This document shows positions 1-64,000 of a stretch of DNA of 64,000 nucleotides, piece after piece (within the stretch, counting starts at the first letter, position 1; each line of letters begins with the position of its first letter). The notes below the pieces were generated by a model. That model was given only the letters and a program-made list of their open reading frames with translations, had not been told where the DNA came from and searched no databases. Where the stretch lies: NCBI GenBank assembly GCA_017415025.1, contig JAFQJH010000002.1:1-64000 (forward strand). Reading direction: 5' to 3'. The translations under genes were made by a program, and so were the position numbers. This DNA comes from Clostridia bacterium (GTDB lineage Bacteria; Bacillota; Clostridia; Oscillospirales; Acutalibacteraceae).

Positions 1-51
1 CAAGGTGCTAACCTGCTACTCAAGAGGTCTTCCTCCCGAGACAGCTTTGCT

Positions 52-80
52 ATTATATCAAACACCTTCCCCATTGTCAA
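52..80 (-). promoter_or_regulatory. Leftward sigma-A promoter at window edge
   Basis: On the minus strand TTGACA (80-75) and TATAAT (57-52) are separated by 17 nt, a perfect consensus. The transcript would leave the window after about 45 nt, so the gene it serves lies outside. Confidence 0.7.
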
Positions 81-254
81 CACTTTTTTTAATCTTTTTT
101 ATCCCTTTTTTTACTCTTCTTCAACTCTCCCGCGTGTTCTGCGAATATTTAGATATCTCTTCTTTTCAACATACTATATGTTGGTTTATTTTCTGTTTTT
201 TATCTTTATGTAGGTTCGGTGAAATAGCTGAATGTACAATCGCTGTGCTTACAA

Positions 255-280
255 TGGACGTCGAAGGCGCCGTCCACTAC
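255..280 (-). repeat. REP-like element, GTAG plus hairpin
   Basis: Read on the minus strand this is GTAG followed by a hairpin with arms TGGAC and GTCCA. The core is nearly identical to the element at 50581-50606, including the loop sequence GGCGCCTTCGA. Confidence 0.65.
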
Positions 281-349
281 GGATTTGTGCGAAAATTCAG
301 ATGGATCAAATTTTCGAAATCTCCTCTAAAATTGTAATTTGTAATTTCC

Positions 350-373
350 GGCGGCAGCAAGCCACCGCCCTAC
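350..373 (-). repeat. REP-like element, GTAG plus hairpin
   Basis: On the minus strand this reads GTAG then a hairpin with GGCGG and CCGCC arms. It matches the element at 35381-35404 over its whole length, so the two are copies of one family. Confidence 0.7.
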
Positions 374-435
374 CGGTTTGATAATCATTTTTATCTTTCT
401 TTTATTCAATAATTACCGTTATATTTATTGAAAAC

Positions 436-483
436 ATCCTCCTGTCACGGCTTTGCTGTGTCACCCTCCTTTGGCAAGGAGTG
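436..483 (+). repeat. Type B double-hairpin intergenic repeat, copy 1
   Basis: The order is ATCCTCC, then TCACGGC with a short hairpin, then CACCCTCC with GGCAAGGAG. The same module is at 35305-35354 and, inverted, at 33116-33167. Confidence 0.6.
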
Positions 484-583
484 CTGTTTGGTTTGTACGA
501 AAATTTAGCCATAGCTAATTTTTCCGCTATGGCTAGATGATGATTATTTTTTAGACAAACACATATCTCTGTACAATCTTATT

Positions 584-1183
584 TTAACGTTTCGTTATTT
601 CATATGGTAATAAATCGGGGTCATCAATACCCATACTTCTCCAAAAACGAGCGCAATGTATACAATTACCTTTTACTTCGCACCAATTTATTTCAGGTAA
701 AGTCAGATATTCCCGAGTAGCACTGCAAACAATCGTTTCTATATCGTCATCATACTCACTACAACTTTCTTTCGCAGGGTCATGCACTTCATATAAGCCC
801 TTTTGGGCATATTCTTCTTTCAGTTTATCAATTTCTTTTCTATTTACAATTTCTTGAGCTTCATTAATTTTTTCCAAAATCGAGAAAGGAGCATAAAGCG
901 CTGCAATTAGATTTACAACGCCAAGTAGTATTATTAAAAGAAATAATCCCAAATCAGCCAATCCGTTTCCTTTTATTATTGCACCTTCATGACTGCAACA
1001 CGCCGCAAATATAACTCCAAATCCAGGTATCATAATCCAAAAAAAAGCTATTGCTCCTCTTCCGAGGTAATAGTCTATACTTTTATTCTTTTTTATGATT
1101 ACCGACTTTTTGTTTTCATATTCTTTTTTCAGCGGATGATTACAGTATTCTCTGTACATCCTAATTCTTGTCGATTGCTTCAT
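584..1183 (-). CDS. Hypothetical membrane protein with Cys-rich tail
   Basis: I do not recognise this 199-residue protein. Two membrane segments are clear (about 44-62 and 76-100). They are followed by a charged, probably helical stretch (101-130) and a soluble tail with five Cys (141, 153, 168, 174, 177), including a Cys-x5-Cys-x2-Cys group that could bind metal. The ATG is preceded by AAGGAGAG. It lies 78 nt downstream of a Cys-rich small gene on the same strand, but a terminator-like hairpin (1209-1238) sits between them, so co-transcription would need read-through. No function can be assigned. Confidence 0.7.
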   Translation of the reverse strand: MKQSTRIRMYREYCNHPLKKEYENKKSVIIKKNKSIDYYLGRGAIAFFWIMIPGFGVIFAACCSHEGAIIKGNGLADLGLFLLIILLGVVNLIAALYAPFSILEKINEAQEIVNRKEIDKLKEEYAQKGLYEVHDPAKESCSEYDDDIETIVCSATREYLTLPEINWCEVKGNCIHCARFWRSMGIDDPDLLPYEITKR

Positions 1184-1208
1184 ACATTTACTCTCCTTTA
1201 CGATAAAA

Positions 1209-1238
1209 GGAACTGTTTACTAAATAAGAAACAGTCCC
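1209..1238 (-). terminator. Terminator or attenuator between two leftward genes
   Basis: Arms GGAACTGTTT (1209-1218) and AAACAGTCCC (1229-1238) pair with one wobble. On the minus strand the stem is followed by a short T run. Confidence 0.55.
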
Positions 1239-1261
1239 TTCACACATTTTCAACACCTAAC

Positions 1262-1435
1262 TTAACAATCCTTATAAATAGGACAATCTCTATATTCTTC
1301 GCCATACTCGCATTTGCACATGTGCTTAACCTTCGGGTCATCAACAGACATTTTCTTGCCTGTAACAGTGCAAATGTATTTGCAATCATTCCAAAAAGTG
1401 TGGTCTTCAAATCTCACCTTCGGACAATCTGCCAT
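1262..1435 (-). CDS. Small Cys-rich protein
   Basis: A 57-residue protein with seven Cys (4, 18, 22, 40, 42, 51, 57), ending in CPIYKDC. The spacing of the Cys residues suggests a small metal-binding or disulfide fold, but I recognise no named family. An in-frame extension upstream is possible. I place the start at the ATG at 1435 because TAAGGAGG stands directly before it and the promoter (1470-1498) lies upstream of that. The gene is divergent from an HTH regulator, and an operator-like palindrome sits inside its promoter spacer, so it is a likely target of that regulator (inference). Confidence 0.7.
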   Translation of the reverse strand: MADCPKVRFEDHTFWNDCKYICTVTGKKMSVDDPKVKHMCKCEYGEEYRDCPIYKDC

Positions 1436-1469
1436 ATCGTTTCGCCTCCTTATACTCTTTTTATAGACT

Positions 1470-1498
1470 ATTATAGTCGATTTATCGACTGTTGTCAA
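1470..1498 (-). promoter_or_regulatory. Leftward promoter with operator palindrome in its spacer
   Basis: On the minus strand TTGACA (1498-1493) and TATAAT (1475-1470) stand 17 nt apart. The spacer contains a perfect 7-bp inverted repeat, AGTCGAT-TT-ATCGACT (1475-1490). A second, weaker palindrome (GACTA, TAGTC) lies next to it at about 1466-1478. A protein bound here would block RNA polymerase. Confidence 0.7.
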
Positions 1499-1540
1499 CT
1501 CTTCGAGTATAAAATAAAATTTCATCAAGGAGGGATAGTT

Positions 1541-1744
1541 ATGATTTCTTATGAACCTTTTTATGAAACACTTAAAAAGAAGAACATCACCACTTACAGA
1601 TTGATGAAGGATCATAACATCAGCTCCAGCCTTATTGACAGGCTTAAGCACAACAAACCAATCAGTACGGTTACGCTCAATGATTTATGTTCCATTCTCG
1701 ATTGCCGTGTTGAAGATATAATGGTTTATATTAAAGACGAATAA
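1541..1744 (+). CDS. Small Cro/CI-type HTH regulator
   Basis: A 67-residue protein that is almost all helix-turn-helix. It resembles the short Cro/CI-like (HTH_26, YozG-like) regulators of Firmicutes: an N-terminal helix, the turn around residues 16-38 (TTYRLMKDHNISSSLIDRLK), then TLNDLCSILDCRVEDI. The ATG at 1541 has AAGGAGGG at a good distance, whereas longer in-frame starts run back through the divergent gene. It faces a Cys-rich gene across about 105 nt holding palindromic operator candidates, so it probably represses itself and that gene (inference). A strong terminator follows. Confidence 0.8.
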   Translation: MISYEPFYETLKKKNITTYRLMKDHNISSSLIDRLKHNKPISTVTLNDLCSILDCRVEDIMVYIKDE

Positions 1745-1769
1745 AAGCTGCCGTTAATTGGCAGCTTTT
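1743..1769 (+). terminator. Terminator after HTH gene
   Basis: A perfect 10-bp stem AAAAGCTGCC / GGCAGCTTTT with a 7-nt loop, ending in T residues. It may act in both directions. Confidence 0.8.
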
Positions 1770-1833
1770 GATTTTATATAGCTAATGTAATATAGGTACA
1801 TCAAAATACGGAGAGAAATCCGCGTTTTCATAA

Positions 1834-2532
1834 TTACTCAAAATAAAACTCTTTCATATCGTCGAGGCGCAGGAGCATCGGCGGAAGTCCTGTTGCGGCG
1901 CCGACATCGATATCGATCCACGTTTCGGTCTTTACTGCCTTTCCTTTATACTCATTGCCGTAATATAAAGTGGGAGTATGGCCAAAAACAGTTGTTATAT
2001 CATCAAAGTATCTTGCCGTAAGGCTCGGACGCGACCAGAGCAAATCCGTTTCGGTATATTCGGACAGCTTTTTGTTGTAGCTGAAATTGCCGAGTCCGCT
2101 GTGAGTAAGAATAAAATCCTTTCCGTTGACGGTCAGAATCTCATAAAGCGGACATTCGCGCAGAAAATCGAGAATATACTCAATCTGCTTCGGGCGCAAG
2201 GTGCGGAGTGCATCAAGAGTCGGCTGGCCGCCGTTGGCAACCCAATTTGAATATATGCCGAGCTTCGTGCCCGTGAGGTCGCCTATTGACTTTTTCGTTA
2301 TTTCTTCGAAAACAAAATCGCTCGCAAGCATCATCGCCTCGTGATTGCCGAGGAGCAATTCCACGTTAGGCTGGAGCATTATCCAACGCAGAAGGTTTAT
2401 TCCGTCCTTCCCGCGGTCAATGACGTCGCCGAGGATATAAAGAAAATCGTCCTGTGAAAAATTCACGCTTTCAAGCATTGCCTTGAATTTTTCGAGCGGA
2501 TAGCCGTGCAGGTCGGATGTTACGTAAATCAT
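1834..2532 (-). CDS. Metallophosphoesterase, Ser/Thr phosphatase type
   Basis: A 232-residue cytoplasmic metallophosphoesterase. The metal-binding motifs are in the family order: DLHG (7-10), GDVIDRG (35-41), GNHE (62-65), then THSG and FGHT in the C-terminal half. This pattern is shared by bacterial PP1-like phosphatases (PrpE type) and symmetrical diadenosine tetraphosphatases (ApaH type), so the substrate may be a phosphoprotein or a dinucleotide. Length fits either group. It stands alone, with a repeat-filled gap upstream. Confidence 0.85.
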   Translation of the reverse strand: MIYVTSDLHGYPLEKFKAMLESVNFSQDDFLYILGDVIDRGKDGINLLRWIMLQPNVELLLGNHEAMMLASDFVFEEITKKSIGDLTGTKLGIYSNWVANGGQPTLDALRTLRPKQIEYILDFLRECPLYEILTVNGKDFILTHSGLGNFSYNKKLSEYTETDLLWSRPSLTARYFDDITTVFGHTPTLYYGNEYKGKAVKTETWIDIDVGAATGLPPMLLRLDDMKEFYFE

Positions 2533-2660
2533 TTTATCTCCCCTTTACATAATATATACCATATTTTAGGGATTTTTGCAAACTGTGCAGAACTGTAAGT
2601 TCTTTATGATACTGAAGATAAGATGCATAAAAATCAAACTCACCAGCAAATTGGTAGTTT

Positions 2661-2845
2661 GTCTATGTCTCTTCAATTTTGAAACAAGCTAAAGACAAGC
2701 AACCTTCTCTGAAAGGGTAGGTGCCCGACAGGGCGGATGGGTGGAACGTAAGCGACCAAAAAGTTCTTTGACTATTGACTATTTTTTCTCGTTGCTTCGC
2801 AACACCCCTTTGTCGCTACGCGACATTTCCCCTTTCAGGGGAAAC
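2661..2845 (+). repeat. Type D long intergenic repeat, copy 1
   Basis: It runs from GTCTATGTCTCTTCAATTTT through a CCTTCTCTGAAAGGGTAGG hairpin and CCCGACAGGGCGGATGGGTG to a Thr/Cys-like TCGTTGCTTCGCAAC hairpin and a CCCCTTTCAGGGG hairpin. The copy at 17708-17902 matches it closely along about 150 nt. Confidence 0.75.
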
Positions 2846-2883
2846 TGCTCAGAATTAGCAACATCAAAAGAGAAATCTCCCCG

Positions 2884-2899
2884 ACAAATTAAAATTTGT
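2884..2899. repeat. AT-rich palindrome repeat
   Basis: ACAAATT-AA-AATTTGT is a perfect inverted repeat. The same 16-mer is at 35681-35696, with near copies at 17929-17944 and 35502-35518. It always flanks other intergenic repeats. Confidence 0.6.
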
Positions 2900-3000
2900 G
2901 CTGCTTATCGAGATATTGAGGCGCTGTACACGAAAGGAAATTAATCTTCAGACAAAATAAATGACATACATCATAATAAATCAAGAGGGCATATATTAAG

Positions 3001-3030
3001 AAAACCTTGCCTCATAGGAAGCAAGGTTTT
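3001..3030 (-). terminator. Terminator of the BIG2 protein gene
   Basis: A perfect 10-bp stem AAAACCTTGC / GCAAGGTTTT with T runs on both sides. It lies just past the stop of the leftward gene. Confidence 0.8.
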
Positions 3031-3043
3031 ACTTTACAACTTA

Positions 3044-4195
3044 TTAAAGGATAGCGGAAACGAGGAGAACAAGCACCGCATAAGCTCCGACAAACGGAAG
3101 AAGAATCGGTGCAACGGGAAGGAGAAGAAGTGTACCCACAACGCCTGCGCTGACCTTTACCCACATTGTGCTTTCAGCCTCGGAGATATTCTGCCAGCTG
3201 AAGTAGATATCGTTACCCTCAACACAGAAGCCGTCAAGTGCAATACCATCTCTGGTCTGACTTTCAGCCAATCCGCATTCTACAAGACCCGATGCGACAA
3301 GCGACGTCATTTCAGCATCCTTAAAGGTGATTCTGCCTGTAAGGCGAAGCTCGTCGGCAGGCTCTTCCTGACGGAGGTGTCCGTTTTTGAAGCCGGTGCA
3401 CCACCAATAATAATCGTACTCTCTTGTGAATTCGCGGTTCCAGTTGCCGTTCATATCCTCGTGCCAGAGAGTCATTTCCAACTTGAGCCAGTCTTCCTCT
3501 GCAGGGCAGTTGAAGAACGTCCATGCGCCGATACCATCTTCATCGTGAGGACGGTTATAAATACCGATTTCTCCGCCGTAGAACACAAGTCCGTACTGGC
3601 CCTTCCACATCTGGAGCATCCAGTCCTTACCCTCATAGGTGAAGAAAATACGGATATAGTCATATTCAAGAAGAATGTAGGGAGATACAAAATCATAAAT
3701 CTTGCCGAAGCCGAAATTGTACTGCCATGCGTCCTTATCGTTAGTATAGTAATAGTCATCAATATAGCTGTACTGATAGCTGAGAACCTGTCTGTCCTCA
3801 AGAAGATTACGAAGGAAATTGTTGCGTTTTATAACACTGACAGTAAACTCGCCGTTAAGGGTTTCACCGTCAACAACCGCCTGCGCACGGATAGTAACGG
3901 TACCTACATCAACACCCTTGACCGTACCGTTCTGATCGACAGTCGCAATACTCTCATCTGATGATGACCAGACAATAACAGGCTGAACTTCCACGTTGGT
4001 AACAGTCGCCGTCATCTGAATTGTCTTTCTTTTTGCGACAGAGAGATTTTCACTCTTCATTACAAGCGCGTGACCGTCAGAGCTGTCCGGAACGCTCTTT
4101 GTGAGTGCAGATGCACCGATGCTTGTAAAAGAGAAAACAGTTACAATTATGAGTACAAGTGCAATGAGCTTTGTCATAATGCTTTTGGTTTTCAT
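3044..4195 (-). CDS. Secreted protein with bacterial Ig-like (BIG2) domain
   Basis: A 383-residue exported protein. The signal peptide is clear (MKTKSIMTKLIALVLIIVTV, then a Ser/Ala-rich cleavage zone ending near SIGASA). A BIG2-type Ig-like domain follows, with the usual core WSSSDESIATVDQNGTVKG. The middle is a Trp/Tyr-rich beta-type region with no family I can name. The C-terminus is a long hydrophobic segment that should anchor the protein in the membrane. I choose the ATG at 4195 because AGGAGG precedes it and the signal peptide begins there. It is likely a cell-surface protein of unknown ligand. Confidence 0.75.
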   Translation of the reverse strand: MKTKSIMTKLIALVLIIVTVFSFTSIGASALTKSVPDSSDGHALVMKSENLSVAKRKTIQMTATVTNVEVQPVIVWSSSDESIATVDQNGTVKGVDVGTVTIRAQAVVDGETLNGEFTVSVIKRNNFLRNLLEDRQVLSYQYSYIDDYYYTNDKDAWQYNFGFGKIYDFVSPYILLEYDYIRIFFTYEGKDWMLQMWKGQYGLVFYGGEIGIYNRPHDEDGIGAWTFFNCPAEEDWLKLEMTLWHEDMNGNWNREFTREYDYYWWCTGFKNGHLRQEEPADELRLTGRITFKDAEMTSLVASGLVECGLAESQTRDGIALDGFCVEGNDIYFSWQNISEAESTMWVKVSAGVVGTLLLLPVAPILLPFVGAYAVLVLLVSAIL

Positions 4196-4308
4196 AATAA
4201 TTCCTCCTGTATTATTTGATTTTAGCGAGGTATATTTTATCACTCGTGTTAATTTTTGTCAAACAAAACTTGCGTTTTGTATATACACAATAGGCTTTCT
4301 TTTCAACG

Positions 4309-4890
4309 TCAAAACTCTTTTCTTTCGCGTATACGCCACACACCGAAAATACATCCGGCTATTCCCAAAAACATAGCAAACAGTATTATATATATCGGAG
4401 CGACATTCAGTGGTTGTTCTGCCCCGTCAATTTTCTCTTGCCCATCAATGCGCACAACCATATTTGTTCTCTTTGCGTATGTAACGGAATAATTTTCTCC
4501 TTTTTCAAGTGAATAATTTGCATTTTCTTTTTCTCTCAAAGAACTGACCTTTATTATTTCTCCGTTATTATCAAAGATATAATTTCTTTCCAGACCGCCA
4601 AAATCACCGATTTCACTTCCCACATAAGTTGCTTCGCAAGTGACGAAATCACGGGCAATCAAATCTATCAAATTGTAGCCAAACGCCACGAGAAGCAATA
4701 CACCAACAAAAATCATTAATTTAGACGCAGCTTTTGCATACATATGCTTAATTTTAAATATTTGAGGTGTATTGCGGTCAATATCTTCAAGCTTGGGTTT
4801 AACATCAACACCAAAAATTAAATATATAGCCAATGGAAGCCAAAACACCAGCAGCCAAGGAAAAGTAGCCGCGTATAAAATTGATAACAT
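4309..4890 (-). CDS. DUF3592-like membrane protein
   Basis: A 193-residue membrane protein with an N-terminal hydrophobic segment (about 5-25), a second near 55-75, an extracytoplasmic beta-rich domain, and a last membrane helix before a basic tail. The middle part (TCEATYVGSE, then SVTYAKRTNMVVRIDG) resembles DUF3592, a family of unknown function. I use the ATG at 4890, which has AAAGGGTG upstream, rather than a TTG at 4908. A leftward promoter (TTGAAA-17-TATAAT, 4942-4914) supports this. Confidence 0.65.
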   Translation of the reverse strand: MLSILYAATFPWLLVFWLPLAIYLIFGVDVKPKLEDIDRNTPQIFKIKHMYAKAASKLMIFVGVLLLVAFGYNLIDLIARDFVTCEATYVGSEIGDFGGLERNYIFDNNGEIIKVSSLREKENANYSLEKGENYSVTYAKRTNMVVRIDGQEKIDGAEQPLNVAPIYIILFAMFLGIAGCIFGVWRIRERKEF

Positions 4891-4913
4891 TTTAATCACC
4901 CTTTCCAAAAGTG

Positions 4914-4942
4914 ATTATAACTCAATCGTACAATTTTTTCAA
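4914..4942 (-). promoter_or_regulatory. Promoter of DUF3592-like gene
   Basis: On the minus strand TTGAAA (4942-4937) and TATAAT (4919-4914) have a 17-nt spacer. Confidence 0.6.
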
Positions 4943-4950
4943 TCTAAATC

Positions 4951-4979
4951 TTGCCATATCAAAAATTATATGGTATACT
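4951..4979 (+). promoter_or_regulatory. Promoter of cysteine synthase
   Basis: TTGCCA (4951-4956), 17 nt, TATACT (4974-4979). The transcript would start about 75 nt before the ATG. No T-box or S-box is seen in the leader. Confidence 0.6.
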
Positions 4980-5062
4980 GTGTTGGTTTAAATTTCAGGC
5001 AGTAACAAAAATATCTTTACAGCATAATTTATTAAGTGAAAAGATAAACAGGAGTAGTTTAA

Positions 5063-5989
5063 ATGGTTTTAAACAACGTTTTAGAGGCTATGGGTAACAC
5101 GCCTCTCATCAGACTTTCAAATATGGTTGACCCCGACAGTGCGGAAATCCTTGTTAAATACGAAGGACTCAACGTCGGCGGTTCTATCAAAACAAGAACA
5201 GCATACAATATGATTGTTGACGCCGAAAAGCGCGGTATCATTAACAAGGACACTATCATCGTTGAGCCGACAAGCGGTAATCAGGGTATCGGTCTTGCGC
5301 TCGTAAGCGCGGTGCGCGGATATAAGGCGATTATCATTATGCCCGATTCCGTCAGTGAGGAAAGACGCAAGATTGTTGAGCATTACGGTGCAGAGGTTAT
5401 CTACGTTCACGATGCAGGTAACATAGGCGACTGTATTGATGAGTGTTTAAAGCTTGCTCTTAAAATGCGCGACGAAAATCCGAATGTATTTGTCCCCCAG
5501 CAGTTTGAAAATCCTGCAAACGTTGCAATTCAGCGCGAACAGACAGGTGTTGAGATTCTGAAGCAGGTAGGCGGTCCGATTCACGGCTTCTGTTCGGGTA
5601 TCGGCACGGGCGGTACGATTACGGGTATCGGCGAAACACTTAAAAAGAAGAATCCTGACATTGAAATCTGGGCGGTTGAGCCCGAGCACGCGGCTATCCT
5701 TTCGGGCGGTTCAATCGGCACACATATTCAGATGGGCATCGGCGACGGACTTATTCCTGCGATACTCAATCAGGAGATTTACAACGACGTTTGCATCATA
5801 AGGGACGAGGAAGCCTTGCAGACTGCACGCGACCTCGCTTCGAAGGAAGGTATTATGTGCGGAATTTCGAGCGGTACGAACGTTGCCGCCGCAATGAAGC
5901 TTGCAAAGAAGCTCGGCAAGGGCAAGACGGTGGTTACCGTCCTCCCCGATACGGCAGAGCGATATTTCTCCACCCCGCTTTTTGAATAA
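5063..5989 (+). CDS. cysK: Cysteine synthase (O-acetylserine sulfhydrylase)
   Basis: A 308-residue PLP enzyme that makes L-cysteine from O-acetylserine and sulfide in the cytoplasm. The PLP lysine is K43 in GGSIKTRTA. The substrate loop is TSGNQG (70-75), a variant of the usual TSGNTG. The phosphate-binding GTGGTITG follows near residue 177, and the C-terminal SSG motif is present. Length is normal for CysK. The Gln in the substrate loop leaves some room for a related specificity, such as cystathionine beta-synthase-like use of other acceptors. It is a single-gene unit with its own promoter and a strong terminator. Confidence 0.9.
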   Translation: MVLNNVLEAMGNTPLIRLSNMVDPDSAEILVKYEGLNVGGSIKTRTAYNMIVDAEKRGIINKDTIIVEPTSGNQGIGLALVSAVRGYKAIIIMPDSVSEERRKIVEHYGAEVIYVHDAGNIGDCIDECLKLALKMRDENPNVFVPQQFENPANVAIQREQTGVEILKQVGGPIHGFCSGIGTGGTITGIGETLKKKNPDIEIWAVEPEHAAILSGGSIGTHIQMGIGDGLIPAILNQEIYNDVCIIRDEEALQTARDLASKEGIMCGISSGTNVAAAMKLAKKLGKGKTVVTVLPDTAERYFSTPLFE

Positions 5990-5993
5990 AACC

Positions 5994-6026
5994 AAGGCTT
6001 GCAGCTGAAATTCAGTTGCAAGCCTT
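5994..6026 (+). terminator. Terminator between cysK and the rhamnosidase gene
   Basis: A long stem (AAGGCTTGCA / TGCAAGCCTT extended by CTGAA / TTCAG) followed by T residues. The genes converge, so it may serve both. Confidence 0.85.
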
Positions 6027-6044
6027 TTTATATCATATTCAGTT

Positions 6045-8219
6045 TCAGATGCAGAATCTGTTCTCGCCGACGGCAAGGTTTTCAGTTATTTTGTTGTGGC
6101 AGAAGCTCGCCTTGATACCTTCGCAAAGGCTGATTATGATATTGATTTTTTCGCCTTCACGCTCCCACTCAACGGCAATCTCGCCGTGAGGTGTGGTAAT
6201 GTGACTCTTTGCATAGTCGAGACATTCCGCGAACACGGGCTCAATGACAACCTCATCGTATCTGACGGAATTCTCTGTCTGCTTTATACCGAGGATATCA
6301 CGGAAAAGGTAGAGCGTGCTTGCGCCGAACATCGGATGCGAATGAGAGGATTCGCCATTCCAGTTTTCCCAGATTGTTGTTGCGCCCCATTTACGCATTG
6401 TTTCGAAGGAAACCTCGTTTTTATTTGAAAGCAGTTTTGTTGCAAGCTCGCCGTTGCCCGATTGATAAAGCACGTTAAGCAAGCTGTAAGTGCCGAAAAT
6501 TCCCGTGTCAAATTCGCCGAGTGACGAATATTTTTTCACGAGATTTCCGATTGTATTCTCATCCCCTGCACCGCATTCCGCCGCAAAAGCGTCCGCGCCC
6601 TGAAAACCGCCGATAAAGCTGCCGTCACCGTCGGCATATTTAAGTCTTACGGCTTCGGTATGCTCGGCGATGAGCTTTTCGTATTTTGCGGTATCCTCGC
6701 CGAGAGCCTTGCAAAGGTAAACGAGCATTTTAAGCTGAATTATAAAGAGTGTTGTGTTCACAAACGGTTCGGGAATCGTAACTCTTTCCGGAGTACACCA
6801 ATCGCCGAGGCACCAGCCGTCAGGCTCTTCACGTACAATAAGTCCTTTTTCGCAACGACTCTCAATATAATCGACAAATTTTGCCATATTGGGGTAAACA
6901 TCACGGAGTGCCTGAACATCACCGTAATGGCGGTAGAAATTGTACGGAACAATAATCATTGCACCTCCCCAGCCTGCAGGACCGCCGCCGCCACCGGCAA
7001 AGGGCGCTGTATGCTGAACGTGACCTGTTTCCTTATCCTGACAATCCTTGATGTCCTCAATCCACTTGCGGTACATCGCTTCGGCATCAAACTCGGTCAT
7101 AACCGCGCCGCAGGTAAGCTGTCCGTCGCCCGTGTAACCGAGACGCTCACGGTGAGGACAGTCGGAAGGAATACAGCCGTGGGTGTTGCTTTCCTGTGTA
7201 TTGATAAAAGCCTTATAAAGCCAATTGAGTGTTTCATCACTGCATTCGAAGGAGGACGTGCTTTTCATATCCGTATGAATAACGCGCACCTCGGCAGGCT
7301 CGCAATTATTCGAAAGTGCAAAATACTGAAAACCGAACCAGGTGAAATACGGATGATAAAGCTCGTCCGAGCCGTCCGTAATTGCAAAGAATCTTTGTCT
7401 TTGCTCGTTATAACCGACAGATATATTGTCAATATCAAGGTCAGGGGTAAGCTCCTCCGCACATTCATACCAAATATGCTCACCGCTAATGTTGCAACGG
7501 ATTACGGGATAGCCCGTGACATTTCTTTCGACCTTGTATACGTTGTATGTATCAAACGCTTTTACAAGCTTAGGTCTGAGCGTTTCAACAACCCTGTCGG
7601 ACGGGCAGGACTGGATATAATACTCACTGCGCGGTGCAGTGACGATATCGGGCTGAGCCCAGCCGTGAAGCTGTGCTTCGGACGTATTCCACCTGCGGTC
7701 AAAACGGCTGTAATCGTGGCGTTCGCCGTGGAAAAGATTTGAGTTCACGAAGAAGCCGCGCTTGTAGAGCGTTTTCTTATCAGAAACAACGCTCGTGCCG
7801 TCCTCAAAATCTATTTTGTAGCAGAGCTTGATTCTGCCGTAGCTGACATTACCCTCGCCCTTGCGCAAAAGCTGATGATAAAATCCGCCGCCGACCATTA
7901 CGCCGAGGACGTTTTCGCCCTCACGCAAAAACGGTGTGAGGTCATATTTCATAACGTGGATACGGTGAGACCACATATCATCAAGCGGATAGGAAAGCAC
8001 CATATCCGTGCGCTCGTGGTAGTCGGTATAAGCGGGCGCAAATTCGTCCGCACTGACGCGCTCGCCGTTCAGATACAAAATAAAATAGCCCAATCCGCAG
8101 ATTGTTATCTCTGCAGATTGAGCCTTATTATTCTCAAATGTTGTACGGAAGAGTGTTGCATCAACATCACCCTTCGGGCAAATCCATCTTGCGTTGCCAA
8201 AAAGCTCTTTATGTGTCAT
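6045..8219 (-). CDS. Alpha-L-rhamnosidase, GH78 family
   Basis: A 724-residue glycoside hydrolase expected to release terminal L-rhamnose from plant or bacterial glycans. N-terminal beta domains (about 1-300) precede an (alpha/alpha)6 barrel. The barrel carries the GH78 hallmark DCPHRERLGYTGDGQ at 353-367, whose Asp and Glu belong to the acid/base cluster of the family. The end (residues about 640-724) is a beta-sandwich cap. There is no signal peptide, so it should act in the cytoplasm on imported oligosaccharides. No transporter or rhamnose catabolic gene lies next to it. Confidence 0.9.
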   Translation of the reverse strand: MTHKELFGNARWICPKGDVDATLFRTTFENNKAQSAEITICGLGYFILYLNGERVSADEFAPAYTDYHERTDMVLSYPLDDMWSHRIHVMKYDLTPFLREGENVLGVMVGGGFYHQLLRKGEGNVSYGRIKLCYKIDFEDGTSVVSDKKTLYKRGFFVNSNLFHGERHDYSRFDRRWNTSEAQLHGWAQPDIVTAPRSEYYIQSCPSDRVVETLRPKLVKAFDTYNVYKVERNVTGYPVIRCNISGEHIWYECAEELTPDLDIDNISVGYNEQRQRFFAITDGSDELYHPYFTWFGFQYFALSNNCEPAEVRVIHTDMKSTSSFECSDETLNWLYKAFINTQESNTHGCIPSDCPHRERLGYTGDGQLTCGAVMTEFDAEAMYRKWIEDIKDCQDKETGHVQHTAPFAGGGGGPAGWGGAMIIVPYNFYRHYGDVQALRDVYPNMAKFVDYIESRCEKGLIVREEPDGWCLGDWCTPERVTIPEPFVNTTLFIIQLKMLVYLCKALGEDTAKYEKLIAEHTEAVRLKYADGDGSFIGGFQGADAFAAECGAGDENTIGNLVKKYSSLGEFDTGIFGTYSLLNVLYQSGNGELATKLLSNKNEVSFETMRKWGATTIWENWNGESSHSHPMFGASTLYLFRDILGIKQTENSVRYDEVVIEPVFAECLDYAKSHITTPHGEIAVEWEREGEKINIIISLCEGIKASFCHNKITENLAVGENRFCI

Positions 8220-8273
8220 AGTATCGCCTCCGAAGAAATGATACTATAATTTGAGCGTTTTTACAACAGTAAA

Positions 8274-8954
8274 TTACAATTCCTCGACAGAAACTATGCC
8301 CTCGGCAGAGGAAATTGCCGTCATAATTTTATCGTGAGAAACCTTTTTCGGAAGCTGAAGCTGGAAAATCGCGCAGGAATTGTTACCCGACTTCGTAATT
8401 TCAAGGTCAATGATGACAATCCTGTAGCCTTTGATAAGACGGATGATGTTATCGAGATTTTCATTATCCTCGTATTCAACATAGATATTAAGATTACGCG
8501 AATTGACGAGCACCCAATACTCAAATTTTACAAAAAGAACCTCGGCAACAAGAATTACAAACGTTGAGATGAGTGCCGCTTCATAATAGCCCGCACCGAT
8601 TGCAAGACCTATGATAGCACACGTCCACAAGCCTGCAGCCGTTGTAAGTCCCTTAACCTGACGGCGTTTTGTAACGATAATAGCACCGGCACCGATAAAT
8701 CCGATGCCCGCAACAACCTGCGCACCGAGTCTGCCGATATCCGTATAAAGGTTAAGATTATAGAAAAGATATTGGCTGGTTAGGGTTGTCATTGAAGCAC
8801 CGAGGCAGATAAGAATATGAGTTCTGAAGCCTGCAGGACGGCGCTTATGCTCACGCTCGATACCGATAATACCGCCGCACACAACAGCAAGGAAAAGGCG
8901 GAACAGAACGGAAACGGTAGTGACGTCTCTTAAATAATCAAAAAAATCCAACAT
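8274..8954 (-). CDS. MgtC/SapB family membrane protein, second copy
   Basis: A 226-residue inner-membrane protein of the MgtC/SapB family. The family signature GIEREHKRRPAGFRTHILIC lies at about 28-47, several membrane helices fill residues 15-150, and the last 80 residues form a soluble ACT-like tail. MgtC proteins are linked to growth at low magnesium and, in pathogens, to control of the F1Fo ATPase. Which role applies here is unknown. It starts 14 nt after an upstream paralogue, so the two form an operon and may work as a pair. Confidence 0.85.
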   Translation of the reverse strand: MLDFFDYLRDVTTVSVLFRLFLAVVCGGIIGIEREHKRRPAGFRTHILICLGASMTTLTSQYLFYNLNLYTDIGRLGAQVVAGIGFIGAGAIIVTKRRQVKGLTTAAGLWTCAIIGLAIGAGYYEAALISTFVILVAEVLFVKFEYWVLVNSRNLNIYVEYEDNENLDNIIRLIKGYRIVIIDLEITKSGNNSCAIFQLQLPKKVSHDKIMTAISSAEGIVSVEEL

Positions 8955-8968
8955 TCTGATCCCTCCCC

Positions 8969-9706
8969 TTATATTTCGTCGACAAGAGTGACGTAATCAA
9001 ATTTTGAAATTTTGGACATTACGTGGGAATGGGTTTCATTTTTCGGAAGTCCCATTGAAATGACAGCACCGATAACAACACCGTTCGGCTGCTTTTCGCG
9101 CTGGGTATCAACGTCAAAAATCTGAATATTCATTGATTTTATCGTGCTGATAATCTCACCGAGGTTATCCATTCTGTCAAACTCAACGTACAAATCCATA
9201 TTCCTTGCGTTGGCAATAACCCACGCGCCGAGCTTATTGAAGATTGTTGTAGTAATGAGAATAAGAAGGAAGCCGAAAATCGCACACTCATAGAAGCCTG
9301 CGCCGATTGCGAGACCCATACAGGCAGATGCCCAAAGACCTGCCGCAGTTGTGAGTCCCTTGACCTCCTGCCTGCCGGTGACGATAATCGTACCCGCGCC
9401 GAGGAAACCGATGCCGTTGATAACCTGTGCACCGAAGCGTGAAACGTCAGTCTTGACACCGACCGCCGCCGCCAATTCAGACCAGACGTTTGAAAGCAAT
9501 TCTGCCTCATACTGACTGAGCACCATTGTAAGCGCCGCACCGAGGCAGACTATCATATAAGTACGGCTGCCTGCTGCACGGTGCTTCTGACCGCGTTCAA
9601 GGCCGATAAGTCCGCCAAAGAAAACAGCAAGCAGAATTTTGATAATCAATGCGGACATTGTAACCTCGCGGAAAGGATCAAGCCACGGTATTAAAGAATC
9701 CATCAT
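8969..9706 (-). CDS. MgtC/SapB family membrane protein, first copy
   Basis: A 245-residue paralogue of the next gene, with the same layout: hydrophobic N-terminal half, signature GLERGQKHRAAGSRTYMIVC, then a soluble C-terminal domain. It has an extra loop of about 20 residues (YEAELLSNVWSELAAAVGVK) that its neighbour lacks. A promoter (9805-9777) and a leader hairpin (9735-9760) lie upstream. MgtC leaders in other bacteria respond to magnesium or proline. Nothing here proves such control. Confidence 0.85.
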   Translation of the reverse strand: MMDSLIPWLDPFREVTMSALIIKILLAVFFGGLIGLERGQKHRAAGSRTYMIVCLGAALTMVLSQYEAELLSNVWSELAAAVGVKTDVSRFGAQVINGIGFLGAGTIIVTGRQEVKGLTTAAGLWASACMGLAIGAGFYECAIFGFLLILITTTIFNKLGAWVIANARNMDLYVEFDRMDNLGEIISTIKSMNIQIFDVDTQREKQPNGVVIGAVISMGLPKNETHSHVMSKISKFDYVTLVDEI

Positions 9707-9734
9707 ACAAGCACCCCCTCATATAATATATTCA

Positions 9735-9760
9735 GCGGACGTGAGAAACTTCACATCCGC
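9735..9760 (-). promoter_or_regulatory. Leader hairpin of the mgtC pair
   Basis: GCGGACGTGA and TCACATCCGC pair almost fully around a 6-nt loop in the 5' leader, about 30 nt before the first start codon. It has no T run, so it is more likely a regulatory or stabilising stem than a terminator. Confidence 0.45.
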
Positions 9761-9776
9761 CGAGGTATAATGTATG

Positions 9777-9805
9777 ATTTTACTGCATTTTTCCTTATTT
9801 GTCAA
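9777..9805 (-). promoter_or_regulatory. Promoter of the mgtC pair
   Basis: On the minus strand TTGACA (9805-9800) and TAAAAT (9782-9777) are 17 nt apart. Confidence 0.6.
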
Positions 9806-9859
9806 GCATTTCAGCGTATATTAACTTCTAAAATTCAAATGCTGTTATCGGGTGATTAT

Positions 9860-10072
9860 ATGGAAGAACAAAAAGGCAAACTTTACCGCAGGCGCGATGA
9901 GCCCGTTTTCGGTCAGCCGGAAACCTGCGACGAGCTAATCCACAAATACGGCACTTATGAAATTCAGCCGACAAACGATTCGGACAATTCCTTCCCGAAG
10001 ATTTCGCAGGGTCTGCCGACGAGCAGAAAGCGAAAGCATTATAAGGGGTTTAATGAGGAGCAGAGACAGTAA
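9860..10072 (+). CDS. Small hydrophilic hypothetical protein
   Basis: A 70-residue, charged and Pro/Ser-containing protein that I do not recognise. It begins MEEQKGKLYRRRDEPVFGQP. I chose the ATG at 9860 over an in-frame start at 9770 because the extension overlaps the promoter of the divergent gene. The ribosome site (GGGTGA) is weak. Codon use looks like that of its neighbours, which is the main support for it being real. Confidence 0.5.
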   Translation: MEEQKGKLYRRRDEPVFGQPETCDELIHKYGTYEIQPTNDSDNSFPKISQGLPTSRKRKHYKGFNEEQRQ

Positions 10073-10091
10073 AAGGATGGCAGAAAAACTG

Positions 10092-10322
10092 TCATCCTTT
10101 CTTTGTGAATATACTCTTTTGCAGGGTTGCCATTCGTTTTTTCTTTTCGGCGGTTTCGTCGGGTAAAAGCTCAAATCCGCTGTCAGTTTTACAGATTATA
10201 TCTCCCTCTTTAACTTCAAAGGTCAGTTCTTCAATCTTAACGGTCAATTCTCCGCCGTTTTCGTCCTCGCAGACGGCTATTCCCTCTTCAATTCTGTCAA
10301 CCGAATACTTCAAAAAAATCAT
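10092..10322 (-). CDS. DUF3006-like small protein
   Basis: A 76-residue acidic protein with the pattern of DUF3006: YSVDRIEEGIAVCEDENG at the start, then VKEGDIICKTDSGFELLPDE, and a short basic tail. The family has no known activity and is expected to be a small beta barrel. Its ATG overlaps the stop of the upstream metal regulator by 4 nt, so the two are translationally coupled. Confidence 0.75.
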   Translation of the reverse strand: MIFLKYSVDRIEEGIAVCEDENGGELTVKIEELTFEVKEGDIICKTDSGFELLPDETAEKKKRMATLQKSIFTKKG

Positions 10323-10690
10323 CCCCGATTGTTTTCGATATAATTCTTTATTGCTTCAACAGATTCATCACTGATAACGTGCTCCATTTTGCAAGCATCC
10401 TCCGAGGCCGTTTCTTCGGAAACACCGAGACCTACAAGAAACTGCGTAAGCATCGTATGTCTTTCAAAAATCTTTTCGGCAACCTCTTTACCCTCCGCCG
10501 TCAGAGACAGATGTCCGTCACCGTCAACGGTAACGTAGCCGCCGTTTTTGAGAAGCCCTATTGCCCTGCTGACACTCGGCTTTGAATAACCCATATATTC
10601 GCACACGTCGATCGAGCGAACGTTGCTGTTGTTTTTTGTTAAAACATATATTGTTTCGAGATACATCTCGCCTGATTCCTGTAAATGCAT
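10319..10690 (-). CDS. DtxR/MntR family metal-dependent repressor
   Basis: A 123-residue regulator of the DtxR/MntR type. The N-terminal winged helix reads SGEMYLETIYVLTKNN, then RSIDVCEYMGYSKPSVSRAI as the recognition part. The C-terminal dimer and metal-binding helices are complete, with CKMEHVISDE holding the Cys, Glu and His ligands of the family. There is no SH3-like extension, as in MntR. It should sense Fe2+ or Mn2+. No transporter gene lies alongside, so its targets are elsewhere. The start at 10690 follows GGAGGTGC. Confidence 0.85.
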   Translation of the reverse strand: MHLQESGEMYLETIYVLTKNNSNVRSIDVCEYMGYSKPSVSRAIGLLKNGGYVTVDGDGHLSLTAEGKEVAEKIFERHTMLTQFLVGLGVSEETASEDACKMEHVISDESVEAIKNYIENNRG

Positions 10691-10746
10691 AACTGCACCT
10701 CCGCTAATACAATAACACAAAACCGGAAATATTGCAAGCATACAAA

Positions 10747-10776
10747 AAGATTGGCAGGAATAACCTTGCCAATCTT
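10747..10776 (-). terminator. Terminator after YjdF-like gene
   Basis: AAGATTGGCA and TGCCAATCTT pair over 10 bp, with a T run on the minus strand. It sits just past the stop at 10783. Confidence 0.75.
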
Positions 10777-10782
10777 CCTTTT

Positions 10783-11559
10783 TTATCTTCTTGCAAATTC
10801 TTTCTTTGTCTGTGCTTTGATTTCCTTATTGATATCGTCCTTACCCTTATGAAGGAAGGGGTAAATCTTAAGTCCTACCCACGCAACAATTGCACCGACG
10901 GAGTTAAGCACGATGTCACCCATTGTATCCATAAGCGGCCAACGCTCGGGGAAAATCGGATCGAAGAGTGTTGCCTCTTTCGGTGTACCCTGTGCAAGAG
11001 CAAAGCTCCAATGCTGTGCATCACCCATAGCGCCTGTTTCGGCATTGCTCATAACCTGGTCCGTTGTGAACTCGAAAAGCTCCCAACAGGTTGAAACAAA
11101 GAACGAAAAGCCGAGAGCGCAAAGAAGTGCAATCGGAACCGAGCAGGTTACCTTATCACGCTTCTGCATTGCAACAACAACCTGATAGCCGAGCAGAACG
11201 GTGAGCACGCCGCTGATAAGATGCATTGCGGAATCCCAGAGGCGAAGCTCATAATAAAGATTAAGGAACTTGCCGCCGAATGAGCCGCAGAAAAGCATTA
11301 TGATAGAAACAATCTGGATATATGACGGGATATGGCGGAGCATTGATTTTTCGGGGAACATCATAAAGATTTCCCAAGCAAACATACCTGCAAGATTTGC
11401 AATAACCTGAAGCGGGTCGGACATATCTCTTGTGCCGTTTGCAACGTCAATAAGGCTCTGTATGAGTGCATATATCATCAACGCACGGAAAATCCACCAT
11501 ACTATAATTTCCCACGTTTTACAGTTTTCTCTGACTCTTTTTAAATACTCTTTCATCAT
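10783..11559 (-). CDS. YjdF/DUF2238-like membrane protein
   Basis: A 258-residue protein with about six membrane segments. It resembles the YjdF (DUF2238) family: a WDSAMHLISG helix in the middle, a WELFEFTTDQ segment, and DTMGDIVLNSVGA near the end. These acidic and His residues are the conserved core of the family, whose function is not known. Either of two adjacent Met codons may start translation. It stands alone between the metal regulator and the divergent peptidase operon. Confidence 0.7.
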   Translation of the reverse strand: MMKEYLKRVRENCKTWEIIVWWIFRALMIYALIQSLIDVANGTRDMSDPLQVIANLAGMFAWEIFMMFPEKSMLRHIPSYIQIVSIIMLFCGSFGGKFLNLYYELRLWDSAMHLISGVLTVLLGYQVVVAMQKRDKVTCSVPIALLCALGFSFFVSTCWELFEFTTDQVMSNAETGAMGDAQHWSFALAQGTPKEATLFDPIFPERWPLMDTMGDIVLNSVGAIVAWVGLKIYPFLHKGKDDINKEIKAQTKKEFARR

Positions 11560-11690
11560 CTCACCTTTCTCTTCCTTTGATTGTTGCCTTTTTCAACAAT
11601 CTAATTCTACTCAAGAATACATTAAAAGTATCAATTTGTCAAGGCAGATATTTTTTCTTTATTCATTCTTTAGAATTTTATTTTTCGTAT

Positions 11691-11719
11691 TTGTATTTTT
11701 CATAAGACTGTGTTATACT
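11691..11719 (+). promoter_or_regulatory. Promoter of the ymfF operon
   Basis: TTGTAT (11691-11696), 17 nt, TATACT (11714-11719). Start of transcription would be about 35 nt before the first ATG. Confidence 0.6.
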
Positions 11720-11759
11720 AATTTAAATATAGTAATTTTATATTTAAGGTTGTGTGTTT

Positions 11760-13037
11760 ATGCATTTTGAAAACATAGCAGACGGTGTGCGTCTGTGTGC
11801 GCAGAGCACGGATAAATTCAAAACCTGCCGTATCAATATCAGTATGGCGATGCCCCTTGATCTTAATGTTTCCGCAAGGGCAATCCTTCCGTTTATCCTG
11901 CAGAGAAGATGCGCAAAATACCCTGACTACATTATGCTCAGCCGTGTGCTTGACGAGCTTTACGGCGCTTCGGTTTCCGCAGGTGTGATAAAGCGCGGTG
12001 AGACACAGATTATTTCTTTCAGCCTTACCGCGATTGACGACCGTTTTGCACTTGACGGCGACACGGTTGCACTCAAATGCGTTCAGCTTCTGTGTGATAT
12101 GATTTTTGACCCGCTGACTGACGGCGACTCCTTCCCTGCCGACATTGTTGAGCAGGAAAAGAGGCTTCTTGTCGAAATGATAGAAAATGAAATGAACGAT
12201 AAACGCCGCTACGCACTTATGCGCTGTGAAGAAATTATGTTCAAGGATGAAGCTTACGGAATCAACCGTCTCGGCACAGTTGAAAACGTTAAGGCACTTA
12301 CTCCTGAAGCTGTTTACCGTACCTGGCAAGAAGTTCTGCGCGAGGCTGTCGTTCAGATTACAATGGTCGGCAGTATGGACGTTGAACCCGTTGCGGCTAT
12401 ACTCCGGGAGCATTTTTCTTCCATTAAAAGAGAGCCGGCATCTCTTTCCACAAAATTCATCGGCAAAAAAGGCGAGCCTGAATACGTGTGTGAGGAAATG
12501 CCCATCAAGCAGGGCAAGCTCGTTATGGGCTTGCGCACGGGTATGAAGGATGAAGACACCAACACCGTGCCGATGCGTATTGCCGTTGACATCTTCGGCG
12601 GCGGAACTTATTCCAAGCTTTTCTCCGTTGTACGTGAAAAGATGAGCCTCTGCTACTATTGCTCGGCGGCATTTTTCTCGTCAAAGGGTGTTGTTATGGT
12701 ACAGAGCGGTATTGAGGATATCAATGAAGAAAAGGCAAAAAACGAAATCCTCAATCAGCTTTCACTGGTCGCACAGGGCGATTTCTCCGACGACGTTTTT
12801 TCATCGTCAATCAAGAGTCTGACGGATTCAGTCATCAGCAACAACGACACGCCCGAGAGCATCTGTGCGTGGTATGCAACACAGTTGCTTCGCGATAAAC
12901 TCAAAACTCCCGAAGAATATGTCGGGGAAATTCAGAGCGTTGAGCGTCAGCAGGTTATCGAAGCCGCAAAAACGATTAAGCTTGATACAATCTTTATGTT
13001 AAAATCCAACGGGGAGGCAGCCGACGATGAAGATTAA
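11760..13037 (+). CDS. ymfF: M16 peptidase-like protein, YmfF type, inactive subunit
   Basis: A 425-residue member of the M16 (insulinase-like) family. It keeps the two-domain fold but lacks the HxxEH zinc motif: the matching N-terminal region reads RRCAKYPDYIMLSRVLDELY. M16 subunits without the motif usually pair with an active partner, and that partner follows directly with an 11-nt overlap. In Bacillus the equivalent pair, YmfF and YmfH, is linked to modification of elongation factor P. I start at the ATG at 11760 behind TTAAGG. A GTG 6 nt upstream is possible. Confidence 0.8.
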   Translation: MHFENIADGVRLCAQSTDKFKTCRINISMAMPLDLNVSARAILPFILQRRCAKYPDYIMLSRVLDELYGASVSAGVIKRGETQIISFSLTAIDDRFALDGDTVALKCVQLLCDMIFDPLTDGDSFPADIVEQEKRLLVEMIENEMNDKRRYALMRCEEIMFKDEAYGINRLGTVENVKALTPEAVYRTWQEVLREAVVQITMVGSMDVEPVAAILREHFSSIKREPASLSTKFIGKKGEPEYVCEEMPIKQGKLVMGLRTGMKDEDTNTVPMRIAVDIFGGGTYSKLFSVVREKMSLCYYCSAAFFSSKGVVMVQSGIEDINEEKAKNEILNQLSLVAQGDFSDDVFSSSIKSLTDSVISNNDTPESICAWYATQLLRDKLKTPEEYVGEIQSVERQQVIEAAKTIKLDTIFMLKSNGEAADDED

Positions 13038-14298
13038 TGAAATCCGCAACGAATTACTCGGCGAGATGTACTATGACATCGACCACCCGTCGGGACTTAA
13101 AATTCTTATTATGCCGAAAACAGGCTACGCGAGCACTTACGCTATTTTTGCTACAAAGTACGGCTCAATCGACACAATGATTGAGATGAAGGACGGCTCC
13201 TTCAGAGAAATTCCCGAGGGTACGGCTCATTTCCTCGAGCACAAGCTTTTTGAAAGCGAAGACCTTGACGCTTTTGAGCGTTTTGCAAAGACAGGTGCTT
13301 CAGCAAACGCTTACACCAGCTTTGACAGAACGGGTTACCTCTTCTCCTGCTCGGCAAACTTCAGACAAAATCTCGAAATCCTCCTTGATTTTGTTCAGAA
13401 TCCCTATTTCACACAGGCAACTGTTGAAAAGGAGCAGGGCATCATCGGTCAGGAGATTGATATGTATAAGGACATCCCCGACTGGGAGGTTATGTTCAAC
13501 TGTCTGCGCAATATGTATCACAATCTGCCCGTAAGAATTGACATCGCGGGCACGCAGGAATCAATTGCACAGATTACTGCAGATATGCTTTACGATTGCT
13601 ATAACAACTTCTATAACCTCAACAATATGGTGCTTGCGGTTGCAGGTAACACAACCGTTGAGGAAGTTCTTGAGGTTGCTGATGCCGTACTTAAACCCGT
13701 CGAGGGTAAAATGGCACAGCGTAAGATAATTGAAGAGCCGCGCGAGGTTATTTCTGATTATTGTGAGAAAAAGCTTTCAGTCGCAACACCGCAATTTATG
13801 CTCGGATTCAAGGAGGAATGGGACACTCCCGAAAGAACGGCAAAGGAAGAAATCACAATGGAAATTCTCCTTGATATGATTGCCGGCCCTTCAACTGACC
13901 TTTATAAACGACTTTTTGATGCAAATCTTATCAATAGCAATTGCGGTTTTGAATATTTCACGGGCTTCGGCTATTCCTGCGTACTCTTTGCAGGTGAAAG
14001 CAACGACCCGAAAAAGGTAAGCGAAGAAATCAAAAAGGAAATCAAACACTTCCGCGAAAACGGATTTGACGAAAAAGTATTCGAGCGTACAAAGAAAAAG
14101 CTTTACGGCAGAATGATTATGGGTATGAACGATGTTGACGGTCTTGCAAACAATATGGCTCTTTCATACTTTGCAGGTGAAAATATTTTCACAGACTTTG
14201 AAACCTATAAGACAGTAACCGTTGAAGATATCAACGATATGCTTAACAAGACTCTCGACGAAAAATACAGCACACTTTCAGTAATTATGCCGAATTGA
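13027..14298 (+). CDS. ymfH: M16 zinc peptidase, YmfH type, active subunit
   Basis: A 423-residue zinc peptidase-like protein with the inverted zincin motif HFLEH at 68-72 and a downstream Glu in EQGIIGQEID that would supply the third ligand. It overlaps the inactive subunit by 11 nt, which suggests a fixed-ratio heterodimer. No signal peptide is present, so it acts in the cytoplasm. Whether it cleaves proteins or only helps EF-P modification in this organism is unknown. No efp gene is visible in the window. Confidence 0.85.
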   Translation: MKINEIRNELLGEMYYDIDHPSGLKILIMPKTGYASTYAIFATKYGSIDTMIEMKDGSFREIPEGTAHFLEHKLFESEDLDAFERFAKTGASANAYTSFDRTGYLFSCSANFRQNLEILLDFVQNPYFTQATVEKEQGIIGQEIDMYKDIPDWEVMFNCLRNMYHNLPVRIDIAGTQESIAQITADMLYDCYNNFYNLNNMVLAVAGNTTVEEVLEVADAVLKPVEGKMAQRKIIEEPREVISDYCEKKLSVATPQFMLGFKEEWDTPERTAKEEITMEILLDMIAGPSTDLYKRLFDANLINSNCGFEYFTGFGYSCVLFAGESNDPKKVSEEIKKEIKHFRENGFDEKVFERTKKKLYGRMIMGMNDVDGLANNMALSYFAGENIFTDFETYKTVTVEDINDMLNKTLDEKYSTLSVIMPN

Positions 14299-14309
14299 GG
14301 TGACAGACG

Positions 14310-15260
14310 ATGAACGATACAGTAGCAGTATATTTTAACGGTCTTGAGGGCAGTATAAACGTTTCCTCAATTCTCGCACAGTTCAGTCTCTTCGGTCAGG
14401 AAATCACAATCCGCTGGTACGGCGCGATTATCGCTTTCGGTTTTCTGCTCGCCGTGCTTTTCGGCGGAAGAATGGCTTACAAGTGGAAGATAAGCCTTGA
14501 CAAGATGCTCGACGTTCTTATTTACGGAACAATTTTCGCAATCATCGGCGCAAGATTATATTATTGTATATTCAAATGGGATATGTACAAGGATAATCTG
14601 CTCGATATCTTCAAAATCTGGGAAGGCGGTCTTGCGATTTACGGCGGAATTATCGGCGGTATTGCGGCAGCTTATGTTGTATGCAAGGTACGCAAGATGA
14701 ATTTCTGGAATCTGCTCGATATGGTGGGAATGAGCCTGCTTATCGGTCAGGGTATAGGACGTTGGGGCAACTTTGCAAACCAGGAAGCTTTCGGTACAAA
14801 CACCGACCTGCCCTGGGGTATGTGGAGCAGTAAGGTCTCCACTTACATATCTTCACACATGGACGAATTTGCCGAAAACGGCATTACAATGGACCCGAAC
14901 AAGGCGGTACACCCAACTTTTCTTTACGAATCAATCTGGTGCATTTTAGGCTTTTTCGTGCTTTATGCAATCTGCAAAAAGGCAAGAAAGTTCAGCGGCC
15001 AGCTTTTCCTCTGCTACGGATTATGGTACGGTGTTGAGCGTGCCGTTGTTGAGGGACTGCGCACGGACAGCCTTTATATCACGGGCACTCCGTTCAGAGT
15101 CTCGCAGGTGCTTTCCGCAGGACTTGCGCTTGTTTGTCTTATCCTGCTGATTGTACTGACGGTCAAATACACAAAAAATCCGAAGCCGATTGACGGTGTT
15201 GATTATTTCCTTGAAGATGAGCTCAAAAAGCAGAAAGCGGAGGAAGATGCCAATGTATAA
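14310..15260 (+). CDS. lgt: Prolipoprotein diacylglyceryl transferase
   Basis: A 316-residue membrane enzyme that transfers diacylglycerol from phosphatidylglycerol to the lipobox Cys of prelipoproteins. Seven membrane helices are visible. The signature GIGRWGNFANQEAFG is at about 146-160, with the conserved Arg, Asn and Glu. The N-terminal IRWYGAIIAFG contains the His/Tyr-type motif region. One likely substrate in this window is the MltG lipoprotein at 42628. It follows ymfH by 11 nt and overlaps folD slightly, so all belong to one operon. Confidence 0.93.
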   Translation: MNDTVAVYFNGLEGSINVSSILAQFSLFGQEITIRWYGAIIAFGFLLAVLFGGRMAYKWKISLDKMLDVLIYGTIFAIIGARLYYCIFKWDMYKDNLLDIFKIWEGGLAIYGGIIGGIAAAYVVCKVRKMNFWNLLDMVGMSLLIGQGIGRWGNFANQEAFGTNTDLPWGMWSSKVSTYISSHMDEFAENGITMDPNKAVHPTFLYESIWCILGFFVLYAICKKARKFSGQLFLCYGLWYGVERAVVEGLRTDSLYITGTPFRVSQVLSAGLALVCLILLIVLTVKYTKNPKPIDGVDYFLEDELKKQKAEEDANV

Positions 15261-16107
15261 AATTATCAGCGGAAAAGAGGTCTCACAGGCTGTAAAATGC
15301 CGTGTAGCAGACGAAATAAAGGCACTTAAGGATGAGGGTATTGAAGCCTGCCTTGCCGTTATTCTTGTCGGCGATGAGCCTGCATCAAGGGTTTACGTCA
15401 ACAATAAAAAGAAGGCTTGCGAATTCTGCGGTATCCGTTCGCTTGAATACGTTTTGCCTGCAGAGACAACGCAGGATGAGCTTATCTCGCTTATAGAAAA
15501 GCTCAATGAAGATAAAGCCGTCAACGGTATTCTCTGTCAGCTTCCCCTCCCGAAGCATCTTGACGAAAAGGCTGTGCTCAATCTTATCAGGCCCGAAAAG
15601 GACGTTGATGCTTTTCATCCCGAAAACGTGGGTCACATTATGATCGGAGACTTCAATTTCCTCCCCTGCACTCCTGCAGGAATTATGGAAATGCTCCGTT
15701 ATGAAAACATCAGTCTTGACGGCAAGAACTGCGTTGTAATCGGCAGAAGCAATATTGTAGGCAAGCCGATGGCTATGCTTATGCTCAAGGAAAATGCAAC
15801 CGTTACAATCTGCCATTCAAGAACGCAGAACCTTAAGGAAATCGTATCGGGCGCTGACGTTATTGTTGCCGCTGTCGGCAGACCGAATTTCGTTACTGCG
15901 GATATGGTCAAGGACGGCGCGGTTATAATTGACGTCGGCATTAACAGAATGGATGACGGCAAGCTCTGCGGAGACGTGGATTTTGAGGCCTGCAAAGAAA
16001 AGGCAAGCTATATTACACCCGTTCCCGGCGGAGTCGGCCCGATGACAATAGCAACTTTGATGCAGAACACCGTTACTGCAACAAAAATACAGAATATGAA
16101 GGAGTAA
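15253..16107 (+). CDS. folD: Methylenetetrahydrofolate dehydrogenase/cyclohydrolase
   Basis: A 284-residue bifunctional enzyme of one-carbon metabolism that interconverts 5,10-methylene-, methenyl- and 10-formyl-tetrahydrofolate with NADP. The family motifs are present: [14 protein letters not shown] with the catalytic Lys, [24 protein letters not shown] for the nucleotide, and the terminal [13 protein letters not shown] use the ATG at 15253, giving the normal length; GGAGG lies about 10 nt before it. An ATG 6 nt upstream is the alternative. The gene overlaps the end of lgt by 8 nt. Confidence 0.93.
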
Positions 16108-16112
16108 TCAAA

Positions 16113-16343
16113 ATGAAAAAGAAGCTTTACAGAAGTTCAACAGACAAAAAACTTTGCGGCGTTTGCGCAGGCGTTGCCAACTATTTCGGATGGGATTCGA
16201 CCATTGTAAGAGTTATTTACGCACTCCTCGCAATCTGCACAACCGGTTTCCCGTTCGTGGTGCTTTACATAGTGCTTGCTTTCATTATGGACGAGGATGA
16301 CGGACTTATTGACACAGATGCAAACGATATTACAAAAGAATAA
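16113..16343 (+). CDS. PspC domain membrane protein
   Basis: A 76-residue protein of the PspC type: [20 protein letters not shown], then the [12 protein letters not shown] signature and one strong membrane segment (about 38-60) before an acidic tail. PspC proteins take part in envelope-stress responses in some bacteria, but short stand-alone forms like this have no proven role. It follows folD by 5 nt with AAGGAG before the ATG. Confidence 0.85.
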
Positions 16344-16351
16344 AATAACTG

Positions 16352-16380
16352 TTGACAAGTGTTGACTGTTGTGTTATAAT
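16352..16380 (+). promoter_or_regulatory. Consensus promoter of rplU-prp-rpmA
   Basis: TTGACA (16352-16357), exactly 17 nt, TATAAT (16375-16380). A perfect promoter, in keeping with high expression of ribosomal proteins. Confidence 0.85.
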
Positions 16381-16384
16381 TCGA

Positions 16385-16465
16385 AATACCGCATATTACG
16401 GGCGCCACTTTCGTGGCATAAGTGATTTATCCGCCCCAGGTAGCGAGTCCATAATAAAGGAAGGT
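16385..16465 (+). ncRNA. L21-type ribosomal leader RNA
   Basis: The stretch between promoter and rplU folds as GGGCG and CGCCC closing a CCAC-TTTC-GTGG hairpin. Position and general form match the L21 leader of Firmicutes, in which the ribosomal protein is thought to regulate its own operon. The fold was judged by eye only, and the ends are approximate. Confidence 0.55.
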
Positions 16466-16473
16466 TAGTTAGA

Positions 16474-16785
16474 ATGTACGCAATCATCGTTACAGGCGGC
16501 AAGCAGTACAAGGTTGAAGCAGGAGATACCCTCTTCATCGAGAAGCTTGACGTTGAGGCTGACAGCGAAGTTGTTTTTGACAAGGTAGTAGCTGTTGGTA
16601 AGGAAGATGGCATTGTTGTAGGCGCACCCTATGTTGACGGCGCAACAGTAACAGCAAAGGCTATCAAGAATGGTAAGGCTAAGAAAGTAACAGTATTTAC
16701 TTACAAGCCCAAGAAGAACGAGAAGCGCAAGAAGGGCCACAGACAGCCCTACACTAAGGTTGAAATTTCTGCAATCAACGCATAA
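16474..16785 (+). CDS. rplU: Ribosomal protein L21
   Basis: A 103-residue 50S subunit protein that binds 23S rRNA. The sequence opens [19 protein letters not shown] and carries the signature region [18 protein letters not shown] near its end. Length is standard. It heads the rplU-prp-rpmA operon, conserved in Firmicutes, behind a consensus promoter and leader RNA. Confidence 0.97.
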
Positions 16786-16790
16786 TTGCT

Positions 16791-17093
16791 ATGATTAAAG
16801 CAAGATTTTTCACGACGGATAACAAAATCTGCGGATACGAAATCAGCGGACATTCCGGCTCGGCTGAAGCGGGACAGGACATTATATGTGCCTTCGTTTC
16901 GTCGGCGGCTTATATGGCAGCCAACACGTTGACCGAAATTGTCGGTTCTGAAATTGAAGCAGAGATTGATGACGGATTTATGAAAATAACCGTTATTTCA
17001 GATTTATCCGAAGCGCAGCAAATTCTTGAAGGCCTGAGACTTCATCTCGGAAGTCTGGCTGGGGATTACCCCGACAACATTAAAGTTATTTAA
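16791..17093 (+). CDS. prp: Ribosomal-processing cysteine protease Prp
   Basis: A 100-residue cysteine protease that removes the N-terminal extension of L27 so that the ribosome can be completed. The catalytic His is H21 in SGHSG and the nucleophile is C33 in DIICAFVS, the spacing expected for Prp (YsxB). The gene lies between rplU and rpmA, as in Staphylococcus and other Firmicutes, and its substrate is encoded 16 nt downstream with an intact cleavage site. Confidence 0.93.
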
Positions 17094-17109
17094 CTACGGA
17101 GGTGTCAAA

Positions 17110-17394
17110 ATGCTTAAGTTAAACATTCAGCTTTTCGCTCATAAGAAAGGTATGGGTTCTACTCGTAACGGACGTGACTCTGAGTCAAAGAGACTTGGTG
17201 CAAAGCGTGCTGACGGACAGTTTGTTCTTGCAGGCAACATCCTTTACAAGCAGCGTGGAACACACATCCATCCGGGCAACAACGTTGGCAGAGGCAAGGA
17301 CGATTCCCTCTTCGCTCTTATTGACGGTACAGTTAAGTTCGAGCGTATGGGTAAGGACCGCAAAAAGGTCAGCGTATATCCCGTTGAGCAGTAA
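17110..17394 (+). CDS. rpmA: Ribosomal protein L27 with cleavable N-terminal extension
   Basis: A 94-residue 50S protein that reaches the peptidyl transferase centre. It begins [20 protein letters not shown]. The nine residues up to LF-A are the Prp-cleaved extension typical of Firmicutes; cleavage before AHKKG exposes the functional N-terminus. The body [19 protein letters not shown] and the C-terminal region are normal. It ends the operon and is followed by a strong terminator. Confidence 0.97.
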
Positions 17395-17411
17395 TCTTTA
17401 TTAAAAAAGAG

Positions 17412-17434
17412 ACCGTGAGGAAAATCCTCACGGT
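17412..17434 (+). terminator. Terminator of rplU-prp-rpmA
   Basis: Stem ACCGTGAGG / CCTCACGGT with a 5-nt loop and a following T run. Confidence 0.9.
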
Positions 17435-17553
17435 TTTTCTTTTTGCAGAAATGTTTGATGGATGGGGCTGCGCCGCGTTTTTATATAGCACAATTTACAG
17501 TTGAGTGACTAGGGGCAGATATCATCTGCCCGCGGATTTTGGTGTAATTTTTC

Positions 17554-17576
17554 GGGAGCATACTATGCTCCCCTAC
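17554..17576 (-). repeat. REP-like element, GTAG plus hairpin
   Basis: On the minus strand GTAG is followed directly by GGGAGCATA-G-TATGCTCCC, a perfect 9-bp hairpin. Confidence 0.7.
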
Positions 17577-17598
17577 TGACACAATTACATTAAGGTGC

Positions 17599-17624
17599 GT
17601 AGGGCGTGGCTCTTGAGACACGCC
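17599..17624 (+). repeat. REP-like element, GTAG plus hairpin
   Basis: GTAG is followed by GGCGTG, a 10-nt loop and CACGCC. It points opposite to the element 23 nt upstream, so the two form an inverted pair. Confidence 0.7.
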
Positions 17625-17707
17625 GAAGGTTTCTGCAAAATCTCGGCACGTCGGCAAGCGCCGTGCGCTACAAAATGAAATTTCGTTTATTCGACAAATT
17701 TGGGTTT

Positions 17708-17902
17708 GTCGATGTCTCTTCAATTTTGAAACAAGCTAAAGACAAGTAGCCTTCCCTGAAAGGGAAGGTGCCCGACAGGGCGGATGGGTGGAGCGTCAGC
17801 GACCAAAAAGTTCTTTGATTTATCTTGTTTTTCTCGTTGCTTCGCAACGAACCCCTCAGTCACGACTTCGTCGTGCCAGCTCCCCTTTCAGGGGCGCCAT
17901 TG
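17708..17902 (+). repeat. Type D long intergenic repeat, copy 2
   Basis: It matches 2661-2845 from GTCGATGTCTCTTCAATTTT through CCCGACAGGGCGGATGGGTG to TCTCGTTGCTTCGCAAC. This copy carries an extra type C module (CCTCAGTC hairpin, CAGCTCCCC) near its end. Confidence 0.75.
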
Positions 17903-17955
17903 TTCTACTGACTTTTTATTTCTTCCCGACAAATTAAATTTTGTTACAGATACAA

Positions 17956-17983
17956 AAGAGCCAACCCTTACGGATTGGCTCTT
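17956..17983 (-). terminator. Terminator of the dockerin LRR gene
   Basis: Stem AAGAGCCAA / TTGGCTCTT with a 10-nt loop. The hairpin and its flanks are identical to the terminator at 20020-20047. Confidence 0.8.
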
Positions 17984-17995
17984 GGTTTTTATTGA

Positions 17996-19621
17996 TTAAA
18001 TTTCTTCCGCTGCTCCGACGGAATATCTGAGAATACACAGTGCATCAGTTGAATTCACGTAGTTATCCTTGTTAAAATCTGCAAACTCAAGCTGTTCAGG
18101 AGTCAGCTCCATACGACCTACCTTATAATAGAGAACTATCAATGCATCAGTTGAATTTGTTTTACCGTCAGCGTTGAGGTCACCCGCTCTGCTTTCCTGC
18201 TCTTTTACAAAATGGAGTGTTGCATTGAGCAACGGCTCATTTTCATCTCCGATTGCAATTGCATCCCACTGCTCCTGCGTGCCGTTGTAGTAAACGTCGG
18301 TAAGGTTATTGTTAAGTTCAAACGCCCGTAAACCAATGCTTGTTATCGTTGAAGGTAAAGTAACACTCTTCAAGTTATCACATTGAGCTAAAGCATAATC
18401 GTAGATTTCGGTAACACCGTCTTCAAAGGTTATCGTCTCGAGTGCTCTGCAGCCGTAGAAGGTGTGGTAGCCGACAGTTTTAACGTTTGACGGTACGGTA
18501 ATTTCAGTCAAACCGTTGCACGAACTGAATGCCATTGAAAGACTGTTAATCCCCTTTGGAATATCTATTCCACAAAGGCTCCAACAACGATTAAAAGCAC
18601 TTTCTCCGATAAAGGTTATTTTGTCACCAAAGTCAAATTCTTTGAGCGCAACACATTCATCAAAAGCATTTTTTCCGATCGAGGTCACGTTTTCACTCAT
18701 ATCAACCGTCTCAAGACTGTAGCAATTAGAAAAAGCCCAACCTCCGATTTTTGTTACGTTGTCAGGAATCACAATTGATTTAAGCTCCTGACAATGATGA
18801 AATGTATCGAATGCGATTTCGGTCAGATTTTCAGGAAGATTAATCTTTTCCATTGCTCGACAGTTATAAAAAGCAGAAGCACCGATCGTATCAACAGTTT
18901 CAGGAATAACGATTTCTTTTACTATCATATTATTAGAAAAAGCATATTCGCCGATTTCAATAACACCAGATGAAATTTCATATAACTCTGTGCCAAAAGC
19001 TGCAGGATATATCAACAGTTTAGTTTTATCTTTGTTGAATAAAATTCCGTTATCTGATGAAAACACATCATTATTTTCATCAACAGTTATTGACTCTAAT
19101 CCCCAGCAATAACTGAATGCACAAATTCCTATTTCTTCAACCGTCGAGGAAATATTGATACTTTTGAGATTAGTACAATTATAAAAAGCATATTCGCCAA
19201 TCTTAACAACGGATTCAGGAATCAAAAATTCAACGAAAGCATCACAATCCGAAAAAGCATAATTACCTATTGTTTTAAGATTTTCAGGCAAAGTAATTTC
19301 TTCCAAGACTAAGCAACCTATAAATGCATTATTTCCAATTGCTTCTATTGTATCAGGCAAGGTAATAGTTGTAACAGATTCCAGATATGCAAAAGCTTCA
19401 TCGCCAATAGCGGTTACCGGATATCCTCCCAATTGTTCAGGAATATCAATTTTATCAACATGATATTCATACCTAATTGAATTACCGGTAATTATGGCCT
19501 TTCCATCAATAACCGTATAATAAAAATCACCTTCGGCAAGCTCACCTTCGGCAAAACCGCTGTAAGATAAAAGAGACAGTAACATCACAAGTGACAAAAC
19601 TATCGCTGACAACTTTTTCAT
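17996..19621 (-). CDS. Secreted leucine-rich repeat protein with type I dockerin
   Basis: A 541-residue exported protein. A signal peptide (MKKLSAIVLSLVMLLSLLSY) comes first, then about fifteen BspA/TpLRR-type repeats (LRR_5) with the beat AFxxCxxLExITLPxxxxxI from about 65 to 460. The C-terminus is a type I dockerin: two calcium loops, DLNADGKTNSTDALIVLYY and DFNKDNYVNSTDALCILRY. Dockerins bind cohesins, so the protein should attach to a scaffoldin or other cohesin-bearing surface protein. LRR_5 proteins often bind host or partner cells. The start at 19621 has AAAGGA upstream. No cohesin or cellulase lies nearby. Confidence 0.88.
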   Translation of the reverse strand: MKKLSAIVLSLVMLLSLLSYSGFAEGELAEGDFYYTVIDGKAIITGNSIRYEYHVDKIDIPEQLGGYPVTAIGDEAFAYLESVTTITLPDTIEAIGNNAFIGCLVLEEITLPENLKTIGNYAFSDCDAFVEFLIPESVVKIGEYAFYNCTNLKSINISSTVEEIGICAFSYCWGLESITVDENNDVFSSDNGILFNKDKTKLLIYPAAFGTELYEISSGVIEIGEYAFSNNMIVKEIVIPETVDTIGASAFYNCRAMEKINLPENLTEIAFDTFHHCQELKSIVIPDNVTKIGGWAFSNCYSLETVDMSENVTSIGKNAFDECVALKEFDFGDKITFIGESAFNRCWSLCGIDIPKGINSLSMAFSSCNGLTEITVPSNVKTVGYHTFYGCRALETITFEDGVTEIYDYALAQCDNLKSVTLPSTITSIGLRAFELNNNLTDVYYNGTQEQWDAIAIGDENEPLLNATLHFVKEQESRAGDLNADGKTNSTDALIVLYYKVGRMELTPEQLEFADFNKDNYVNSTDALCILRYSVGAAEEI

Positions 19622-19725
19622 AAAGCTCATTCCTTTCATTCAGCTAATCTGATTAAGCCGATTTTAGCACATTACGCCCGAAATGTAAATAAAATCGGCT
19701 TAATTACTCTTTCCCGATAACATTA

Positions 19726-19775
19726 TATGACAAGTTGTCATATTTGTCAATAATAAAATATGACACAATGTCATA
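19726..19775 (+). promoter_or_regulatory. Two identical-type operators before an HTH gene
   Basis: Two 17-nt palindromes share the form TATGACA-N3-TGTCATA: 19726-19742 (spacer AGT) and 19759-19775 (spacer CAA). Both have perfect 7-bp arms. Their centres are 33 bp apart, about three helical turns, so two dimers would bind the same face of the DNA. Confidence 0.8.
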
Positions 19776-19785
19776 GGGTGATTGA

Positions 19786-19998
19786 ATGGAAACCAGACTT
19801 AAAGCATTAAGAAAAAGTAAAGGCATAACACAGATAGCCTTGCAGATGCAGACAGGTATCGAGCAGGCGTTGATTTCCAAGTTTGAAAGCGGTGAGCGTA
19901 TTCCTCCGACAGAAACGCTGATAATTTTAGCTGATTTTTACAACGTCAGCATTGACTATATCCTCTGCCGCACTGATAATCCCGAAATTAATAAATAG
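19786..19998 (+). CDS. XRE-family HTH regulator
   Basis: A 70-residue Cro/CI-type DNA-binding protein made of one HTH domain: LKALRKSKGITQIALQMQTG, then the recognition helix EQALISKFESGERIPPTETL, and ILADFYNVSIDYIL. Nothing beyond the HTH is present, so it is probably a simple dimeric repressor. Two matching palindromes stand just upstream, which points to autoregulation. The divergent dockerin gene starts 165 nt away and could be a second target (inference). Confidence 0.88.
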   Translation: METRLKALRKSKGITQIALQMQTGIEQALISKFESGERIPPTETLIILADFYNVSIDYILCRTDNPEINK

Positions 19999-20019
19999 CA
20001 AACAAATTTTGCAGACAAA

Positions 20020-20047
20020 AAGAGCCAACCCTTACGGATTGGCTCTT
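20020..20047. terminator. Bidirectional terminator between HTH gene and tsf
   Basis: Stem AAGAGCCAA / TTGGCTCTT, identical to the hairpin at 17956-17983, between two converging genes. Confidence 0.8.
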
Positions 20048-20075
20048 GGTTTGTTTAATTAACCTTAACAGTTGA

Positions 20076-21176
20076 TTAAAGCATACTTGCAATTTCTGCT
20101 GCGAAGTTGTCTTCCTTCTTCTCGATGCCCTCGCCCTTTGCGAAACGAACAAAGCTCTTAAGCTTGATGTCTGCGCCGAGTGCCTTAGCAACTGAGTTGA
20201 TATAACCGTTAACGTCGCCTTCAAAGAGGTCTGAACGTACGAATGCCTGCTCAAGGAGGCAAACTTCCTTAACCTGCTTTGAAAGACGGCCCTGAACAAG
20301 ACCTGTGAAGATCTTATTCTCAGAAATTTCAGCCTTGTGTGAAACTGCGATTTCTGCAAGAGTTGCCATAGCTTCCTTTGAAATGAAGTTCGGGAAGTTC
20401 TTTCTCTGCTTCTGATCAAGACCCTTGTAGATCTCTGCGTCCTCATCGCTCCACTTCTTGTCATTGATTGCTTCATCAATGAGGCTGTTGAGGATGGGCA
20501 CGGGAAGTGACTCGGGCTTGTTAAGAGCGCTGTCAATTGTGATTGACTTCATCTTTGCAAACTCTTCGTCTGAAATATCAGCCTTACACAAGTACTCGGG
20601 GCTCATAGCAGCAATCTGCATTGCTACGTTCTTACCCATTGCAACGAACTCGTCGTTAGCTGCTGTTGCATCGTTAACATCAAATGCAGCAAGAACACCA
20701 ACTGAACCGCCTGCGTGGATGTATGATACAGTGTGTCCCTCAACAAGAGCAAATCTGCGGACCTTCATATTCTCACGAAGAGCAAGGAATACCTCCTGAA
20801 CCTCTTCTTCAACTGTCTTATCAGAATCAACTGCCTTTGATGCAAGAAGAGCCTCAACATCAGCGGGCTTTGCAGCAACAACAGTCTTAACAACCTTAGC
20901 AGCAAGCTCTACAAAGGGAGCACCCTTAGCAACGAAGTCTGTTTCACAGTTGATCTCAACAAGAGCACCTGCGTTAGCATCGTTATATGCTGCAACAACA
21001 CCTTCAGCAGCAACACGGCTTGCCTTCTTAGCAGCAGAAGCAAGACCCTTTTCTCTGAGAATATCAATAGCCTTGTCGATGTCGCCATCTGTTTCAACAA
21101 GAGCTTTCTTACAATCCATCATACCTACGCCTGTCTTCTCACGAAGAGCCTGAACGTCTTTAGCTGTAAATGCCAT
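20076..21176 (-). CDS. tsf: Elongation factor Ts
   Basis: A 366-residue guanine nucleotide exchange factor for EF-Tu. The N-terminal UBA-like domain (VQALREKTGVGMMDCKKAL) and the core motif CETDFVAKG (77-85) are normal. The protein is about 70 residues longer than most EF-Ts because of an insertion at about 212-290, between the core and the segment GRLSKQVKEVCLLEQAFV. The insertion has no obvious motif and keeps reading frame and codon use. I start at the ATG at 21176. It follows rpsB, as usual. Confidence 0.95.
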   Translation of the reverse strand: MAFTAKDVQALREKTGVGMMDCKKALVETDGDIDKAIDILREKGLASAAKKASRVAAEGVVAAYNDANAGALVEINCETDFVAKGAPFVELAAKVVKTVVAAKPADVEALLASKAVDSDKTVEEEVQEVFLALRENMKVRRFALVEGHTVSYIHAGGSVGVLAAFDVNDATAANDEFVAMGKNVAMQIAAMSPEYLCKADISDEEFAKMKSITIDSALNKPESLPVPILNSLIDEAINDKKWSDEDAEIYKGLDQKQRKNFPNFISKEAMATLAEIAVSHKAEISENKIFTGLVQGRLSKQVKEVCLLEQAFVRSDLFEGDVNGYINSVAKALGADIKLKSFVRFAKGEGIEKKEDNFAAEIASML

Positions 21177-21251
21177 TTTAATTTCCTCCAATCGAAAATC
21201 TTAATTTGGAATAAGTCCGCACATTTTGCACGGACTTATTATATAACTTAA

Positions 21252-21983
21252 TTATTCAGCAACTGCTTCTTCAGCTTCAGCAGGAGCAGCTTCTGTCTGC
21301 TCACCCTGACGGCCTTCGATGATAGCGTCTGCCATAGCACCTGCGATAAGACGAACAGCGCGGATAGCGTCGTCGTTACCGGGGATAACGTAGTCGATTT
21401 CATCGGGGTCACAGTTTGTGTCAACAACTGCTACAAGGGGAATACCGAGCTTCTTTGCTTCCTGAACTGCGATTCTTTCCTTGCGGGGGTCAACGATGAA
21501 CATAGCAGCGGGCTGCTTCTTCATATTAACGATACCGCCCATGAACTTCTCAAGCTTCTCGATTTCGAGGTTGAGCTTGATAACTTCCTTCTTCGGGAGA
21601 AGGTCGAATGTTCCGTCAGCTTCCATCTTCTTGAGCTGCTCAAGTCTCTTGATTCTCTTCTTGATTGTGTTGAAGTTTGTGAGCATACCGCCGAGCCAAC
21701 GTGCGTTAACGTAGGGCATACCGCAACGGATTGCTTCTTCCTTAACAGAATCCTGAGCCTGCTTCTTTGTACCTACGAAGAGAACCTCGTCTCCGTTTGC
21801 AGCAACCTCACGGATGAACATATAAGCTTCTTCAAGCTTACCAACTGTCTTCTGAAGGTCGATGATGTAGATACCGTTACGCTCTGTGAAAATGTACTGA
21901 GCCATTTTCGGGTTCCATCTTCTTGTCTGGTGTCCGAAGTGAACACCTGCTTCGAGTAATTGCTTCATTGATACTACCGGCAT
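21252..21983 (-). CDS. rpsB: Ribosomal protein S2
   Basis: A 243-residue 30S protein. Typical S2 segments are seen: [20 protein letters not shown] at the start, [29 protein letters not shown], and [12 protein letters not shown]. The C-terminal tail is a short Glu/Ala-rich stretch. AAGGAGG precedes the ATG. It heads the rpsB-tsf operon from a promoter at 22088-22116, leaving a leader of about 100 nt that could hold a regulatory fold. Confidence 0.97.
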
Positions 21984-22087
21984 AATTTTTTCCTCCTTAG
22001 TTATTGCCTCCGCAGAGCTTAAAAAGCGGACATTTTTGATTATGCACTTCGCTCAAAACACTCTACGTGTGTAATGATTGCCGATAG

Positions 22088-22116
22088 ATTATAGCACAAG
22101 GCATTTGCTAAATCAA
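22088..22116 (-). promoter_or_regulatory. Promoter of rpsB-tsf
   Basis: On the minus strand TTGATT (22116-22111), 17 nt, TATAAT (22093-22088). Confidence 0.65.
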
Positions 22117-22132
22117 GCATTTTTTTAATATT

Positions 22133-23737
22133 TTATGAAAATTTTTCTATGTCCATAAGTTTATCTCCTATCCTCTTAAATACGGGTGCACAGTCAACTG
22201 CGCCCGAGCCTCCGCCCTCTTTAAGAATCACCACGGCATACTTAGGTTTATCGGCAGGAAAAAAGCCTGCGAACCACGTATTATATATCTCTTTTCCGTT
22301 TTTGAACATACCCGTCTGAGCCGTTGCGGTTTTGCCTGCCGCCGAAACTCCGTTTTTAAGCTTAGCCTTCTGTGCATTACCGTTTTCGACAACACTGACG
22401 AGCATTTTTGTAAGGCTCGCCGCGTTTTTTTCACTCAAAGCTGTTATCGGATAAGTTTTTTCGTGTGACTGCAGAATTGTACCGTCCGCAGAAGTCACCT
22501 TTTCTATTATATAAGGTCGGACGTACGTACCTTCACCGGCTACCGCAGACACCATTTCAGCAAGCTGCAGCATAGTTGCCGTAAATTCACCCTGACCGAA
22601 GGAAAAGTTTGCAAGTGCACCCGAGGACGAAAGCTTTTCCGCCGTCGGAACTGTCCCTGATTTTGAAGTCAGACCGTCAGCCAGAGTTATCTCCTGTCCG
22701 AAGCCGAGAAGCGATGCCGTTTCAAGTATTTTTTCCGCGCCCGTCTTTTTTGCGAGTTCAATAAAGAATGTATTGCACGAGCATTCTAGAGCCTTTGTCA
22801 TATCAAGCTTACCGTGTGCGGTTTTATCGTTGCAGCTGAACACCACGCCGTCAACGTCACAGCTTCCGTTGCAGGTATAATAAAAATCATCAATTCCGCT
22901 TTCAAGTGCCGCCGCAGTGACGGCAACCTTAAAGACAGAACCGACGGCATAAGCTCCCAGAGTACGGTTTATAAGCGGTGAATTATCATCATCAAGGCTT
23001 TCTGCAAGGTTACGCGTATCAAAATCGGGGCGCGAGGCAAGCGCACGGATTGCACCCGTTTCTATCTCCACAACAACCGCACCGCCGCACACAACCGAGC
23101 TGATATCAAGTGCATTTTCCGCCGCGCGCTGAATTGAGCTGTCGAGAGTCAGCATAACGGATGCTGTATCGGGATTACTGTTCCTGATTTCAATTCGGTT
23201 TCCGCTGAGAATTCTGCCGTAAACATCCGATTTCATTGTTGCGGTCAGATTTTTATCGGTAAAAAGAACATCATCAAAGCATTTTTCAATTCCCGAAAGT
23301 CCTCTGCCCTCCCCGTCCAGATAACCTATAATATGACGTGCAAGCTGATCTTCGGAGTATCTGATATGTTTTTTCAGCATAACGGCGTCGGAGTTCTGAT
23401 TGATTTCGAGCTTGCCGATATTCACAGAAACGGCATTGCCCTCGCTCATTCGCTTTTCGATATCGGAATACTCTTGTGTGTCAAGCACCTTTTCAAGCTC
23501 CGCCAGTGCCTTATTTGTCGGTTTTGCGACAACAACATTTTCGTAATCGTGCGAAACAAGTCTTTCGCCGTTGCAGTCGAGAATATCTCCGCGGATTTTC
23601 GCTATCTCCACGGTGTAGCCGCCCGACGGCTTTGATGCCGTTGCCGGATTGCTGACACTCAATGTATAAAGGCGCAGACAGCACGCGCCGTAAAGCAAAG
23701 CAAAAGCCGTAAACACAGCAATAATTCGTTTATTCAA
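22133..23737 (-). CDS. Class B penicillin-binding protein (transpeptidase)
   Basis: A 534-residue membrane-anchored transpeptidase that should cross-link peptidoglycan outside the membrane. One N-terminal membrane segment (5-27) is followed by a non-catalytic domain and the penicillin-binding domain. The active-site motifs are SVFK (267-270, nucleophile Ser), SCN (320-322) and KTA (469-471) in AAGKTATAQTG. The last one departs from the usual KTG. It is shorter than SpoVD or PBP2 of Bacillus and lacks PASTA domains. Class B enzymes of this size (PbpA/FtsI-like) act in division, elongation or sporulation, and I cannot choose among them. Confidence 0.88.
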   Translation of the reverse strand: MNKRIIAVFTAFALLYGACCLRLYTLSVSNPATASKPSGGYTVEIAKIRGDILDCNGERLVSHDYENVVVAKPTNKALAELEKVLDTQEYSDIEKRMSEGNAVSVNIGKLEINQNSDAVMLKKHIRYSEDQLARHIIGYLDGEGRGLSGIEKCFDDVLFTDKNLTATMKSDVYGRILSGNRIEIRNSNPDTASVMLTLDSSIQRAAENALDISSVVCGGAVVVEIETGAIRALASRPDFDTRNLAESLDDDNSPLINRTLGAYAVGSVFKVAVTAAALESGIDDFYYTCNGSCDVDGVVFSCNDKTAHGKLDMTKALECSCNTFFIELAKKTGAEKILETASLLGFGQEITLADGLTSKSGTVPTAEKLSSSGALANFSFGQGEFTATMLQLAEMVSAVAGEGTYVRPYIIEKVTSADGTILQSHEKTYPITALSEKNAASLTKMLVSVVENGNAQKAKLKNGVSAAGKTATAQTGMFKNGKEIYNTWFAGFFPADKPKYAVVILKEGGGSGAVDCAPVFKRIGDKLMDIEKFS

Positions 23738-23834
23738 AAAATCACCTCTGATTTATTCTTTTACATATCAGGCGAAATATAACAAATATGTTAAAAGCAA
23801 CAAAGTGACTGCTTATTTTTTGTTAAAAGAAGCA

Positions 23835-23863
23835 TTGACCTTTTGCGAAAAAAATATTATTAT
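23835..23863 (+). promoter_or_regulatory. Promoter of the Cys-motif surface protein
   Basis: TTGACC (23835-23840), 17 nt, TATTAT (23858-23863), about 30 nt before the ATG. Confidence 0.55.
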
Positions 23864-23894
23864 ATATCTGTATACATAAATTGGAGGTAGCCTT

Positions 23895-25397
23895 ATGAAA
23901 AAGTTGCTACAAAAAACTATTTCGTTATTTCTCAGCGCACTGATGATTCTGACAGTTGCCCCTGCTTTCGCTCTTGCGGCGGAAAACGATGTTGCAATTC
24001 CCGAAATCATCATTGAAAAAACAAGTGAAACACAGACAGAGCTTGTGCTTACGGTCAAGCTCGGCAATAGCCTGTTGAACTGCCTTGATATGCAGATTGC
24101 TTCAAGCGAAAGCCTTGAGCTTACCGCAATTGATATTCTCTGCAACGGCTTAAGCAGTTTTAACGTAGATAACGGTAAAATCAGTATTACAAATTCCGAC
24201 GGAATTGTTGCTCCTGCCGATGTTGCTGTTTACACATTTGAAAAGCTCAGCACGGCCGGTGTTGAGGCAGATGACATCACTGTCACAATCCTCACCTGCT
24301 ACATCGAAGCTGACGATCCCGAGGATGCAGGTGCTGACGTTACCGATGAGACTGTTGTAGTAAACGCTCTGCCCGAAGAGCACGCACACGTTGCCGGCAC
24401 AGAATGGGACGAAACAAAGGCTCCCACCTGCGGCGAAGTCGGAACCGAGGTTCTTTACTGCACCGAGTGCGGTGAAATTGCAGACTCAAGAGATGTTCCG
24501 ACAACGGAACACATAAATACAACAGTTGAAACAACCGAGCCTACCTGCACAGAGGACGGTGTTGAAAAGGTATACTGCAACGACTGTGAACAGTATGTTT
24601 CCGAGAAAACTCTCGAAAAAACAGGCCACGTTGATACACACGTTGAGGAGAAGGCTCCGACCTGCACCGAGAGCGGTTACCGCAAGGTAGTCTGCGCCTG
24701 CGGCGAGATTGTTGAGGAAGAAACTCTCGAGCCGACAGATCACGTTGGTGTTACATCCGAAATCAAGCTCCCGACCTGCACAGAGGACGGTTACGAAAAA
24801 ACCGTCTGCGATTGCGGTGAGGTTGCAAGCTATACAGTTCTTGAAAAGACAGGTCATCTCTGGATTGACGATGTTAAGACTCCGACCTGTACAGAGGACG
24901 GTTATATCCGCAAATACTGCCCCGCCTGCAAAGCTGTTGAAGGCACCCAGACACTTACAAAGTCAGGTCACAGCTGGTCTGACTGGTCAACCGTAAAGGC
25001 TCCTACGTACAGTGCAACAGGCATTGAGAGAAGAATCTGCGGCGGCTGCGGCACTGACGAGGAACGTTCGGTACCTAAGCTTGTAGCAGAGGTTTCTCAG
25101 CTTGTTTTGGATACGACCGAGACTACAATGAACTTCAGAGGCACATTGAGACTCTTCTTAAGCGTTCTTCCTGAAGAGGCTGCTTACTCCGCAGACATCG
25201 TCTGGTCTTCCTCTGACGAAAACGTAGCAACTGTAAACGAGAACGGCGAGGTTTATGCCGCAAATCTCGGTACAGCTACAATCACGGCTTCAACCGCTGA
25301 CGGCTCTGTCGTTGCAACATGCGAGGTTACGGTTAAATATTCATTCCTGCAGTGGATTATCGTATACATCCTCTTTGGTTGGATCTGGTACATTTAA
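23895..25397 (+). CDS. Secreted protein with Cys-motif repeats and BIG2 domain
   Basis: A 500-residue exported protein. A signal peptide (residues 1-29, ending FALAAE) leads into a cohesin-like beta domain (about 30-155). Five or six repeats of about 38 residues follow (about 160-395), each with APTCTEDGY or a variant, then a CxxCG-type pair and a KTGH-type end. A BIG2 Ig-like domain (about 400-480; core WSSSDENVATVNENGEV) and a last hydrophobic, Trp-rich segment, FLQWIIVYILFGWIWYI, close the protein. The tail probably anchors it in the membrane. The paired Cys may bind metal or form disulfides. GGAGG precedes the ATG. Confidence 0.78.
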   Translation: MKKLLQKTISLFLSALMILTVAPAFALAAENDVAIPEIIIEKTSETQTELVLTVKLGNSLLNCLDMQIASSESLELTAIDILCNGLSSFNVDNGKISITNSDGIVAPADVAVYTFEKLSTAGVEADDITVTILTCYIEADDPEDAGADVTDETVVVNALPEEHAHVAGTEWDETKAPTCGEVGTEVLYCTECGEIADSRDVPTTEHINTTVETTEPTCTEDGVEKVYCNDCEQYVSEKTLEKTGHVDTHVEEKAPTCTESGYRKVVCACGEIVEEETLEPTDHVGVTSEIKLPTCTEDGYEKTVCDCGEVASYTVLEKTGHLWIDDVKTPTCTEDGYIRKYCPACKAVEGTQTLTKSGHSWSDWSTVKAPTYSATGIERRICGGCGTDEERSVPKLVAEVSQLVLDTTETTMNFRGTLRLFLSVLPEEAAYSADIVWSSSDENVATVNENGEVYAANLGTATITASTADGSVVATCEVTVKYSFLQWIIVYILFGWIWYI

Positions 25398-25415
25398 TTA
25401 TTGAATAAAACAATT

Positions 25416-25440
25416 ATCACCCGTTGGAACGACGGGTGAT
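25416..25440 (+). terminator. Terminator after the Cys-motif surface protein
   Basis: Stem ATCACCCGT / ACGGGTGAT with a 7-nt loop, then TTTTTC. Confidence 0.85.
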
Positions 25441-25499
25441 TTTTCTTATTGTTAAAGTTTTTACATAGTTTGTTAAATATTTAATTAGTGCTTTTTCTA

Positions 25500-25528
25500 T
25501 TGAATTTAATCTGATTTCGTTATATAAT
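25500..25528 (+). promoter_or_regulatory. Promoter of the apbE-rnf region
   Basis: TTGAAT (25500-25505), 17 nt, TATAAT (25523-25528). The transcript would start about 35 nt before the apbE start codon. Confidence 0.6.
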
Positions 25529-25569
25529 TGTTGAGAATAGACAAGTATGTGCAGAAATGAGTGAACTAA

Positions 25570-26604
25570 TTGCAAACGGCTGAAAGCAACAGAAAAATCA
25601 ATAAAAAATCCGTTATCGCTCTTGCTGTTTGCGCCGCTCTGGTGCTGTGCATCGTGCTTGCTGATTTTATCAAATCACGCTCGGAATATTCCGACACAAC
25701 CATCGCTATGGGTACGGTCGTCAGCATACGGCTCTTCGGCTCGGACGGTGAAACAACTGCAACAGAAATTGAAAACAACATCAACGAAACGGAAAAGACC
25801 CTACTTTCGTGGCGTGAGAAAAATTCCGATATAGAGAGAATCAACGCCTCCTCGGGGGTTGCAGTTTCTGTCTCGACCGAAACCGCTGAAATTATAAATA
25901 AGGCTCTTGATGTTTCGCGTAACTGTGAGGGTGTCTTTGATATTACTGTCGGAAAGCTTACAAAGCTGTGGGATTTCGGCGGAGAAAATCAGCGCGTTCC
26001 GACAGCGGATGAAATCTCAAAGGCTCTCGAAACCGTCAGCTATTCCTCCGTCAAGGTTACGGACACAACGGTTTTAACCGCTGATAATCAGATGCTTGAC
26101 CTCGGTGCAATCGGTAAGGGTGCCGCCTGCGACAGAGTTAAAAATTATCTTGATTCCGCAAATACGGATTCGGCTGTTATTTCTGTCGGCGGAAGTCTGC
26201 TGCTTTACGGAAACAGAAGCTTTAATATAGGTATAGTAAACCCCGAGAATGACAAGGAATCAATGGGCACACTCAAACTTGCCGACACCTGCGTTTCGAC
26301 CTCGGGTAATTATGAAAAATTCTTCACACAGGATAACAAAACCTATCATCACATTCTGAATGCGGAAACGGGCTACCCTGCCGACAGCCGTCTTTCGAGC
26401 GTAACCGTTGTCTGCGAATCGGGAGTTTTGAGCGATGCGTTATCAACAGCCTGCTACATTCTCGGTTATCATGACAGCCTTGCTCTGCTCAAGCGTTACG
26501 ATGCCGAAGCGGTATTCGTATTCAAGGATAAAACAGTACGTATCACCGACGGAATTGAAAATAAATTCACACTTACGGATGAAAGTTTTGTGATTGCAGA
26601 ATGA
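25570..26604 (+). CDS. apbE: FAD:protein FMN transferase
   Basis: A 344-residue flavin transferase that attaches FMN through a phosphoester bond to Thr in target proteins. A membrane anchor (about 12-31) places it outside the membrane, where RnfD and RnfG, encoded downstream, carry their FMN sites. Motifs are DLGAIGKGAACDRV (about 177-190), SVGGSLLLYG, and HILNAETGYPADS. The only start before the anchor is TTG at 25570, with no clear ribosome site. A nine-codon frame (ATG 25556) overlaps it and might couple translation. Confidence 0.9.
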   Translation: MQTAESNRKINKKSVIALAVCAALVLCIVLADFIKSRSEYSDTTIAMGTVVSIRLFGSDGETTATEIENNINETEKTLLSWREKNSDIERINASSGVAVSVSTETAEIINKALDVSRNCEGVFDITVGKLTKLWDFGGENQRVPTADEISKALETVSYSSVKVTDTTVLTADNQMLDLGAIGKGAACDRVKNYLDSANTDSAVISVGGSLLLYGNRSFNIGIVNPENDKESMGTLKLADTCVSTSGNYEKFFTQDNKTYHHILNAETGYPADSRLSSVTVVCESGVLSDALSTACYILGYHDSLALLKRYDAEAVFVFKDKTVRITDGIENKFTLTDESFVIAE

Positions 26605-26966
26605 AAAAACTCTTCGGAAGAACTGACCTTATCATAATAATATCGGTTTTAGCTCTCAGCCTTTTGCTTTTTATACCGTCCCTTTTCGGCAACAACAGCC
26701 TTGTTGCGCAGATTATCGTTGACGGTGAGGTTACGGAGGAAATCGACCTTGATAAGATCGAAAAGTCCTACACCCTATCACCGAAGGACGGCACGGTTAT
26801 CGCCGTCGAAAAAGGCAGAATACGTTTTTCTGATGCCTGCTGCAAGGATGAGCTGTGCGTAGCAAGCGGTTGGCTTTCCGCAAAAGGACAAACCGCCGCG
26901 TGTCTGCCCGAAAGAGTGGTTATTGCCGTCAAGGGTACGGACAAAACGGATATGATGACATATTAG
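26601..26966 (+). CDS. NusG domain II-like membrane protein
   Basis: A 121-residue protein with one N-terminal membrane segment (about 9-28) and an extracytoplasmic beta domain of the NusG domain II-containing (DUF1312-like) type: AQIIVDGEVTEEIDL, then a Cys-containing SDACCKDELCVASG and the family end QTAACLPERVVIAV. This family often sits beside ApbE and Rnf genes in Clostridia, which suggests a part in Rnf assembly, though none is proven. It overlaps apbE by 4 nt. Confidence 0.8.
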   Translation: MKKLFGRTDLIIIISVLALSLLLFIPSLFGNNSLVAQIIVDGEVTEEIDLDKIEKSYTLSPKDGTVIAVEKGRIRFSDACCKDELCVASGWLSAKGQTAACLPERVVIAVKGTDKTDMMTY

Positions 26967-26976
26967 GAAAAACGGA

Positions 26977-27498
26977 ATGAAAACAAATAAACACACAAAA
27001 CAGGTTGCACTTCTCGGAATTATGGGTGCGCTGGCATTGGCGCTTTCCTTCCTCGAATCGCTCATCCCTGCCCTGCCCGGACTTCCTCCCGGTGCAAAGC
27101 CCGGACTTTCGAATATAGTTACAATGTTTCTGGCATCCTCATCGGGAATTGCCGACGCATTTTTCATCACGGTTTTAAAAGCCGTATTTGCAGGAATAAC
27201 ACGAGGGGCGACAGCAATGCTTATGAGCGCTTCGGGCGGACTTTTAAGCACGGCGGCCGCGTGTATTCTCCTGCGCAGTAAAAAAAGTAACATCGGATAT
27301 ATCGGCATCGGAATCATCTGTGCCGTTTGTCACAATATCGGTCAGCTTATAAGTGCGTGCCTTATTTCGGGCACACCGTCGCTGATTTTCGGCTACGGAC
27401 CGTTATTGTTAATATTTGCCGTGGCAACAGGCTTTGTCACGGGTACTGTTCTGAAAACGGTAATTCCCGCACTGAACAGAATTTTAAATCGTTTATAA
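26977..27498 (+). CDS. Gx transporter family membrane protein
   Basis: A 173-residue protein with five or six membrane segments, of the family called Gx transporter or heptaprenyl diphosphate synthase component I. The N-terminal region LGIMGALALALSFLESLIPA and the motif PGAKPGLSNIVTM are typical; the latter resembles the substrate-binding part of ECF S components. Its position between apbE and rnfC is common in Clostridia. Transport of a flavin or quinone precursor has been suggested by context only. Confidence 0.8.
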   Translation: MKTNKHTKQVALLGIMGALALALSFLESLIPALPGLPPGAKPGLSNIVTMFLASSSGIADAFFITVLKAVFAGITRGATAMLMSASGGLLSTAAACILLRSKKSNIGYIGIGIICAVCHNIGQLISACLISGTPSLIFGYGPLLLIFAVATGFVTGTVLKTVIPALNRILNRL

Positions 27499-27527
27499 TT
27501 TGTACAATATTGAAAGGGGTTGAATAA

Positions 27528-28877
27528 ATGGGTAAAATTCATATCCCCGGCGTTATCAAAGCAGTAAAGAAGGTCAGAGGCGGAGTTAAAGTGGCTCACC
27601 ACAAGAACACCGCAGAGCTTGAAGTAGTGCGTATGCCGGAGCCAAAACAGGTTATTTTACCTATGCAGCAACACATCGGCGCACCTTGCACACCGACAGT
27701 TAAGGTCGGCGATAAGGTCAAGGTCGGTCAGGTCATCGGTGACAGCGACAAATTCGTCAGCGCACCTATCCACGCATCAATTTCGGGTACTGTTACCGCT
27801 ATCGGCAACGTCAAGCTTCCCGGCGGTGCAATGGCACAGGGCGTTACCATTGAATCTGACGGTGAAATGCAGTTATATGAGGGCATTGAAGCACCTCGAG
27901 TTGAAACAAAAGAAGATTTTATCAATGCTATAAGAAATTCAGGTCTTGTCGGTCTCGGCGGTGCAGGCTTCCCCACACACGTCAAGCTCCGCGTTCCGCT
28001 CGAGAATCGCATCGACACACTCATCATCAATGCGGCAGAATGTGAGCCTTATATTACGGTTGACTACCGCGAATGTATAGAAAATTCCTGGGATATCTAT
28101 TCGGGCATCAGAACAATGATGGAATTCCTCGAAATTCCGAACGTTGTTATCGCAGTTGAAGATAACAAGCCCGAGGCATTCAAGATTCTTGAGCAGATTG
28201 TTGACGGTGACTCAAGTGCAAACGGCGCAATCAAGATTATGCAGCTCGAATCGCGTTACCCGCAGGGTGCCGAGAAGATGATGGTTCAGTCCGCAACGGG
28301 CAGACAGATTCCTCCCGGAAAGCTTCCGTCCGACGTCGGCTGTATGGTTATGAACGTTACTTCGGTAGCCTTTATCTCACGTTACCTCAAGACAGGTAAG
28401 CCGCTCGTCAGCCGTTCACTCACAGTTGACGGTATGGCTATCAAGGAGCCTAAGAATGTCCGCGTGCCTATCGGAACGAGCATCAGCGATATTATCGACT
28501 TCTGCGGCGGCTTCAAGGATGAGCCCGTCAAGATAATCGCGGGCGGTCCGATGATGGGTGCGGCTATCACAAGCATTGACCATCCGCTTTCAAAGAGTAA
28601 CAACGCTCTTCTTGTTTTCTCAAAAGAGGATGCAAAGGTTTTCAAGGAAACAGATTGTATCCGTTGCGGTAAATGTGCAACAGCCTGTCCGATGAGCCTT
28701 GTGCCGACGAGAATCGTCCGCAATACCAAGGCAAAGGATGCAGACGCTTTGCTCAAGGACGGCGTTATGGTTTGTATGGAATGCGGAAGCTGTGCTTATT
28801 CCTGCCCCGCAAAGAAGCCCCTTGTTCAGCATATGCGCCTTGCAAAGGCAGTTATCAGAGAGGCAGGTGCAAAATAA
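27528..28877 (+). CDS. rnfC: Ion-translocating ferredoxin:NAD reductase subunit C
   Basis: A 449-residue peripheral subunit of Rnf, the membrane complex that moves electrons from reduced ferredoxin to NAD and pumps Na+ or H+. RnfC binds FMN and NADH through a NuoF-like domain (NSGLVGLGGAGFPTHVKL near 145-163) and has two 4Fe-4S motifs near the end, CIRCGKCATACP and CMECGSCAYSCP. Length is typical of the compact clostridial form. GAAAGGGG precedes the ATG. The order rnfCDGEAB is as in Acetobacterium and Clostridium. Confidence 0.95.
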   Translation: MGKIHIPGVIKAVKKVRGGVKVAHHKNTAELEVVRMPEPKQVILPMQQHIGAPCTPTVKVGDKVKVGQVIGDSDKFVSAPIHASISGTVTAIGNVKLPGGAMAQGVTIESDGEMQLYEGIEAPRVETKEDFINAIRNSGLVGLGGAGFPTHVKLRVPLENRIDTLIINAAECEPYITVDYRECIENSWDIYSGIRTMMEFLEIPNVVIAVEDNKPEAFKILEQIVDGDSSANGAIKIMQLESRYPQGAEKMMVQSATGRQIPPGKLPSDVGCMVMNVTSVAFISRYLKTGKPLVSRSLTVDGMAIKEPKNVRVPIGTSISDIIDFCGGFKDEPVKIIAGGPMMGAAITSIDHPLSKSNNALLVFSKEDAKVFKETDCIRCGKCATACPMSLVPTRIVRNTKAKDADALLKDGVMVCMECGSCAYSCPAKKPLVQHMRLAKAVIREAGAK

Positions 28878-29870
28878 ATGACTTTGAATAATAAGCTTGT
28901 GGTCAGTGCTTCACCGCACGACCGTTCCCACAAAACCGTCAGAAGCATTATGCTCGACGTTATTATCGCAATGGTGCCTGCACTCATTGCTTCGGTCATC
29001 TTTTTCGGCCCGAGGGCACTTCTTGTTGAATGTGTTTCGGTCGGAACCTGCGTTATTGCAGAGTTCATCAGCCGTGTTGTTATGAAACGCGGTCAGACCA
29101 TCGGCGACCTGAGCGCAGTTATCACAGGTCTCCTCCTCGCCTTCAACCTTCCCGTGAACATTCCGTTGTGGATGGTTATGATCGGCGCGGTAGTAGCTAT
29201 CGTGGTTGTAAAGCAGTTCTTCGGCGGTATCGGTCAGAACTTCGTCAACCCCGCAATCGCAGGACGAATCGTCCTTCTTGCATCCTTCCCCGTTGCAATG
29301 TCCACCTGGACAGCTCCGCTTACGTGGTCGGCACAGAATCTTGACGGACTTACCTCCGCTTCACCGCTCGCAGACATTCACACAATGGTCACTGCAGGTA
29401 CAACACCTGATGCAAGCCTTGTTGAAATGCTTATCGGCTGGCGCGCAGGCTGTCTTGGTGAAACGTGTGCAATCGCAATCATCCTCGGCGGTATTTACCT
29501 TATCGCACGTAAGGTTATCTCCCCGACAATTCCGCTTATTTACATAGGCACGGTTGCAGTTATTATGCTTATCGCAGGCAAGGGTAACCTTGAGTTTGTA
29601 GCCTATGAGCTTCTCGGCGGCGGTCTTATGCTCGGTGCATTCTTTATGGCAACCGATTACACGACATCACCGATTACCTTCAAGGGTAAGATTATATTTG
29701 CCGTCGGCTGCGGTGTGATTACCTCGCTTATCCGCCTTTTCGGCAATCTTCCCGAGGGTGTTTCATACTCAATCATTATTATGAACATTCTTGTTCCGCT
29801 GATTGAAAACATAACTCTTCCCAAGCCCTTCGGCACTCCCAAAAAGAAGAAGGAGGCGAAGGCAGAATGA
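28878..29870 (+). CDS. rnfD: Rnf complex subunit D
   Basis: A 330-residue integral membrane subunit. It has about nine membrane segments and the region FVNPAIAGRIVLLASFP typical of RnfD/NqrB. The covalent FMN site should be the Thr in the MVTAGTTPDASL segment, the substrate of the ApbE encoded upstream (family knowledge; the exact residue is my reading). It starts immediately after the rnfC stop and overlaps rnfG by 4 nt, so expression is tightly coupled. Confidence 0.95.
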   Translation: MTLNNKLVVSASPHDRSHKTVRSIMLDVIIAMVPALIASVIFFGPRALLVECVSVGTCVIAEFISRVVMKRGQTIGDLSAVITGLLLAFNLPVNIPLWMVMIGAVVAIVVVKQFFGGIGQNFVNPAIAGRIVLLASFPVAMSTWTAPLTWSAQNLDGLTSASPLADIHTMVTAGTTPDASLVEMLIGWRAGCLGETCAIAIILGGIYLIARKVISPTIPLIYIGTVAVIMLIAGKGNLEFVAYELLGGGLMLGAFFMATDYTTSPITFKGKIIFAVGCGVITSLIRLFGNLPEGVSYSIIIMNILVPLIENITLPKPFGTPKKKKEAKAE

Positions 29871-30427
29871 AAAAGAACATTTTAATTCCTACAATCGCTC
29901 TTTTCCTCATCTGTCTTGTTGCAACAACGCTCCTTGCTTTTGCAAACAGCGTAACAGCTCCGATTATTGATGAGCTTGCAGTCAAGACAGAAATGGAATC
30001 CAGAAAAAAGGTTTGCGTTCTCGCAACCGAATTCAAGGACGAGAGCAAAGACGGCATTTCCTACGCAATCGGTTATGACGAAAACGGCAAGGAAATCGGT
30101 ATGGTTTTCACAACGACAGCCAAGAGCTACGGCGGTGAAATCCTCGTTATGACAGGCGTTGATACCGAAGGCAAGGTTTCAGGCGTTGAGCTTCTGAGCA
30201 TCAACGACACCGCAGGTCTCGGTATGAACGCGACAAAATCCGAATTCCGATCACAGTTCCTCGGACTTGTAAACGGAATCAAGGTTATGAAGAATTCTTC
30301 AAACCCCGACAACAACGAAATCACGGCACTTACGGGTGCTACAATCACATCACAGGCTGTTGCAGATGCAGTCAACGCTGCTCTCGCAGACTTTGAAACA
30401 GTAACAGGAAAGGCAGGTGCAAACTGA
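29867..30427 (+). CDS. rnfG: Rnf complex subunit G
   Basis: A 186-residue subunit with one N-terminal membrane anchor (about 5-25) and an outward FMN-binding domain. The flavinylation motif is seen as ALTGATITSQAV near residue 155, where Thr accepts FMN from ApbE. AKSYGGEILVMTGVD and NDTAGLGMNA are typical of the domain. It overlaps rnfD by 4 nt and rnfE by 1 nt. Confidence 0.95.
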   Translation: MKKNILIPTIALFLICLVATTLLAFANSVTAPIIDELAVKTEMESRKKVCVLATEFKDESKDGISYAIGYDENGKEIGMVFTTTAKSYGGEILVMTGVDTEGKVSGVELLSINDTAGLGMNATKSEFRSQFLGLVNGIKVMKNSSNPDNNEITALTGATITSQAVADAVNAALADFETVTGKAGAN

Positions 30428-31170
30428 TGGCAGAGAAAAAATCACTCGGCAAAGAGCTGACCAAGGGTATTATTATCGAAAACCCTGTTCTCCGACTTGT
30501 TCTCGGTACTTGCCCGACGCTTGCCACCACCACATCCGTTACAAGTGCTATCGGTATGGGCATCTCCGCTTCGATAGTTCTCATCTGTTCAAACATCGTT
30601 ATCTCGGCACTTCGTAAGGTTATTCCCGCAAAGGTGCGTATTCCTGCTTACATTGTAGTTATCGCATCCTTCGTTACAATCGTTCAGATGCTTGTAAAGG
30701 CATTTGTCCCCGTACTTGACGAACAGCTCGGTGTTTACCTTCCGCTCATCGTTGTTAACTGCATCATCCTCGGCAGAGCTGAGGCTTTTGCAGGCAAAAA
30801 CGGAGTTCTCGCCTCCGCTGTTGACGGACTCGGAATGGGTATCGGCTTTACCGTTGCTCTGTTCGTTATGGGTACAATCCGTGAAATTCTCGGTGCAGGC
30901 TCCTTCCTTGCAGGCATCAGCGGACTTATTGGCGGAACATTCGACGGCTTCAAGATTCCGTTCCTTAACGAAAACCCGATGCTTATCTTCATCCTCGCAC
31001 CCGGCGGCTTCTTTGTATACGGTCTTGTAATGGCACTTTCCAACAAGCTCGCCGAATCCAAAGGCAAGCCCAAGGCAGAGCTTCAGGGCTGCGAAAAGTG
31101 TCCGATGGCTAAATCCTGTTCAATCAGAATGACGGACGAGGCTTGCGACAAGAAGGAGGTTGAAGCATAA
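30427..31170 (+). CDS. rnfE: Rnf complex subunit E
   Basis: A 247-residue membrane subunit with six membrane helices, homologous to RnfA and NqrD. RnfE and RnfA form the core that holds a 2Fe-2S centre inside the membrane; the Cys in LGTCPTLATT and VVNCIILGRAEAF are the expected ligands. The C-terminus carries an extra hydrophilic tail with four Cys (GCEKCPMAKSC, then EACDKK). Such a tail occurs in some clostridial RnfE proteins but has no known role. Confidence 0.94.
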   Translation: MAEKKSLGKELTKGIIIENPVLRLVLGTCPTLATTTSVTSAIGMGISASIVLICSNIVISALRKVIPAKVRIPAYIVVIASFVTIVQMLVKAFVPVLDEQLGVYLPLIVVNCIILGRAEAFAGKNGVLASAVDGLGMGIGFTVALFVMGTIREILGAGSFLAGISGLIGGTFDGFKIPFLNENPMLIFILAPGGFFVYGLVMALSNKLAESKGKPKAELQGCEKCPMAKSCSIRMTDEACDKKEVEA

Positions 31171-31769
31171 TGGAGCTTACTAAAGGTTTATTGAGCATTC
31201 TCCTCACAATGATTCTCACACAGAACTTTGTTCTTGCAAAGTTCCTCGGCATCTGCCCCTTCCTCGGCGTTTCGAAGAAGGTCAATACCGCAGTAGGTAT
31301 GTCAATGGCAGTTATCTTTGTTATGGCACTCGCAACGGCAGTTACCTACCCTATCAACAAGTATCTTCTCGTTGCAAACAACCTCGAATATCTGCAGACA
31401 ATCGTATTCATCCTCGTTATCGCCGCACTTGTTCAGATGGTTGAAATCGTGCTTAAAAAATATATGCCCGCGCTTTACAATTCGCTCGGCATCTATCTTC
31501 CGCTTATCACAACGAACTGTGCAGTTCTCGGCGTTGTAACTCTCAACATTGACAGCGGCTACAACTTTGTTGAATCAATGGTCTGCGCACTCGGCGGCGG
31601 CATCGGCTTCCTTGTTGCAATGGTTATGTTTGCAGGCGTGCGTTCAAGACTTGAATCCTGCGACATCCCGAAATTTCTCAAGGGACTTCCGATTACTCTT
31701 GTTGCGGCTTCACTTGTTTCGCTTTCTTTCCTCGGCTTCGCAGGAGTCGTTGAAAACATCTTTGCATAA
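31170..31769 (+). CDS. rnfA: Rnf complex subunit A
   Basis: A 199-residue membrane subunit with six helices. It is the inverted-topology partner of RnfE. Typical segments are NFVLAKFLGICPFLGVSKK, with the Cys near residue 27, and PLITTNCAVLGVVTLN near 110, with the second Cys; these would share the membrane 2Fe-2S centre with RnfE. Its ATG overlaps the rnfE stop. Confidence 0.95.
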   Translation: MELTKGLLSILLTMILTQNFVLAKFLGICPFLGVSKKVNTAVGMSMAVIFVMALATAVTYPINKYLLVANNLEYLQTIVFILVIAALVQMVEIVLKKYMPALYNSLGIYLPLITTNCAVLGVVTLNIDSGYNFVESMVCALGGGIGFLVAMVMFAGVRSRLESCDIPKFLKGLPITLVAASLVSLSFLGFAGVVENIFA

Positions 31770-31783
31770 GGGAGGGCAGAAAA

Positions 31784-32590
31784 ATGAATCCTATTATTTT
31801 AGCTGTATTAATTGTTTCTGTCATCGGTCTTATTGCAGGTCTTGCTCTTGCCGTAGCATCAATCGTTATGGCTGTACCCGTTGACAAGAAGGCTGAAGCT
31901 ATCCGCGAATGCTTACCCGGTGCAAACTGCGGTGCTTGCGGATTCTCGGGCTGTGACGGCTACGCTTCCGCTCTTTCAAAGGGAGTTACAAAGAACACTG
32001 CACTCTGCTCACCCGGCGGCAATGACGTTTCAGCACAGATTGCTGAAATCACGGGTCTTTCCGCAGGCAACGTTGCTCCGTCAGCGGCGGTTGTAATGTG
32101 TCAGGGCTTCTGTGAAAAATCCAACACCAAAATGGTTTACAACGGTGTTGAATCCTGCCAGATGGCTAAGCAGCTTTTCGGCGGTCCGAAGGAATGTATC
32201 TACGGCTGTATCGGTCTTGGTGACTGTGTCAGAGCTTGTCCCTACGAAGCAATTCACATCTGTGACGGTGTTGCAAGAGTTAATCCTGCAATGTGTAAGG
32301 CTTGTAAGATGTGTGTCAAGACATGTCCCAACTCTCTCATCAAGATGATGCCCCTCCACGAGGCAAAGGCGGCTGTTCTTTGCGTCAACAAGGATAAGGG
32401 TGCAATCACAAAGAAGGAATGTCAGCTCGGCTGTATCGGCTGTATGAAGTGTGTCAAGGCTTGTGAGTTTGATGCAGTCAAGGTCGAAAACTTCTGCGCA
32501 AAGGTTGACTTTAACAAGTGCACAGGCTGCGGCAAGTGTACTGAGGTTTGCCCGGTTAAGTGTATCAACCTTATTACATTGGAAGATTAG
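31784..32590 (+). CDS. rnfB: Rnf complex subunit B (ferredoxin side)
   Basis: A 268-residue iron-sulfur protein that takes electrons from ferredoxin. An N-terminal membrane helix (about 5-27) is followed by the Fes-type 4Fe-4S motif GANCGACGFSGCDGYA, then several ferredoxin-type motifs: CIGLGDCVRACP, CKACKMCVKTCP, CIGCMKCVKACE and CTGCGKCTEVCP. The cluster number, about five, suits a clostridial RnfB. It ends the operon and is followed by a strong terminator. Confidence 0.96.
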   Translation: MNPIILAVLIVSVIGLIAGLALAVASIVMAVPVDKKAEAIRECLPGANCGACGFSGCDGYASALSKGVTKNTALCSPGGNDVSAQIAEITGLSAGNVAPSAAVVMCQGFCEKSNTKMVYNGVESCQMAKQLFGGPKECIYGCIGLGDCVRACPYEAIHICDGVARVNPAMCKACKMCVKTCPNSLIKMMPLHEAKAAVLCVNKDKGAITKKECQLGCIGCMKCVKACEFDAVKVENFCAKVDFNKCTGCGKCTEVCPVKCINLITLED

Positions 32591-32595
32591 GTTTC

Positions 32596-32624
32596 AAAGG
32601 CTTACGGAAAATCCGTAAGCCTTT
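32596..32624 (+). terminator. Terminator of the rnf operon
   Basis: A perfect 13-bp stem AAAGGCTTACGGA / TCCGTAAGCCTTT with a 3-nt loop. Confidence 0.88.
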
Positions 32625-32678
32625 ATGTTTGCCATTTTCTATTGTTTATGATATTATAAAAACCAAGGAGGAGATAAA

Positions 32679-33062
32679 ATGAAAAAGAAAGTGAAGCTGC
32701 GTATTTCTTTTCTTGCCGTATTTGTACTTCTGCTTGCGGTCGAGGTACTGATTGCGCTTTTTGTTCACGACGATTTTGTCCGTCCGTATGTCGGAGATAT
32801 GATTGTAACAGTTGTCGTGTGGAGCTTTTTGAGAATCATCTTCCCCGACAGATTTAAGCTGATGAGCCTTTATGTTATGATTTTTGCCATACTCGTCGAG
32901 GTCGGTCAGTATTTTCATTATACAGAGCTTCTCGGCATCACAAATCCCGTTCTTGTTACGATGATGGGAACATCCTTCGCGTGGGCAGATATCGCGTGCT
33001 ATGCAGTAGGTTGCGTTGTTGCGGCGGTGGCGGATACAGTGATGTTTAGAAGAATTAAATAA
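32679..33062 (+). CDS. DUF2809 membrane protein
   Basis: A 127-residue protein with four membrane helices, of the DUF2809 family. The family features are the segment FVRPYVGDMIVTVVVWSFLR and VEVGQYFHYTELLGI in the middle, then SFAWADIACYAVGC. No function is known for the family. AAGGAGGAG precedes the ATG. It stands alone after the rnf terminator. Confidence 0.82.
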   Translation: MKKKVKLRISFLAVFVLLLAVEVLIALFVHDDFVRPYVGDMIVTVVVWSFLRIIFPDRFKLMSLYVMIFAILVEVGQYFHYTELLGITNPVLVTMMGTSFAWADIACYAVGCVVAAVADTVMFRRIK

Positions 33063-33115
33063 TAGTTCGATAAATTGGGGGTTTGTAGGAATTCTTTAAT
33101 GTTTGCTGTTTCCCA

Positions 33116-33167
33116 GCCCTCCTTGAAAGCGGAGGGTGGCACGGCGTAAGCCGTGACGGGAGGATTG
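33116..33167 (-). repeat. Type B double-hairpin intergenic repeat, copy 3
   Basis: On the minus strand it reads CAATCCTCCCGTCACGGC, a hairpin with GCCGTG, then CCACCCTCC and CAAGGAGGG. It matches 35305-35354. Confidence 0.65.
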
Positions 33168-33180
33168 TTTTTTAACAATC

Positions 33181-33229
33181 CCTCAGTCTTTTGCTTCGCA
33201 AAATCCAGCTCCCTTTACACAAGGGAGCC
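33181..33229 (+). repeat. Type C hairpin repeat, copy 1
   Basis: CCTCAGTC, a hairpin (TTTTGCTTCGCAAAA), then CAGCTCCCTTT and AAGGGAGCC. Related copies are at 35429-35464 and inside 17854-17898. Confidence 0.55.
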
Positions 33230-33300
33230 GGCTCTGTCCGAGCTGAATCTGACTTTAAAACATCCCACAAATTACAATTAACATATCCCTTTATATGAGA

Positions 33301-33322
33301 AAAGCACCCGAGCGGGTGCTTT
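33301..33322 (-). terminator. Terminator of HAD phosphatase gene
   Basis: AAGCACCCG-AG-CGGGTGCTT with long A and T runs on the two sides, just past the stop of the leftward gene. Confidence 0.8.
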
Positions 33323-33343
33323 TTTTTGTGGTTAACGTTGGAA

Positions 33344-34000
33344 CTATCCCAACACAATATCCTTAATCTCTTCGCAATTTTTGACAACGTAGGTTGCGCC
33401 GGCGACAATCATTTCATCGACACTTCCGAAGCCGAAGGTTACAGCCATACCGGGTACGCCCGCATCAACCGCGCCGAGGATATCATACTTTGTATCACCG
33501 ACCATAAGAGGCTTCTCACATCCGTACGGAGCAAGTAATTCCATAGCCTTTTCAATAATCTGCTTTTTGCCGCCGTGCAGAACGTCGTTATCTGCGCCGA
33601 CAACAACATCAAACAGATGCGAAAGCTCACAGGTCTTGACTATATGATCAATAAAAACCTGCGGCTTGGATGTTGCAATACCTGTCCTGATTCCGTTTTT
33701 CTTTAACGTCAGAAGCAACTCCTCCATACCGTCGTAAAGCTTGAATTTATAGTATCCGTCAACGGAATACTTTGCGCGGTAGTGGATGATAAGCTGATCG
33801 ACCTGTTCATCACTTATATCGGGAAAATGATTGCGGAAGCCCACATTAAGCGGCGGCCCGATGAATGTACGCATTTCATCGGGGTGAGGCATCGGAAGCC
33901 CCTCTAGCTTTATTCCGTAGCGTATTCCCTCGAAAATTCCTTCACTTGTATCGGCAACAGTGCCGTCGAAATCAAATAAAACGCAGTCAAACTTTGCCAA
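33344..34000 (-). CDS. HAD hydrolase, phosphoglycolate phosphatase-like
   Basis: A 218-residue HAD-superfamily phosphatase. Motif I DFDGTVADT (about 10-18) carries the nucleophile Asp, motif II TSKPQ follows near residue 115, Lys lies in KKQIIEKAME, and motif IV is GDTKYDI. A helical cap (about 20-85) places it with phosphoglycolate phosphatase or pyrophosphatase PpaX-like enzymes; the true substrate is open. I choose a TTG start at 34000 because AGGAG stands 6-7 nt upstream. The GTG at 34018 has no such site. Confidence 0.82.
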   Translation of the reverse strand: MAKFDCVLFDFDGTVADTSEGIFEGIRYGIKLEGLPMPHPDEMRTFIGPPLNVGFRNHFPDISDEQVDQLIIHYRAKYSVDGYYKFKLYDGMEELLLTLKKNGIRTGIATSKPQVFIDHIVKTCELSHLFDVVVGADNDVLHGGKKQIIEKAMELLAPYGCEKPLMVGDTKYDILGAVDAGVPGMAVTFGFGSVDEMIVAGATYVVKNCEEIKDIVLG

Positions 34001-34047
34001 AATTATCACTCCTATCACAAAAAGTATTGTAACACAAATATTTATGA

Positions 34048-34076
34048 TTTACAATCGCGATTTCTTGTGTTAGAAT
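34048..34076 (+). promoter_or_regulatory. Promoter of trpS
   Basis: TTTACA (34048-34053), 17 nt, TAGAAT (34071-34076), about 30 nt before the ATG. The leader is too short for a T-box. Confidence 0.6.
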
Positions 34077-34106
34077 AGATATCAGTTACAATCGGAGGGA
34101 TATTTT

Positions 34107-35117
34107 ATGGAAAACACAGAAAAAAAAACCCGCGTACTCAGCGCAATTCAGCCGACAAGTGTGCCGACCCTCGGCAATTATCTCGGTGCGCTCAAAAACT
34201 GGGCATCTATGAGCAAGGATAACGACTGCCTTTATGCAGTTGCCGACCTTCACGCAATCACCGTGCGTCAGGACCCTGCAAAGCTCCGCAAGCAGACTCT
34301 CGAAATGTACGCTCTGCTTCTCGCTATCGGCCTTGACCCCGAAGAAAATATAATTTTTACACAATCTCACGTTCACCAGCACGCCGAGCTTGCTTGGATT
34401 CTTAACTGCTACACACAGTTCGGTGAAGCCGCAAGAATGACACAGTTCAAGGATAAATCAGTCAAGCACGCCGATAACATCAACGTCGGTCTTTTCTCTT
34501 ATCCTACGCTCATGGCGGCCGATATCCTTCTTTATCAGGCAGATTATGTTCCCATCGGCGCTGACCAGAAGCAGCATCTTGAGCTTGCAAGAGACATTGC
34601 AGAGCGCTTCAACGGCATCTACTCCCCCACCTTCACCATTCCTAAGCCGTATATCGGCAAGGCGGGCGCAAGGGTTATGTCTCTTCAGGATCCGACAAAG
34701 AAGATGTCAAAGTCTGACCCGAATCCGAAGGCATCCGTTTCACTTCTTGACACTCCCGACGATATCCGCAAGAAATTCAAGTCTGCCGTTACAGACTCCG
34801 AGGCAAAGGTTCGCTACGCTGACGGTAAGGACGGAATCAACAACCTTATGGCAATTTATTCCTGCTGTACGGGTCTTGATTATGACGCAATCGAAAAGGA
34901 ATTTGACGGCAAGGGCTACGGCGATTTCAAGCTCGCTGTTGCAGAGAGCGTTATCGAGAGCATCAAGCCCGTTCAGGACAAGTATTACGAACTGATGAAC
35001 GACAAGGCTTACATCGAAAAGTGTGCCGCAGAGGGCGCGATGAAGGCTTCTTACGTTGCCAATAAAACCTTGAACAAGGTAATGAAAAAGGTCGGCTTCT
35101 GGCAGATTAAGAAATAA
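34107..35117 (+). CDS. trpS: Tryptophanyl-tRNA synthetase
   Basis: A 336-residue class Ic aminoacyl-tRNA synthetase that charges tRNA-Trp. The HIGH-type motif is seen as TLGNYLGAL near residue 23, and the KMSKS loop reads KKMSKSDPN near 199. ADLHAITVRQDP and GADQKQHLELARD are typical of TrpS. Length is normal. It has its own promoter and a strong terminator. Confidence 0.96.
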   Translation: MENTEKKTRVLSAIQPTSVPTLGNYLGALKNWASMSKDNDCLYAVADLHAITVRQDPAKLRKQTLEMYALLLAIGLDPEENIIFTQSHVHQHAELAWILNCYTQFGEAARMTQFKDKSVKHADNINVGLFSYPTLMAADILLYQADYVPIGADQKQHLELARDIAERFNGIYSPTFTIPKPYIGKAGARVMSLQDPTKKMSKSDPNPKASVSLLDTPDDIRKKFKSAVTDSEAKVRYADGKDGINNLMAIYSCCTGLDYDAIEKEFDGKGYGDFKLAVAESVIESIKPVQDKYYELMNDKAYIEKCAAEGAMKASYVANKTLNKVMKKVGFWQIKK

Positions 35118-35124
35118 AGAGATT

Positions 35125-35150
35125 TTCAGGGACGGAAATCCGTCCCTGAA
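35125..35150 (+). terminator. Terminator of trpS
   Basis: A perfect 12-bp stem TTCAGGGACGGA / TCCGTCCCTGAA followed by seven T. Confidence 0.9.
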
Positions 35151-35186
35151 TTTTTTTGTTTTGTGCGGTAAATTGGAGGTTGTCGC

Positions 35187-35275
35187 GCAAAGTCTTTGAC
35201 TTTGCAATGATATATCCGCAATGCGGATATGATGAATGATGTTCGCTTCGCGAATGATGTGTTTGCGTTGCAAAC
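35187..35275 (+). repeat. Tandem array of four short hairpins
   Basis: Four perfect hairpins stand in a row: GCAAAGT/ACTTTGC (35187-35205), ATATCCGC/GCGGATAT (35212-35230), TTCGC/GCGAA (35242-35254) and GTTTGC/GCAAAC (35261-35275). The spacers are 6, 11 and 6 nt and all contain TGAT. Loops are 3 to 5 nt. Confidence 0.7.
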
Positions 35276-35304
35276 ATTAAGGGGCTGCGCCGCTTTTTTA
35301 TAAA

Positions 35305-35354
35305 ATCCTCCCGTCACGGCTGTCGCCGCGCCACCCTCCTTTAGGCAAGGAGGG
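35305..35354 (+). repeat. Type B double-hairpin intergenic repeat, copy 2
   Basis: ATCCTCCCGTCACGGC, a short hairpin, GCCACCCTCC, then GGCAAGGAGGG. It is the best match to the inverted copy at 33116-33167. Confidence 0.65.
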
Positions 35355-35380
35355 CAAAGCACGAATTATAGTCATGTGAG

Positions 35381-35404
35381 GTAGGGCGGTGGCTTGCTGC
35401 CGCC
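35381..35404 (+). repeat. REP-like element, GTAG plus hairpin
   Basis: GTAG followed by GGCGG and CCGCC arms. Identical over its length to the minus-strand element at 350-373. Confidence 0.7.
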
Positions 35405-35428
35405 GAGTTTTGCAAAAAACTTATCAAT

Positions 35429-35464
35429 CCTCAGTCCTTCGGACAGCTCCTTTCCAAAGGAGCC
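35429..35464 (+). repeat. Type C hairpin repeat, copy 2
   Basis: CCTCAGTCC-TTC-GGAC, then AGCTCCTTT and AAAGGAGCC. Confidence 0.55.
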
Positions 35465-35784
35465 TGCACAGAGATAGTGACAAATAAAATTAATCTACCC
35501 TACAAATTAAAAGTTTGTGGGGTTCTTTTGACACCTCATCCGCCTCGTTCCTCGGCACCTTCCCCTCGAGGGGAAGGCTCTAAAATCACTGCTATTCAAG
35601 GCTTCTCCTTGAGGGGAGGCTCCGCCGTAGGCGGTGGTGAGGTGTAGGTTGCAACGCAACCGTTATTATTCAACATCCCTACAAATTAAAATTTGTCAGA
35701 AGTTGAGATTGCTATTGCCGCGAGGAGTATTATTCATTAAAAATTAACATTTTTTCACATAAATAGTATTATTTTATGTAGATT

Positions 35785-35812
35785 TTTACTGTAAAGTATG
35801 GTATTATATAAT
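35785..35812 (+). promoter_or_regulatory. Promoter of the hydrogenase-like cassette
   Basis: TTTACT (35785-35790), 16 nt, TATAAT (35807-35812), about 27 nt before the first ATG of the cassette. Confidence 0.55.
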
Positions 35813-35838
35813 GCAATAATTCTCACGGAGGGTTAAAA

Positions 35839-36189
35839 ATGACGGTAAAAGAAATTGTTGAAATTCTTGACGGCACTATCGTTTACGGTGAGGACTTCCT
35901 CGACCGCGAGGTTTTTAAGGCTTGCGGCAGCGATATGATGAGTGACGTTCTTGCTTACGTTAAAGAGCAGGCTGTTCTGCTGACAGGACTTGTGAATCCG
36001 CAGGTTGTCAGAACTGCTGAAATGATGGATATGAAATGTATTGTTTTCGTCCGCGGAAAGTCTCCCGATATGGGTATGATTGACCTTGCGGAGGAGCGCG
36101 AAATCGTGCTTATCAAAACTGACCTTGAAATGTTTACATCTTGCGGTAAGCTCTACGCTCACGGTCTTAAGGGAGGCAGCGGAAAGTAA
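35839..36189 (+). CDS. DRTGG domain protein, first copy
   Basis: A 116-residue cytoplasmic protein of the DRTGG type: TVKEIVEILDGTIVYGEDFL, then SDVLAYVKEQAVLLTGLVNP and a compact alpha/beta end. DRTGG domains are found next to CBS domains and in phosphotransacetylases and are thought to bind a small ligand; none is known for stand-alone forms. A second DRTGG gene lies in the same operon. The stop overlaps the next ATG by 1 nt, so the products are probably made together. Confidence 0.8.
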   Translation: MTVKEIVEILDGTIVYGEDFLDREVFKACGSDMMSDVLAYVKEQAVLLTGLVNPQVVRTAEMMDMKCIVFVRGKSPDMGMIDLAEEREIVLIKTDLEMFTSCGKLYAHGLKGGSGK

Positions 36190-36611
36190 TGGAAGAAGTA
36201 AAACTTCATTATGACGTTAATGCCTATGACTTCACCTGCGCAGGTGAGGCCTCGGGCAAGCTGAAGCGTTCTCTGAAGGACCTCGGCTTTGATGCTTCAC
36301 TTATAAGAAGGGTTGCTATCGCTGTATACGAGGCAGAGATAAATATGGTTATCCACGCAGAGGGCGGCGTTATCGACGCAACCATTACCCCCGAATGTAT
36401 AACCGTTGTGCTTGCCGATAAGGGCCCCGGTATCCCCGACGTTGAGCTCGCTATGCAGGAGGGCTACTCCACCGCCCCCGAAAACGTGCGTTCGCTAGGC
36501 TTCGGTGCCGGTATGGGCTTACCGAACATCAAAAAATATACCGATGAGATGACTATCGACACTGAAATCGGCATCGGTACGACAATCACACTTAAAATCT
36601 GCAACAAGTAA
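36189..36611 (+). CDS. Anti-sigma factor-type ATP-binding protein
   Basis: A 140-residue GHKL-fold protein like the RsbW/SpoIIAB serine kinases. The N-box is AIAVYEAEINMVIHA (about 52-66), the G1 box ADKGPGIPD (about 88-96), and the G2 region GFGAGMGLPNIKKY. Such proteins bind ATP and either hold a sigma factor or phosphorylate an antagonist. Here there is no sigma or STAS gene; the neighbours are DRTGG and iron-sulfur proteins. That points to an unusual use of the fold in redox signalling (inference). Confidence 0.85.
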   Translation: MEEVKLHYDVNAYDFTCAGEASGKLKRSLKDLGFDASLIRRVAIAVYEAEINMVIHAEGGVIDATITPECITVVLADKGPGIPDVELAMQEGYSTAPENVRSLGFGAGMGLPNIKKYTDEMTIDTEIGIGTTITLKICNK

Positions 36612-36647
36612 TTTTATAATGATATAAATTTAAAAAGGAGGAGCAAA

Positions 36648-37982
36648 ATGAGTACTGTGTTTCATTCAGTAAGCCTTGACAAAGACAAGTGTCTGGGCTG
36701 TATGAACTGTATCAAACGCTGTCCTACTCAGGCAATTCGTGTTCGTCGCGGAAAGGCGACCATAATTTCCGAACGCTGTATTGATTGCGGTGAGTGCATT
36801 CGCATTTGTCCTCATCACGCAAAATCGGCAATGAGTGATCCTCTTTCATCCATTGAGGAATACAAATATAAAATCGCGTTGCCTGCACCGTCTCTCTACG
36901 GTCAGTTCAACAACCTTGACGATGTTAATTTTGTTCTGACAGCACTTCTCGAAATCGGATTTGACAGCGTTTTTGAGGTTGCAAAGGGAGCGGAAATCGT
37001 TTCTGATGCGACAAGAAAAATGCTTAAAACACAAAACCTTGTAAAGCCGGTTATTTCAACGGCTTGCCCTGCTGTTATACGGCTTATCCGCGTCCGCTAT
37101 CCCGAGCTTATTGATAATCTTATCACGCTCAAAACACCGATGGATGAGTCTGCGCGTCTTGCACGTATTGAAGCAAGAGAGAAAACGGGACTTTCTGACG
37201 ATGAGATAGGTGTATTTTTCATTACACCCTGCCCCGCAAAAATAACGGCTATCAAATCCCCTCTTGCCGCTGATCATACGGACGTCAACGGTGCAATCGC
37301 GATAAGCGAGGTTTATCCGCTTCTTGTTCAGAAGATGGATAAGCTCAACCGTGAAAAACTTCAATCACTTGAACAGTCGGGAAAAATCGGTGTCGGTTGG
37401 GCGGCAAGCGGCGGCGAGGCTTCAGCTTCACTGACAGAAAAATACATAGCCGCAGACGGCATTGAAAACGTTATAAAAATTCTCGAAGAGGTTGAGGACG
37501 AGAAGCTCAACGACATTGAATTTATCGAGCTTAACGCCTGTACGGGCGGTTGTGTCGGCGGTTGTCTGACAGTTGCCAATAATTTTGTTGCAAAAACGAG
37601 ATTGAGCACGCTCAAAAAGTACCTTCCCATTTCCTGCAATCACATCGAAAATGATATCCCGAAGGAACTCGGCTGGGACTATCCGCTCGAGCCTCTCTCG
37701 GTGCTTAAGCTTGCCGACAACGTTACGGATTCGATGAAGCTGATGAATCAGGTTTCGGAAATGGTTAAAAACTTCCCCGGTCTTGATTGCGGTACCTGCG
37801 GAGCACCGACCTGCCGTGCATTGGCAGAGGATATCGTCCGCGGTTATGCGAGCGTTGACGATTGCATTTTCCGCATAAGAAACGAAATGGCATCCTCCGC
37901 GGAGCTCAAGGATAACGATATTGATAAGCTTATCCCCGTACCTTTCCGCGGTATTGATGAGGAGAAATTAAAATGGACGTAA
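36648..37982 (+). CDS. [FeFe]-hydrogenase-like iron-sulfur protein, sensor type
   Basis: A 444-residue protein. Two ferredoxin-type 4Fe-4S motifs open it (Cys 15, 18, 21, 25 and 44, 47, 50, 54). The hydrogenase large-subunit domain follows with its three signatures altered: STACP (137-141), TPCPAK (193-198) and ACTGGCVGGC (297-306). The Cys ligands of the H-cluster (140, 195, 298, 302) are kept, but the proton-relay Cys of TSCCP is Ala, as reported for the sensory hydrogenase HydS of Thermotoga. A Fes-type motif, CGTCGAPTC (381-389), closes it. There is no PAS domain. It probably senses H2 or redox state rather than making H2 (inference). Confidence 0.85.
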   Translation: MSTVFHSVSLDKDKCLGCMNCIKRCPTQAIRVRRGKATIISERCIDCGECIRICPHHAKSAMSDPLSSIEEYKYKIALPAPSLYGQFNNLDDVNFVLTALLEIGFDSVFEVAKGAEIVSDATRKMLKTQNLVKPVISTACPAVIRLIRVRYPELIDNLITLKTPMDESARLARIEAREKTGLSDDEIGVFFITPCPAKITAIKSPLAADHTDVNGAIAISEVYPLLVQKMDKLNREKLQSLEQSGKIGVGWAASGGEASASLTEKYIAADGIENVIKILEEVEDEKLNDIEFIELNACTGGCVGGCLTVANNFVAKTRLSTLKKYLPISCNHIENDIPKELGWDYPLEPLSVLKLADNVTDSMKLMNQVSEMVKNFPGLDCGTCGAPTCRALAEDIVRGYASVDDCIFRIRNEMASSAELKDNDIDKLIPVPFRGIDEEKLKWT

Positions 37983-38299
37983 AAGAACTTATTGAAAAGC
38001 TTGACCTTAAGGTGCTTTGCGGTGAAAGCCTTGACAGAAAAGTAACCGGTTGCTATTGCGGAGATCTGCTGAGCTGGGTTATGTCGCGCGCACAGGAGGG
38101 CGACGTATGGCTGACGGTTATGGGCAATATCAACTCCGTCGGTGTTGCCGTGCTTGCAGACGTTGCATGTATCGTTCTTACCGAAAACGCGGCACTTGAC
38201 GCTGATGCACTTAACCGCGCAAAGCAGAATGACGTTATTATTCTGCAGACAGAGAAAAATTCTTATCAGATTGCTGCTGCTATTTCGAAGTTGATTTAA
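37973..38299 (+). CDS. DRTGG domain protein, second copy
   Basis: A 108-residue DRTGG-type protein, distantly related to the first protein of the operon. It opens MDVKELIEKLDLKVLCGESL and carries VTGCYCGDLLSWVMSRAQEG, which holds the domain's Asp and Ser/Trp positions, then a Val/Ala-rich core. The start overlaps the hydrogenase-like gene by 10 nt and the next gene begins 1 nt after the stop, so coupling is tight. Confidence 0.78.
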   Translation: MDVKELIEKLDLKVLCGESLDRKVTGCYCGDLLSWVMSRAQEGDVWLTVMGNINSVGVAVLADVACIVLTENAALDADALNRAKQNDVIILQTEKNSYQIAAAISKLI

Positions 38300-38300
38300 A

Positions 38301-39029
38301 ATGAAGCTTTATTACGACTTTCATACACATTCCTGTCTCTCCCCCTGCGGTGACAAGGATATGACACCGTACAACCTCGTTAATATGTCAAAGCTCCTCG
38401 GTCTTGATATTATTGCCCTGACTGACCATAATACCTGTAAAAACTGTGAATCAGCAATCAAGGTCGGTGAGGAAATCGGACTGACGGTCATTCCCGGAAT
38501 GGAGCTTTGCACATCAGAAGAGGTACACGTGGTCTGTCTGTTCCCTGATTGTGAGAGCGCGATGAGCTTTTCAGATTACATTCACACGGCGATGCCTCCC
38601 ATGCAAAACCGTCCCGATATTTTCGGTGAACAGCTCGTTATGGACGAGTGCGACAATGCTATCGGCACGGAGGAAATCCTGCTGACTCTTGCAAGCTCGG
38701 TGAGTATAAGCAACGTTTGCGAGCTTGTCGAAAGCTACGGCGGTGTCTGCTATCCCGCACACATCGACCGAAGCTCTTACAGCGTGCTGTCAAACCTCGG
38801 TATGATTACCGAAGATATGGGCTTTCGCGCCGTAGAAATGACAGCCGATGCAGACAGAGAGACGCTCATAAAAAATCACCCCATACTTGACGGGGCGAAA
38901 ATTTTTGTTGATTCGGATGCGCATTACCTCGAGAACCTTAAGGATGCACAGAATATAATCGACCTACCCGAAAACAGTGCAAGGGCGGTTATTGATTATA
39001 TTAAAGCTCTGCCAAAATTGCATATATAA
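38301..39029 (+). CDS. PHP domain phosphoesterase
   Basis: A 242-residue metal-dependent phosphoesterase of the PHP superfamily. The four motifs are seen: HTHS (8-11), LTDHNT (about 40), a Glu in GMELCTSEEVHV (about 64), and CYPAHIDRS plus DSDAHYLENL later. PHP enzymes hydrolyse small phosphates such as histidinol phosphate, or nucleotides. In this operon it could remove a signal made or bound by the neighbours (inference). A terminator follows. Confidence 0.85.
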   Translation: MKLYYDFHTHSCLSPCGDKDMTPYNLVNMSKLLGLDIIALTDHNTCKNCESAIKVGEEIGLTVIPGMELCTSEEVHVVCLFPDCESAMSFSDYIHTAMPPMQNRPDIFGEQLVMDECDNAIGTEEILLTLASSVSISNVCELVESYGGVCYPAHIDRSSYSVLSNLGMITEDMGFRAVEMTADADRETLIKNHPILDGAKIFVDSDAHYLENLKDAQNIIDLPENSARAVIDYIKALPKLHI

Positions 39030-39035
39030 CAACAA

Positions 39036-39062
39036 AACGGCTTGCTGAAATAGCAGGCCGTT
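39036..39062. terminator. Terminator between PHP gene and tarJ
   Basis: AACGGC-TTGCT and AGCAG-GCCGTT pair with one mismatch around a 5-nt loop. The flanking genes converge. Confidence 0.65.
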
Positions 39063-39069
39063 AAGTGTT

Positions 39070-40116
39070 TTAAAAGGATATTTTCATTATATTCTTGCCG
39101 AGTGCAGTTGACTTTGACTCTTTTTCAAACACTGCATAGTATTTCTTGATATCGTCAACCTCAACGGTTGAAAGCAAAAGCTTGAGTACACGCTCACGGA
39201 AATCCTTGATTTTAAGAAGCTCGAGTGCACCCTCAAAGTCACAGCGTGTGCTTCTCGTCGTGCCTCTGATTGAAAGTCCGTGTTCAAGCACCATTCTCGT
39301 GTTAAGCGGAATGTTATCGTTTGCAACACCGCAGAGAATGAGCTTACCGCCCGAGTAAAGCTTATCAATCGCCTGATTAGCCGCAATACCCGATGCATTA
39401 CCGCCGACAGCCTCAATGGCTACCGTCATACGCGGTAAATCCTCGATATCGTTAGCATAGTAGATGTTTGCAAAATCAAATTCTGCAAGCTTTTCCTTAC
39501 TAAGACCGATAACATCAACTTCACATTCAAGGCTGTACTTTGCAACAAGAGCAATGATGTAGCCCATAATGCCGTCGCCCCAGACTGCGATGTTCTTCGG
39601 CGCATTTGACTTATCAAGTCCTGCTCGGCGGAGTGCACAGCAACCGACGGAAATAAGCTCGGAGAAAACAGCCTCCGCACCGACCTCGTCGGGAATAGGC
39701 ACAAGATAATCGGCACCGATATCCATAAGCTCCTTGCTGAAGCCGTCAAAGTTACTTGAACAGAACTTCGACTCGGGGCAATAGTTATCGAGAAGGTGCG
39801 GATTGTCTCTGACGCACTCGTCACACCTTGTTCCGTCACAATCGTCAGCCTTACGGCACGGGAGCATCACAACACGCTGTCCCGCTTTAAGGTTACCGCT
39901 TTTATCTTTAACAACAACGCCCGTTGCCTCATGAATAAGGCTCATCGGGAACTTTCTTTTAAGCACGTTAAGGCTGCGGTTGCCGAGATAATATCGGATA
40001 TCCGCCTTGCAAACGGCGAGATACTCGGGACGGACGAGGACATCGTTATTCTGAATATCCTCAACAAATATTTCAAATCTTTTCGGTTCGGTTATTTTGT
40101 AGCTTTTAGCAAACAA
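39070..40116 (-). CDS. tarJ: Ribulose-5-phosphate reductase, TarJ type
   Basis: A 348-residue medium-chain dehydrogenase of the zinc alcohol dehydrogenase family. It opens MFAKSYKITEPKRFEIFVED. The catalytic zinc ligands are in VCKADIRYY and LIHEATGVV, and a structural-zinc-like Cys cluster (CDGTRCDECVRDNPH) follows. The Rossmann region is IAVWGDGIMGYIIALVA. In TarJ it reduces D-ribulose 5-phosphate to ribitol 5-phosphate with NADPH. The gene lies 12 nt after a TarI-type cytidylyltransferase, which supports this over other sugar reductases. Confidence 0.85.
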   Translation of the reverse strand: MFAKSYKITEPKRFEIFVEDIQNNDVLVRPEYLAVCKADIRYYLGNRSLNVLKRKFPMSLIHEATGVVVKDKSGNLKAGQRVVMLPCRKADDCDGTRCDECVRDNPHLLDNYCPESKFCSSNFDGFSKELMDIGADYLVPIPDEVGAEAVFSELISVGCCALRRAGLDKSNAPKNIAVWGDGIMGYIIALVAKYSLECEVDVIGLSKEKLAEFDFANIYYANDIEDLPRMTVAIEAVGGNASGIAANQAIDKLYSGGKLILCGVANDNIPLNTRMVLEHGLSIRGTTRSTRCDFEGALELLKIKDFRERVLKLLLSTVEVDDIKKYYAVFEKESKSTALGKNIMKISF

Positions 40117-40128
40117 GATAATTCCTCC

Positions 40129-40836
40129 TTATCTGCCTGTTCTTACGATAGACTTAACAAGGAGCAAGTCCTCCATTGTTGTAATTTTCATGTTGAGCTT
40201 ATCGCCCATAGCCATTCCGATTTTTACACCGCTGTGAAGAACAAGTCCGCAGTCGTCCGTCATCTCGGGACGCTCATTTTCAGGCAGTGCAAAGTAATCG
40301 TCATAAGCCTTTCTTACGATTGAATACTTGAAGGACTGCGGTGTCTGACCCATATAAAGCTCCTTACGGGCAGGAATGGAGTCGAGAGTATCACCGTCAA
40401 CACTTCTGATAATTGTATCGTGAGCAGGTACAACGGTATCACAAGCACCGTATTCACGTACCTTTACAATATTTTCGTTGATAATCTTCTGTGAAATGAG
40501 GGGTCTTGCGGCATCGTGGATGATAACATAATCGTCATCACCGCAAGCTTCTTTTATTGCATCAAGAGCGTTGAGAGAGGACTCCTGACGGGATGCGCCC
40601 GCATTCGCAATCCAGCGCACCTTGCGGATATCGTACTCCTTGAGCCAGAGTGAAAGGTCGTCCTGCCACTCCTTGACACATACAACGCAGATTGCGTCGA
40701 TTTTTTCGTTTATTTCAAATGCTTCAAGTGTGTGGATAATTACAGGCTTGCCGTAAATATCAATAAACTGCTTCGGTCTGTCAACCATACCCATACGACT
40801 GCCTGAACCGCCTGCAAGAACAACAGCTATATTCAT
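40129..40836 (-). CDS. tarI: Ribitol-5-phosphate cytidylyltransferase, TarI type
   Basis: A 235-residue nucleotidyltransferase of the IspD/TarI family. Motifs are VLAGGSGSRMG at the N-terminus (binds CTP), PKQF, IHDAARPL near residue 110, and DTIIRSVDGDTL. With TarJ it would make CDP-ribitol for a wall teichoic acid, capsule or glycan side chain. IspD activity cannot be excluded by sequence alone, but the tarJ neighbour favours TarI. The promoter is at 40872-40900. No polymerase genes are in the window. Confidence 0.83.
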   Translation of the reverse strand: MNIAVVLAGGSGSRMGMVDRPKQFIDIYGKPVIIHTLEAFEINEKIDAICVVCVKEWQDDLSLWLKEYDIRKVRWIANAGASRQESSLNALDAIKEACGDDDYVIIHDAARPLISQKIINENIVKVREYGACDTVVPAHDTIIRSVDGDTLDSIPARKELYMGQTPQSFKYSIVRKAYDDYFALPENERPEMTDDCGLVLHSGVKIGMAMGDKLNMKITTMEDLLLVKSIVRTGR

Positions 40837-40871
40837 AAAACATTACCTCACTTTAATTTTTACATAAATTA

Positions 40872-40900
40872 AGTATACTATACGGACTCTTTTTTGTCAA
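40872..40900 (-). promoter_or_regulatory. Promoter of tarI-tarJ
   Basis: On the minus strand TTGACA (40900-40895), 17 nt, TATACT (40877-40872). Confidence 0.7.
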
Positions 40901-40913
40901 CAAAACACGGTTC

Positions 40914-40942
40914 TTGATATCTTGTAATTATTGTGCTATAAT
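40914..40942 (+). promoter_or_regulatory. Promoter of the 449-residue membrane protein
   Basis: TTGATA (40914-40919), 17 nt, TATAAT (40937-40942). Back to back with the tarI promoter. Confidence 0.7.
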
Positions 40943-40962
40943 CCGATTATAGGAGGGATTTT

Positions 40963-42312
40963 ATGACAAAAAACACTTCTCAATCAAAAATTAATAACGT
41001 AATTACGGTTATTATCGGCGCAATGCTTATGGGCTTTCTCTGGCGCGTGCGCGGTACACACGGCTGGGGCTCTTCCTGGGGACTTCTCAACGCAGGTATC
41101 GTTTTTGTTCTTTTCCTTGCGGTTGCAATCGGTGAAAGAAAAAAGATGAACCTCGCGTGGACGTCGCTTACAGCCCTTTCTTTTATGCTGACCGTACCTG
41201 CCTGGGGCACACTGCTCAATCAGATGTCGGGCACTCTCGCTCTCGGCGATTATTCCGTTGCGATTTCTCCGTGGTCGGGCGTGTTTATGATGCTTTGCCT
41301 CGGCTTCGGTGTCGCTTCGATATTCGGAATTATGCTCGGCAGAGCATACAGCGACAAACAATGGAAGCTGTGGCACGTTATTGTTCTTATTGCAGTTTTC
41401 TATGCCGTAGGCTACCTTGCAAAAGCCACCGTTTCCCACCTTATTCTTCAGGCAATTCAGCCGCAGGCGGCGGAGGCACTTGCCGCTGATCTAAAGGCAG
41501 TCGGCATTAACGACGGAGTGTATAAGACCTATATGCAGCACTTTGACAACGATGCCTGGGCAAAGAAATTCACTCAGGAGGCTCTCGGCAGAATAAGCGT
41601 TGCAGGCAGAAACTATTTCCAGAGCATTATGACAATTTCATCTGCTATCAGCGCAGTTGCTGTTCTTATTACAACACGCTTCGTTATCAAGGATAAGCGC
41701 GCCGCTCTTACGGGCACGGTTACCTGCTTTGCTTTCGCAATCGCAATCACGCTTGCTGACCTTTTCTTCTGGTTTGAGTCAAAGGGCTACGCAGTACCCG
41801 ATACCTACGCTCCGTGGTCACTCTGGGAGTATTTCACAGGCTTTATCGCGGGCGGAATTATAACCGCGTTCCTTGTTTCGCTCAAGAAAAAGGATGACGT
41901 CACCGAGCCTGTTTTCGATAAGCTTCCCCTGAAGGCAAGAAACGTACTGACATTCCTTCTCGGCTTTATCGGAGTGATCGGTGTCAGCATCGTAAGACCT
42001 GTTCTCGAGCGATTTGACCATTCGGACAATATGATTATTTACACAATAATCTCCGTTATCGCCGCACTTGCAATCATTATCGTTATTGCAAAAAAATACG
42101 GCTTTACACTCGAGAAAATTCCTTACAAAAATTACTGCGCGGTTGCTCTCCCCTGCTTTGTTATTTTTATTTTCATAGCATATATGTTTATAGGCTGTGC
42201 GGAATATCAGAATTACACAAGCATCGGTATGATTCATAACATACTCGTTACTGTTTCGGCTGCGCTGATTATCCTTTGGAGCGCTGTGCAGATTAAGAAA
42301 ATCAAAAAATAA
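40963..42312 (+). CDS. Unknown polytopic membrane protein
   Basis: A 449-residue protein with about eleven membrane helices. I recognise no family. A striking N-terminal motif, FLWRVRGTHGWGSSWG (about 25-40), is rich in Arg, Gly and Trp. A large outside or inside loop lies at about 165-215. Two short basic segments near 305 and 445 suggest cytoplasmic positions. It might be a transporter or a glycan-modifying membrane enzyme; neither is shown. AGGAGGG precedes the ATG, and the divergent neighbours are tarI-tarJ. Confidence 0.75.
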   Translation: MTKNTSQSKINNVITVIIGAMLMGFLWRVRGTHGWGSSWGLLNAGIVFVLFLAVAIGERKKMNLAWTSLTALSFMLTVPAWGTLLNQMSGTLALGDYSVAISPWSGVFMMLCLGFGVASIFGIMLGRAYSDKQWKLWHVIVLIAVFYAVGYLAKATVSHLILQAIQPQAAEALAADLKAVGINDGVYKTYMQHFDNDAWAKKFTQEALGRISVAGRNYFQSIMTISSAISAVAVLITTRFVIKDKRAALTGTVTCFAFAIAITLADLFFWFESKGYAVPDTYAPWSLWEYFTGFIAGGIITAFLVSLKKKDDVTEPVFDKLPLKARNVLTFLLGFIGVIGVSIVRPVLERFDHSDNMIIYTIISVIAALAIIIVIAKKYGFTLEKIPYKNYCAVALPCFVIFIFIAYMFIGCAEYQNYTSIGMIHNILVTVSAALIILWSAVQIKKIKK

Positions 42313-42319
42313 TATCATT

Positions 42320-42344
42320 TCACCCGAAAAAATTTTTCGGGTGA
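42320..42344. terminator. Terminator after the 449-residue membrane protein
   Basis: A perfect palindrome TCACCCGAAAAA-A-TTTTTCGGGTGA followed by six T. Confidence 0.85.
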
Positions 42345-42371
42345 TTTTTTGTTTAAAGGACAAACTATATT

Positions 42372-42536
42372 TTATAAATCATCTGCATCCTGAACAGGCA
42401 TTTCGCCCTCCTCGGGATTGCCTGTATAGCTGCCGAGAACATCACTTTCGGATGCAGTTTCCCAATCCGCGATAATTGATTCGACAAGCGGTGACAGCTT
42501 CGGCTTCTTTTTTTCCTTTTTATTCTTTTTATCCAT
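42372..42536 (-). CDS. Small conserved-type acidic-tailed protein
   Basis: A 54-residue protein. A Lys-rich start (MDKKNKKEKKKPKLSP) leads to LVESIIADWETASESDVLGS and an acidic end, PEEGEMPVQDADDL. I have seen this pattern in small proteins of Clostridia with no assigned role, so I treat it as a real gene. GGAGGTGAAAC stands before the ATG. It is divergent from mltG, with a shared upstream region of about 90 nt. Confidence 0.75.
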   Translation of the reverse strand: MDKKNKKEKKKPKLSPLVESIIADWETASESDVLGSYTGNPEEGEMPVQDADDL

Positions 42537-42567
42537 AGTTTCACCTCCCGAATTATTGTTTGCACAA

Positions 42568-42596
42568 TTGACACAGAAATGAATTTAATGTATCAT
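42568..42596 (+). promoter_or_regulatory. Promoter of mltG
   Basis: TTGACA (42568-42573), 17 nt, TATCAT (42591-42596), about 30 nt before the ATG. Confidence 0.6.
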
Positions 42597-42627
42597 AAAT
42601 AAAATGAAAATTTTTCAGAGGTAAAGT

Positions 42628-43479
42628 ATGAAAAAGACAATTTCTGCCATAATTTGTTGTATTCTGGTGTTACTCACTTTTTCCGCGTGTGATGCGGGTG
42701 AGGGCATCCCTTTCCTTACAACAAAAAGCTCAACAACAACGGTAAAAAATACGGTAACAGTCACCTTCCCCGAAGGCTTTACAATAGTCGATATTGCCGA
42801 GAGACTCGCAGAAAACAACGTCTGCTCAAAGACAGAGTTTCTTGAAATCTGCAATCAGCCGTATGAGGGAATTGAAATTGAAAATGCCGAGGACAGAATT
42901 TATCTGCTCGAGGGCTACGTCTTCCCCGACACCTACGAATTTTATTTCAACTCTGACCCGAAGGCAGTGCTTGATAAATTCATTGACAATTACAATAAAA
43001 AGATAACACCCGAAATCAAGGCAAAAGCCGAAGCTCTCGGCTACACGATGGATGAAATGCTCACACTCGCATCCATTATTCAGAAGGAATGTGACAAGGA
43101 CATTGCCGAATGTGCGGCAGTTTCTTCAGTTTTTCACAACAGACTCAAAAGCCCGTCCTTCCCCCTTCTGCAAAGTGACGTCACGACATTCTATATCACG
43201 CAGAAGCTCGGCGAACAGCTCGGATACAATAAAGAAGTCAAGCTCGACGGACAGAACGATACCGTTAAGAAATATATGGACCTTTACAGCACATATTACT
43301 GCAAAGGCTTGCCCGCAGGACCTATCTGCAACCCCGGCAAAAAGGCAATTGTTGCCGCTGTCAGCCCTGCCGACACGGATTATTACTACTTCCTGACCGA
43401 CCCCACGGGCGAGGACTTCTACTATGCAAGCACACTTTCACAGCATCAGAAAAACGGCAGGGATGCGGGATTGTTTTAA
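42628..43479 (+). CDS. mltG: Endolytic murein transglycosylase, lipoprotein form
   Basis: A 283-residue MltG-like enzyme that cuts nascent peptidoglycan and ends glycan strand growth. The catalytic Glu is E154 in ASIIQKECDKD. Further conserved segments are SSVFHNRLK, PLLQSDVTTFY, and GLPAGPICNPGKKAI near the end. A lipobox, LTFSAC with Cys 21, shows it is a lipoprotein; most MltG proteins instead have a membrane helix. A LysM-like segment (about 42-75) precedes the catalytic part. Lgt at 14310 would modify it. Confidence 0.9.
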   Translation: MKKTISAIICCILVLLTFSACDAGEGIPFLTTKSSTTTVKNTVTVTFPEGFTIVDIAERLAENNVCSKTEFLEICNQPYEGIEIENAEDRIYLLEGYVFPDTYEFYFNSDPKAVLDKFIDNYNKKITPEIKAKAEALGYTMDEMLTLASIIQKECDKDIAECAAVSSVFHNRLKSPSFPLLQSDVTTFYITQKLGEQLGYNKEVKLDGQNDTVKKYMDLYSTYYCKGLPAGPICNPGKKAIVAAVSPADTDYYYFLTDPTGEDFYYASTLSQHQKNGRDAGLF

Positions 43480-43491
43480 GAGGTAAGAAAA

Positions 43492-44091
43492 ATGAAGCTT
43501 CATTTTATGGGAAAATATGATCAGAATCCAGACAGCCTCCCTCACAACGAGCATTTCCCCGGTGCGGTAAAATATAAAGAACCTGACGACTTGAAGAAAT
43601 TCGCAATTCTTGCAAATGTAATTGCATTTGTTATCTCGGCTGTACTTGCTGTTTTCGCCGTAATCAGGTGTTTGGACTATTTTGAGCTCAAGGATTTCAC
43701 ATCAATATCTTTGGGATGTTTTGTTTCGGTTTTGACATTATTCCCTCACGAGCTTTTGCACGCGGTTTGCTTTAAAAAGGACGTTTATTTTTACACAGAT
43801 TTCGCAAAAGGAATTGCCTTTGTAACAGGTACGGAGCCGATGAGCAAGGGCAGATTCATTCTTATGTCCCTGCTTCCCAATATTGTTTTCGGCTTTATTC
43901 CGTATATCATAGGCTTAATTTTCCCGAATCAGATGTTTCTGATATCTTTAGGCGTTATGGCAACGGGTATGGGCGCAGGCGATTATTTTAATATTTTCAA
44001 TACTTTAACACAAGTTCCGAAGGGCGCAAAAGTGTATATGCACAAAACCAACACATATTGGTACATACCGCAGGACGAAAACGATTTGTGA
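43492..44091 (+). CDS. DUF3267 membrane zincin-like protein
   Basis: A 199-residue membrane protein with four hydrophobic segments (about 38-60, 72-95, 120-145, 150-172). The second carries HELLH (86-90), the zinc-protease motif that marks DUF3267. The family is thought to be site-2-protease-like or otherwise a putative zinc peptidase; no substrate is known. It follows mltG by 12 nt and so is likely co-transcribed with it. Confidence 0.82.
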   Translation: MKLHFMGKYDQNPDSLPHNEHFPGAVKYKEPDDLKKFAILANVIAFVISAVLAVFAVIRCLDYFELKDFTSISLGCFVSVLTLFPHELLHAVCFKKDVYFYTDFAKGIAFVTGTEPMSKGRFILMSLLPNIVFGFIPYIIGLIFPNQMFLISLGVMATGMGAGDYFNIFNTLTQVPKGAKVYMHKTNTYWYIPQDENDL

Positions 44092-44146
44092 TTATATTTA
44101 CGGCAATATTTTTCTTTAAAAACCTGAAAATTTATATCATAAATGA

Positions 44147-44175
44147 TTGCATTTTTTTTAAATTCGCGTTATAAT
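44147..44175 (+). promoter_or_regulatory. Promoter of guaB
   Basis: TTGCAT (44147-44152), 17 nt, TATAAT (44170-44175). No purine riboswitch is visible in the short leader. Confidence 0.6.
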
Positions 44176-44216
44176 AACATAATTTATAAAACAGACAAAA
44201 AACAGATACAGTTTAG

Positions 44217-45695
<1,479 letters not shown>

Positions 45696-45704
45696 AATAT
45701 TTCA

Positions 45705-45730
45705 AAAGCCTTGCCTCACGGCAAGGCTTT
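45705..45730 (+). terminator. Terminator of guaB
   Basis: A perfect 11-bp stem AAAGCCTTGCC / GGCAAGGCTTT with loop TCAC and a T run. A second hairpin (GAGCTCTA...TAGAGCTC, about 45797-45826) may act as a back-up. Confidence 0.88.
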
Positions 45731-45901
45731 TTTATTTAGGACGGAGGACGCATTCCAAAATTTATGGTTTTGAAGCTATCGCAGACAAGAAGAAAGAGCT
45801 CTACCTCTCAAAAGAGATAGAGCTCGTTTTTGTTGATATATAAGGGTTTCAGAGCTTATTACAAGCGAAGCGAGTAACAAGATTCTGACTAAGTCAGGTT
45901 C

Positions 45902-46900
45902 TTATTTGCTTGCTTCTTCAACTGCAACTGCACAAGCAACTGTCATACCAACCATCGGGTTGTTACCTGCACCGATGAGACCCATCATCTCTACGTGTGC
46001 GGGAACTGATGAAGAACCTGCGAACTGTGCGTCTGAGTGCATACGGCCCATTGTATCTGTCATACCGTAGGAAGCAGGACCTGCTGCCATATTATCCGGA
46101 TGAAGTGTACGGCCTGTGCCGCCGCCTGATGCAACTGAGAAGTAGTTTACGCCGTTTTCGTTACACCACTTCTTGTATGTGCCTGCAACAGGATGCTGGA
46201 AGCGTGTCGGGTTTGTTGAGTTACCTGTGATAGAAACACCAACATTCTCAAGCTTCATAATTGCAACGCCTTCGGGAACGTTATCTGCACCGTAGCATCT
46301 TACGTCTGCTCTCGGGCCGTTTGAATATGCCTTCTCTTCAACAACCTTAACTGTCTCTGAGTAGGGATCAAACTCTGTCTTGCAGTATGTGAAGCCGTTG
46401 ATTCTTGAAATAATCATAGCGGCATCCTTGCCAAGACCGTTGAGGATAACGCGAAGGGGCTTTGTTCTGACCTTATTAGCGTTAAGAGCGATTTTGATAG
46501 CGCCCTCTGCAGCAGCGAATGACTCGTGACCTGCAAGGAAGCAGAAGCACTCTGTCTCGTCAGAAAGAAGCATCTTACCGAGGTTACCGTGACCGAGACC
46601 AACCTTACGGTTGTCAGCAACAGAACCCTTGATGCAGAATGCCTGAAGGCCGATACCGATAGCTGCAGCAGCGTCAGCAGCCTTTGTGCAACCCATCTTG
46701 ATTGCGATAGCGCAACCTACTGTGTAAGCCCATACTGCGTTTTCGAAGCAGATCGGCTGTGTTTCTCTTACGATCTTATCGCAATCGATACCCTTTGCAA
46801 GAGTGATTTCCTTACATTCTTCAACTGAAGAAATACCGTATTCAGCAAGAACAGCATTGATGTTATCAATACGTCTCTCGTAGCTTTCAAATAATGCCAT
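45902..46900 (-). CDS. GGGtGRT family protein
   Basis: A 332-residue protein of the GGGtGRT family, named from its motif, here SVASGGGTGRTLHPD near residue 255. The chain has eight Cys, several in conserved-looking positions (ETQPICFENAVW, NGFTYCKTEF). There is no signal peptide. The family occurs in anaerobes and has no known activity. It is always of interest here because its partner, 20 nt upstream, looks like an iron-sulfur scaffold, so a role with a metal cofactor is plausible (inference). Confidence 0.85.
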   Translation of the reverse strand: MALFESYERRIDNINAVLAEYGISSVEECKEITLAKGIDCDKIVRETQPICFENAVWAYTVGCAIAIKMGCTKAADAAAAIGIGLQAFCIKGSVADNRKVGLGHGNLGKMLLSDETECFCFLAGHESFAAAEGAIKIALNANKVRTKPLRVILNGLGKDAAMIISRINGFTYCKTEFDPYSETVKVVEEKAYSNGPRADVRCYGADNVPEGVAIMKLENVGVSITGNSTNPTRFQHPVAGTYKKWCNENGVNYFSVASGGGTGRTLHPDNMAAGPASYGMTDTMGRMHSDAQFAGSSSVPAHVEMMGLIGAGNNPMVGMTVACAVAVEEASK

Positions 46901-46920
46901 TGTAATTTACCTCCTCTTAC

Positions 46921-47616
46921 TTATTCTTTTCTCGGGTCGATGTACTTAGCAGCGTCGTTGAATCTGCCGTAAGTACCGATTGCCTTGTTGTATGCATCGT
47001 TGGGTGTGTCGCCCTTCTTGATGAAGTCTGTCATCTTGCCGAGTGATACGAACTCATAGCCGATAACCTGATTGTCCTCATCGAGAGCCATACGTGTAAC
47101 ATAGCCCTCTGCCATTTCAAGGTAACGAACGCCCTTAACCTTTGTACCGTACATTGTACCAACCTGTGAACGAAGGCCCTTACCGAGGTCCTCAAGACCT
47201 GCACCGACTGAAAGACCGTCATCTGAGAATGCAGACTGTGAACGGCCGTAAACAATCTGAAGGAAGAGCTCGCGCATAGCTGTGTTGATAGCGTCACAAA
47301 CGAGGTCTGTGTTGAGTGCTTCAAGGATTGTCTTGCCCGGAAGAATCTCTGCAGCCATAGCAGCTGAATGAGTCATACCTGAGCAACCGATTGTCTCAAC
47401 AAGTGCCTCTTCAATAATACCTTCTTTAACGTTGAGTGAAAGCTTACAAGCGCCCTGCTGAGGTGCACACCAGCCCACACCGTGTGTGAAAGCGGAAATA
47501 TCCTTGATTTCGTAAGCCTTAACCCACTTACCCTCTTCGGGGATCGGAGCAGGACCGTGATTCGGGCCCTTGGCTACACAGCACATTTCCTCTACTTCAC
47601 GTGAATAGTTGATCAT
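46921..47616 (-). CDS. NifU-like iron-sulfur scaffold protein
   Basis: A 231-residue protein related to the NifU/IscU N-terminal scaffold family. It keeps three well-placed Cys in HGVGWCAPQQGACKL and VETIGCSGMTHSA, plus LVCDAINTAM, which could hold a 2Fe-2S cluster. It is longer than IscU, with a separate C-terminal part that follows VGTMYGTKVKGVRYLEMAEG. The pair with the GGGtGRT gene forms an operon behind a strong promoter (47704-47732), which suggests high expression. No IscS or SufB lies nearby, so it is not a standard Isc or Suf unit. Confidence 0.8.
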   Translation of the reverse strand: MINYSREVEEMCCVAKGPNHGPAPIPEEGKWVKAYEIKDISAFTHGVGWCAPQQGACKLSLNVKEGIIEEALVETIGCSGMTHSAAMAAEILPGKTILEALNTDLVCDAINTAMRELFLQIVYGRSQSAFSDDGLSVGAGLEDLGKGLRSQVGTMYGTKVKGVRYLEMAEGYVTRMALDEDNQVIGYEFVSLGKMTDFIKKGDTPNDAYNKAIGTYGRFNDAAKYIDPRKE

Positions 47617-47703
47617 GTTGTAAATCTCCTTTCGGTTTATATAGGTTCAGTTCTGCGACCTCGCCTTTATATACATCTTTTCGGGCAAACGCCCATCTTG
47701 ATT

Positions 47704-47732
47704 ATTATATCAATGTGTGAAAGATTTATCAA
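47704..47732 (-). promoter_or_regulatory. Promoter of the NifU-like/GGGtGRT operon
   Basis: On the minus strand TTGATA (47732-47727), 17 nt, TATAAT (47709-47704). The leader is about 80 nt and holds a GGGCG-TTT-GCCC hairpin. Confidence 0.65.
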
Positions 47733-47831
47733 GTGTTTTTGTAAATATTTTCAAAAATCGGGTCTGATTTTAGGTGATTATGCCACTTTCAGCCGCAAAA
47801 ATAATCGGGACACCGAAGCATCCCGAAAAAA

Positions 47832-48542
47832 TCAACCCTTTTCAAAAATCAAGCCCTGCTGCTCTCTGATATCGTTCGGGCCGTCCTTCCATGCGGGAAC
47901 GCACTTCTGCGTAAGACGGTCGTTCGAATCAAACATAAACTGCACCTTATAGCCAAGGCATTTGTAGCTGAGGCTGTGGTCGTCATACTCTGTCTCTGAA
48001 ATAGCGAACATAGGTGAAATACCCTGTGCCGCAAGAGTATGGTCAACAGTATACATTATAGTCCAGAGTGTAGCGATTGAAACAATTGTAATAAGAGCAA
48101 TCTGAAGGAATTTGGTCTTGGATTTTTTATCCTTCGGCTGCTTTTCCTTCTTTTCTTTTTTAGCCTTTTTATCCTGCTTTACCTCCGGCTCGTCATCCTC
48201 GGGAACCTCATCGAGAAGTACGGGAGCAACAACGGGAGCTGCCGCAACGGGCTCTTCCTCTGCAGGTGCTTCGGGCTCTTCCTCGACGAGCTCTTCAGCA
48301 ACCTCTTCGATAACAGGCTCTTCAACAACCGGCTCATCAATAATCAGTTCTTCGATAACGGACTCCTCAACTTCCTCAACGGGAGTCACGTCAATCGTGG
48401 GAGCAGGCATCTCCTCCGGCTCTTTGTCAATTGCAATTTTGCTTTCTGTTGTCTCTATTTCAGAAAAATCAAATTTAATTCTTTTCTCTGCAGACGTGCT
48501 TTCAAGAAGCTCATCAATTCTGTCAAATTTATTGGAACTCAT
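47832..48542 (-). CDS. Acidic low-complexity single-pass membrane protein
   Basis: A 236-residue protein with no recognised family. A cytoplasmic N-terminal half is rich in Glu, Pro and Val (about 40-115, with runs like EEPVIEEVAEELVEEEPEAP). A Lys-rich stretch (about 122-148) and one membrane helix (about 150-172) come next, followed by an outside domain of about 65 residues containing two Cys. This layout suits a scaffold or sensor linking the inside to the wall, but that is only a guess. I start at the ATG at 48542 behind GGAGGTATAAT. Confidence 0.65.
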   Translation of the reverse strand: MSSNKFDRIDELLESTSAEKRIKFDFSEIETTESKIAIDKEPEEMPAPTIDVTPVEEVEESVIEELIIDEPVVEEPVIEEVAEELVEEEPEAPAEEEPVAAAPVVAPVLLDEVPEDDEPEVKQDKKAKKEKKEKQPKDKKSKTKFLQIALITIVSIATLWTIMYTVDHTLAAQGISPMFAISETEYDDHSLSYKCLGYKVQFMFDSNDRLTQKCVPAWKDGPNDIREQQGLIFEKG

Positions 48543-48640
48543 ATTATACCTCCAAAGCATTATAAATAGATTATATACTATTCACGAATTAAATCAAGTG
48601 GAAAATTAAAATTATTTTCGGTTTGGCTGTCAACACAACT

Positions 48641-50011
48641 TCACTTGCCGTCAGGCAAACTTAGTTGTTGAAGTAGTGCGACTACTTCGACATTTCCCGT
48701 TCTCGGGAACATATCAACGGGAGTTGCTTCGGCGACCCCGTAGCCGAAATCGAGAAAGCGTGCACAATCGCGCGCGAGGGTTGCGCTGTCACAGGAGACG
48801 TAAACCACACGCTCGGGTGCCATTTTTGAAACAGTCTCAAGCAGTTCCTCGTCACAGCCCTTTCTCGGCGGGTCGAGAATTACGACATCGGGCTTTATTC
48901 CCTCTTCAAAGAGAATTTCCGCCGCCTTTGATGCATCGGCGCAGATAAATCTCGCGTTGCCGATACCGTTGAGTTCGGCGTTCTTCTTTGCATTTTCAAC
49001 CGCCTGCGGTACAATTTCAACTCCGACAAGCTGTTTCGCATCCCTTGCCATAGTCAGTCCTATCGTACCCGTACCGCAGTAAAGGTCAATAAGTGTTTCT
49101 CCGCCCGTAAGGCCTGCATATTCCTTTGCTTTATTATAAAGAATTTCTGCGCCGTCGTGGTTGACCTGATAGAAGGACAGCGGAGAAATGTTGAATTTAA
49201 GCGAGCACAGCTCATCCGTGATGTAATCAGAGCCATAGAGGGTGATGCACTCCTCACCGAGGACGACATTTGTTTTTTTAGTATTCACGTTAAGGATAAC
49301 ACTCTTGAGTCCGTTGATTTCCTCTTCAAGCGTTGCGATAAGCTCGTCAGTAAAAGGAACATTTCTGCCGTTTACGACAAGGCAGACCATAATTTCGCCC
49401 GTAACAAAGCCTTTGCGGATGTAGATATGGCGAAGAAGTCCTTTGTGGGCAATTTCGTCATAAACGCTGATTTTTTTATCTCTTATCCAATCGCGGAAGA
49501 TATCGACAACTTTTCGGAAATCTTCAGGCTGAAGCGAGCAATCCGCACAGTCAATAATACGGTGGGTCATCGGCGCATAAAAACCGATTTTTGCAAAGCT
49601 GCCGTCCTTACCGACGGGATACTGCGCTTTGTTTCTGTAACGTGTTGATGAGGGCGAACCGATTATCGGCTTTAAGTCAATATCAAGTCCGCCGATACGC
49701 TTGAAGTTGTCGGCAACCTGAGTCTGCTTGATTTCAAGCTCTGCCTTATAGCTGATATGAGCAAAGCAGCATCCGCCGCACTTATCCGAAACCGCACATT
49801 CAGGTTTTATTCTTATCGGTGAGCGTTGCGTGATTTTCTTAATAATTCCGACGGCATAGGTCTTTTTGACCTTGATAATGTGCGCTATGATATGGTCGCC
49901 TGTCACCGCACCGCGGACAAAAACCGTCATTCCGTTATAATCGCAGACACCGCTGCCCTGCACGGTACAGCTTTTAACCGTCAAAGCTATTTCGTCATTC
50001 TTTTTAAGCAC
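48641..50011 (-). CDS. rlmD: 23S rRNA (uracil-5-)-methyltransferase, RlmD/RumA type
   Basis: A 456-residue SAM-dependent RNA methyltransferase. A TRAM domain (about 5-60; VKSCTVQGSGVCDYNG) comes first, then an iron-sulfur motif (CAVSDKCGGCCFAH, about 80-95). The Rossmann fold has LIDLYCGTGTIGL, and the nucleophile Cys is in VVYVSCDSATLARD. It should methylate a uracil of 23S rRNA, or of tRNA as in TrmFO-lacking species. I choose the GTG at 50011 because AAGGCGGTGAAGG precedes it and the promoter (50071-50043) leaves only a short leader. Confidence 0.85.
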   Translation of the reverse strand: MLKKNDEIALTVKSCTVQGSGVCDYNGMTVFVRGAVTGDHIIAHIIKVKKTYAVGIIKKITQRSPIRIKPECAVSDKCGGCCFAHISYKAELEIKQTQVADNFKRIGGLDIDLKPIIGSPSSTRYRNKAQYPVGKDGSFAKIGFYAPMTHRIIDCADCSLQPEDFRKVVDIFRDWIRDKKISVYDEIAHKGLLRHIYIRKGFVTGEIMVCLVVNGRNVPFTDELIATLEEEINGLKSVILNVNTKKTNVVLGEECITLYGSDYITDELCSLKFNISPLSFYQVNHDGAEILYNKAKEYAGLTGGETLIDLYCGTGTIGLTMARDAKQLVGVEIVPQAVENAKKNAELNGIGNARFICADASKAAEILFEEGIKPDVVILDPPRKGCDEELLETVSKMAPERVVYVSCDSATLARDCARFLDFGYGVAEATPVDMFPRTGNVEVVALLQQLSLPDGK

Positions 50012-50042
50012 ACCTTCACCGCCTTTTGTCATATTGTCGGAT

Positions 50043-50071
50043 ATTGTACCACATTTCTTATTAAAAATCAA
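50043..50071 (-). promoter_or_regulatory. Promoter of rlmD
   Basis: On the minus strand TTGATT (50071-50066), 17 nt, TACAAT (50048-50043). Confidence 0.6.
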
Positions 50072-50099
50072 CGAAAAAGAATGAAGTGCCCCGCATATA

Positions 50100-50128
50100 T
50101 TGACCTCGCCCGAATCAAGTGATATAAT
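50100..50128 (+). promoter_or_regulatory. Promoter of the FMN riboswitch and ribU
   Basis: TTGACC (50100-50105), 17 nt, TATAAT (50123-50128). The transcript would start a few nt before the riboswitch. Confidence 0.7.
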
Positions 50129-50146
50129 TGTCTCAAGTGAACAGTT

Positions 50147-50476
50147 ATCTTCGGGGCGGGGTGTGATTCCCCACCGACGGTGTTTGAGAGCGACAGCACT
50201 CATAAGCCCGTGAGCGCAAACAATATTGTGCTGATTTGGTGAGATTCCAAAGCCGACGGTTAGGGTAGCAAAGATAAATACGGATGTGCTGAAAAGGTGT
50301 TTTTTTCGTGCTTTTCGGTCAAGATTTTACGGAGGATATTTTCGGTGAGCCTAGGCAAAAGCACAGCAAATCCCGGTGGATTTGCGAGCATCTAAACAAC
50401 GGCTCAGCGGAAAGAGACCTGTAAAAACATATCCGGCTTTATCTTTGTTACCCGTATAGTCCGGATGGAAGAAGAT
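50147..50476 (+). ncRNA. FMN riboswitch (RFN element) with expanded arm
   Basis: The RFN signature is complete at both ends: ATCTTCGGGGCGGGGTG, ATTCCCCACCGACGGTG, AAGCCCGTGAGCG, GATTTGGTGAGATTCC and AAAGCCGACGGTT on the 5' side (50147-50261), and TAGTCCGGATGGAAGAAGAT (50457-50476) on the 3' side. ATCTTC pairs with GAAGAT to close it. The usual short arm between them is replaced by about 195 nt that fold into a long stem (50263-50278 with 50438-50453) and at least three further helices. A terminator follows, so FMN should turn off ribU. Confidence 0.9.
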
Positions 50477-50492
50477 TTGTATATTACAAACC

Positions 50493-50520
50493 AAGCCCCG
50501 TACATTCGTGTATGGGGCTT
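50493..50520 (+). terminator. Terminator of the FMN riboswitch
   Basis: AAGCCCCGTACA-TTCG-TGTATGGGGCTT, a 12-bp stem with a UUCG loop, followed by TTT. It is the likely expression platform. Confidence 0.85.
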
Positions 50521-50580
50521 TTTCGTTGATAACTCTCGCTGAAATCACATCACCGGAAAGTCGTAGTGTTTTGATTCTTC

Positions 50581-50606
50581 GGGACATCGAAGGCGCCGTC
50601 CCCTAC
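50581..50606 (-). repeat. REP-like element, GTAG plus hairpin
   Basis: On the minus strand GTAG is followed by GGGAC, a loop, and GTCCC. It sits between the riboswitch terminator and ribU and shares its loop with the element at 255-280. Confidence 0.65.
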
Positions 50607-50653
50607 GTTTTATCAAAGCAGTAAACGAACTCCGGCAAAAAGGAGTTACAATT

Positions 50654-51268
50654 ATGGGAACAACCGGTAAAAGAAACAACATTAAAACTGTCCGTAAGCT
50701 GACCGTTACGGCAATTATGTCCGCTCTCGGTTTTGCGCTGATGATGCTCGACTTTCCCGTGCCGATTATGCCGTCATTCATCAAATTCGATTTTTCGGAG
50801 CTTCCTGCACTTATCACCGCCTTCGCCTACGGTCCCGGCTACGGAGTGCTTGTCTGTCTTCTGAAAAACGCACTTCACCTGCCGATAACCTCCACTCAGT
50901 TTGTCGGTGAGCTTTCGAACTTCCTTATGGGTGCAGCATTTGTTTTCGTTGCAGGTCTTTTCTATAAGATAAAGCGTACAAGAAGCTTTGCCCTTATAGG
51001 CTCACTTGTCGGAAATTTTGCAATGGCTGTCGCTTGCTTCGTTGTCAATTTTTTCATCACATACCCGATTTATATGGAGATTCTTATCCCGGAGCAGGCA
51101 ATTCTCGGAATGTATCAGGCTATTATGCCTAGTATGGATTCAATCTGGAAGGCAATTCTTGTGTTTAACGTGCCGTTCACATTCGTTAAGGGGCTCGCAA
51201 GTGTTGCAATTACCTTCCTTATTTACCAAAAGATTTCTCCCCTGCTCAAGGGTAAAAATCTTTCTTAA
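50654..51268 (+). CDS. ribU: Riboflavin ECF transporter S component
   Basis: A 204-residue membrane protein with six helices, the substrate-binding part of an energy-coupling factor transporter for riboflavin. The family signature is clear: FPVPIMPSFIKFDFSELPAL near 35-54, then FAYGPGYGVLVCLLKNALHL. Control by an FMN riboswitch upstream supports the substrate. The shared EcfA and EcfT subunits are not in the window. AAGGAG precedes the ATG. Confidence 0.93.
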   Translation: MGTTGKRNNIKTVRKLTVTAIMSALGFALMMLDFPVPIMPSFIKFDFSELPALITAFAYGPGYGVLVCLLKNALHLPITSTQFVGELSNFLMGAAFVFVAGLFYKIKRTRSFALIGSLVGNFAMAVACFVVNFFITYPIYMEILIPEQAILGMYQAIMPSMDSIWKAILVFNVPFTFVKGLASVAITFLIYQKISPLLKGKNLS

Positions 51269-51271
51269 CTG

Positions 51272-51300
51272 TTGACAATCTGAATAAATTGTGTTATATT
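51272..51300 (+). promoter_or_regulatory. Promoter of metK
   Basis: TTGACA (51272-51277), 17 nt, TATATT (51295-51300), about 30 nt upstream of the SAM riboswitch. Confidence 0.75.
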
Positions 51301-51330
51301 CATTTATGCAAATTAAATAAATTCCGACAA

Positions 51331-51423
51331 CTTATTAAGAGTAGCTGAGGGAACAGGCCCTGTGAAGCTCGGCAACCTGCGTTATGCAAGGTGCTAAATC
51401 CTGCGGTGTAACCGAAAGATAAG
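51331..51423 (+). ncRNA. SAM-I riboswitch (S box)
   Basis: The S-box core is present: CTTATTAAGAG, GCTGAGGGAACAGGCCC, TGTGAAGCTCGGCAACC, AAGGTGCTAAATCCTGC and GAAAGATAAG closing on the start. It should shut off metK when S-adenosylmethionine is plentiful. Confidence 0.95.
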
Positions 51424-51429
51424 GTTTTT

Positions 51430-51455
51430 ATGCTCTCGGTTTGCGCCGAGGGCAT
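51430..51455 (+). terminator. Terminator of the SAM-I riboswitch
   Basis: ATGCTCTCGG and CCGAGGGCAT pair (one wobble) around a 6-nt loop, then TTTTT. Confidence 0.85.
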
Positions 51456-51485
51456 TTTTGTTGTCAAAAAAGGAGGACTTTTAAA

Positions 51486-52664
51486 ATGGCAAGACATCTT
51501 TTTTCATCAGAATCAGTAACAAAGGGACATCCCGATAAAATCTGTGACCAGATTTCGGACGCAGTTCTTGACGCTATTATGGCTCAGGACCCGAACGGCA
51601 GAGTTGCTTGTGAAACCTGCTGTACAACAGGTATGGTACTCGTTATGGGTGAGATTTCAACATCCGCAAGCATTGACATTCCCGCAATTGCACGTAAGGT
51701 AATCTGCGACATCGGTTATGACAGTGCAGAAAAGGGCTTCGACGGCAACACCTGCGCTATCCTCACCTCACTTGACAAGCAGTCAGGCGATATCGCAATG
51801 GGCGTTGACGCTTCCTTCGAGCTCAAGGGTGGCGAAGAGGACAAGTACAATCTCCACGGTGCAGGCGACCAGGGTATGATGTTCGGTTACGCTTGCAACG
51901 AAACACCCGAGCTTATGCCGATGCCGATTTCACTTGCACACAAGCTTGCTCTTAAACTGACAGAGGAAAGAGAAAACGGCAACCTCGGTTATCTCCGTGC
52001 TGACGGTAAGACTCAGGTTACGGTTGAATATGACGACGACAAGGTTGTAAGAATTGATACAATCGTTGTTTCTTCACAGCACAGTGCAGACGTTGAGCTT
52101 GATAAAATCCGCGAGGATGTTATTGAGCTTGTAATCAAGCCTACAATCGACGCTTCTCTCATCGACGAGAACACAAAGATTTATGTTAACCCCACAGGCA
52201 GATTTGTAACAGGCGGCCCGCAGGGTGACTCAGGTCTTACAGGCCGTAAGATTATCGTTGACACCTACGGCGGATATTCACGCCACGGCGGCGGTGCTTT
52301 CAGCGGTAAGGACCCGACAAAGGTTGACCGTTCAGCCGCATATATGTGCCGTTACGTTGCAAAGAACATCGTTGCCGCAGGACTTGCAAGCAAGTGTGAG
52401 GTTCAGCTCGCTTATGCAATCGGCGTTGCAAAGCCCGTTTCGGTTATGGTTGACACCTTCGGTACAGGTAAGGTTTCTAACACAGAGCTTGCAGCAGCAG
52501 TCGATAAGGTATTCGATATGAGACCCGCTGCAATCATCGACAATCTTAACCTTCGCCGTCCTATCTACCAGCAGACGGCCGCTTACGGTCATATAGGAAG
52601 AACCGACATCGACCTTCCGTGGGAGAAGACGGATAAGATTGAGGCACTTAAAGCTGCGCTTTAA
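51486..52664 (+). CDS. metK: S-adenosylmethionine synthetase
   Basis: A 392-residue enzyme that makes S-adenosylmethionine from methionine and ATP. It opens [20 protein letters not shown]. The signatures [15 protein letters not shown] (about 117-131) and [16 protein letters not shown] (about 263-278) are both intact. The ATG at 51486 follows AAAGGAGG. Longer in-frame starts would run into the riboswitch terminator. Confidence 0.97.
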
Positions 52665-52681
52665 TAGCTAAATATTAAATG

Positions 52682-52712
52682 GAGACAAGAACTTTTATTG
52701 AGTTCTTGTCTC
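52682..52712 (+). terminator. Terminator of metK
   Basis: A perfect 12-bp stem GAGACAAGAACT / AGTTCTTGTCTC followed by TTTT. Confidence 0.9.
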
Positions 52713-52742
52713 TTTTATGTTATTATAAATACGGTGATAGTT

Positions 52743-53252
52743 ATGGATTTACCTAAAAGAAAACCAACAAGGCTAAAAAAATATGATTATAGTACACCTG
52801 GTGCATATTTTGTAACCATTTGTACAAAAAACAGAAAAAATCTTTTTGGAAAAATTGACTGTAAGGCAATGACTTTAAATTATTTAGGTCTGATAGTAAA
52901 TCAAGAAATTAACAATATAGAAAAGCACTATACCAACATAAAAATAGACAAATATATCATTATGCCAAACCATATACATATGATTATCATAATCACCGAA
53001 AAGCCAGACCAAACGGCAGGGATGAATCCCTGCCCTACGATAAGATATGACATTCCGAATGTAGTAGGAAAATTTAAAGCCGCTGTCACCAGAAATGTAG
53101 GGAATGCATTTATGCATTCCGTAAAAGGAAATCTTTGGCAAATTTCTTTCAACGACCATATTATACGCGGAGAAAAAGATTATCATAAAATTTGGGAGTA
53201 TATTGATGCAAATGTTTTAAAGTGGGAGTCCGACTGTTTTTATTGTGATTAG
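52743..53252 (+). CDS. REP-associated tyrosine transposase (RAYT)
   Basis: A 169-residue single-strand transposase of the IS200/Y1 relative called RAYT or TnpA-REP. It has the HUH motif PNHIHMIIII (His 77 and 79) and a C-terminal helix with Tyr 147 and 153, one of which should be catalytic. GAYFVTICTKNRKNLF at the start is typical. RAYTs are usually single-copy and associated with GTAG-hairpin REP elements. Two such elements lie inside this very frame, encoding residues 91-99 and 119-126, and keep it open. The gene is AT-richer than its neighbours. The ATG at 52743 has only a weak ribosome site. Confidence 0.85.
   Translation: MDLPKRKPTRLKKYDYSTPGAYFVTICTKNRKNLFGKIDCKAMTLNYLGLIVNQEINNIEKHYTNIKIDKYIIMPNHIHMIIIITEKPDQTAGMNPCPTIRYDIPNVVGKFKAAVTRNVGNAFMHSVKGNLWQISFNDHIIRGEKDYHKIWEYIDANVLKWESDCFYCD
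53015..53038 (-). repeat. REP-like element inside the RAYT gene, first
   Basis: On the minus strand GTAG is followed by a perfect 9-bp hairpin GGCAGGGAT-TC-ATCCCTGCC. It is in frame and encodes TAGMNPCPT of the transposase. Confidence 0.75.
53097..53120 (+). repeat. REP-like element inside the RAYT gene, second
   Basis: On the plus strand GTAG is followed by GGAATGCA-TTTA-TGCATTCC, a perfect 8-bp hairpin. It is inverted to the first element, with 58 nt between the GTAG boxes, like a BIME pair. Confidence 0.75.
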
Positions 53253-53262
53253 AGGATAAAAT

Positions 53263-53721
53263 ATGAAAAAGTATTACTGTAAAGACGGACAAGAGGTTTT
53301 GGTAAAGCCTCATCCGTCTGATTCTAAAAAAATCATAGTAATTTATAAAAAGAAAAAATACTGTCGTTCAAAAAACATCATAAACAAAACTATTTTTTCG
53401 CAGGATCCAACCAGAGTGGGCTACAACAACACTGTTATTTTAACTGACCCTGATACCAATAAAATCTTATTTAAGGTAAAAATATGTGAAACAGAAAGAG
53501 AAAGCTCCTACAAGAGATGTGGTGGCTCTTACTATGGTGCCGGAGTTGAAATCAAACAAACTTTCAAAAATGTCGGTGAAACCAACGAATCGCAAGTAAT
53601 AAACATAACAAAATTCTCACCGATAGGTAGTGCGGTGTGGCAAAAAAAGAAACATTCAATAATCGAATATAAAACCCCTGATAACACTACTGTAAAATGT
53701 ATCATTTTTGATTTTTATTAA
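53263..53721 (+). CDS. Orphan protein with GreA/GreB C-terminal-like end
   Basis: A 152-residue basic protein. Residues about 45-150 recall the FKBP-like C-terminal domain of GreA/GreB: a strand pair around NTVILTDPDTNKILFKVKIC, then SPIGSAVWQKKKHSIIEYKT and a last strand TVKCIIFDFY. The usual coiled coil that enters RNA polymerase is missing. It may therefore bind polymerase without cleavage activity (inference from fold only). The gene is AT-rich like the RAYT gene 10 nt upstream, which suggests shared foreign origin. Confidence 0.55.
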   Translation: MKKYYCKDGQEVLVKPHPSDSKKIIVIYKKKKYCRSKNIINKTIFSQDPTRVGYNNTVILTDPDTNKILFKVKICETERESSYKRCGGSYYGAGVEIKQTFKNVGETNESQVINITKFSPIGSAVWQKKKHSIIEYKTPDNTTVKCIIFDFY

Positions 53722-53792
53722 AAATGAGTATAAATTTATTTACATTCGCATCAAGTTTGATATATAATAAAACGTTGCACGGAGGTGGAGAA

Positions 53793-54404
53793 ATGGCGAA
53801 AAAAAATATTGTTTTTGATATGGGCGGTGTGCTGGTTGACTTTGACGCGAAACGCAGTCTTACAACACATTTCGACCCGAAATATCACGATATAATCAAC
53901 GAAAAAACCTTCGCTTCCGAAACGTGGAAGCTGATGGACAAGGGCGACTATGAGGTCGAGGAGGCCATTGACATTATGTGCCGCGACCTTCCGCGAGAGC
54001 TTCACGATGAGATCAGGACAATGATTCTTGACCACGAGGGTGAAATGCCTCCGATAAAAGAAATGTATCCTATCGTAAAATCGCTCAAGGAAAACGGATA
54101 TAACATCTATCTTCTTTCAAACTGTCCCGGGTGGTTCGAAGATTTCAAAAAAAGTGTTCCTGCTTTTGACTTTTTCGACGGATTTATCATCTCGGCAAAG
54201 TATAATTTAATTAAACCCGAAAAAGAGATTTATGAGGTTCTGTTCAGAGAATTTTCTCTCGTGCCCGAGGAGTGCTTTTTTATTGATGACTCCCCTGCCA
54301 ATATTGAAACCGCAAAAAATCTCGGAATGCACGGTCATTGCTTTAACGATAAAGACACCAACAAACTTATTGCCTCATTCAAAAATTCAGGCATCAGCAT
54401 CTGA
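53793..54404 (+). CDS. HAD family hydrolase
   Basis: A 203-residue HAD phosphatase of the YihX/epoxide-hydrolase-like branch. Motif I is DMGGVLVDFD (about 8-17), motif II LLSNCPG (about 109-115), Lys lies in NLIKPEKEIYEVL, and motif IV is FIDDSPANIETAKNLGMHG. The substrate is probably a small sugar phosphate. I start at the ATG at 53793 behind GGAGGTGG. It ends 12 nt before mfd and may be co-transcribed with it. Confidence 0.85.
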   Translation: MAKKNIVFDMGGVLVDFDAKRSLTTHFDPKYHDIINEKTFASETWKLMDKGDYEVEEAIDIMCRDLPRELHDEIRTMILDHEGEMPPIKEMYPIVKSLKENGYNIYLLSNCPGWFEDFKKSVPAFDFFDGFIISAKYNLIKPEKEIYEVLFREFSLVPEECFFIDDSPANIETAKNLGMHGHCFNDKDTNKLIASFKNSGISI

Positions 54405-54416
54405 CAAGGAGAATTT

Positions 54417-57400
54417 ATGTCCTGCTTTACCAAAGCCCTCAGAGGCTTAAACGAATACCGTTCAATTCTATACGACCTTAATAACCGACGCCTCCCCGCA
54501 GGAGTTGTCGGTCTTTCGGCTATACATAAGGCACACGTTATTGCCGCCGCTTGTGAGGATTTGTCACCTCACCGTGCGATTATCATCACTCCCGACGAGG
54601 CGCAGGCAACCAAGCTCTGCAAGGACCTTAATGCCTTCGGCTGTGAGGCACAGCTTTTCCCCGCAGGCGACATCACACTTCGTCCCGACAACGTAAAGTC
54701 GCGCGAATACGAGCATAAAAGGCTGAGTGTGCTCGGCAACCTTGTTGACGGCAAGGTGCGCGCCGTTGTATGCTCGGTCGAGGCGGCTTTACAGTACACC
54801 ATTCCGCCCGAGGAGCTTATAGCAAAAAGAATTACACTCACGGTTGACGAGGAAATAAGGCAGGATGACCTTATTGAAATGCTTGTCAACGCGGGTTATA
54901 CCCGAAGCGCACAGGTTGACGGCTCGGGTCAGTTCGCCGTGCGCGGAGGCATTATAGACATCTTCTCCCCCGATTGTGAAAATCCTTACAGAATTGAATT
55001 CTGGGGCGATAACATTGACTGTCTTTCCACCTTTGAGGTCGAGAGTCAGCGAAGAATCGACTCGACACGCTCGGTTGTAATCACACCCACAAACGAAATC
55101 TGCTGTAACCCCGTAAGGCTGGCAGAAATTCTTGAGGATTTTATAAAAAATGCACGCGGCAAGGGCACACAAAAGGTCAAGGACAGCATAAAGCTTGACC
55201 TTGAAAAGCTTGAGGGCGGTATCAACCTGCCGAATATTGACAGATATATGCCCATTATTTACCCCTGCCCTGCCACAATTTTTGATTATATCGAGCAACC
55301 GCTTGTTTTTGTTACGGAAAGCTTTTCCGTCAAGGAAAGTGCAAATGCCTGTCTTAAGATTTTCCACGAGGATATCAAGGCATATCTTGAGGACGGCATC
55401 ATCTGCAACGGTCTTGACAGATATATGCTCGAATTCAGCGAGCTTCTGACAATGTACGAGGACCTCGGAGCAATTTACCTTGACAATATGACACGAGGCT
55501 CGTTTGACACACCCGTCAAGAGTCTTGTCACATTCAACGCAAAGCAGTTCAGCCCGTGGAGCGGCTCGCTCTCCGTGCTGATTGACGATATCCGCCCTGT
55601 TTACGGCAAAAAAGGCAACTCTGTTTTTGTCATCGCAGGTACGGAAAAATCCGCAAGTGCGCTTGCAGGAGACCTTGAAAACGAGGGTATTTCCGCAACG
55701 TATCTCCCCTCACCACCCGAGGAATGCATCCCCGGCAAGGTGATTGTTCTTCCCGGCGGTTTTTCGGCAGGCTTTGAATACCCCGATGCAAAACTGACCG
55801 TTATTACCTACGGCAGCCGCGCGGCTCTGCCCGTCAAGAGGGCATCCAAAAAGGTTAAAAAAGCCAATATGTTCAACTCTCTTGAGGATTTGCACAAGGG
55901 CGATTATATTGTTCACACGGCTCACGGTATCGGTATTTTCGACGGTATCACAAGCCTTGAGGCTGACGGCAAAATCAAGGATTACATCAAAATCCGTTAT
56001 GACAAGGGTGACGTGCTTTACGTCCCTGTTACACAGCTCGACCAGGTATCAAAATATATCGGTGCAAAGAGTGAGAACGGTACGGTAAAGCTTAACCGCC
56101 TCGGCGGTAAGGAGTGGCAGAAAACACGCACGCGTGTTCGCTCTGCTGTTAAGGATATCGCAAAGGAGCTTATCGACCTTTACGCAAAAAGAACGCAGAT
56201 TAAGGGTCACGCCTTCTCACCCGATATTGATATGCAGAACGACTTTGAGCGCCGCTTTGAGTTTGACGAAACAGAAGATCAGCTTCGTTGTATTTTTGAA
56301 ATCAAAGAGGATATGGAAAAGCCGTATCCGATGGACAGACTGCTTTGCGGTGACGTCGGCTTCGGCAAAACAGAGGTTGCATTGCGCGCGGCATTCAAGG
56401 CTGTTGCGGACGGCAAGCAGGTTGCAATACTTGTTCCCACGACCATTCTTGCGCTTCAGCATTACCAGACAATCTGCAAGCGTTTTGAAGGCTTCCCCGT
56501 GGAGGCGCAGATGCTTTCGCGCTTCGTGCCCGCGGCACAGCAGAAAAAAATAAAAGCCGACCTTAAATCAGGCTTTGTTGATATTATCGTCGGCACACAC
56601 CGACTCATTTCCAAGGATATCGAATTCCGCAACCTCGGGCTTATAATAGTTGACGAGGAACAGCGCTTCGGCGTTGCACAGAAAGAAAAGCTCAAGGAAA
56701 ACTATCCCGATATTGACGTACTGACATTGAGTGCAACTCCCATTCCGAGAACGCTCAATATGGCAATGTCGGGCATCAGGGATATGTCAATTCTTGAAGA
56801 GGCGCCGCACGACAGACACCCTGTTCAGACCTATGTTATCGAATATAATTTTGAGGTTATCCTGCAGGCAATTCATTCGGAGCTTCGGCGCGGAGGTCAG
56901 GTTTATTACCTGCACAACCGCACGGAAACCATTGAAAAATGTGCCGCAAGGCTCAAGGAATTTTTACCCGACCACACGGTTGCCGTTGCGCACGGACAGA
57001 TGTCCGAGGATCAGCTCAGCGACATCTGGCGCAGGCTTCTCGAAGGTGAAATTGACGTTCTTGTCTGCACAACGATTATCGAAACGGGCGTTGACGTTCC
57101 GAACGTAAATACAATTATTATTGAAAATGCCGACAGGCTCGGACTCGCACAGCTTCATCAGATAAGAGGCCGTGTCGGACGTTCGGCAAGACGTGCAAGC
57201 GCGTACCTTACCTTTACAAGGGGCAAGGAGTTAAGCGAAATTGCGGCAAAGAGGCTGACGGCTATCCGTGAATATACGGAGTTCGGCTCGGGCTTTCACA
57301 TCGCGATGCGCGACCTTGAAATCCGCGGAGCGGGCAACATCCTCGGTGCACAGCAGCACGGTCACATGGAGGCAGTCGGATACGATATGTATCTTAAAAT

Positions 57401-57890
57401 GCTCGAGCAGGCTGTCAGTGAAGAAAAGGGAGAAATTCCTGCAATTCCTGAAAAGGAATGTCTTATCGACCTTCCGATTGATGCCCACATTCCGAGCGAT
57501 TATATCGAAAACGTACCGCACAAGCTCAAAATGTATCGCAGAATTGCTGACATCAAAACACAGGATGATGCCGACGACGTTATCGACGAGCTTATTGACC
57601 GCTTCGGCGAGCCGCCGCAGTGCGTAATGGGACTTGTCACCGTTTCGCTTCTTCGTAATTCCGCGCTCAAGCAGGGCGTTTACGAAATCGGCAGAACGGG
57701 TAACAGCGTTAAGCTCTTTATCGAAAACCTGCAGATGGAAAAGATTTCAATGCTTGCAAAATATATGCCGGGCAGAATCACGGTTTCCGCCGCAGGCAAA
57801 CCGCACATTGCCGTAAAGGTGATGCAAGGTGAGGATCAGCTTACGGTTATACGAAAAGCACTTGATATAATGGCAAAAACAGATGAATAA
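54417..57890 (+). CDS. mfd: Transcription-repair coupling factor
   Basis: A 1157-residue ATPase that removes RNA polymerase stalled at DNA damage and brings UvrA to the site. In order come the UvrB-like N-terminal module (FPAGDITLRPDN, SAQVDGSGQFAVRGGIIDIF), the polymerase-interacting CarD-like domain (about 480-560; GDYIVHTAHGIGIFDGI), and the RecG-like motor with Walker A GDVGFGKTEVALRA (about 643-656), DEEQRFG and the GRVGRSARRASAYL helicase motif VI. A C-terminal TRCF domain ends the protein. Length is normal. AAGGAG precedes the ATG. Confidence 0.97.
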   Translation: MSCFTKALRGLNEYRSILYDLNNRRLPAGVVGLSAIHKAHVIAAACEDLSPHRAIIITPDEAQATKLCKDLNAFGCEAQLFPAGDITLRPDNVKSREYEHKRLSVLGNLVDGKVRAVVCSVEAALQYTIPPEELIAKRITLTVDEEIRQDDLIEMLVNAGYTRSAQVDGSGQFAVRGGIIDIFSPDCENPYRIEFWGDNIDCLSTFEVESQRRIDSTRSVVITPTNEICCNPVRLAEILEDFIKNARGKGTQKVKDSIKLDLEKLEGGINLPNIDRYMPIIYPCPATIFDYIEQPLVFVTESFSVKESANACLKIFHEDIKAYLEDGIICNGLDRYMLEFSELLTMYEDLGAIYLDNMTRGSFDTPVKSLVTFNAKQFSPWSGSLSVLIDDIRPVYGKKGNSVFVIAGTEKSASALAGDLENEGISATYLPSPPEECIPGKVIVLPGGFSAGFEYPDAKLTVITYGSRAALPVKRASKKVKKANMFNSLEDLHKGDYIVHTAHGIGIFDGITSLEADGKIKDYIKIRYDKGDVLYVPVTQLDQVSKYIGAKSENGTVKLNRLGGKEWQKTRTRVRSAVKDIAKELIDLYAKRTQIKGHAFSPDIDMQNDFERRFEFDETEDQLRCIFEIKEDMEKPYPMDRLLCGDVGFGKTEVALRAAFKAVADGKQVAILVPTTILALQHYQTICKRFEGFPVEAQMLSRFVPAAQQKKIKADLKSGFVDIIVGTHRLISKDIEFRNLGLIIVDEEQRFGVAQKEKLKENYPDIDVLTLSATPIPRTLNMAMSGIRDMSILEEAPHDRHPVQTYVIEYNFEVILQAIHSELRRGGQVYYLHNRTETIEKCAARLKEFLPDHTVAVAHGQMSEDQLSDIWRRLLEGEIDVLVCTTIIETGVDVPNVNTIIIENADRLGLAQLHQIRGRVGRSARRASAYLTFTRGKELSEIAAKRLTAIREYTEFGSGFHIAMRDLEIRGAGNILGAQQHGHMEAVGYDMYLKMLEQAVSEEKGEIPAIPEKECLIDLPIDAHIPSDYIENVPHKLKMYRRIADIKTQDDADDVIDELIDRFGEPPQCVMGLVTVSLLRNSALKQGVYEIGRTGNSVKLFIENLQMEKISMLAKYMPGRITVSAAGKPHIAVKVMQGEDQLTVIRKALDIMAKTDE

Positions 57891-57898
57891 ACCGACAA

Positions 57899-57929
57899 AG
57901 CCGCAACGGAAAATTCCTCCGCTGCGGCT
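57899..57929. terminator. Terminator between mfd and the anti-sigma-like gene
   Basis: AGCCGCA and TGCGGCT pair, extended by CGG and CCG, around a 9-nt loop. The flanking genes converge. Confidence 0.7.
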
Positions 57930-57935
57930 AAACTT

Positions 57936-59243
57936 TTACTTTTTATCAAGGTTAAAGCTGTCAAAAAGGACCAGCTTTCCGTCCTCAAATTCAAACTCTA
58001 GAAAATCGTTGTATCCGTTCGGATAGCTGTCGCTTTCTTTGACATTAACACTTATCTTGCAGGAGGTCAGCCGTTCACCGTCAGCCTCAATATAGCTGAC
58101 AGAAAGCGGGAACAAGCCAAAAGTACAAAGCTCCCTCATAACATAGGCTTCATCGTCACCGATCTTGAAGTATTCACCCGCAGATATGCTTCTCATCTTT
58201 TCTTCTTTAATATACGGACTGACACAACGATAAGCAAGATTGATATTCAAGCTTCTGAGGTTTTCGCTGTTGTTTTCGCCAAAATTAAAGCTTGCAACTC
58301 TGTTATCACTGCGATTCTTCCTGTAAGCATCAGCTTTCGGAAAATATTCATAACCGAGGTCGGCGAGCAAAGTCTTCAACTCATCATCCGATTTGTCAAG
58401 CGGATTTGATTTAATAAAAGCATCATCAAGCTCATAAATGCATTTTTTTGCAATTTCCGATCCTGTAAAATCATTCGGGAATGAACCGTTGAAATAATTG
58501 ACCGCTGTACCCGCACCCGTCAAGGCAACAGAGAGCACAAAGAAAATTACTGCAATCAGCTTTAGTTTTTTCTTTGGTATTTGTCTGAAAGACTTTGATT
58601 TTTTTGAAAATATAACTGCAATAACAGAGAGTATCAGATTTGCAGGAATCATCGCTGTACCGATAATATTCATAATGTTATAAAGAATATCGAAATTGAA
58701 AATGTCTGCAAAATACTGCGGTAACGTTGAAAAACCTAATATTATAGGTAAAGCAAGCGGAACGGCATCCCCCATTGTCAGTGAAAAGACAAAAGACAAA
58801 GTAATCAAAACAACATTCCAGACAATAAGAAAAACAGCCGGCTTCGGATTCTTTTTTGTAAAAGAGCTGTACAGCATCCAAAAATTAACCGCGTAATATA
58901 CCGCGCTGAAAATGCCGTTTACAAAATATGATATGCCGTCCGAGCGGATCAGAAATTCTGTTCCTCCAAGACCGAAAAAGAAAAACGACGCAAACAAAAC
59001 ACCTGTAATCAAGACTCTGACGGTCGATTTTTTTATCCTTTTGTTGATAAGCTTGTCAATCTGCTCCGAGAAAGAAAAATCAACATTAACGGCGGGTAAA
59101 ACAGAAATCGGCTCTGACAATACCTTTTCATCAAAATATTCCATAAGGACAGCAAATTTTTCGATATCATTTTCAATTTTCTGCGCCTCTTCAGGTAAGA
59201 GATTCCCTTTTTTATACTCTTCAAATTTTTCTCTGTAATTCAT
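57936..59243 (-). CDS. Membrane partner of ECF sigma factor, probable anti-sigma
   Basis: A 435-residue protein. A soluble N-terminal part of about 75 residues (MNYREKFEEYKKGNLLPEEA) is followed by six membrane segments (about 76-250) and a large outside domain (about 255-435). It starts 4 nt before the stop of the ECF sigma gene, so the two are coupled. Position and topology fit an anti-sigma factor that holds the sigma at the membrane and releases it on an outside signal. The usual zinc motif (HxxxCxxC) is absent from the N-terminal part. Confidence 0.7.
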   Translation of the reverse strand: MNYREKFEEYKKGNLLPEEAQKIENDIEKFAVLMEYFDEKVLSEPISVLPAVNVDFSFSEQIDKLINKRIKKSTVRVLITGVLFASFFFFGLGGTEFLIRSDGISYFVNGIFSAVYYAVNFWMLYSSFTKKNPKPAVFLIVWNVVLITLSFVFSLTMGDAVPLALPIILGFSTLPQYFADIFNFDILYNIMNIIGTAMIPANLILSVIAVIFSKKSKSFRQIPKKKLKLIAVIFFVLSVALTGAGTAVNYFNGSFPNDFTGSEIAKKCIYELDDAFIKSNPLDKSDDELKTLLADLGYEYFPKADAYRKNRSDNRVASFNFGENNSENLRSLNINLAYRCVSPYIKEEKMRSISAGEYFKIGDDEAYVMRELCTFGLFPLSVSYIEADGERLTSCKISVNVKESDSYPNGYNDFLEFEFEDGKLVLFDSFNLDKK

Positions 59244-59725
59244 ACCTGTTCCTCCTCCATTAGTTTTTTGAGCTTTTCTCTGGCACGCGAAGCAATAACT
59301 CTGACAGCGGAATAGGAAAGTCCTGTTATAGAGGCTATTTCGTATTGCCTGAAGCCCGCAAAATAATGTAAAGTTATAACCTTGCGTTCGTTTTCATCAA
59401 GCCTCTGAATACAATGATAAAGCAACTGATATTCCTCCTCAGCAATCAGTCTGTCCGTAAAGGAAAAGTCAATTAAATCACCGTTCAATTCAAAATCCGA
59501 ATACCGCTTATTCTCTCTGAAATAATCATAAGTAAGATTGGATGCTACCTTGTAAAGCCACGGCAAAACCGAACTGCACTTTTCAGGCAATGAAACAATG
59601 GCTTTGACAAAGGTTTCCTGTGTCAGGTCTTCTGCAATATGCTCGTTACGGCACAGTGAAAAAATATACAGAAAAATTCTTCTGTTATGCTCTTTATATA
59701 TTTTTTCAATGTTGTTATCCGCCAT
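59240..59725 (-). CDS. ECF sigma factor
   Basis: A 161-residue RNA polymerase sigma factor of the extracytoplasmic function group. Region 2 is HNRRIFLYIFSLCRNEHIAE and LTQETFVKAIVSL, and region 4 is LDENERKVITLHYFAGFRQY and EIASITGLSYSAVRVIASRA. I start at the ATG at 59725 because AGGAGGTGAG precedes it at normal distance. The next gene, overlapping by 4 nt, encodes its likely membrane anti-sigma. The promoter it recognises cannot be told from this window. Confidence 0.9.
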   Translation of the reverse strand: MADNNIEKIYKEHNRRIFLYIFSLCRNEHIAEDLTQETFVKAIVSLPEKCSSVLPWLYKVASNLTYDYFRENKRYSDFELNGDLIDFSFTDRLIAEEEYQLLYHCIQRLDENERKVITLHYFAGFRQYEIASITGLSYSAVRVIASRAREKLKKLMEEEQV

Positions 59726-59797
59726 CGTCTCACCTCCTGTCATTAATATAACGTATAAGACAACTGAATTGTTACATAAATTTACAAAAAAACAGCT

Positions 59798-59828
59798 ATC
59801 GGCCTGTGACTGACCGTCACAAGCCGAT
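59798..59828 (-). terminator. Terminator of the large phosphoesterase gene
   Basis: ATCGGC-TGTGAC and GTCACA-GCCGAT pair with one bulge on each side around a 5-nt loop, just past the stop. Confidence 0.7.
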
Positions 59829-59845
59829 TTTGTTGTTTATTAAGT

Positions 59846-62800
59846 TCAGCAGCCGCCGAGAGTATCGTTGATACCGAGGAAGCCAAGGATTTTTGCAAAG
59901 AAAGCTGTAATCTTTGCTACAAAATTCTCGAAAAGCTCTGTAACGTTATCAAGGAATCCCTTATCGCCGCCGTCTGTTGTGTCGTCAGAGTTAAGGCTCT
60001 TGCGGATTGCAAAGGAGTCGATAACCTGAGTTTCACCGTCAGCAGGATTAATCTCGTAAGCATCATAATAGAGTGTATCGCCGACAATTCTGATACCCGA
60101 GAAGGTTGAATATTCAGCCTCATAGATTGCCTCTGCTCTCGGGAAGAGCTCATCTGTAAGAGCCGCATCCTTCTGCTTATAAATCTTGACACCTGAACAG
60201 CCTGCGATAGAATAAACCGTACCTGCGGGATTTTCCTTGACGGTATATTCCTTGCCGTTGAAGGTTGTTGTTGAGGTTGTAACGGACTCAACCTTATTGT
60301 CAATCATCGCATCAGTACGAAGATAAACGTGGTCGTGACCCTGGAAAACGATGTCGATATCAAGCTCAGGCATAAGAACTGAAAGCTGCTCTCTCATTGC
60401 GATAACATCATCGTCATCATAGTGTGAGCCGTTGGAATAAACCGCCTTATGTGTTGCAACAAACTTCCACTCGGCATCGCTTGACTGCATATCCTCGATA
60501 AGCCATTCAATCTGCTCGTCGCTGAAGCCTTCATCCTCATTGAGGAGGTTAGCATTAAGAACTGCCGTGTGAGTATTGTTATAATCGAATGAGTAGTAGA
60601 TACCTGTTGTTGTATCCTGCTCGGGTGCACCTGTAATCATACAGTTTGTTACGATTGCGTACTCACCCATATCCTCGTGGTTACCCGACACGGACATAAA
60701 GGGAACATCCATAAAGGTTTCCGAAGAACCGTCAAGAAGCCACTGCCACTGGTTGAAGTTGTTACCGTGGTCAACGTTATCACCCGTGCTGAGGATGTAG
60801 CCTGCATCAGGATAAAGCTCCTTAGCCTTTGCAAGCACCTTTGCAACGCGCTCATACTGAATCTTTGACATTGACTGTGTATCGGTAATGTTGATGAAGG
60901 CAGTCTCGTCACCGCCGTCTTCCATTGTGAATGTGCCTGTTTCGCTCCACCAGCCTCTTGATGCATCGCCGATACGGTAAACGTACTTCTTGCCCTCTTC
61001 AAGACCCGAAACGGTAACGGTATGTCTGTTCATCGGGAATTCGTACTGCATAATTCCGAAGATACCGAAGTCGATACCCGGATATGTGCGGATTGTTCTT
61101 TCAGCATCAGCAGTAACCGTAACACCGTCAGGAACAATATCTGAACCGCTGAAGGACGGAGTTTCCGCATATTCGAGAATTTCAATATCACTTCCCATAA
61201 CCGTTGACTTTGTGTACCAACTGATGTTTCTTGATGTTGAATCTTCGCCGAGCGTTACGGTAACTGCCGTGGGAAGTCTGTAATTCTCTCTTGTAGCCTC
61301 AACGTCAACCTTGCCGTCATAAACGATTGTTGCGTTCATATCATCTGCAAAGTTGTAGTCGAAAACGAAGTCGCGGACAATATTTGCAAGAGAATGTCCG
61401 ATACCCTCGAGGAGAGATGCCGTAATATATTCATCCATAAGGTGCTCAACAATTCCCATAAGAGAGTCCTCATCGACAACACCGAAGACCTTGAGCAAGG
61501 GAACAATTTTATTTGCGATGTTAAGAATACTTGTATCAAAAAGGAACAACGTGTTAAGAGTAACGTTGAGAACCTTACCGATAAGGAAGCCGAATGAACC
61601 GAACGGGAAAAGCTCGTCAATGTTAAGCTCGAGGTCATCGAGAAGCTGATTCTGAAGAAGGTCATTTGCAAGAATGTCAAAGAGAGTATAGAACATCTGA
61701 CTTGCAACATCGCCGTTCTCAACGTTGTTGATAGCATCGAGCATAAACTCGTCTTCACTCGGGTCAAGTGCGCCGTGGTAAGCGTAAAGAACCGTGTTCA
61801 TAACAAGGTCGTCAAGTGTTGACGGCTCTGTCTTGCTTCCGAGACCGTACTCGTCATAGAAAGCATCGTTCGGAAGGTCGGAAACAGGGATCGTGAGAAG
61901 CTTATCAATTGAATTAAGAAGATACTCTGTTGTTGCCTCGGGATCGGTGAAATAGTGCTTTGAAAGCTGTGCATCAATATCCTCGAGAAGGCTCATAACG
62001 TTCTTCATCGTAAGAATACCGATAGGTCCGAGTGTGATGCCCTCACCGATAAGACCGCTGAGGAGTTCCTCCACATCAAGCCCGAAAACAACCTTGAGTG
62101 CTTCGAGAATACCGTACTCCTGAACAACGGGAGCAAGCTCATTTACATAACCGCTGAGGAATTCTCTCGCAAAGCCTGCACAGCCGCCCTCGTCAAAATA
62201 TGTAATCTTGATTGATTCCTCTCTGAACGGCTGTTCAAAGGTGTAGCCGTTTACGGTAACGGGAAGCACACAGTCAACGTCGAAGGTTTCAACGTCAAGC
62301 TCCGTCTTGCCCGTGTTATCCGTTGTCATTTCGAACTCACGGAAGAAGTTCGGGAAAGAGGTTGCGGAGGATACGCTGACCTCTGTAAGAGTTTCGCCGT
62401 TATCTGAAACAAGCTGTGCAATATCATTCATATGAATATGGCCTGTGAAAGCAAAATTCATACCTGCATCAGCAAGAATTTCGGAGATTTCCTGCCAACC
62501 GTCAAGGTTAAAGCCCTTCATAATCTTATACTCGTTGTGGAAATGAGGAACAAGATTGTGGTGGTTGACGCCGAATACTGTTTCACCGTCTGCCTTTGCA
62601 TCCTCGATTTCAGCAAGAACCCAGGCAAGAAATTCCTCTGACATTGCGCCGGATGTATCACCGATATTGGAACCGTCATCTGTCATATCGGAGCTGTACT
62701 TGCCCGTATCCATCATAATGATACGGAAGCCGTCTGCCTTAACTGAATAGGAAAGCATATTACCCTTGCCCGTTGAAGGAACGTAGGTGTGGTATGCAAG

Positions 62801-63349
62801 GTCGTAGCCGAGATTTTCATAAACCTCGAGGAATTCCTCGGGAGTTATCGGTCTTGCACTTTCCTTATATCCGTTCTCATAGGTTTTTGCAACGTCAGGT
62901 CTGTTGATATCGTGGTTACCGCTGATAGCGAGAACCTTGAGACCTGTTTCTTCCTCAAACTGCTCAAGTCTTTCAGCAAGCTTAACGTGGCCGACATATT
63001 CGCCGTCAGCAGTGAGGTCACCCGAGATGATAACATACTCGAGACCGTTTGACTTTGCGTGCGCTTCAAGCGCTGCAAGTGCTGAATTGAGAATACCCTC
63101 GGATTCGTAGGATTCTCTGCCGATTGATCTGCCCATTGCATCCATAAAAGCATCGCAATAGTTGCCTGTGAGCTCCTTCGGATAGTAATGAATGTCTGAA
63201 AGAGCTGCAAAGCTGAGTGTTTTTGTCGGAGCAAAGGCTGCCTTAATTACGTCTGCGGCATTAGCACCGAAGGGTACTGCCGCAAGAAGCATTGCAAGCG
63301 CAAGCACTACCGACAAAAGCTTCTTGGTAAAAAGTGTTGTCTTTTTCAT
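59846..63349 (-). CDS. Large secreted protein with two metallophosphoesterase domains
   Basis: A 1167-residue exported protein. A signal peptide ends near GANAADV (residue 32). The first phosphoesterase domain (about 40-370) has LSDIHYY, ISGDLTADGEY, SGNHDINR, NHHN and TGHIHMND. A helical linker of unknown type follows (about 390-640). Next comes a purple acid phosphatase-like part: a fibronectin-type domain (about 690-800), then TDTQSM, STGDNVDHGN, VSGNHEDMG, ATHKAVYS and FQGHDHVYLR. A short amphipathic end, ENFVAKITAFFAKILGFLGI, closes it. It should release phosphate outside the cell. AAAGGAG precedes the ATG. Confidence 0.85.
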   Translation of the reverse strand: MKKTTLFTKKLLSVVLALAMLLAAVPFGANAADVIKAAFAPTKTLSFAALSDIHYYPKELTGNYCDAFMDAMGRSIGRESYESEGILNSALAALEAHAKSNGLEYVIISGDLTADGEYVGHVKLAERLEQFEEETGLKVLAISGNHDINRPDVAKTYENGYKESARPITPEEFLEVYENLGYDLAYHTYVPSTGKGNMLSYSVKADGFRIIMMDTGKYSSDMTDDGSNIGDTSGAMSEEFLAWVLAEIEDAKADGETVFGVNHHNLVPHFHNEYKIMKGFNLDGWQEISEILADAGMNFAFTGHIHMNDIAQLVSDNGETLTEVSVSSATSFPNFFREFEMTTDNTGKTELDVETFDVDCVLPVTVNGYTFEQPFREESIKITYFDEGGCAGFAREFLSGYVNELAPVVQEYGILEALKVVFGLDVEELLSGLIGEGITLGPIGILTMKNVMSLLEDIDAQLSKHYFTDPEATTEYLLNSIDKLLTIPVSDLPNDAFYDEYGLGSKTEPSTLDDLVMNTVLYAYHGALDPSEDEFMLDAINNVENGDVASQMFYTLFDILANDLLQNQLLDDLELNIDELFPFGSFGFLIGKVLNVTLNTLFLFDTSILNIANKIVPLLKVFGVVDEDSLMGIVEHLMDEYITASLLEGIGHSLANIVRDFVFDYNFADDMNATIVYDGKVDVEATRENYRLPTAVTVTLGEDSTSRNISWYTKSTVMGSDIEILEYAETPSFSGSDIVPDGVTVTADAERTIRTYPGIDFGIFGIMQYEFPMNRHTVTVSGLEEGKKYVYRIGDASRGWWSETGTFTMEDGGDETAFINITDTQSMSKIQYERVAKVLAKAKELYPDAGYILSTGDNVDHGNNFNQWQWLLDGSSETFMDVPFMSVSGNHEDMGEYAIVTNCMITGAPEQDTTTGIYYSFDYNNTHTAVLNANLLNEDEGFSDEQIEWLIEDMQSSDAEWKFVATHKAVYSNGSHYDDDDVIAMREQLSVLMPELDIDIVFQGHDHVYLRTDAMIDNKVESVTTSTTTFNGKEYTVKENPAGTVYSIAGCSGVKIYKQKDAALTDELFPRAEAIYEAEYSTFSGIRIVGDTLYYDAYEINPADGETQVIDSFAIRKSLNSDDTTDGGDKGFLDNVTELFENFVAKITAFFAKILGFLGINDTLGGC

Positions 63350-63361
63350 CTTTTATCTCCT

Positions 63362-64000
63362 TTAAATTAAATCCGTTATACTTTCTCCGCTCTCAATGCC
63401 GAGGTAATCATCGGCGGCGGCAGAATCAATTTCCTCAACATTTCTGAGCTTTTTCTGAATGATGCGGTTTCTGTCCTGCGCCTCGGAGAGCGTTTTGCCC
63501 GCTTCGTCAATCTTCTTTCGTGCCTTATCGAGCACAGTACCGAATTTTTCGTACTGAACCTTGGTAACGGCGAGAAGCTGACGGACTTCGTTGGCTTTTT
63601 CGTTGATTGCAACCGCCTTGAAGCCCATTGAAAGGGTGTTGAGCAGGGCTATAATCGTTGTCGGGCCTGCAATCATAATATTTTCGCGTTGGATTTTATC
63701 AATTATTCCCGAGGACGAGGAGGTTATCTCCGCGTAAAGCCCCTCTGTTGCAAGATACATAATGGCAAAGGGTGTTGTTGCGGGAACGTTGATATATTTT
63801 TTGATTGTCTTCGCTTCCTGAAGAACTCTGTCCTCAAGCGCTTTTCTTGCCGCCGCAAGAGCGACTGCATCGGCATTATCCGCCGCCTCACATACACGCT
63901 TGTAATCCTCCATCGGGAACTTTGAGTCTATCGGAAGGTATGTAAACTTTGAGGAATCGTCACTCGACGGAATTTTAACCGCAAATTCGACAAGATCCCT
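63362..64000 (-). CDS. rmuC: DNA recombination protein RmuC, 5' end missing
   Basis: The C-terminal 212 residues or so of an RmuC-like protein; the gene runs past the window edge. The frame stays open upstream of the Met at 63913 through EFAVKIPSSD and TYLPIDSKFP, the conserved start of the RmuC nuclease-like domain, so that Met is internal. It continues with ATTPFAIMYLATEGLYAEI and a coiled-coil end. RmuC limits recombination at inverted repeats in E. coli; the mechanism is not settled. It ends 13 nt before the large phosphoesterase gene. Confidence 0.88.
   Translation of the reverse strand, partial: RDLVEFAVKIPSSDDSSKFTYLPIDSKFPMEDYKRVCEAADNADAVALAAARKALEDRVLQEAKTIKKYINVPATTPFAIMYLATEGLYAEITSSSSGIIDKIQRENIMIAGPTTIIALLNTLSMGFKAVAINEKANEVRQLLAVTKVQYEKFGTVLDKARKKIDEAGKTLSEAQDRNRIIQKKLRNVEEIDSAAADDYLGIESGESITDLI

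Follow-up and report, generated by a model that had tools for sequence, protein, structure and literature searches.

Partner switches of the SpoIIAB-SpoIIAA-SpoIIE and RsbW-RsbV-RsbU type operate with a STAS partner and a PP2C phosphatase. A second described system of relevance here is the group D (M2e) of [FeFe] hydrogenases, which are recognized by the replacement of the proton-relay Cys and by a Ser or Thr in place of M353, and which, in the portions of the reports accessible to us, have previously been proposed to be sensory (PMC8163306, PMC11803613). In the equivalent portions, the member TamHydS from Thermoanaerobacter mathranii is described as a slow enzyme whose C-terminal cluster H2 fails to reduce (PMC11803613, PMC13104023) and whose secondary structure changes upon exposure to H2 (PMC13104023). 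The accessible part of this last study, published in 2026, calls the finding of interaction partners critical.

The window, which is the whole stretch of 64,000 nucleotides of clostridial DNA analyzed here, harbors five genes on the plus strand (35839..39029) that had been claimed to constitute one operon; all five open reading frames were indeed recovered, overlapping or closely spaced as one operon, and the Pfam matches of all five products are above the curated cut-offs. The first gene (35839..36189) codes for a DRTGG protein of 116 aa (DRTGG1; PF07085, 31.3 bits against a cut-off of 25.2) and shares one base with the second (36189..36611), which codes for a SpoIIAB/RsbW-like GHKL ATPase of 140 aa (PF13581, HATPase_c_2, 42 bits). 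A gap of 36 bp leads to the gene for a HydS-like protein of 444 aa (36648..37982; PF02906, Fe_hyd_lg_C, 115 bits; PF04060, FeS, 49.6 bits), which overlaps by 10 bp with that for a second DRTGG protein of 108 aa (DRTGG2; 37973..38299; PF07085, 38.2 bits); 1 bp further lies the gene for a PHP-family metal-dependent phosphoesterase of 242 aa (38301..39029; PF02811, 34.9 bits). A consensus scan places a promoter-like site, TTTACT-16-TATAAT, upstream on the plus strand (35785..35812), inside a proximal block conserved in two close relatives (L042, L043), and a terminator-like hairpin lies downstream on the same strand (39036..39062; 12-pair stem, loop of 3, weak T tail); the former is a pattern match rather than proof of a promoter, and the two kinds of site occur at only about 1.4 and 2.8 times the frequency in shuffled sequence. 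Comparison with the two nearest relatives yields dN/dS values of 0.02-0.11 across the five genes, which are rough since most pairs have a dS close to 1 or higher.

This fixed five-gene set is present in many anaerobic clostridia. The original prediction had called for a check of whether the gene order is conserved in other Clostridia, and the order DRTGG-ATPase-HydS-DRTGG-PHP is kept in 158 of the 184 loci examined, as counted with a DRTGG model built from proteins of 90-135 aa that keeps DRTGG-ATPase fusions out of the model. A chance clustering of the five genes is ruled out by this count. Among the 26 deviating loci, six are truncated at contig ends and others have short flanks; further deviations are the family f82, devoid of DRTGG and PHP genes, and the loci L106 and L112, devoid of DRTGG2 and PHP genes. 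Two loci (L151, L154) lack DRTGG1, ATPase and PHP genes, and the same two genomes carry another copy with the ATPase (L140, L141). Naturally occurring fusions connect DRTGG1 with the ATPase at eight loci from three families, the ATPase with HydS at one locus (L189, with both domains confirmed by Pfam), and HydS with DRTGG2 at two loci of one family (L128, L134); taken together they mirror the gene order, and no fusion of the PHP protein was seen among the loci examined. As these fusions link them, DRTGG1, the ATPase, HydS and DRTGG2 probably form one unit. Sequencing errors in draft genomes could account for some of the fusions, most of all for the lone ATPase-HydS case. The five-gene set suggests how "sensory hydrogenases" relay their signal, with the fusions pointing to the GHKL ATPase and the two DRTGG proteins as candidate partners of TamHydS-type proteins. 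Since candidates are thereby named, the question of signal relay becomes directly testable by kinase assay and pull-down.

The HydS-like protein comprises two N-terminal [4Fe-4S] motifs, an H-domain and a C-terminal Cx2Cx4Cx16C motif (C381/384/389/406), and its cluster ligands Cys140, Cys195, Cys298 and Cys302, along with Lys198 and the STACP motif, are all as first reported for this locus. The relay Cys (C299 of CpI) is replaced by A139 and the M353 position is occupied by T193; together with S254, E257, D270 and E294 these residues reproduce the group D pattern. The corresponding TamHydS residues in the accessible text of the reports (PMC8163306, PMC10407848, PMC11803613) are A137, S191 (likewise a hydroxyl), and, along the proton path, S249, E252, D265 and E289, as mapped by a constant offset and motif rather than by alignment with the TamHydS sequence. 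We recovered no PAS match of the kind expected of group C in this protein (Pfam, E <= 0.1), and its score against the group A model TIGR02512 is 101.7 bits against a cut-off of 405.95. By these sequence features it fits the published group D hydrogenases of the TamHydS type. The original prediction had instead invoked HydS of Thermotoga, a PAS-containing group C protein, for which the PAS-less TamHydS is a better comparator. All 16 Fe-S cysteines are retained in 184/184 HydS proteins; K198 is retained in 73/73 maturase-positive and 80/80 named loci, and E257 in 72/73 and 79/80 of these. Judging from this near-complete retention of K198 and E257, selection maintains the H-cluster residues in most lineages.

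The ATPase aligns with SpoIIAB (chain 1th8_A) and keeps the Glu and Asn of its N-box; across 171 homologs the N-box (Glu48, Asn52), G1 and G2 residues are conserved at or near 100%, with E48, E50, N52 and H56 at 100%. Its score of 55.2 bits against the SpoIIAB model TIGR01925 is far under the cut-off of 135. A Pfam search of the cassette found no sigma factor, STAS or PP2C gene, in agreement with the earlier description of a GHKL ATPase lacking a sigma or STAS neighbor, and the cassette thus departs from a partner switch of the SpoIIA/Rsb type. The sole STAS match of the genome sits between two genes identified by visual inspection as spoIIAB and sigF; a separate SpoIIAB-like gene adjoins it. 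The idea that a STAS or sigma partner encoded elsewhere explains the ATPase, raised with the original prediction, was rejected, as no free STAS gene was found outside the spoIIA-like operon in this genome (83.6% complete). In the family f82, the ATPase and HydS genes occur alone beside those for a response regulator and a histidine kinase (by Pfam at L233; by script at L234 and L235).

The two DRTGG proteins, the only DRTGG matches in this 83.6%-complete genome, share a near-invariant D-x-x-S motif that is absent at the aligned positions in E. coli Pta, the one control: D32-x-x-S35-D36 in DRTGG1 (S35 in 100% and D32 in 99% of 156 homologs) and D31-L-L-S34 in DRTGG2 (S34 and D31 in 99% of 171). 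In the PHP protein, the residues H8, H10, D42, H43, E68, H76, H154, D206 and H208, which we take to be metal ligands, are conserved in 96-100% of 168 homologs. Given the conservation of the gene order, the fusions, the ATPase N-box, G1 and G2, the D-x-x-S motif and the PHP metal ligands, and also the failure to find a free STAS partner in the genome, the association of the ATPase and HydS with two-component genes in f82, the genome's own maturases and the H2-induced structural change reported for TamHydS, we hold it somewhat probable that the cassette is a redox- or H2-gated kinase/phosphatase switch with DRTGG in place of STAS. In such a switch, HydS would be the sensor, touching the GHKL ATPase directly and altering its activity; the ATPase would act as a SpoIIAB-like serine kinase on both DRTGG proteins, with the D-x-x-S Ser as the probable site, and this phosphate mark would be taken off by the PHP protein. 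The DRTGG proteins would accordingly occupy the STAS role and the PHP protein the PP2C phosphatase role, with the target probably being a NuoE/NuoF-type enzyme (the HydABC hydrogenase or formate dehydrogenase). The invariant Ser may instead be structural or ligand-binding. In addition, the accessible part of a study of ethanol stress in C. thermocellum reports unlike expression of the group D gene Cthe_0335 and of Cthe_0340-0342 (PMC3478167), so that in this organism there is no evident coregulation with HydABC.

In their C-terminal halves, DRTGG1 and DRTGG2 bear a weak resemblance (E 0.0006 and 0.015) to the DRTGG region of a CBS-type pyrophosphatase, and domains of this kind bind nucleotides. 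By profile, the nearest solved relatives of the PHP protein include nucleases and other phosphoesterases, with its NCBIfam matches all under cut-off. These features would suit small-molecule signaling, wherein the PHP protein makes or destroys a nucleotide bound by the DRTGG domains and HydS and the ATPase set its level. However, this proposal leaves the shared D-x-x-S motif and the DRTGG1-ATPase fusion unexplained, and no synthetase gene was found in the cassette by Pfam search, making it a distinctly unlikely alternative.

The cassette is often the front of a longer operon, continuing with genes for NuoE, a small HATPase, a 2Fe-2S protein, HydB and HydA; NuoE is found in 115, HydB in 94 and a HydA-like gene in 77 of the 184 neighborhoods, and FdhA is also a neighbor. 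In the genome under study, the NuoE-to-HydA half is located on another contig. The frequency of NuoE-HydB-HydA or FdhA nearby, and the ability of GHKL ATPases to act as chaperones, would be compatible with a module that assembles or repairs NuoEF-type complexes, in which the ATPase and DRTGG proteins would be chaperones, HydS would donate electrons or carry clusters and the PHP protein would be a hydrolase. We judge this highly improbable in light of three f35 loci where the small HATPase alone lies beside the cassette and neither NuoEF nor HydA occurs within roughly 7 kb, the SpoIIAB-like character of the ATPase, and the two-component neighbors in f82. Formate dehydrogenase neighbors correlate with maturase status by Fisher's test (p 0.003), which ignores relatedness, and a sign test on the HydS tree is not significant. 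The three maturase-positive loci with such neighbors all belong to f19 or f59, which also hold 7/10 of the maturase-less ones; hence, this neighbor tracks lineage at least as much as missing maturases.

These neighborhoods, as well as the presence in this genome of HydE, HydG and HydF adjacent to one another, are also what would be expected of a pure H2 sensor controlling transcription of a bifurcating hydrogenase through the ATPase and a further regulator. A role of this kind has been proposed in print for TamHydS and for group D genes that lie near kinases and bifurcating hydrogenases, in the accessible text of the reports (PMC8163306, PMC3561251). Nevertheless, the Pfam search found no DNA-binding domain in the cassette, and cassettes occur in maturase-less genomes, with losses of K198 and E257 among them; we therefore see a pure H2 sensor as unlikely.

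No match to any of the three maturases was obtained in 35 of the 117 genomes with a strong HydS, and in the family f35 all five cassette genomes (5/5) carry Gln in place of K198 and lack HydF. Loss of K198 is associated with maturase absence (Fisher p 0.0018, a test that ignores relatedness), and on the HydS tree the losses are three independent events, for which a sign test is not significant. Maturase absence as proof of a missing H-cluster was also considered; it is weakened by the intact-looking HydA of many maturase-less genomes. Where a group A HydA was found in these, the third cluster motif is kept in 15/15 and the MPC..K motif in 14/15; G024 and G254 retain the two motifs together, and the first motif was checked in few, the pattern having missed most sequences, controls included. 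Such genomes possibly reflect a maturation route yet to be recognized or assembly gaps. Clean cases, in which maturases and group A matches are both missing, number 8/117 (G028, G052, G104, G138, G154, G173, G223, G295), from lists compared by hand and a search scoring at most six candidates per genome. In the open-licence literature we found no paper on hydrogenases without maturases, nor on the five-gene module, its fusions or its maturase-less branch.

The maturase-less genomes, the universally kept Fe-S cysteines, the state of f35 and the reported slowness of TamHydS and the failure of H2 to reduce its C-terminal cluster (accessible text of PMC11803613, PMC13104023) would all accord with an iron-sulfur redox sensor throughout, reading the ferredoxin/NADH state for NuoEF-type enzymes, its group D H-domain a relic and its H2 turnover incidental. 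The retention of K198 and E257 in maturase-positive and named loci, and the mere three K198 losses, not significant with relatedness counted, speak against it, and we find it doubtful. The alternatives considered here share probability among themselves and with the preferred kinase/phosphatase switch, since they differ only in signal or output.

Given the maturase-less cassette genomes, some without the H-cluster Lys, the signal is probably something other than H2 in some cases, and some HydS members probably no longer handle hydrogen. In maturase-bearing lineages, this genome included, HydS is predicted to be able to carry an H-cluster and may sense H2, and for at least one lineage without maturases, redox sensing by iron-sulfur clusters only is the probable function of HydS. 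Of the originally envisaged sensing cassette with a signal output, a kinase-like output is favored by the order and fusions, whereas H2 sensing is probably not general. The maturase-less branch is a natural experiment on H2 versus redox sensing, and cautions that a group D gene in a metagenome is not always a sign of H2 metabolism. More tentatively, and with less confidence than in the switch itself, we suggest a novel type of kinase switch in which an H-domain iron-sulfur protein directly drives a SpoIIAB-like kinase that phosphorylates DRTGG proteins, with reset by PHP and without STAS, PP2C, PAS or sigma; this switch would work on behalf of NuoEF-type hydrogenases and formate dehydrogenases, and some lineages would have shed the hydrogen chemistry and kept the entire switch.

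Nar1/NARF-type proteins are eukaryotic iron-sulfur assembly proteins with an H-domain devoid of the [2Fe] subcluster. Likened by description, maturase-less cassettes, for example those of f35, probably encode an H-domain of this cubane-only kind, albeit in a bacterial signaling-type operon. HydS of Thermotoga maritima (group C, M2f), as described in the partial text at hand, resembles our protein in its two N-terminal clusters, C-terminal cluster motif and lost relay Cys, and differs in its PAS domain. TamHydS shares the domain order, the lack of PAS, the Cx2Cx4Cx16C motif and, in the accessible text, a neighboring gene for a histidine-kinase-like ATPase; it has L291 where our protein has N296, and HydABC is on another contig in our genome. 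Its other neighbor is named as an AraC-family regulator, in the place occupied here by DRTGG2; our guess is that the two are the same gene, and the accessible text mentions neither DRTGG nor PHP (PMC8163306, PMC10407848, PMC11803613). Finally, the cassette differs from the SpoIIAB-SpoIIAA-SpoIIE and RsbW-RsbV-RsbU systems in being without STAS, sigma factor and PP2C, and is like them in combining a GHKL protein bearing the N-box Glu and Asn, a small partner with an invariant Ser, and a phosphatase-like gene.

The five genes of the cassette (window 35839-39029) lie where the original prediction had placed them, all on one strand, with neighbours either overlapping or separated by at most 36 bp. 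In order, their products match DRTGG, HATPase_c_2, Fe_hyd_lg_C with Fer4 and FeS, DRTGG, and PHP above the curated Pfam cut-offs. A promoter-like site (35785-35812) falls within a proximal block whose sequence is conserved in the two named relatives closest in HydS, the hydrogenase-like protein (96% and 91% identity; clostridial MAGs from sheep gut and water deer gut), and a hairpin is present 3' of the last gene. Against these relatives dN/dS is 0.02-0.11 for all five genes, a rough estimate given that dS is about 1 or greater in most pairs. The genome itself amounts to 2.09 Mb and is 83.6% complete. The intergenic region (35150-35700) that separates the cassette from a tryptophan-tRNA-synthetase-like gene contains several inverted repeats and terminator-like hairpins, and its alignment to the related loci L042 and L043 is poor over 35500 to about 35740. 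Further 5', Pfam identifies two Rnf-like genes within 27528-32590, one for RnfC (27528-28877) and one for an RnfB-like protein with FeS/Fer4 (31784-32590); weak matches occur upstream in L042 at similar spacing.

Conservation of this order, which the original prediction had proposed as a check, was assessed in 184 loci with HydS above 380 bits, comprising 80 from named contigs and 104 others (the window and the fetched part of matches in phylum-sample genomes); duplicates and four loci with broken or low-scoring HydS (L021, L197, L198, L199) were left out. The arrangement DRTGG-ATPase-HydS-DRTGG-PHP on one strand is retained in 158 loci (76/80 named, 82/104 others), eight of which have DRTGG1 fused to the ATPase and four an extra PHP gene upstream. 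A contig end truncates six of the 26 deviating loci (L061, L091, L132, L135, L156, L188), some have a flank of only 1.5 kb, and two (L128, L134) are HydS-DRTGG2 fusions in the same order. Median gaps across 146 plain cassettes are -4, 24, -4 and -4 bp, values that look small because the first possible start codon was used. A longer second PHP gene (~290-312 aa) lies upstream of the cassette in L048, L051, L056, L061 and L072.

Scanning the open frames across every fetched locus recovered DRTGG1-ATPase fusions in eight loci (L029, L030, L123, L130, L143, L145, L147, L173; families f95, f44 and f74), HydS-DRTGG2 fusions in two loci of family f40 (L128, L134), and a single 635-residue ATPase-HydS frame in L189 (f111), in which Pfam confirms both HATPase_c and Fe_hyd_lg_C. 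As these fusions track the gene order, we posit that DRTGG1, the ATPase, HydS and DRTGG2 probably touch one another. Partial sets agree with such contacts: family f82 has ATPase-HydS without DRTGG or PHP, adjoining a response regulator and a sensor kinase (by Pfam in L233, by script in L234 and L235), and a HydABC operon begins with HydS-DRTGG2 in L151 and L154, the rest of the cassette being absent. In L106 and L112, DRTGG2 and PHP were not found 3' of HydS despite long flanks. The f82 neighbours are an OmpR-type regulator and a Cache/GAF histidine kinase of about 915 residues (Pfam in L233; similar sizes in L234 and L235).

Among 171 ATPases, residues E48, E50, N52, H56 and the G1/G2-box glycines are at or near 100%. 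E48 and N52 align with SpoIIAB's N-box Glu, the catalytic base, and its N-box Asn; the L189 fusion retains E48 and, by eye, has E50 substituted. HHalign pairs the two DRTGG proteins as homologues (probability 99.7). The Ser of their D-x-x-S motif is present in 100% of 156 DRTGG1 and 99% of 171 DRTGG2 sequences; in the E. coli Pta DRTGG domain, a single control in a weak alignment, Arg and Pro stand in place of the Asp and Ser. In PHP, nine His/Asp/Glu residues are kept at 96-100% (n=168). Judged from sequence, this pattern fits a putative kinase, two candidate phospho-acceptors and a putative phosphatase. Against such a reading, the closest profiles to PHP are those of nucleases and phosphoesterases, and the open-frame scan of fetched loci recovered no PHP fusion.

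In many relatives the cassette continues into NuoE (115/184), a small HATPase of ~183 residues (92), a 2Fe-2S protein (77), HydB (94) and a HydA-like cluster that includes short formate dehydrogenase pieces (77), all lower bounds since many of the loci are short. The window's own genome carries these genes (NuoE to HydA) together on another contig, C2, as read by eye from homologous protein openings and, for HydA, by PF02906. According to Table 6 of PMC3561251, in C. thermocellum, C. phytofermentans, two Caldicellulosiruptor and Caldanaerobacter HydABC lies five locus tags away from the group D gene, the spacing that a cassette-then-HydABC order predicts. Counting against the proposed role of the cassette, Cthe_0335 and Cthe_0340-0342 of C. 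thermocellum differed in their response to ethanol shock (PMC3478167). Among wide-flank loci, a molybdopterin enzyme lies after or beside the NuoEF genes in 10/28 maturase-less versus 3/47 maturase-positive loci, oriented opposite to the cassette in f19. Pfam and NCBIfam indicate formate dehydrogenase in L190, L181 (above the NCBIfam cut-off), L126 and a front piece in L152, the gene being interrupted by an in-frame stop, probably TGA for selenocysteine. Of the ten maturase-less loci, four belong to f19 and three to f59, and as the three maturase-positive cases also fall in these families, the link follows lineage. Even so, the cassette accompanies NuoEF-type enzymes, whether the product is H2 or formate. 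In L190, L181, L126, L172, L179 and L182 the cassette is followed by NuoE, the small HATPase, the 2Fe-2S protein, NuoF and a split formate dehydrogenase-cluster member (by family search in the first three). The small HATPase, a stand-alone protein in which Asp replaces the N-box Glu (e.g. L168:9514-10062), adjoins the cassette even at loci without NuoEF.

Among 117 phylum-sample genomes with strong HydS (E <= 1e-80), 36 have no HydG match at E <= 1e-60; at E <= 1e-45, HydE is absent from all 36 and HydF from 35. At 1e-20, eight of the 36 yield HydG matches, all under the curated cut-off, and these are probably ThiH, which also gives a match in E. coli. Five control genomes were all positive for HydE and HydF; four of them have HydG above the cut-off, and in the remaining one it is split. 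Completeness is at least 95% in 24 of the 36. Some absences are surely assembly gaps, for example in genome G168, placed in the tree next to near-identical HydS from maturase-positive genomes; others are consistent within a family. Many maturase-less genomes retain an intact-looking HydA, so that missing HydEFG does not always mean missing H-clusters. Examples that are 97-100% complete and show no HydE, HydF or HydG matches are G016, G020, G062, G234 and G288; the second and third motifs of their group A HydA look intact, reflecting either recurrent gaps or a maturation route not yet described.

The cleanest maturase-less case is family f35 (20 genomes): HydF occurs in precisely the three genomes that have a group A hydrogenase, five have only the HydS cassette and no HydF, and 12 have neither H-domain protein. 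All five cassette genomes keep the five genes and have Gln at K198; three of them are in the alignment, and these carry Gln at E257 as well. Across the 184 HydS proteins all 16 Fe-S cysteines are invariant. K198 is kept in 73/73 maturase-positive loci (those with a HydG match, plus G153 with HydF only), 80/80 named loci (a separate class without assigned maturase status) and 26/31 maturase-less loci; the figures for E257 are 72/73, 79/80 and 27/31. The tree implies three K198 losses, every one in maturase-less genomes and two on long branches (G027, G052); the association is suggestive and not significant.

Taken together, the original prediction is right in its observation and partly right in its interpretation. 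The cassette is a well-conserved module built around an already known protein type, with new evidence on the partners of HydS and on a branch whose hydrogen chemistry has probably been lost. In HydS (444 residues) two N-terminal [4Fe-4S] motifs precede an H-domain, and Cx2Cx4Cx16C lies at the C terminus. The protein scores far below the NCBIfam cut-offs of TIGR02512 (group A) and TIGR04105. With residues mapped by motif and constant offset, it bears all the published group D marks that we compared, as taken from PMC8163306, PMC10407848 and PMC11803613: A139 replaces the relay Cys, the hydroxyl residue T193 replaces M353, and E257, E294, S254 and D270 correspond to the group D proton path.
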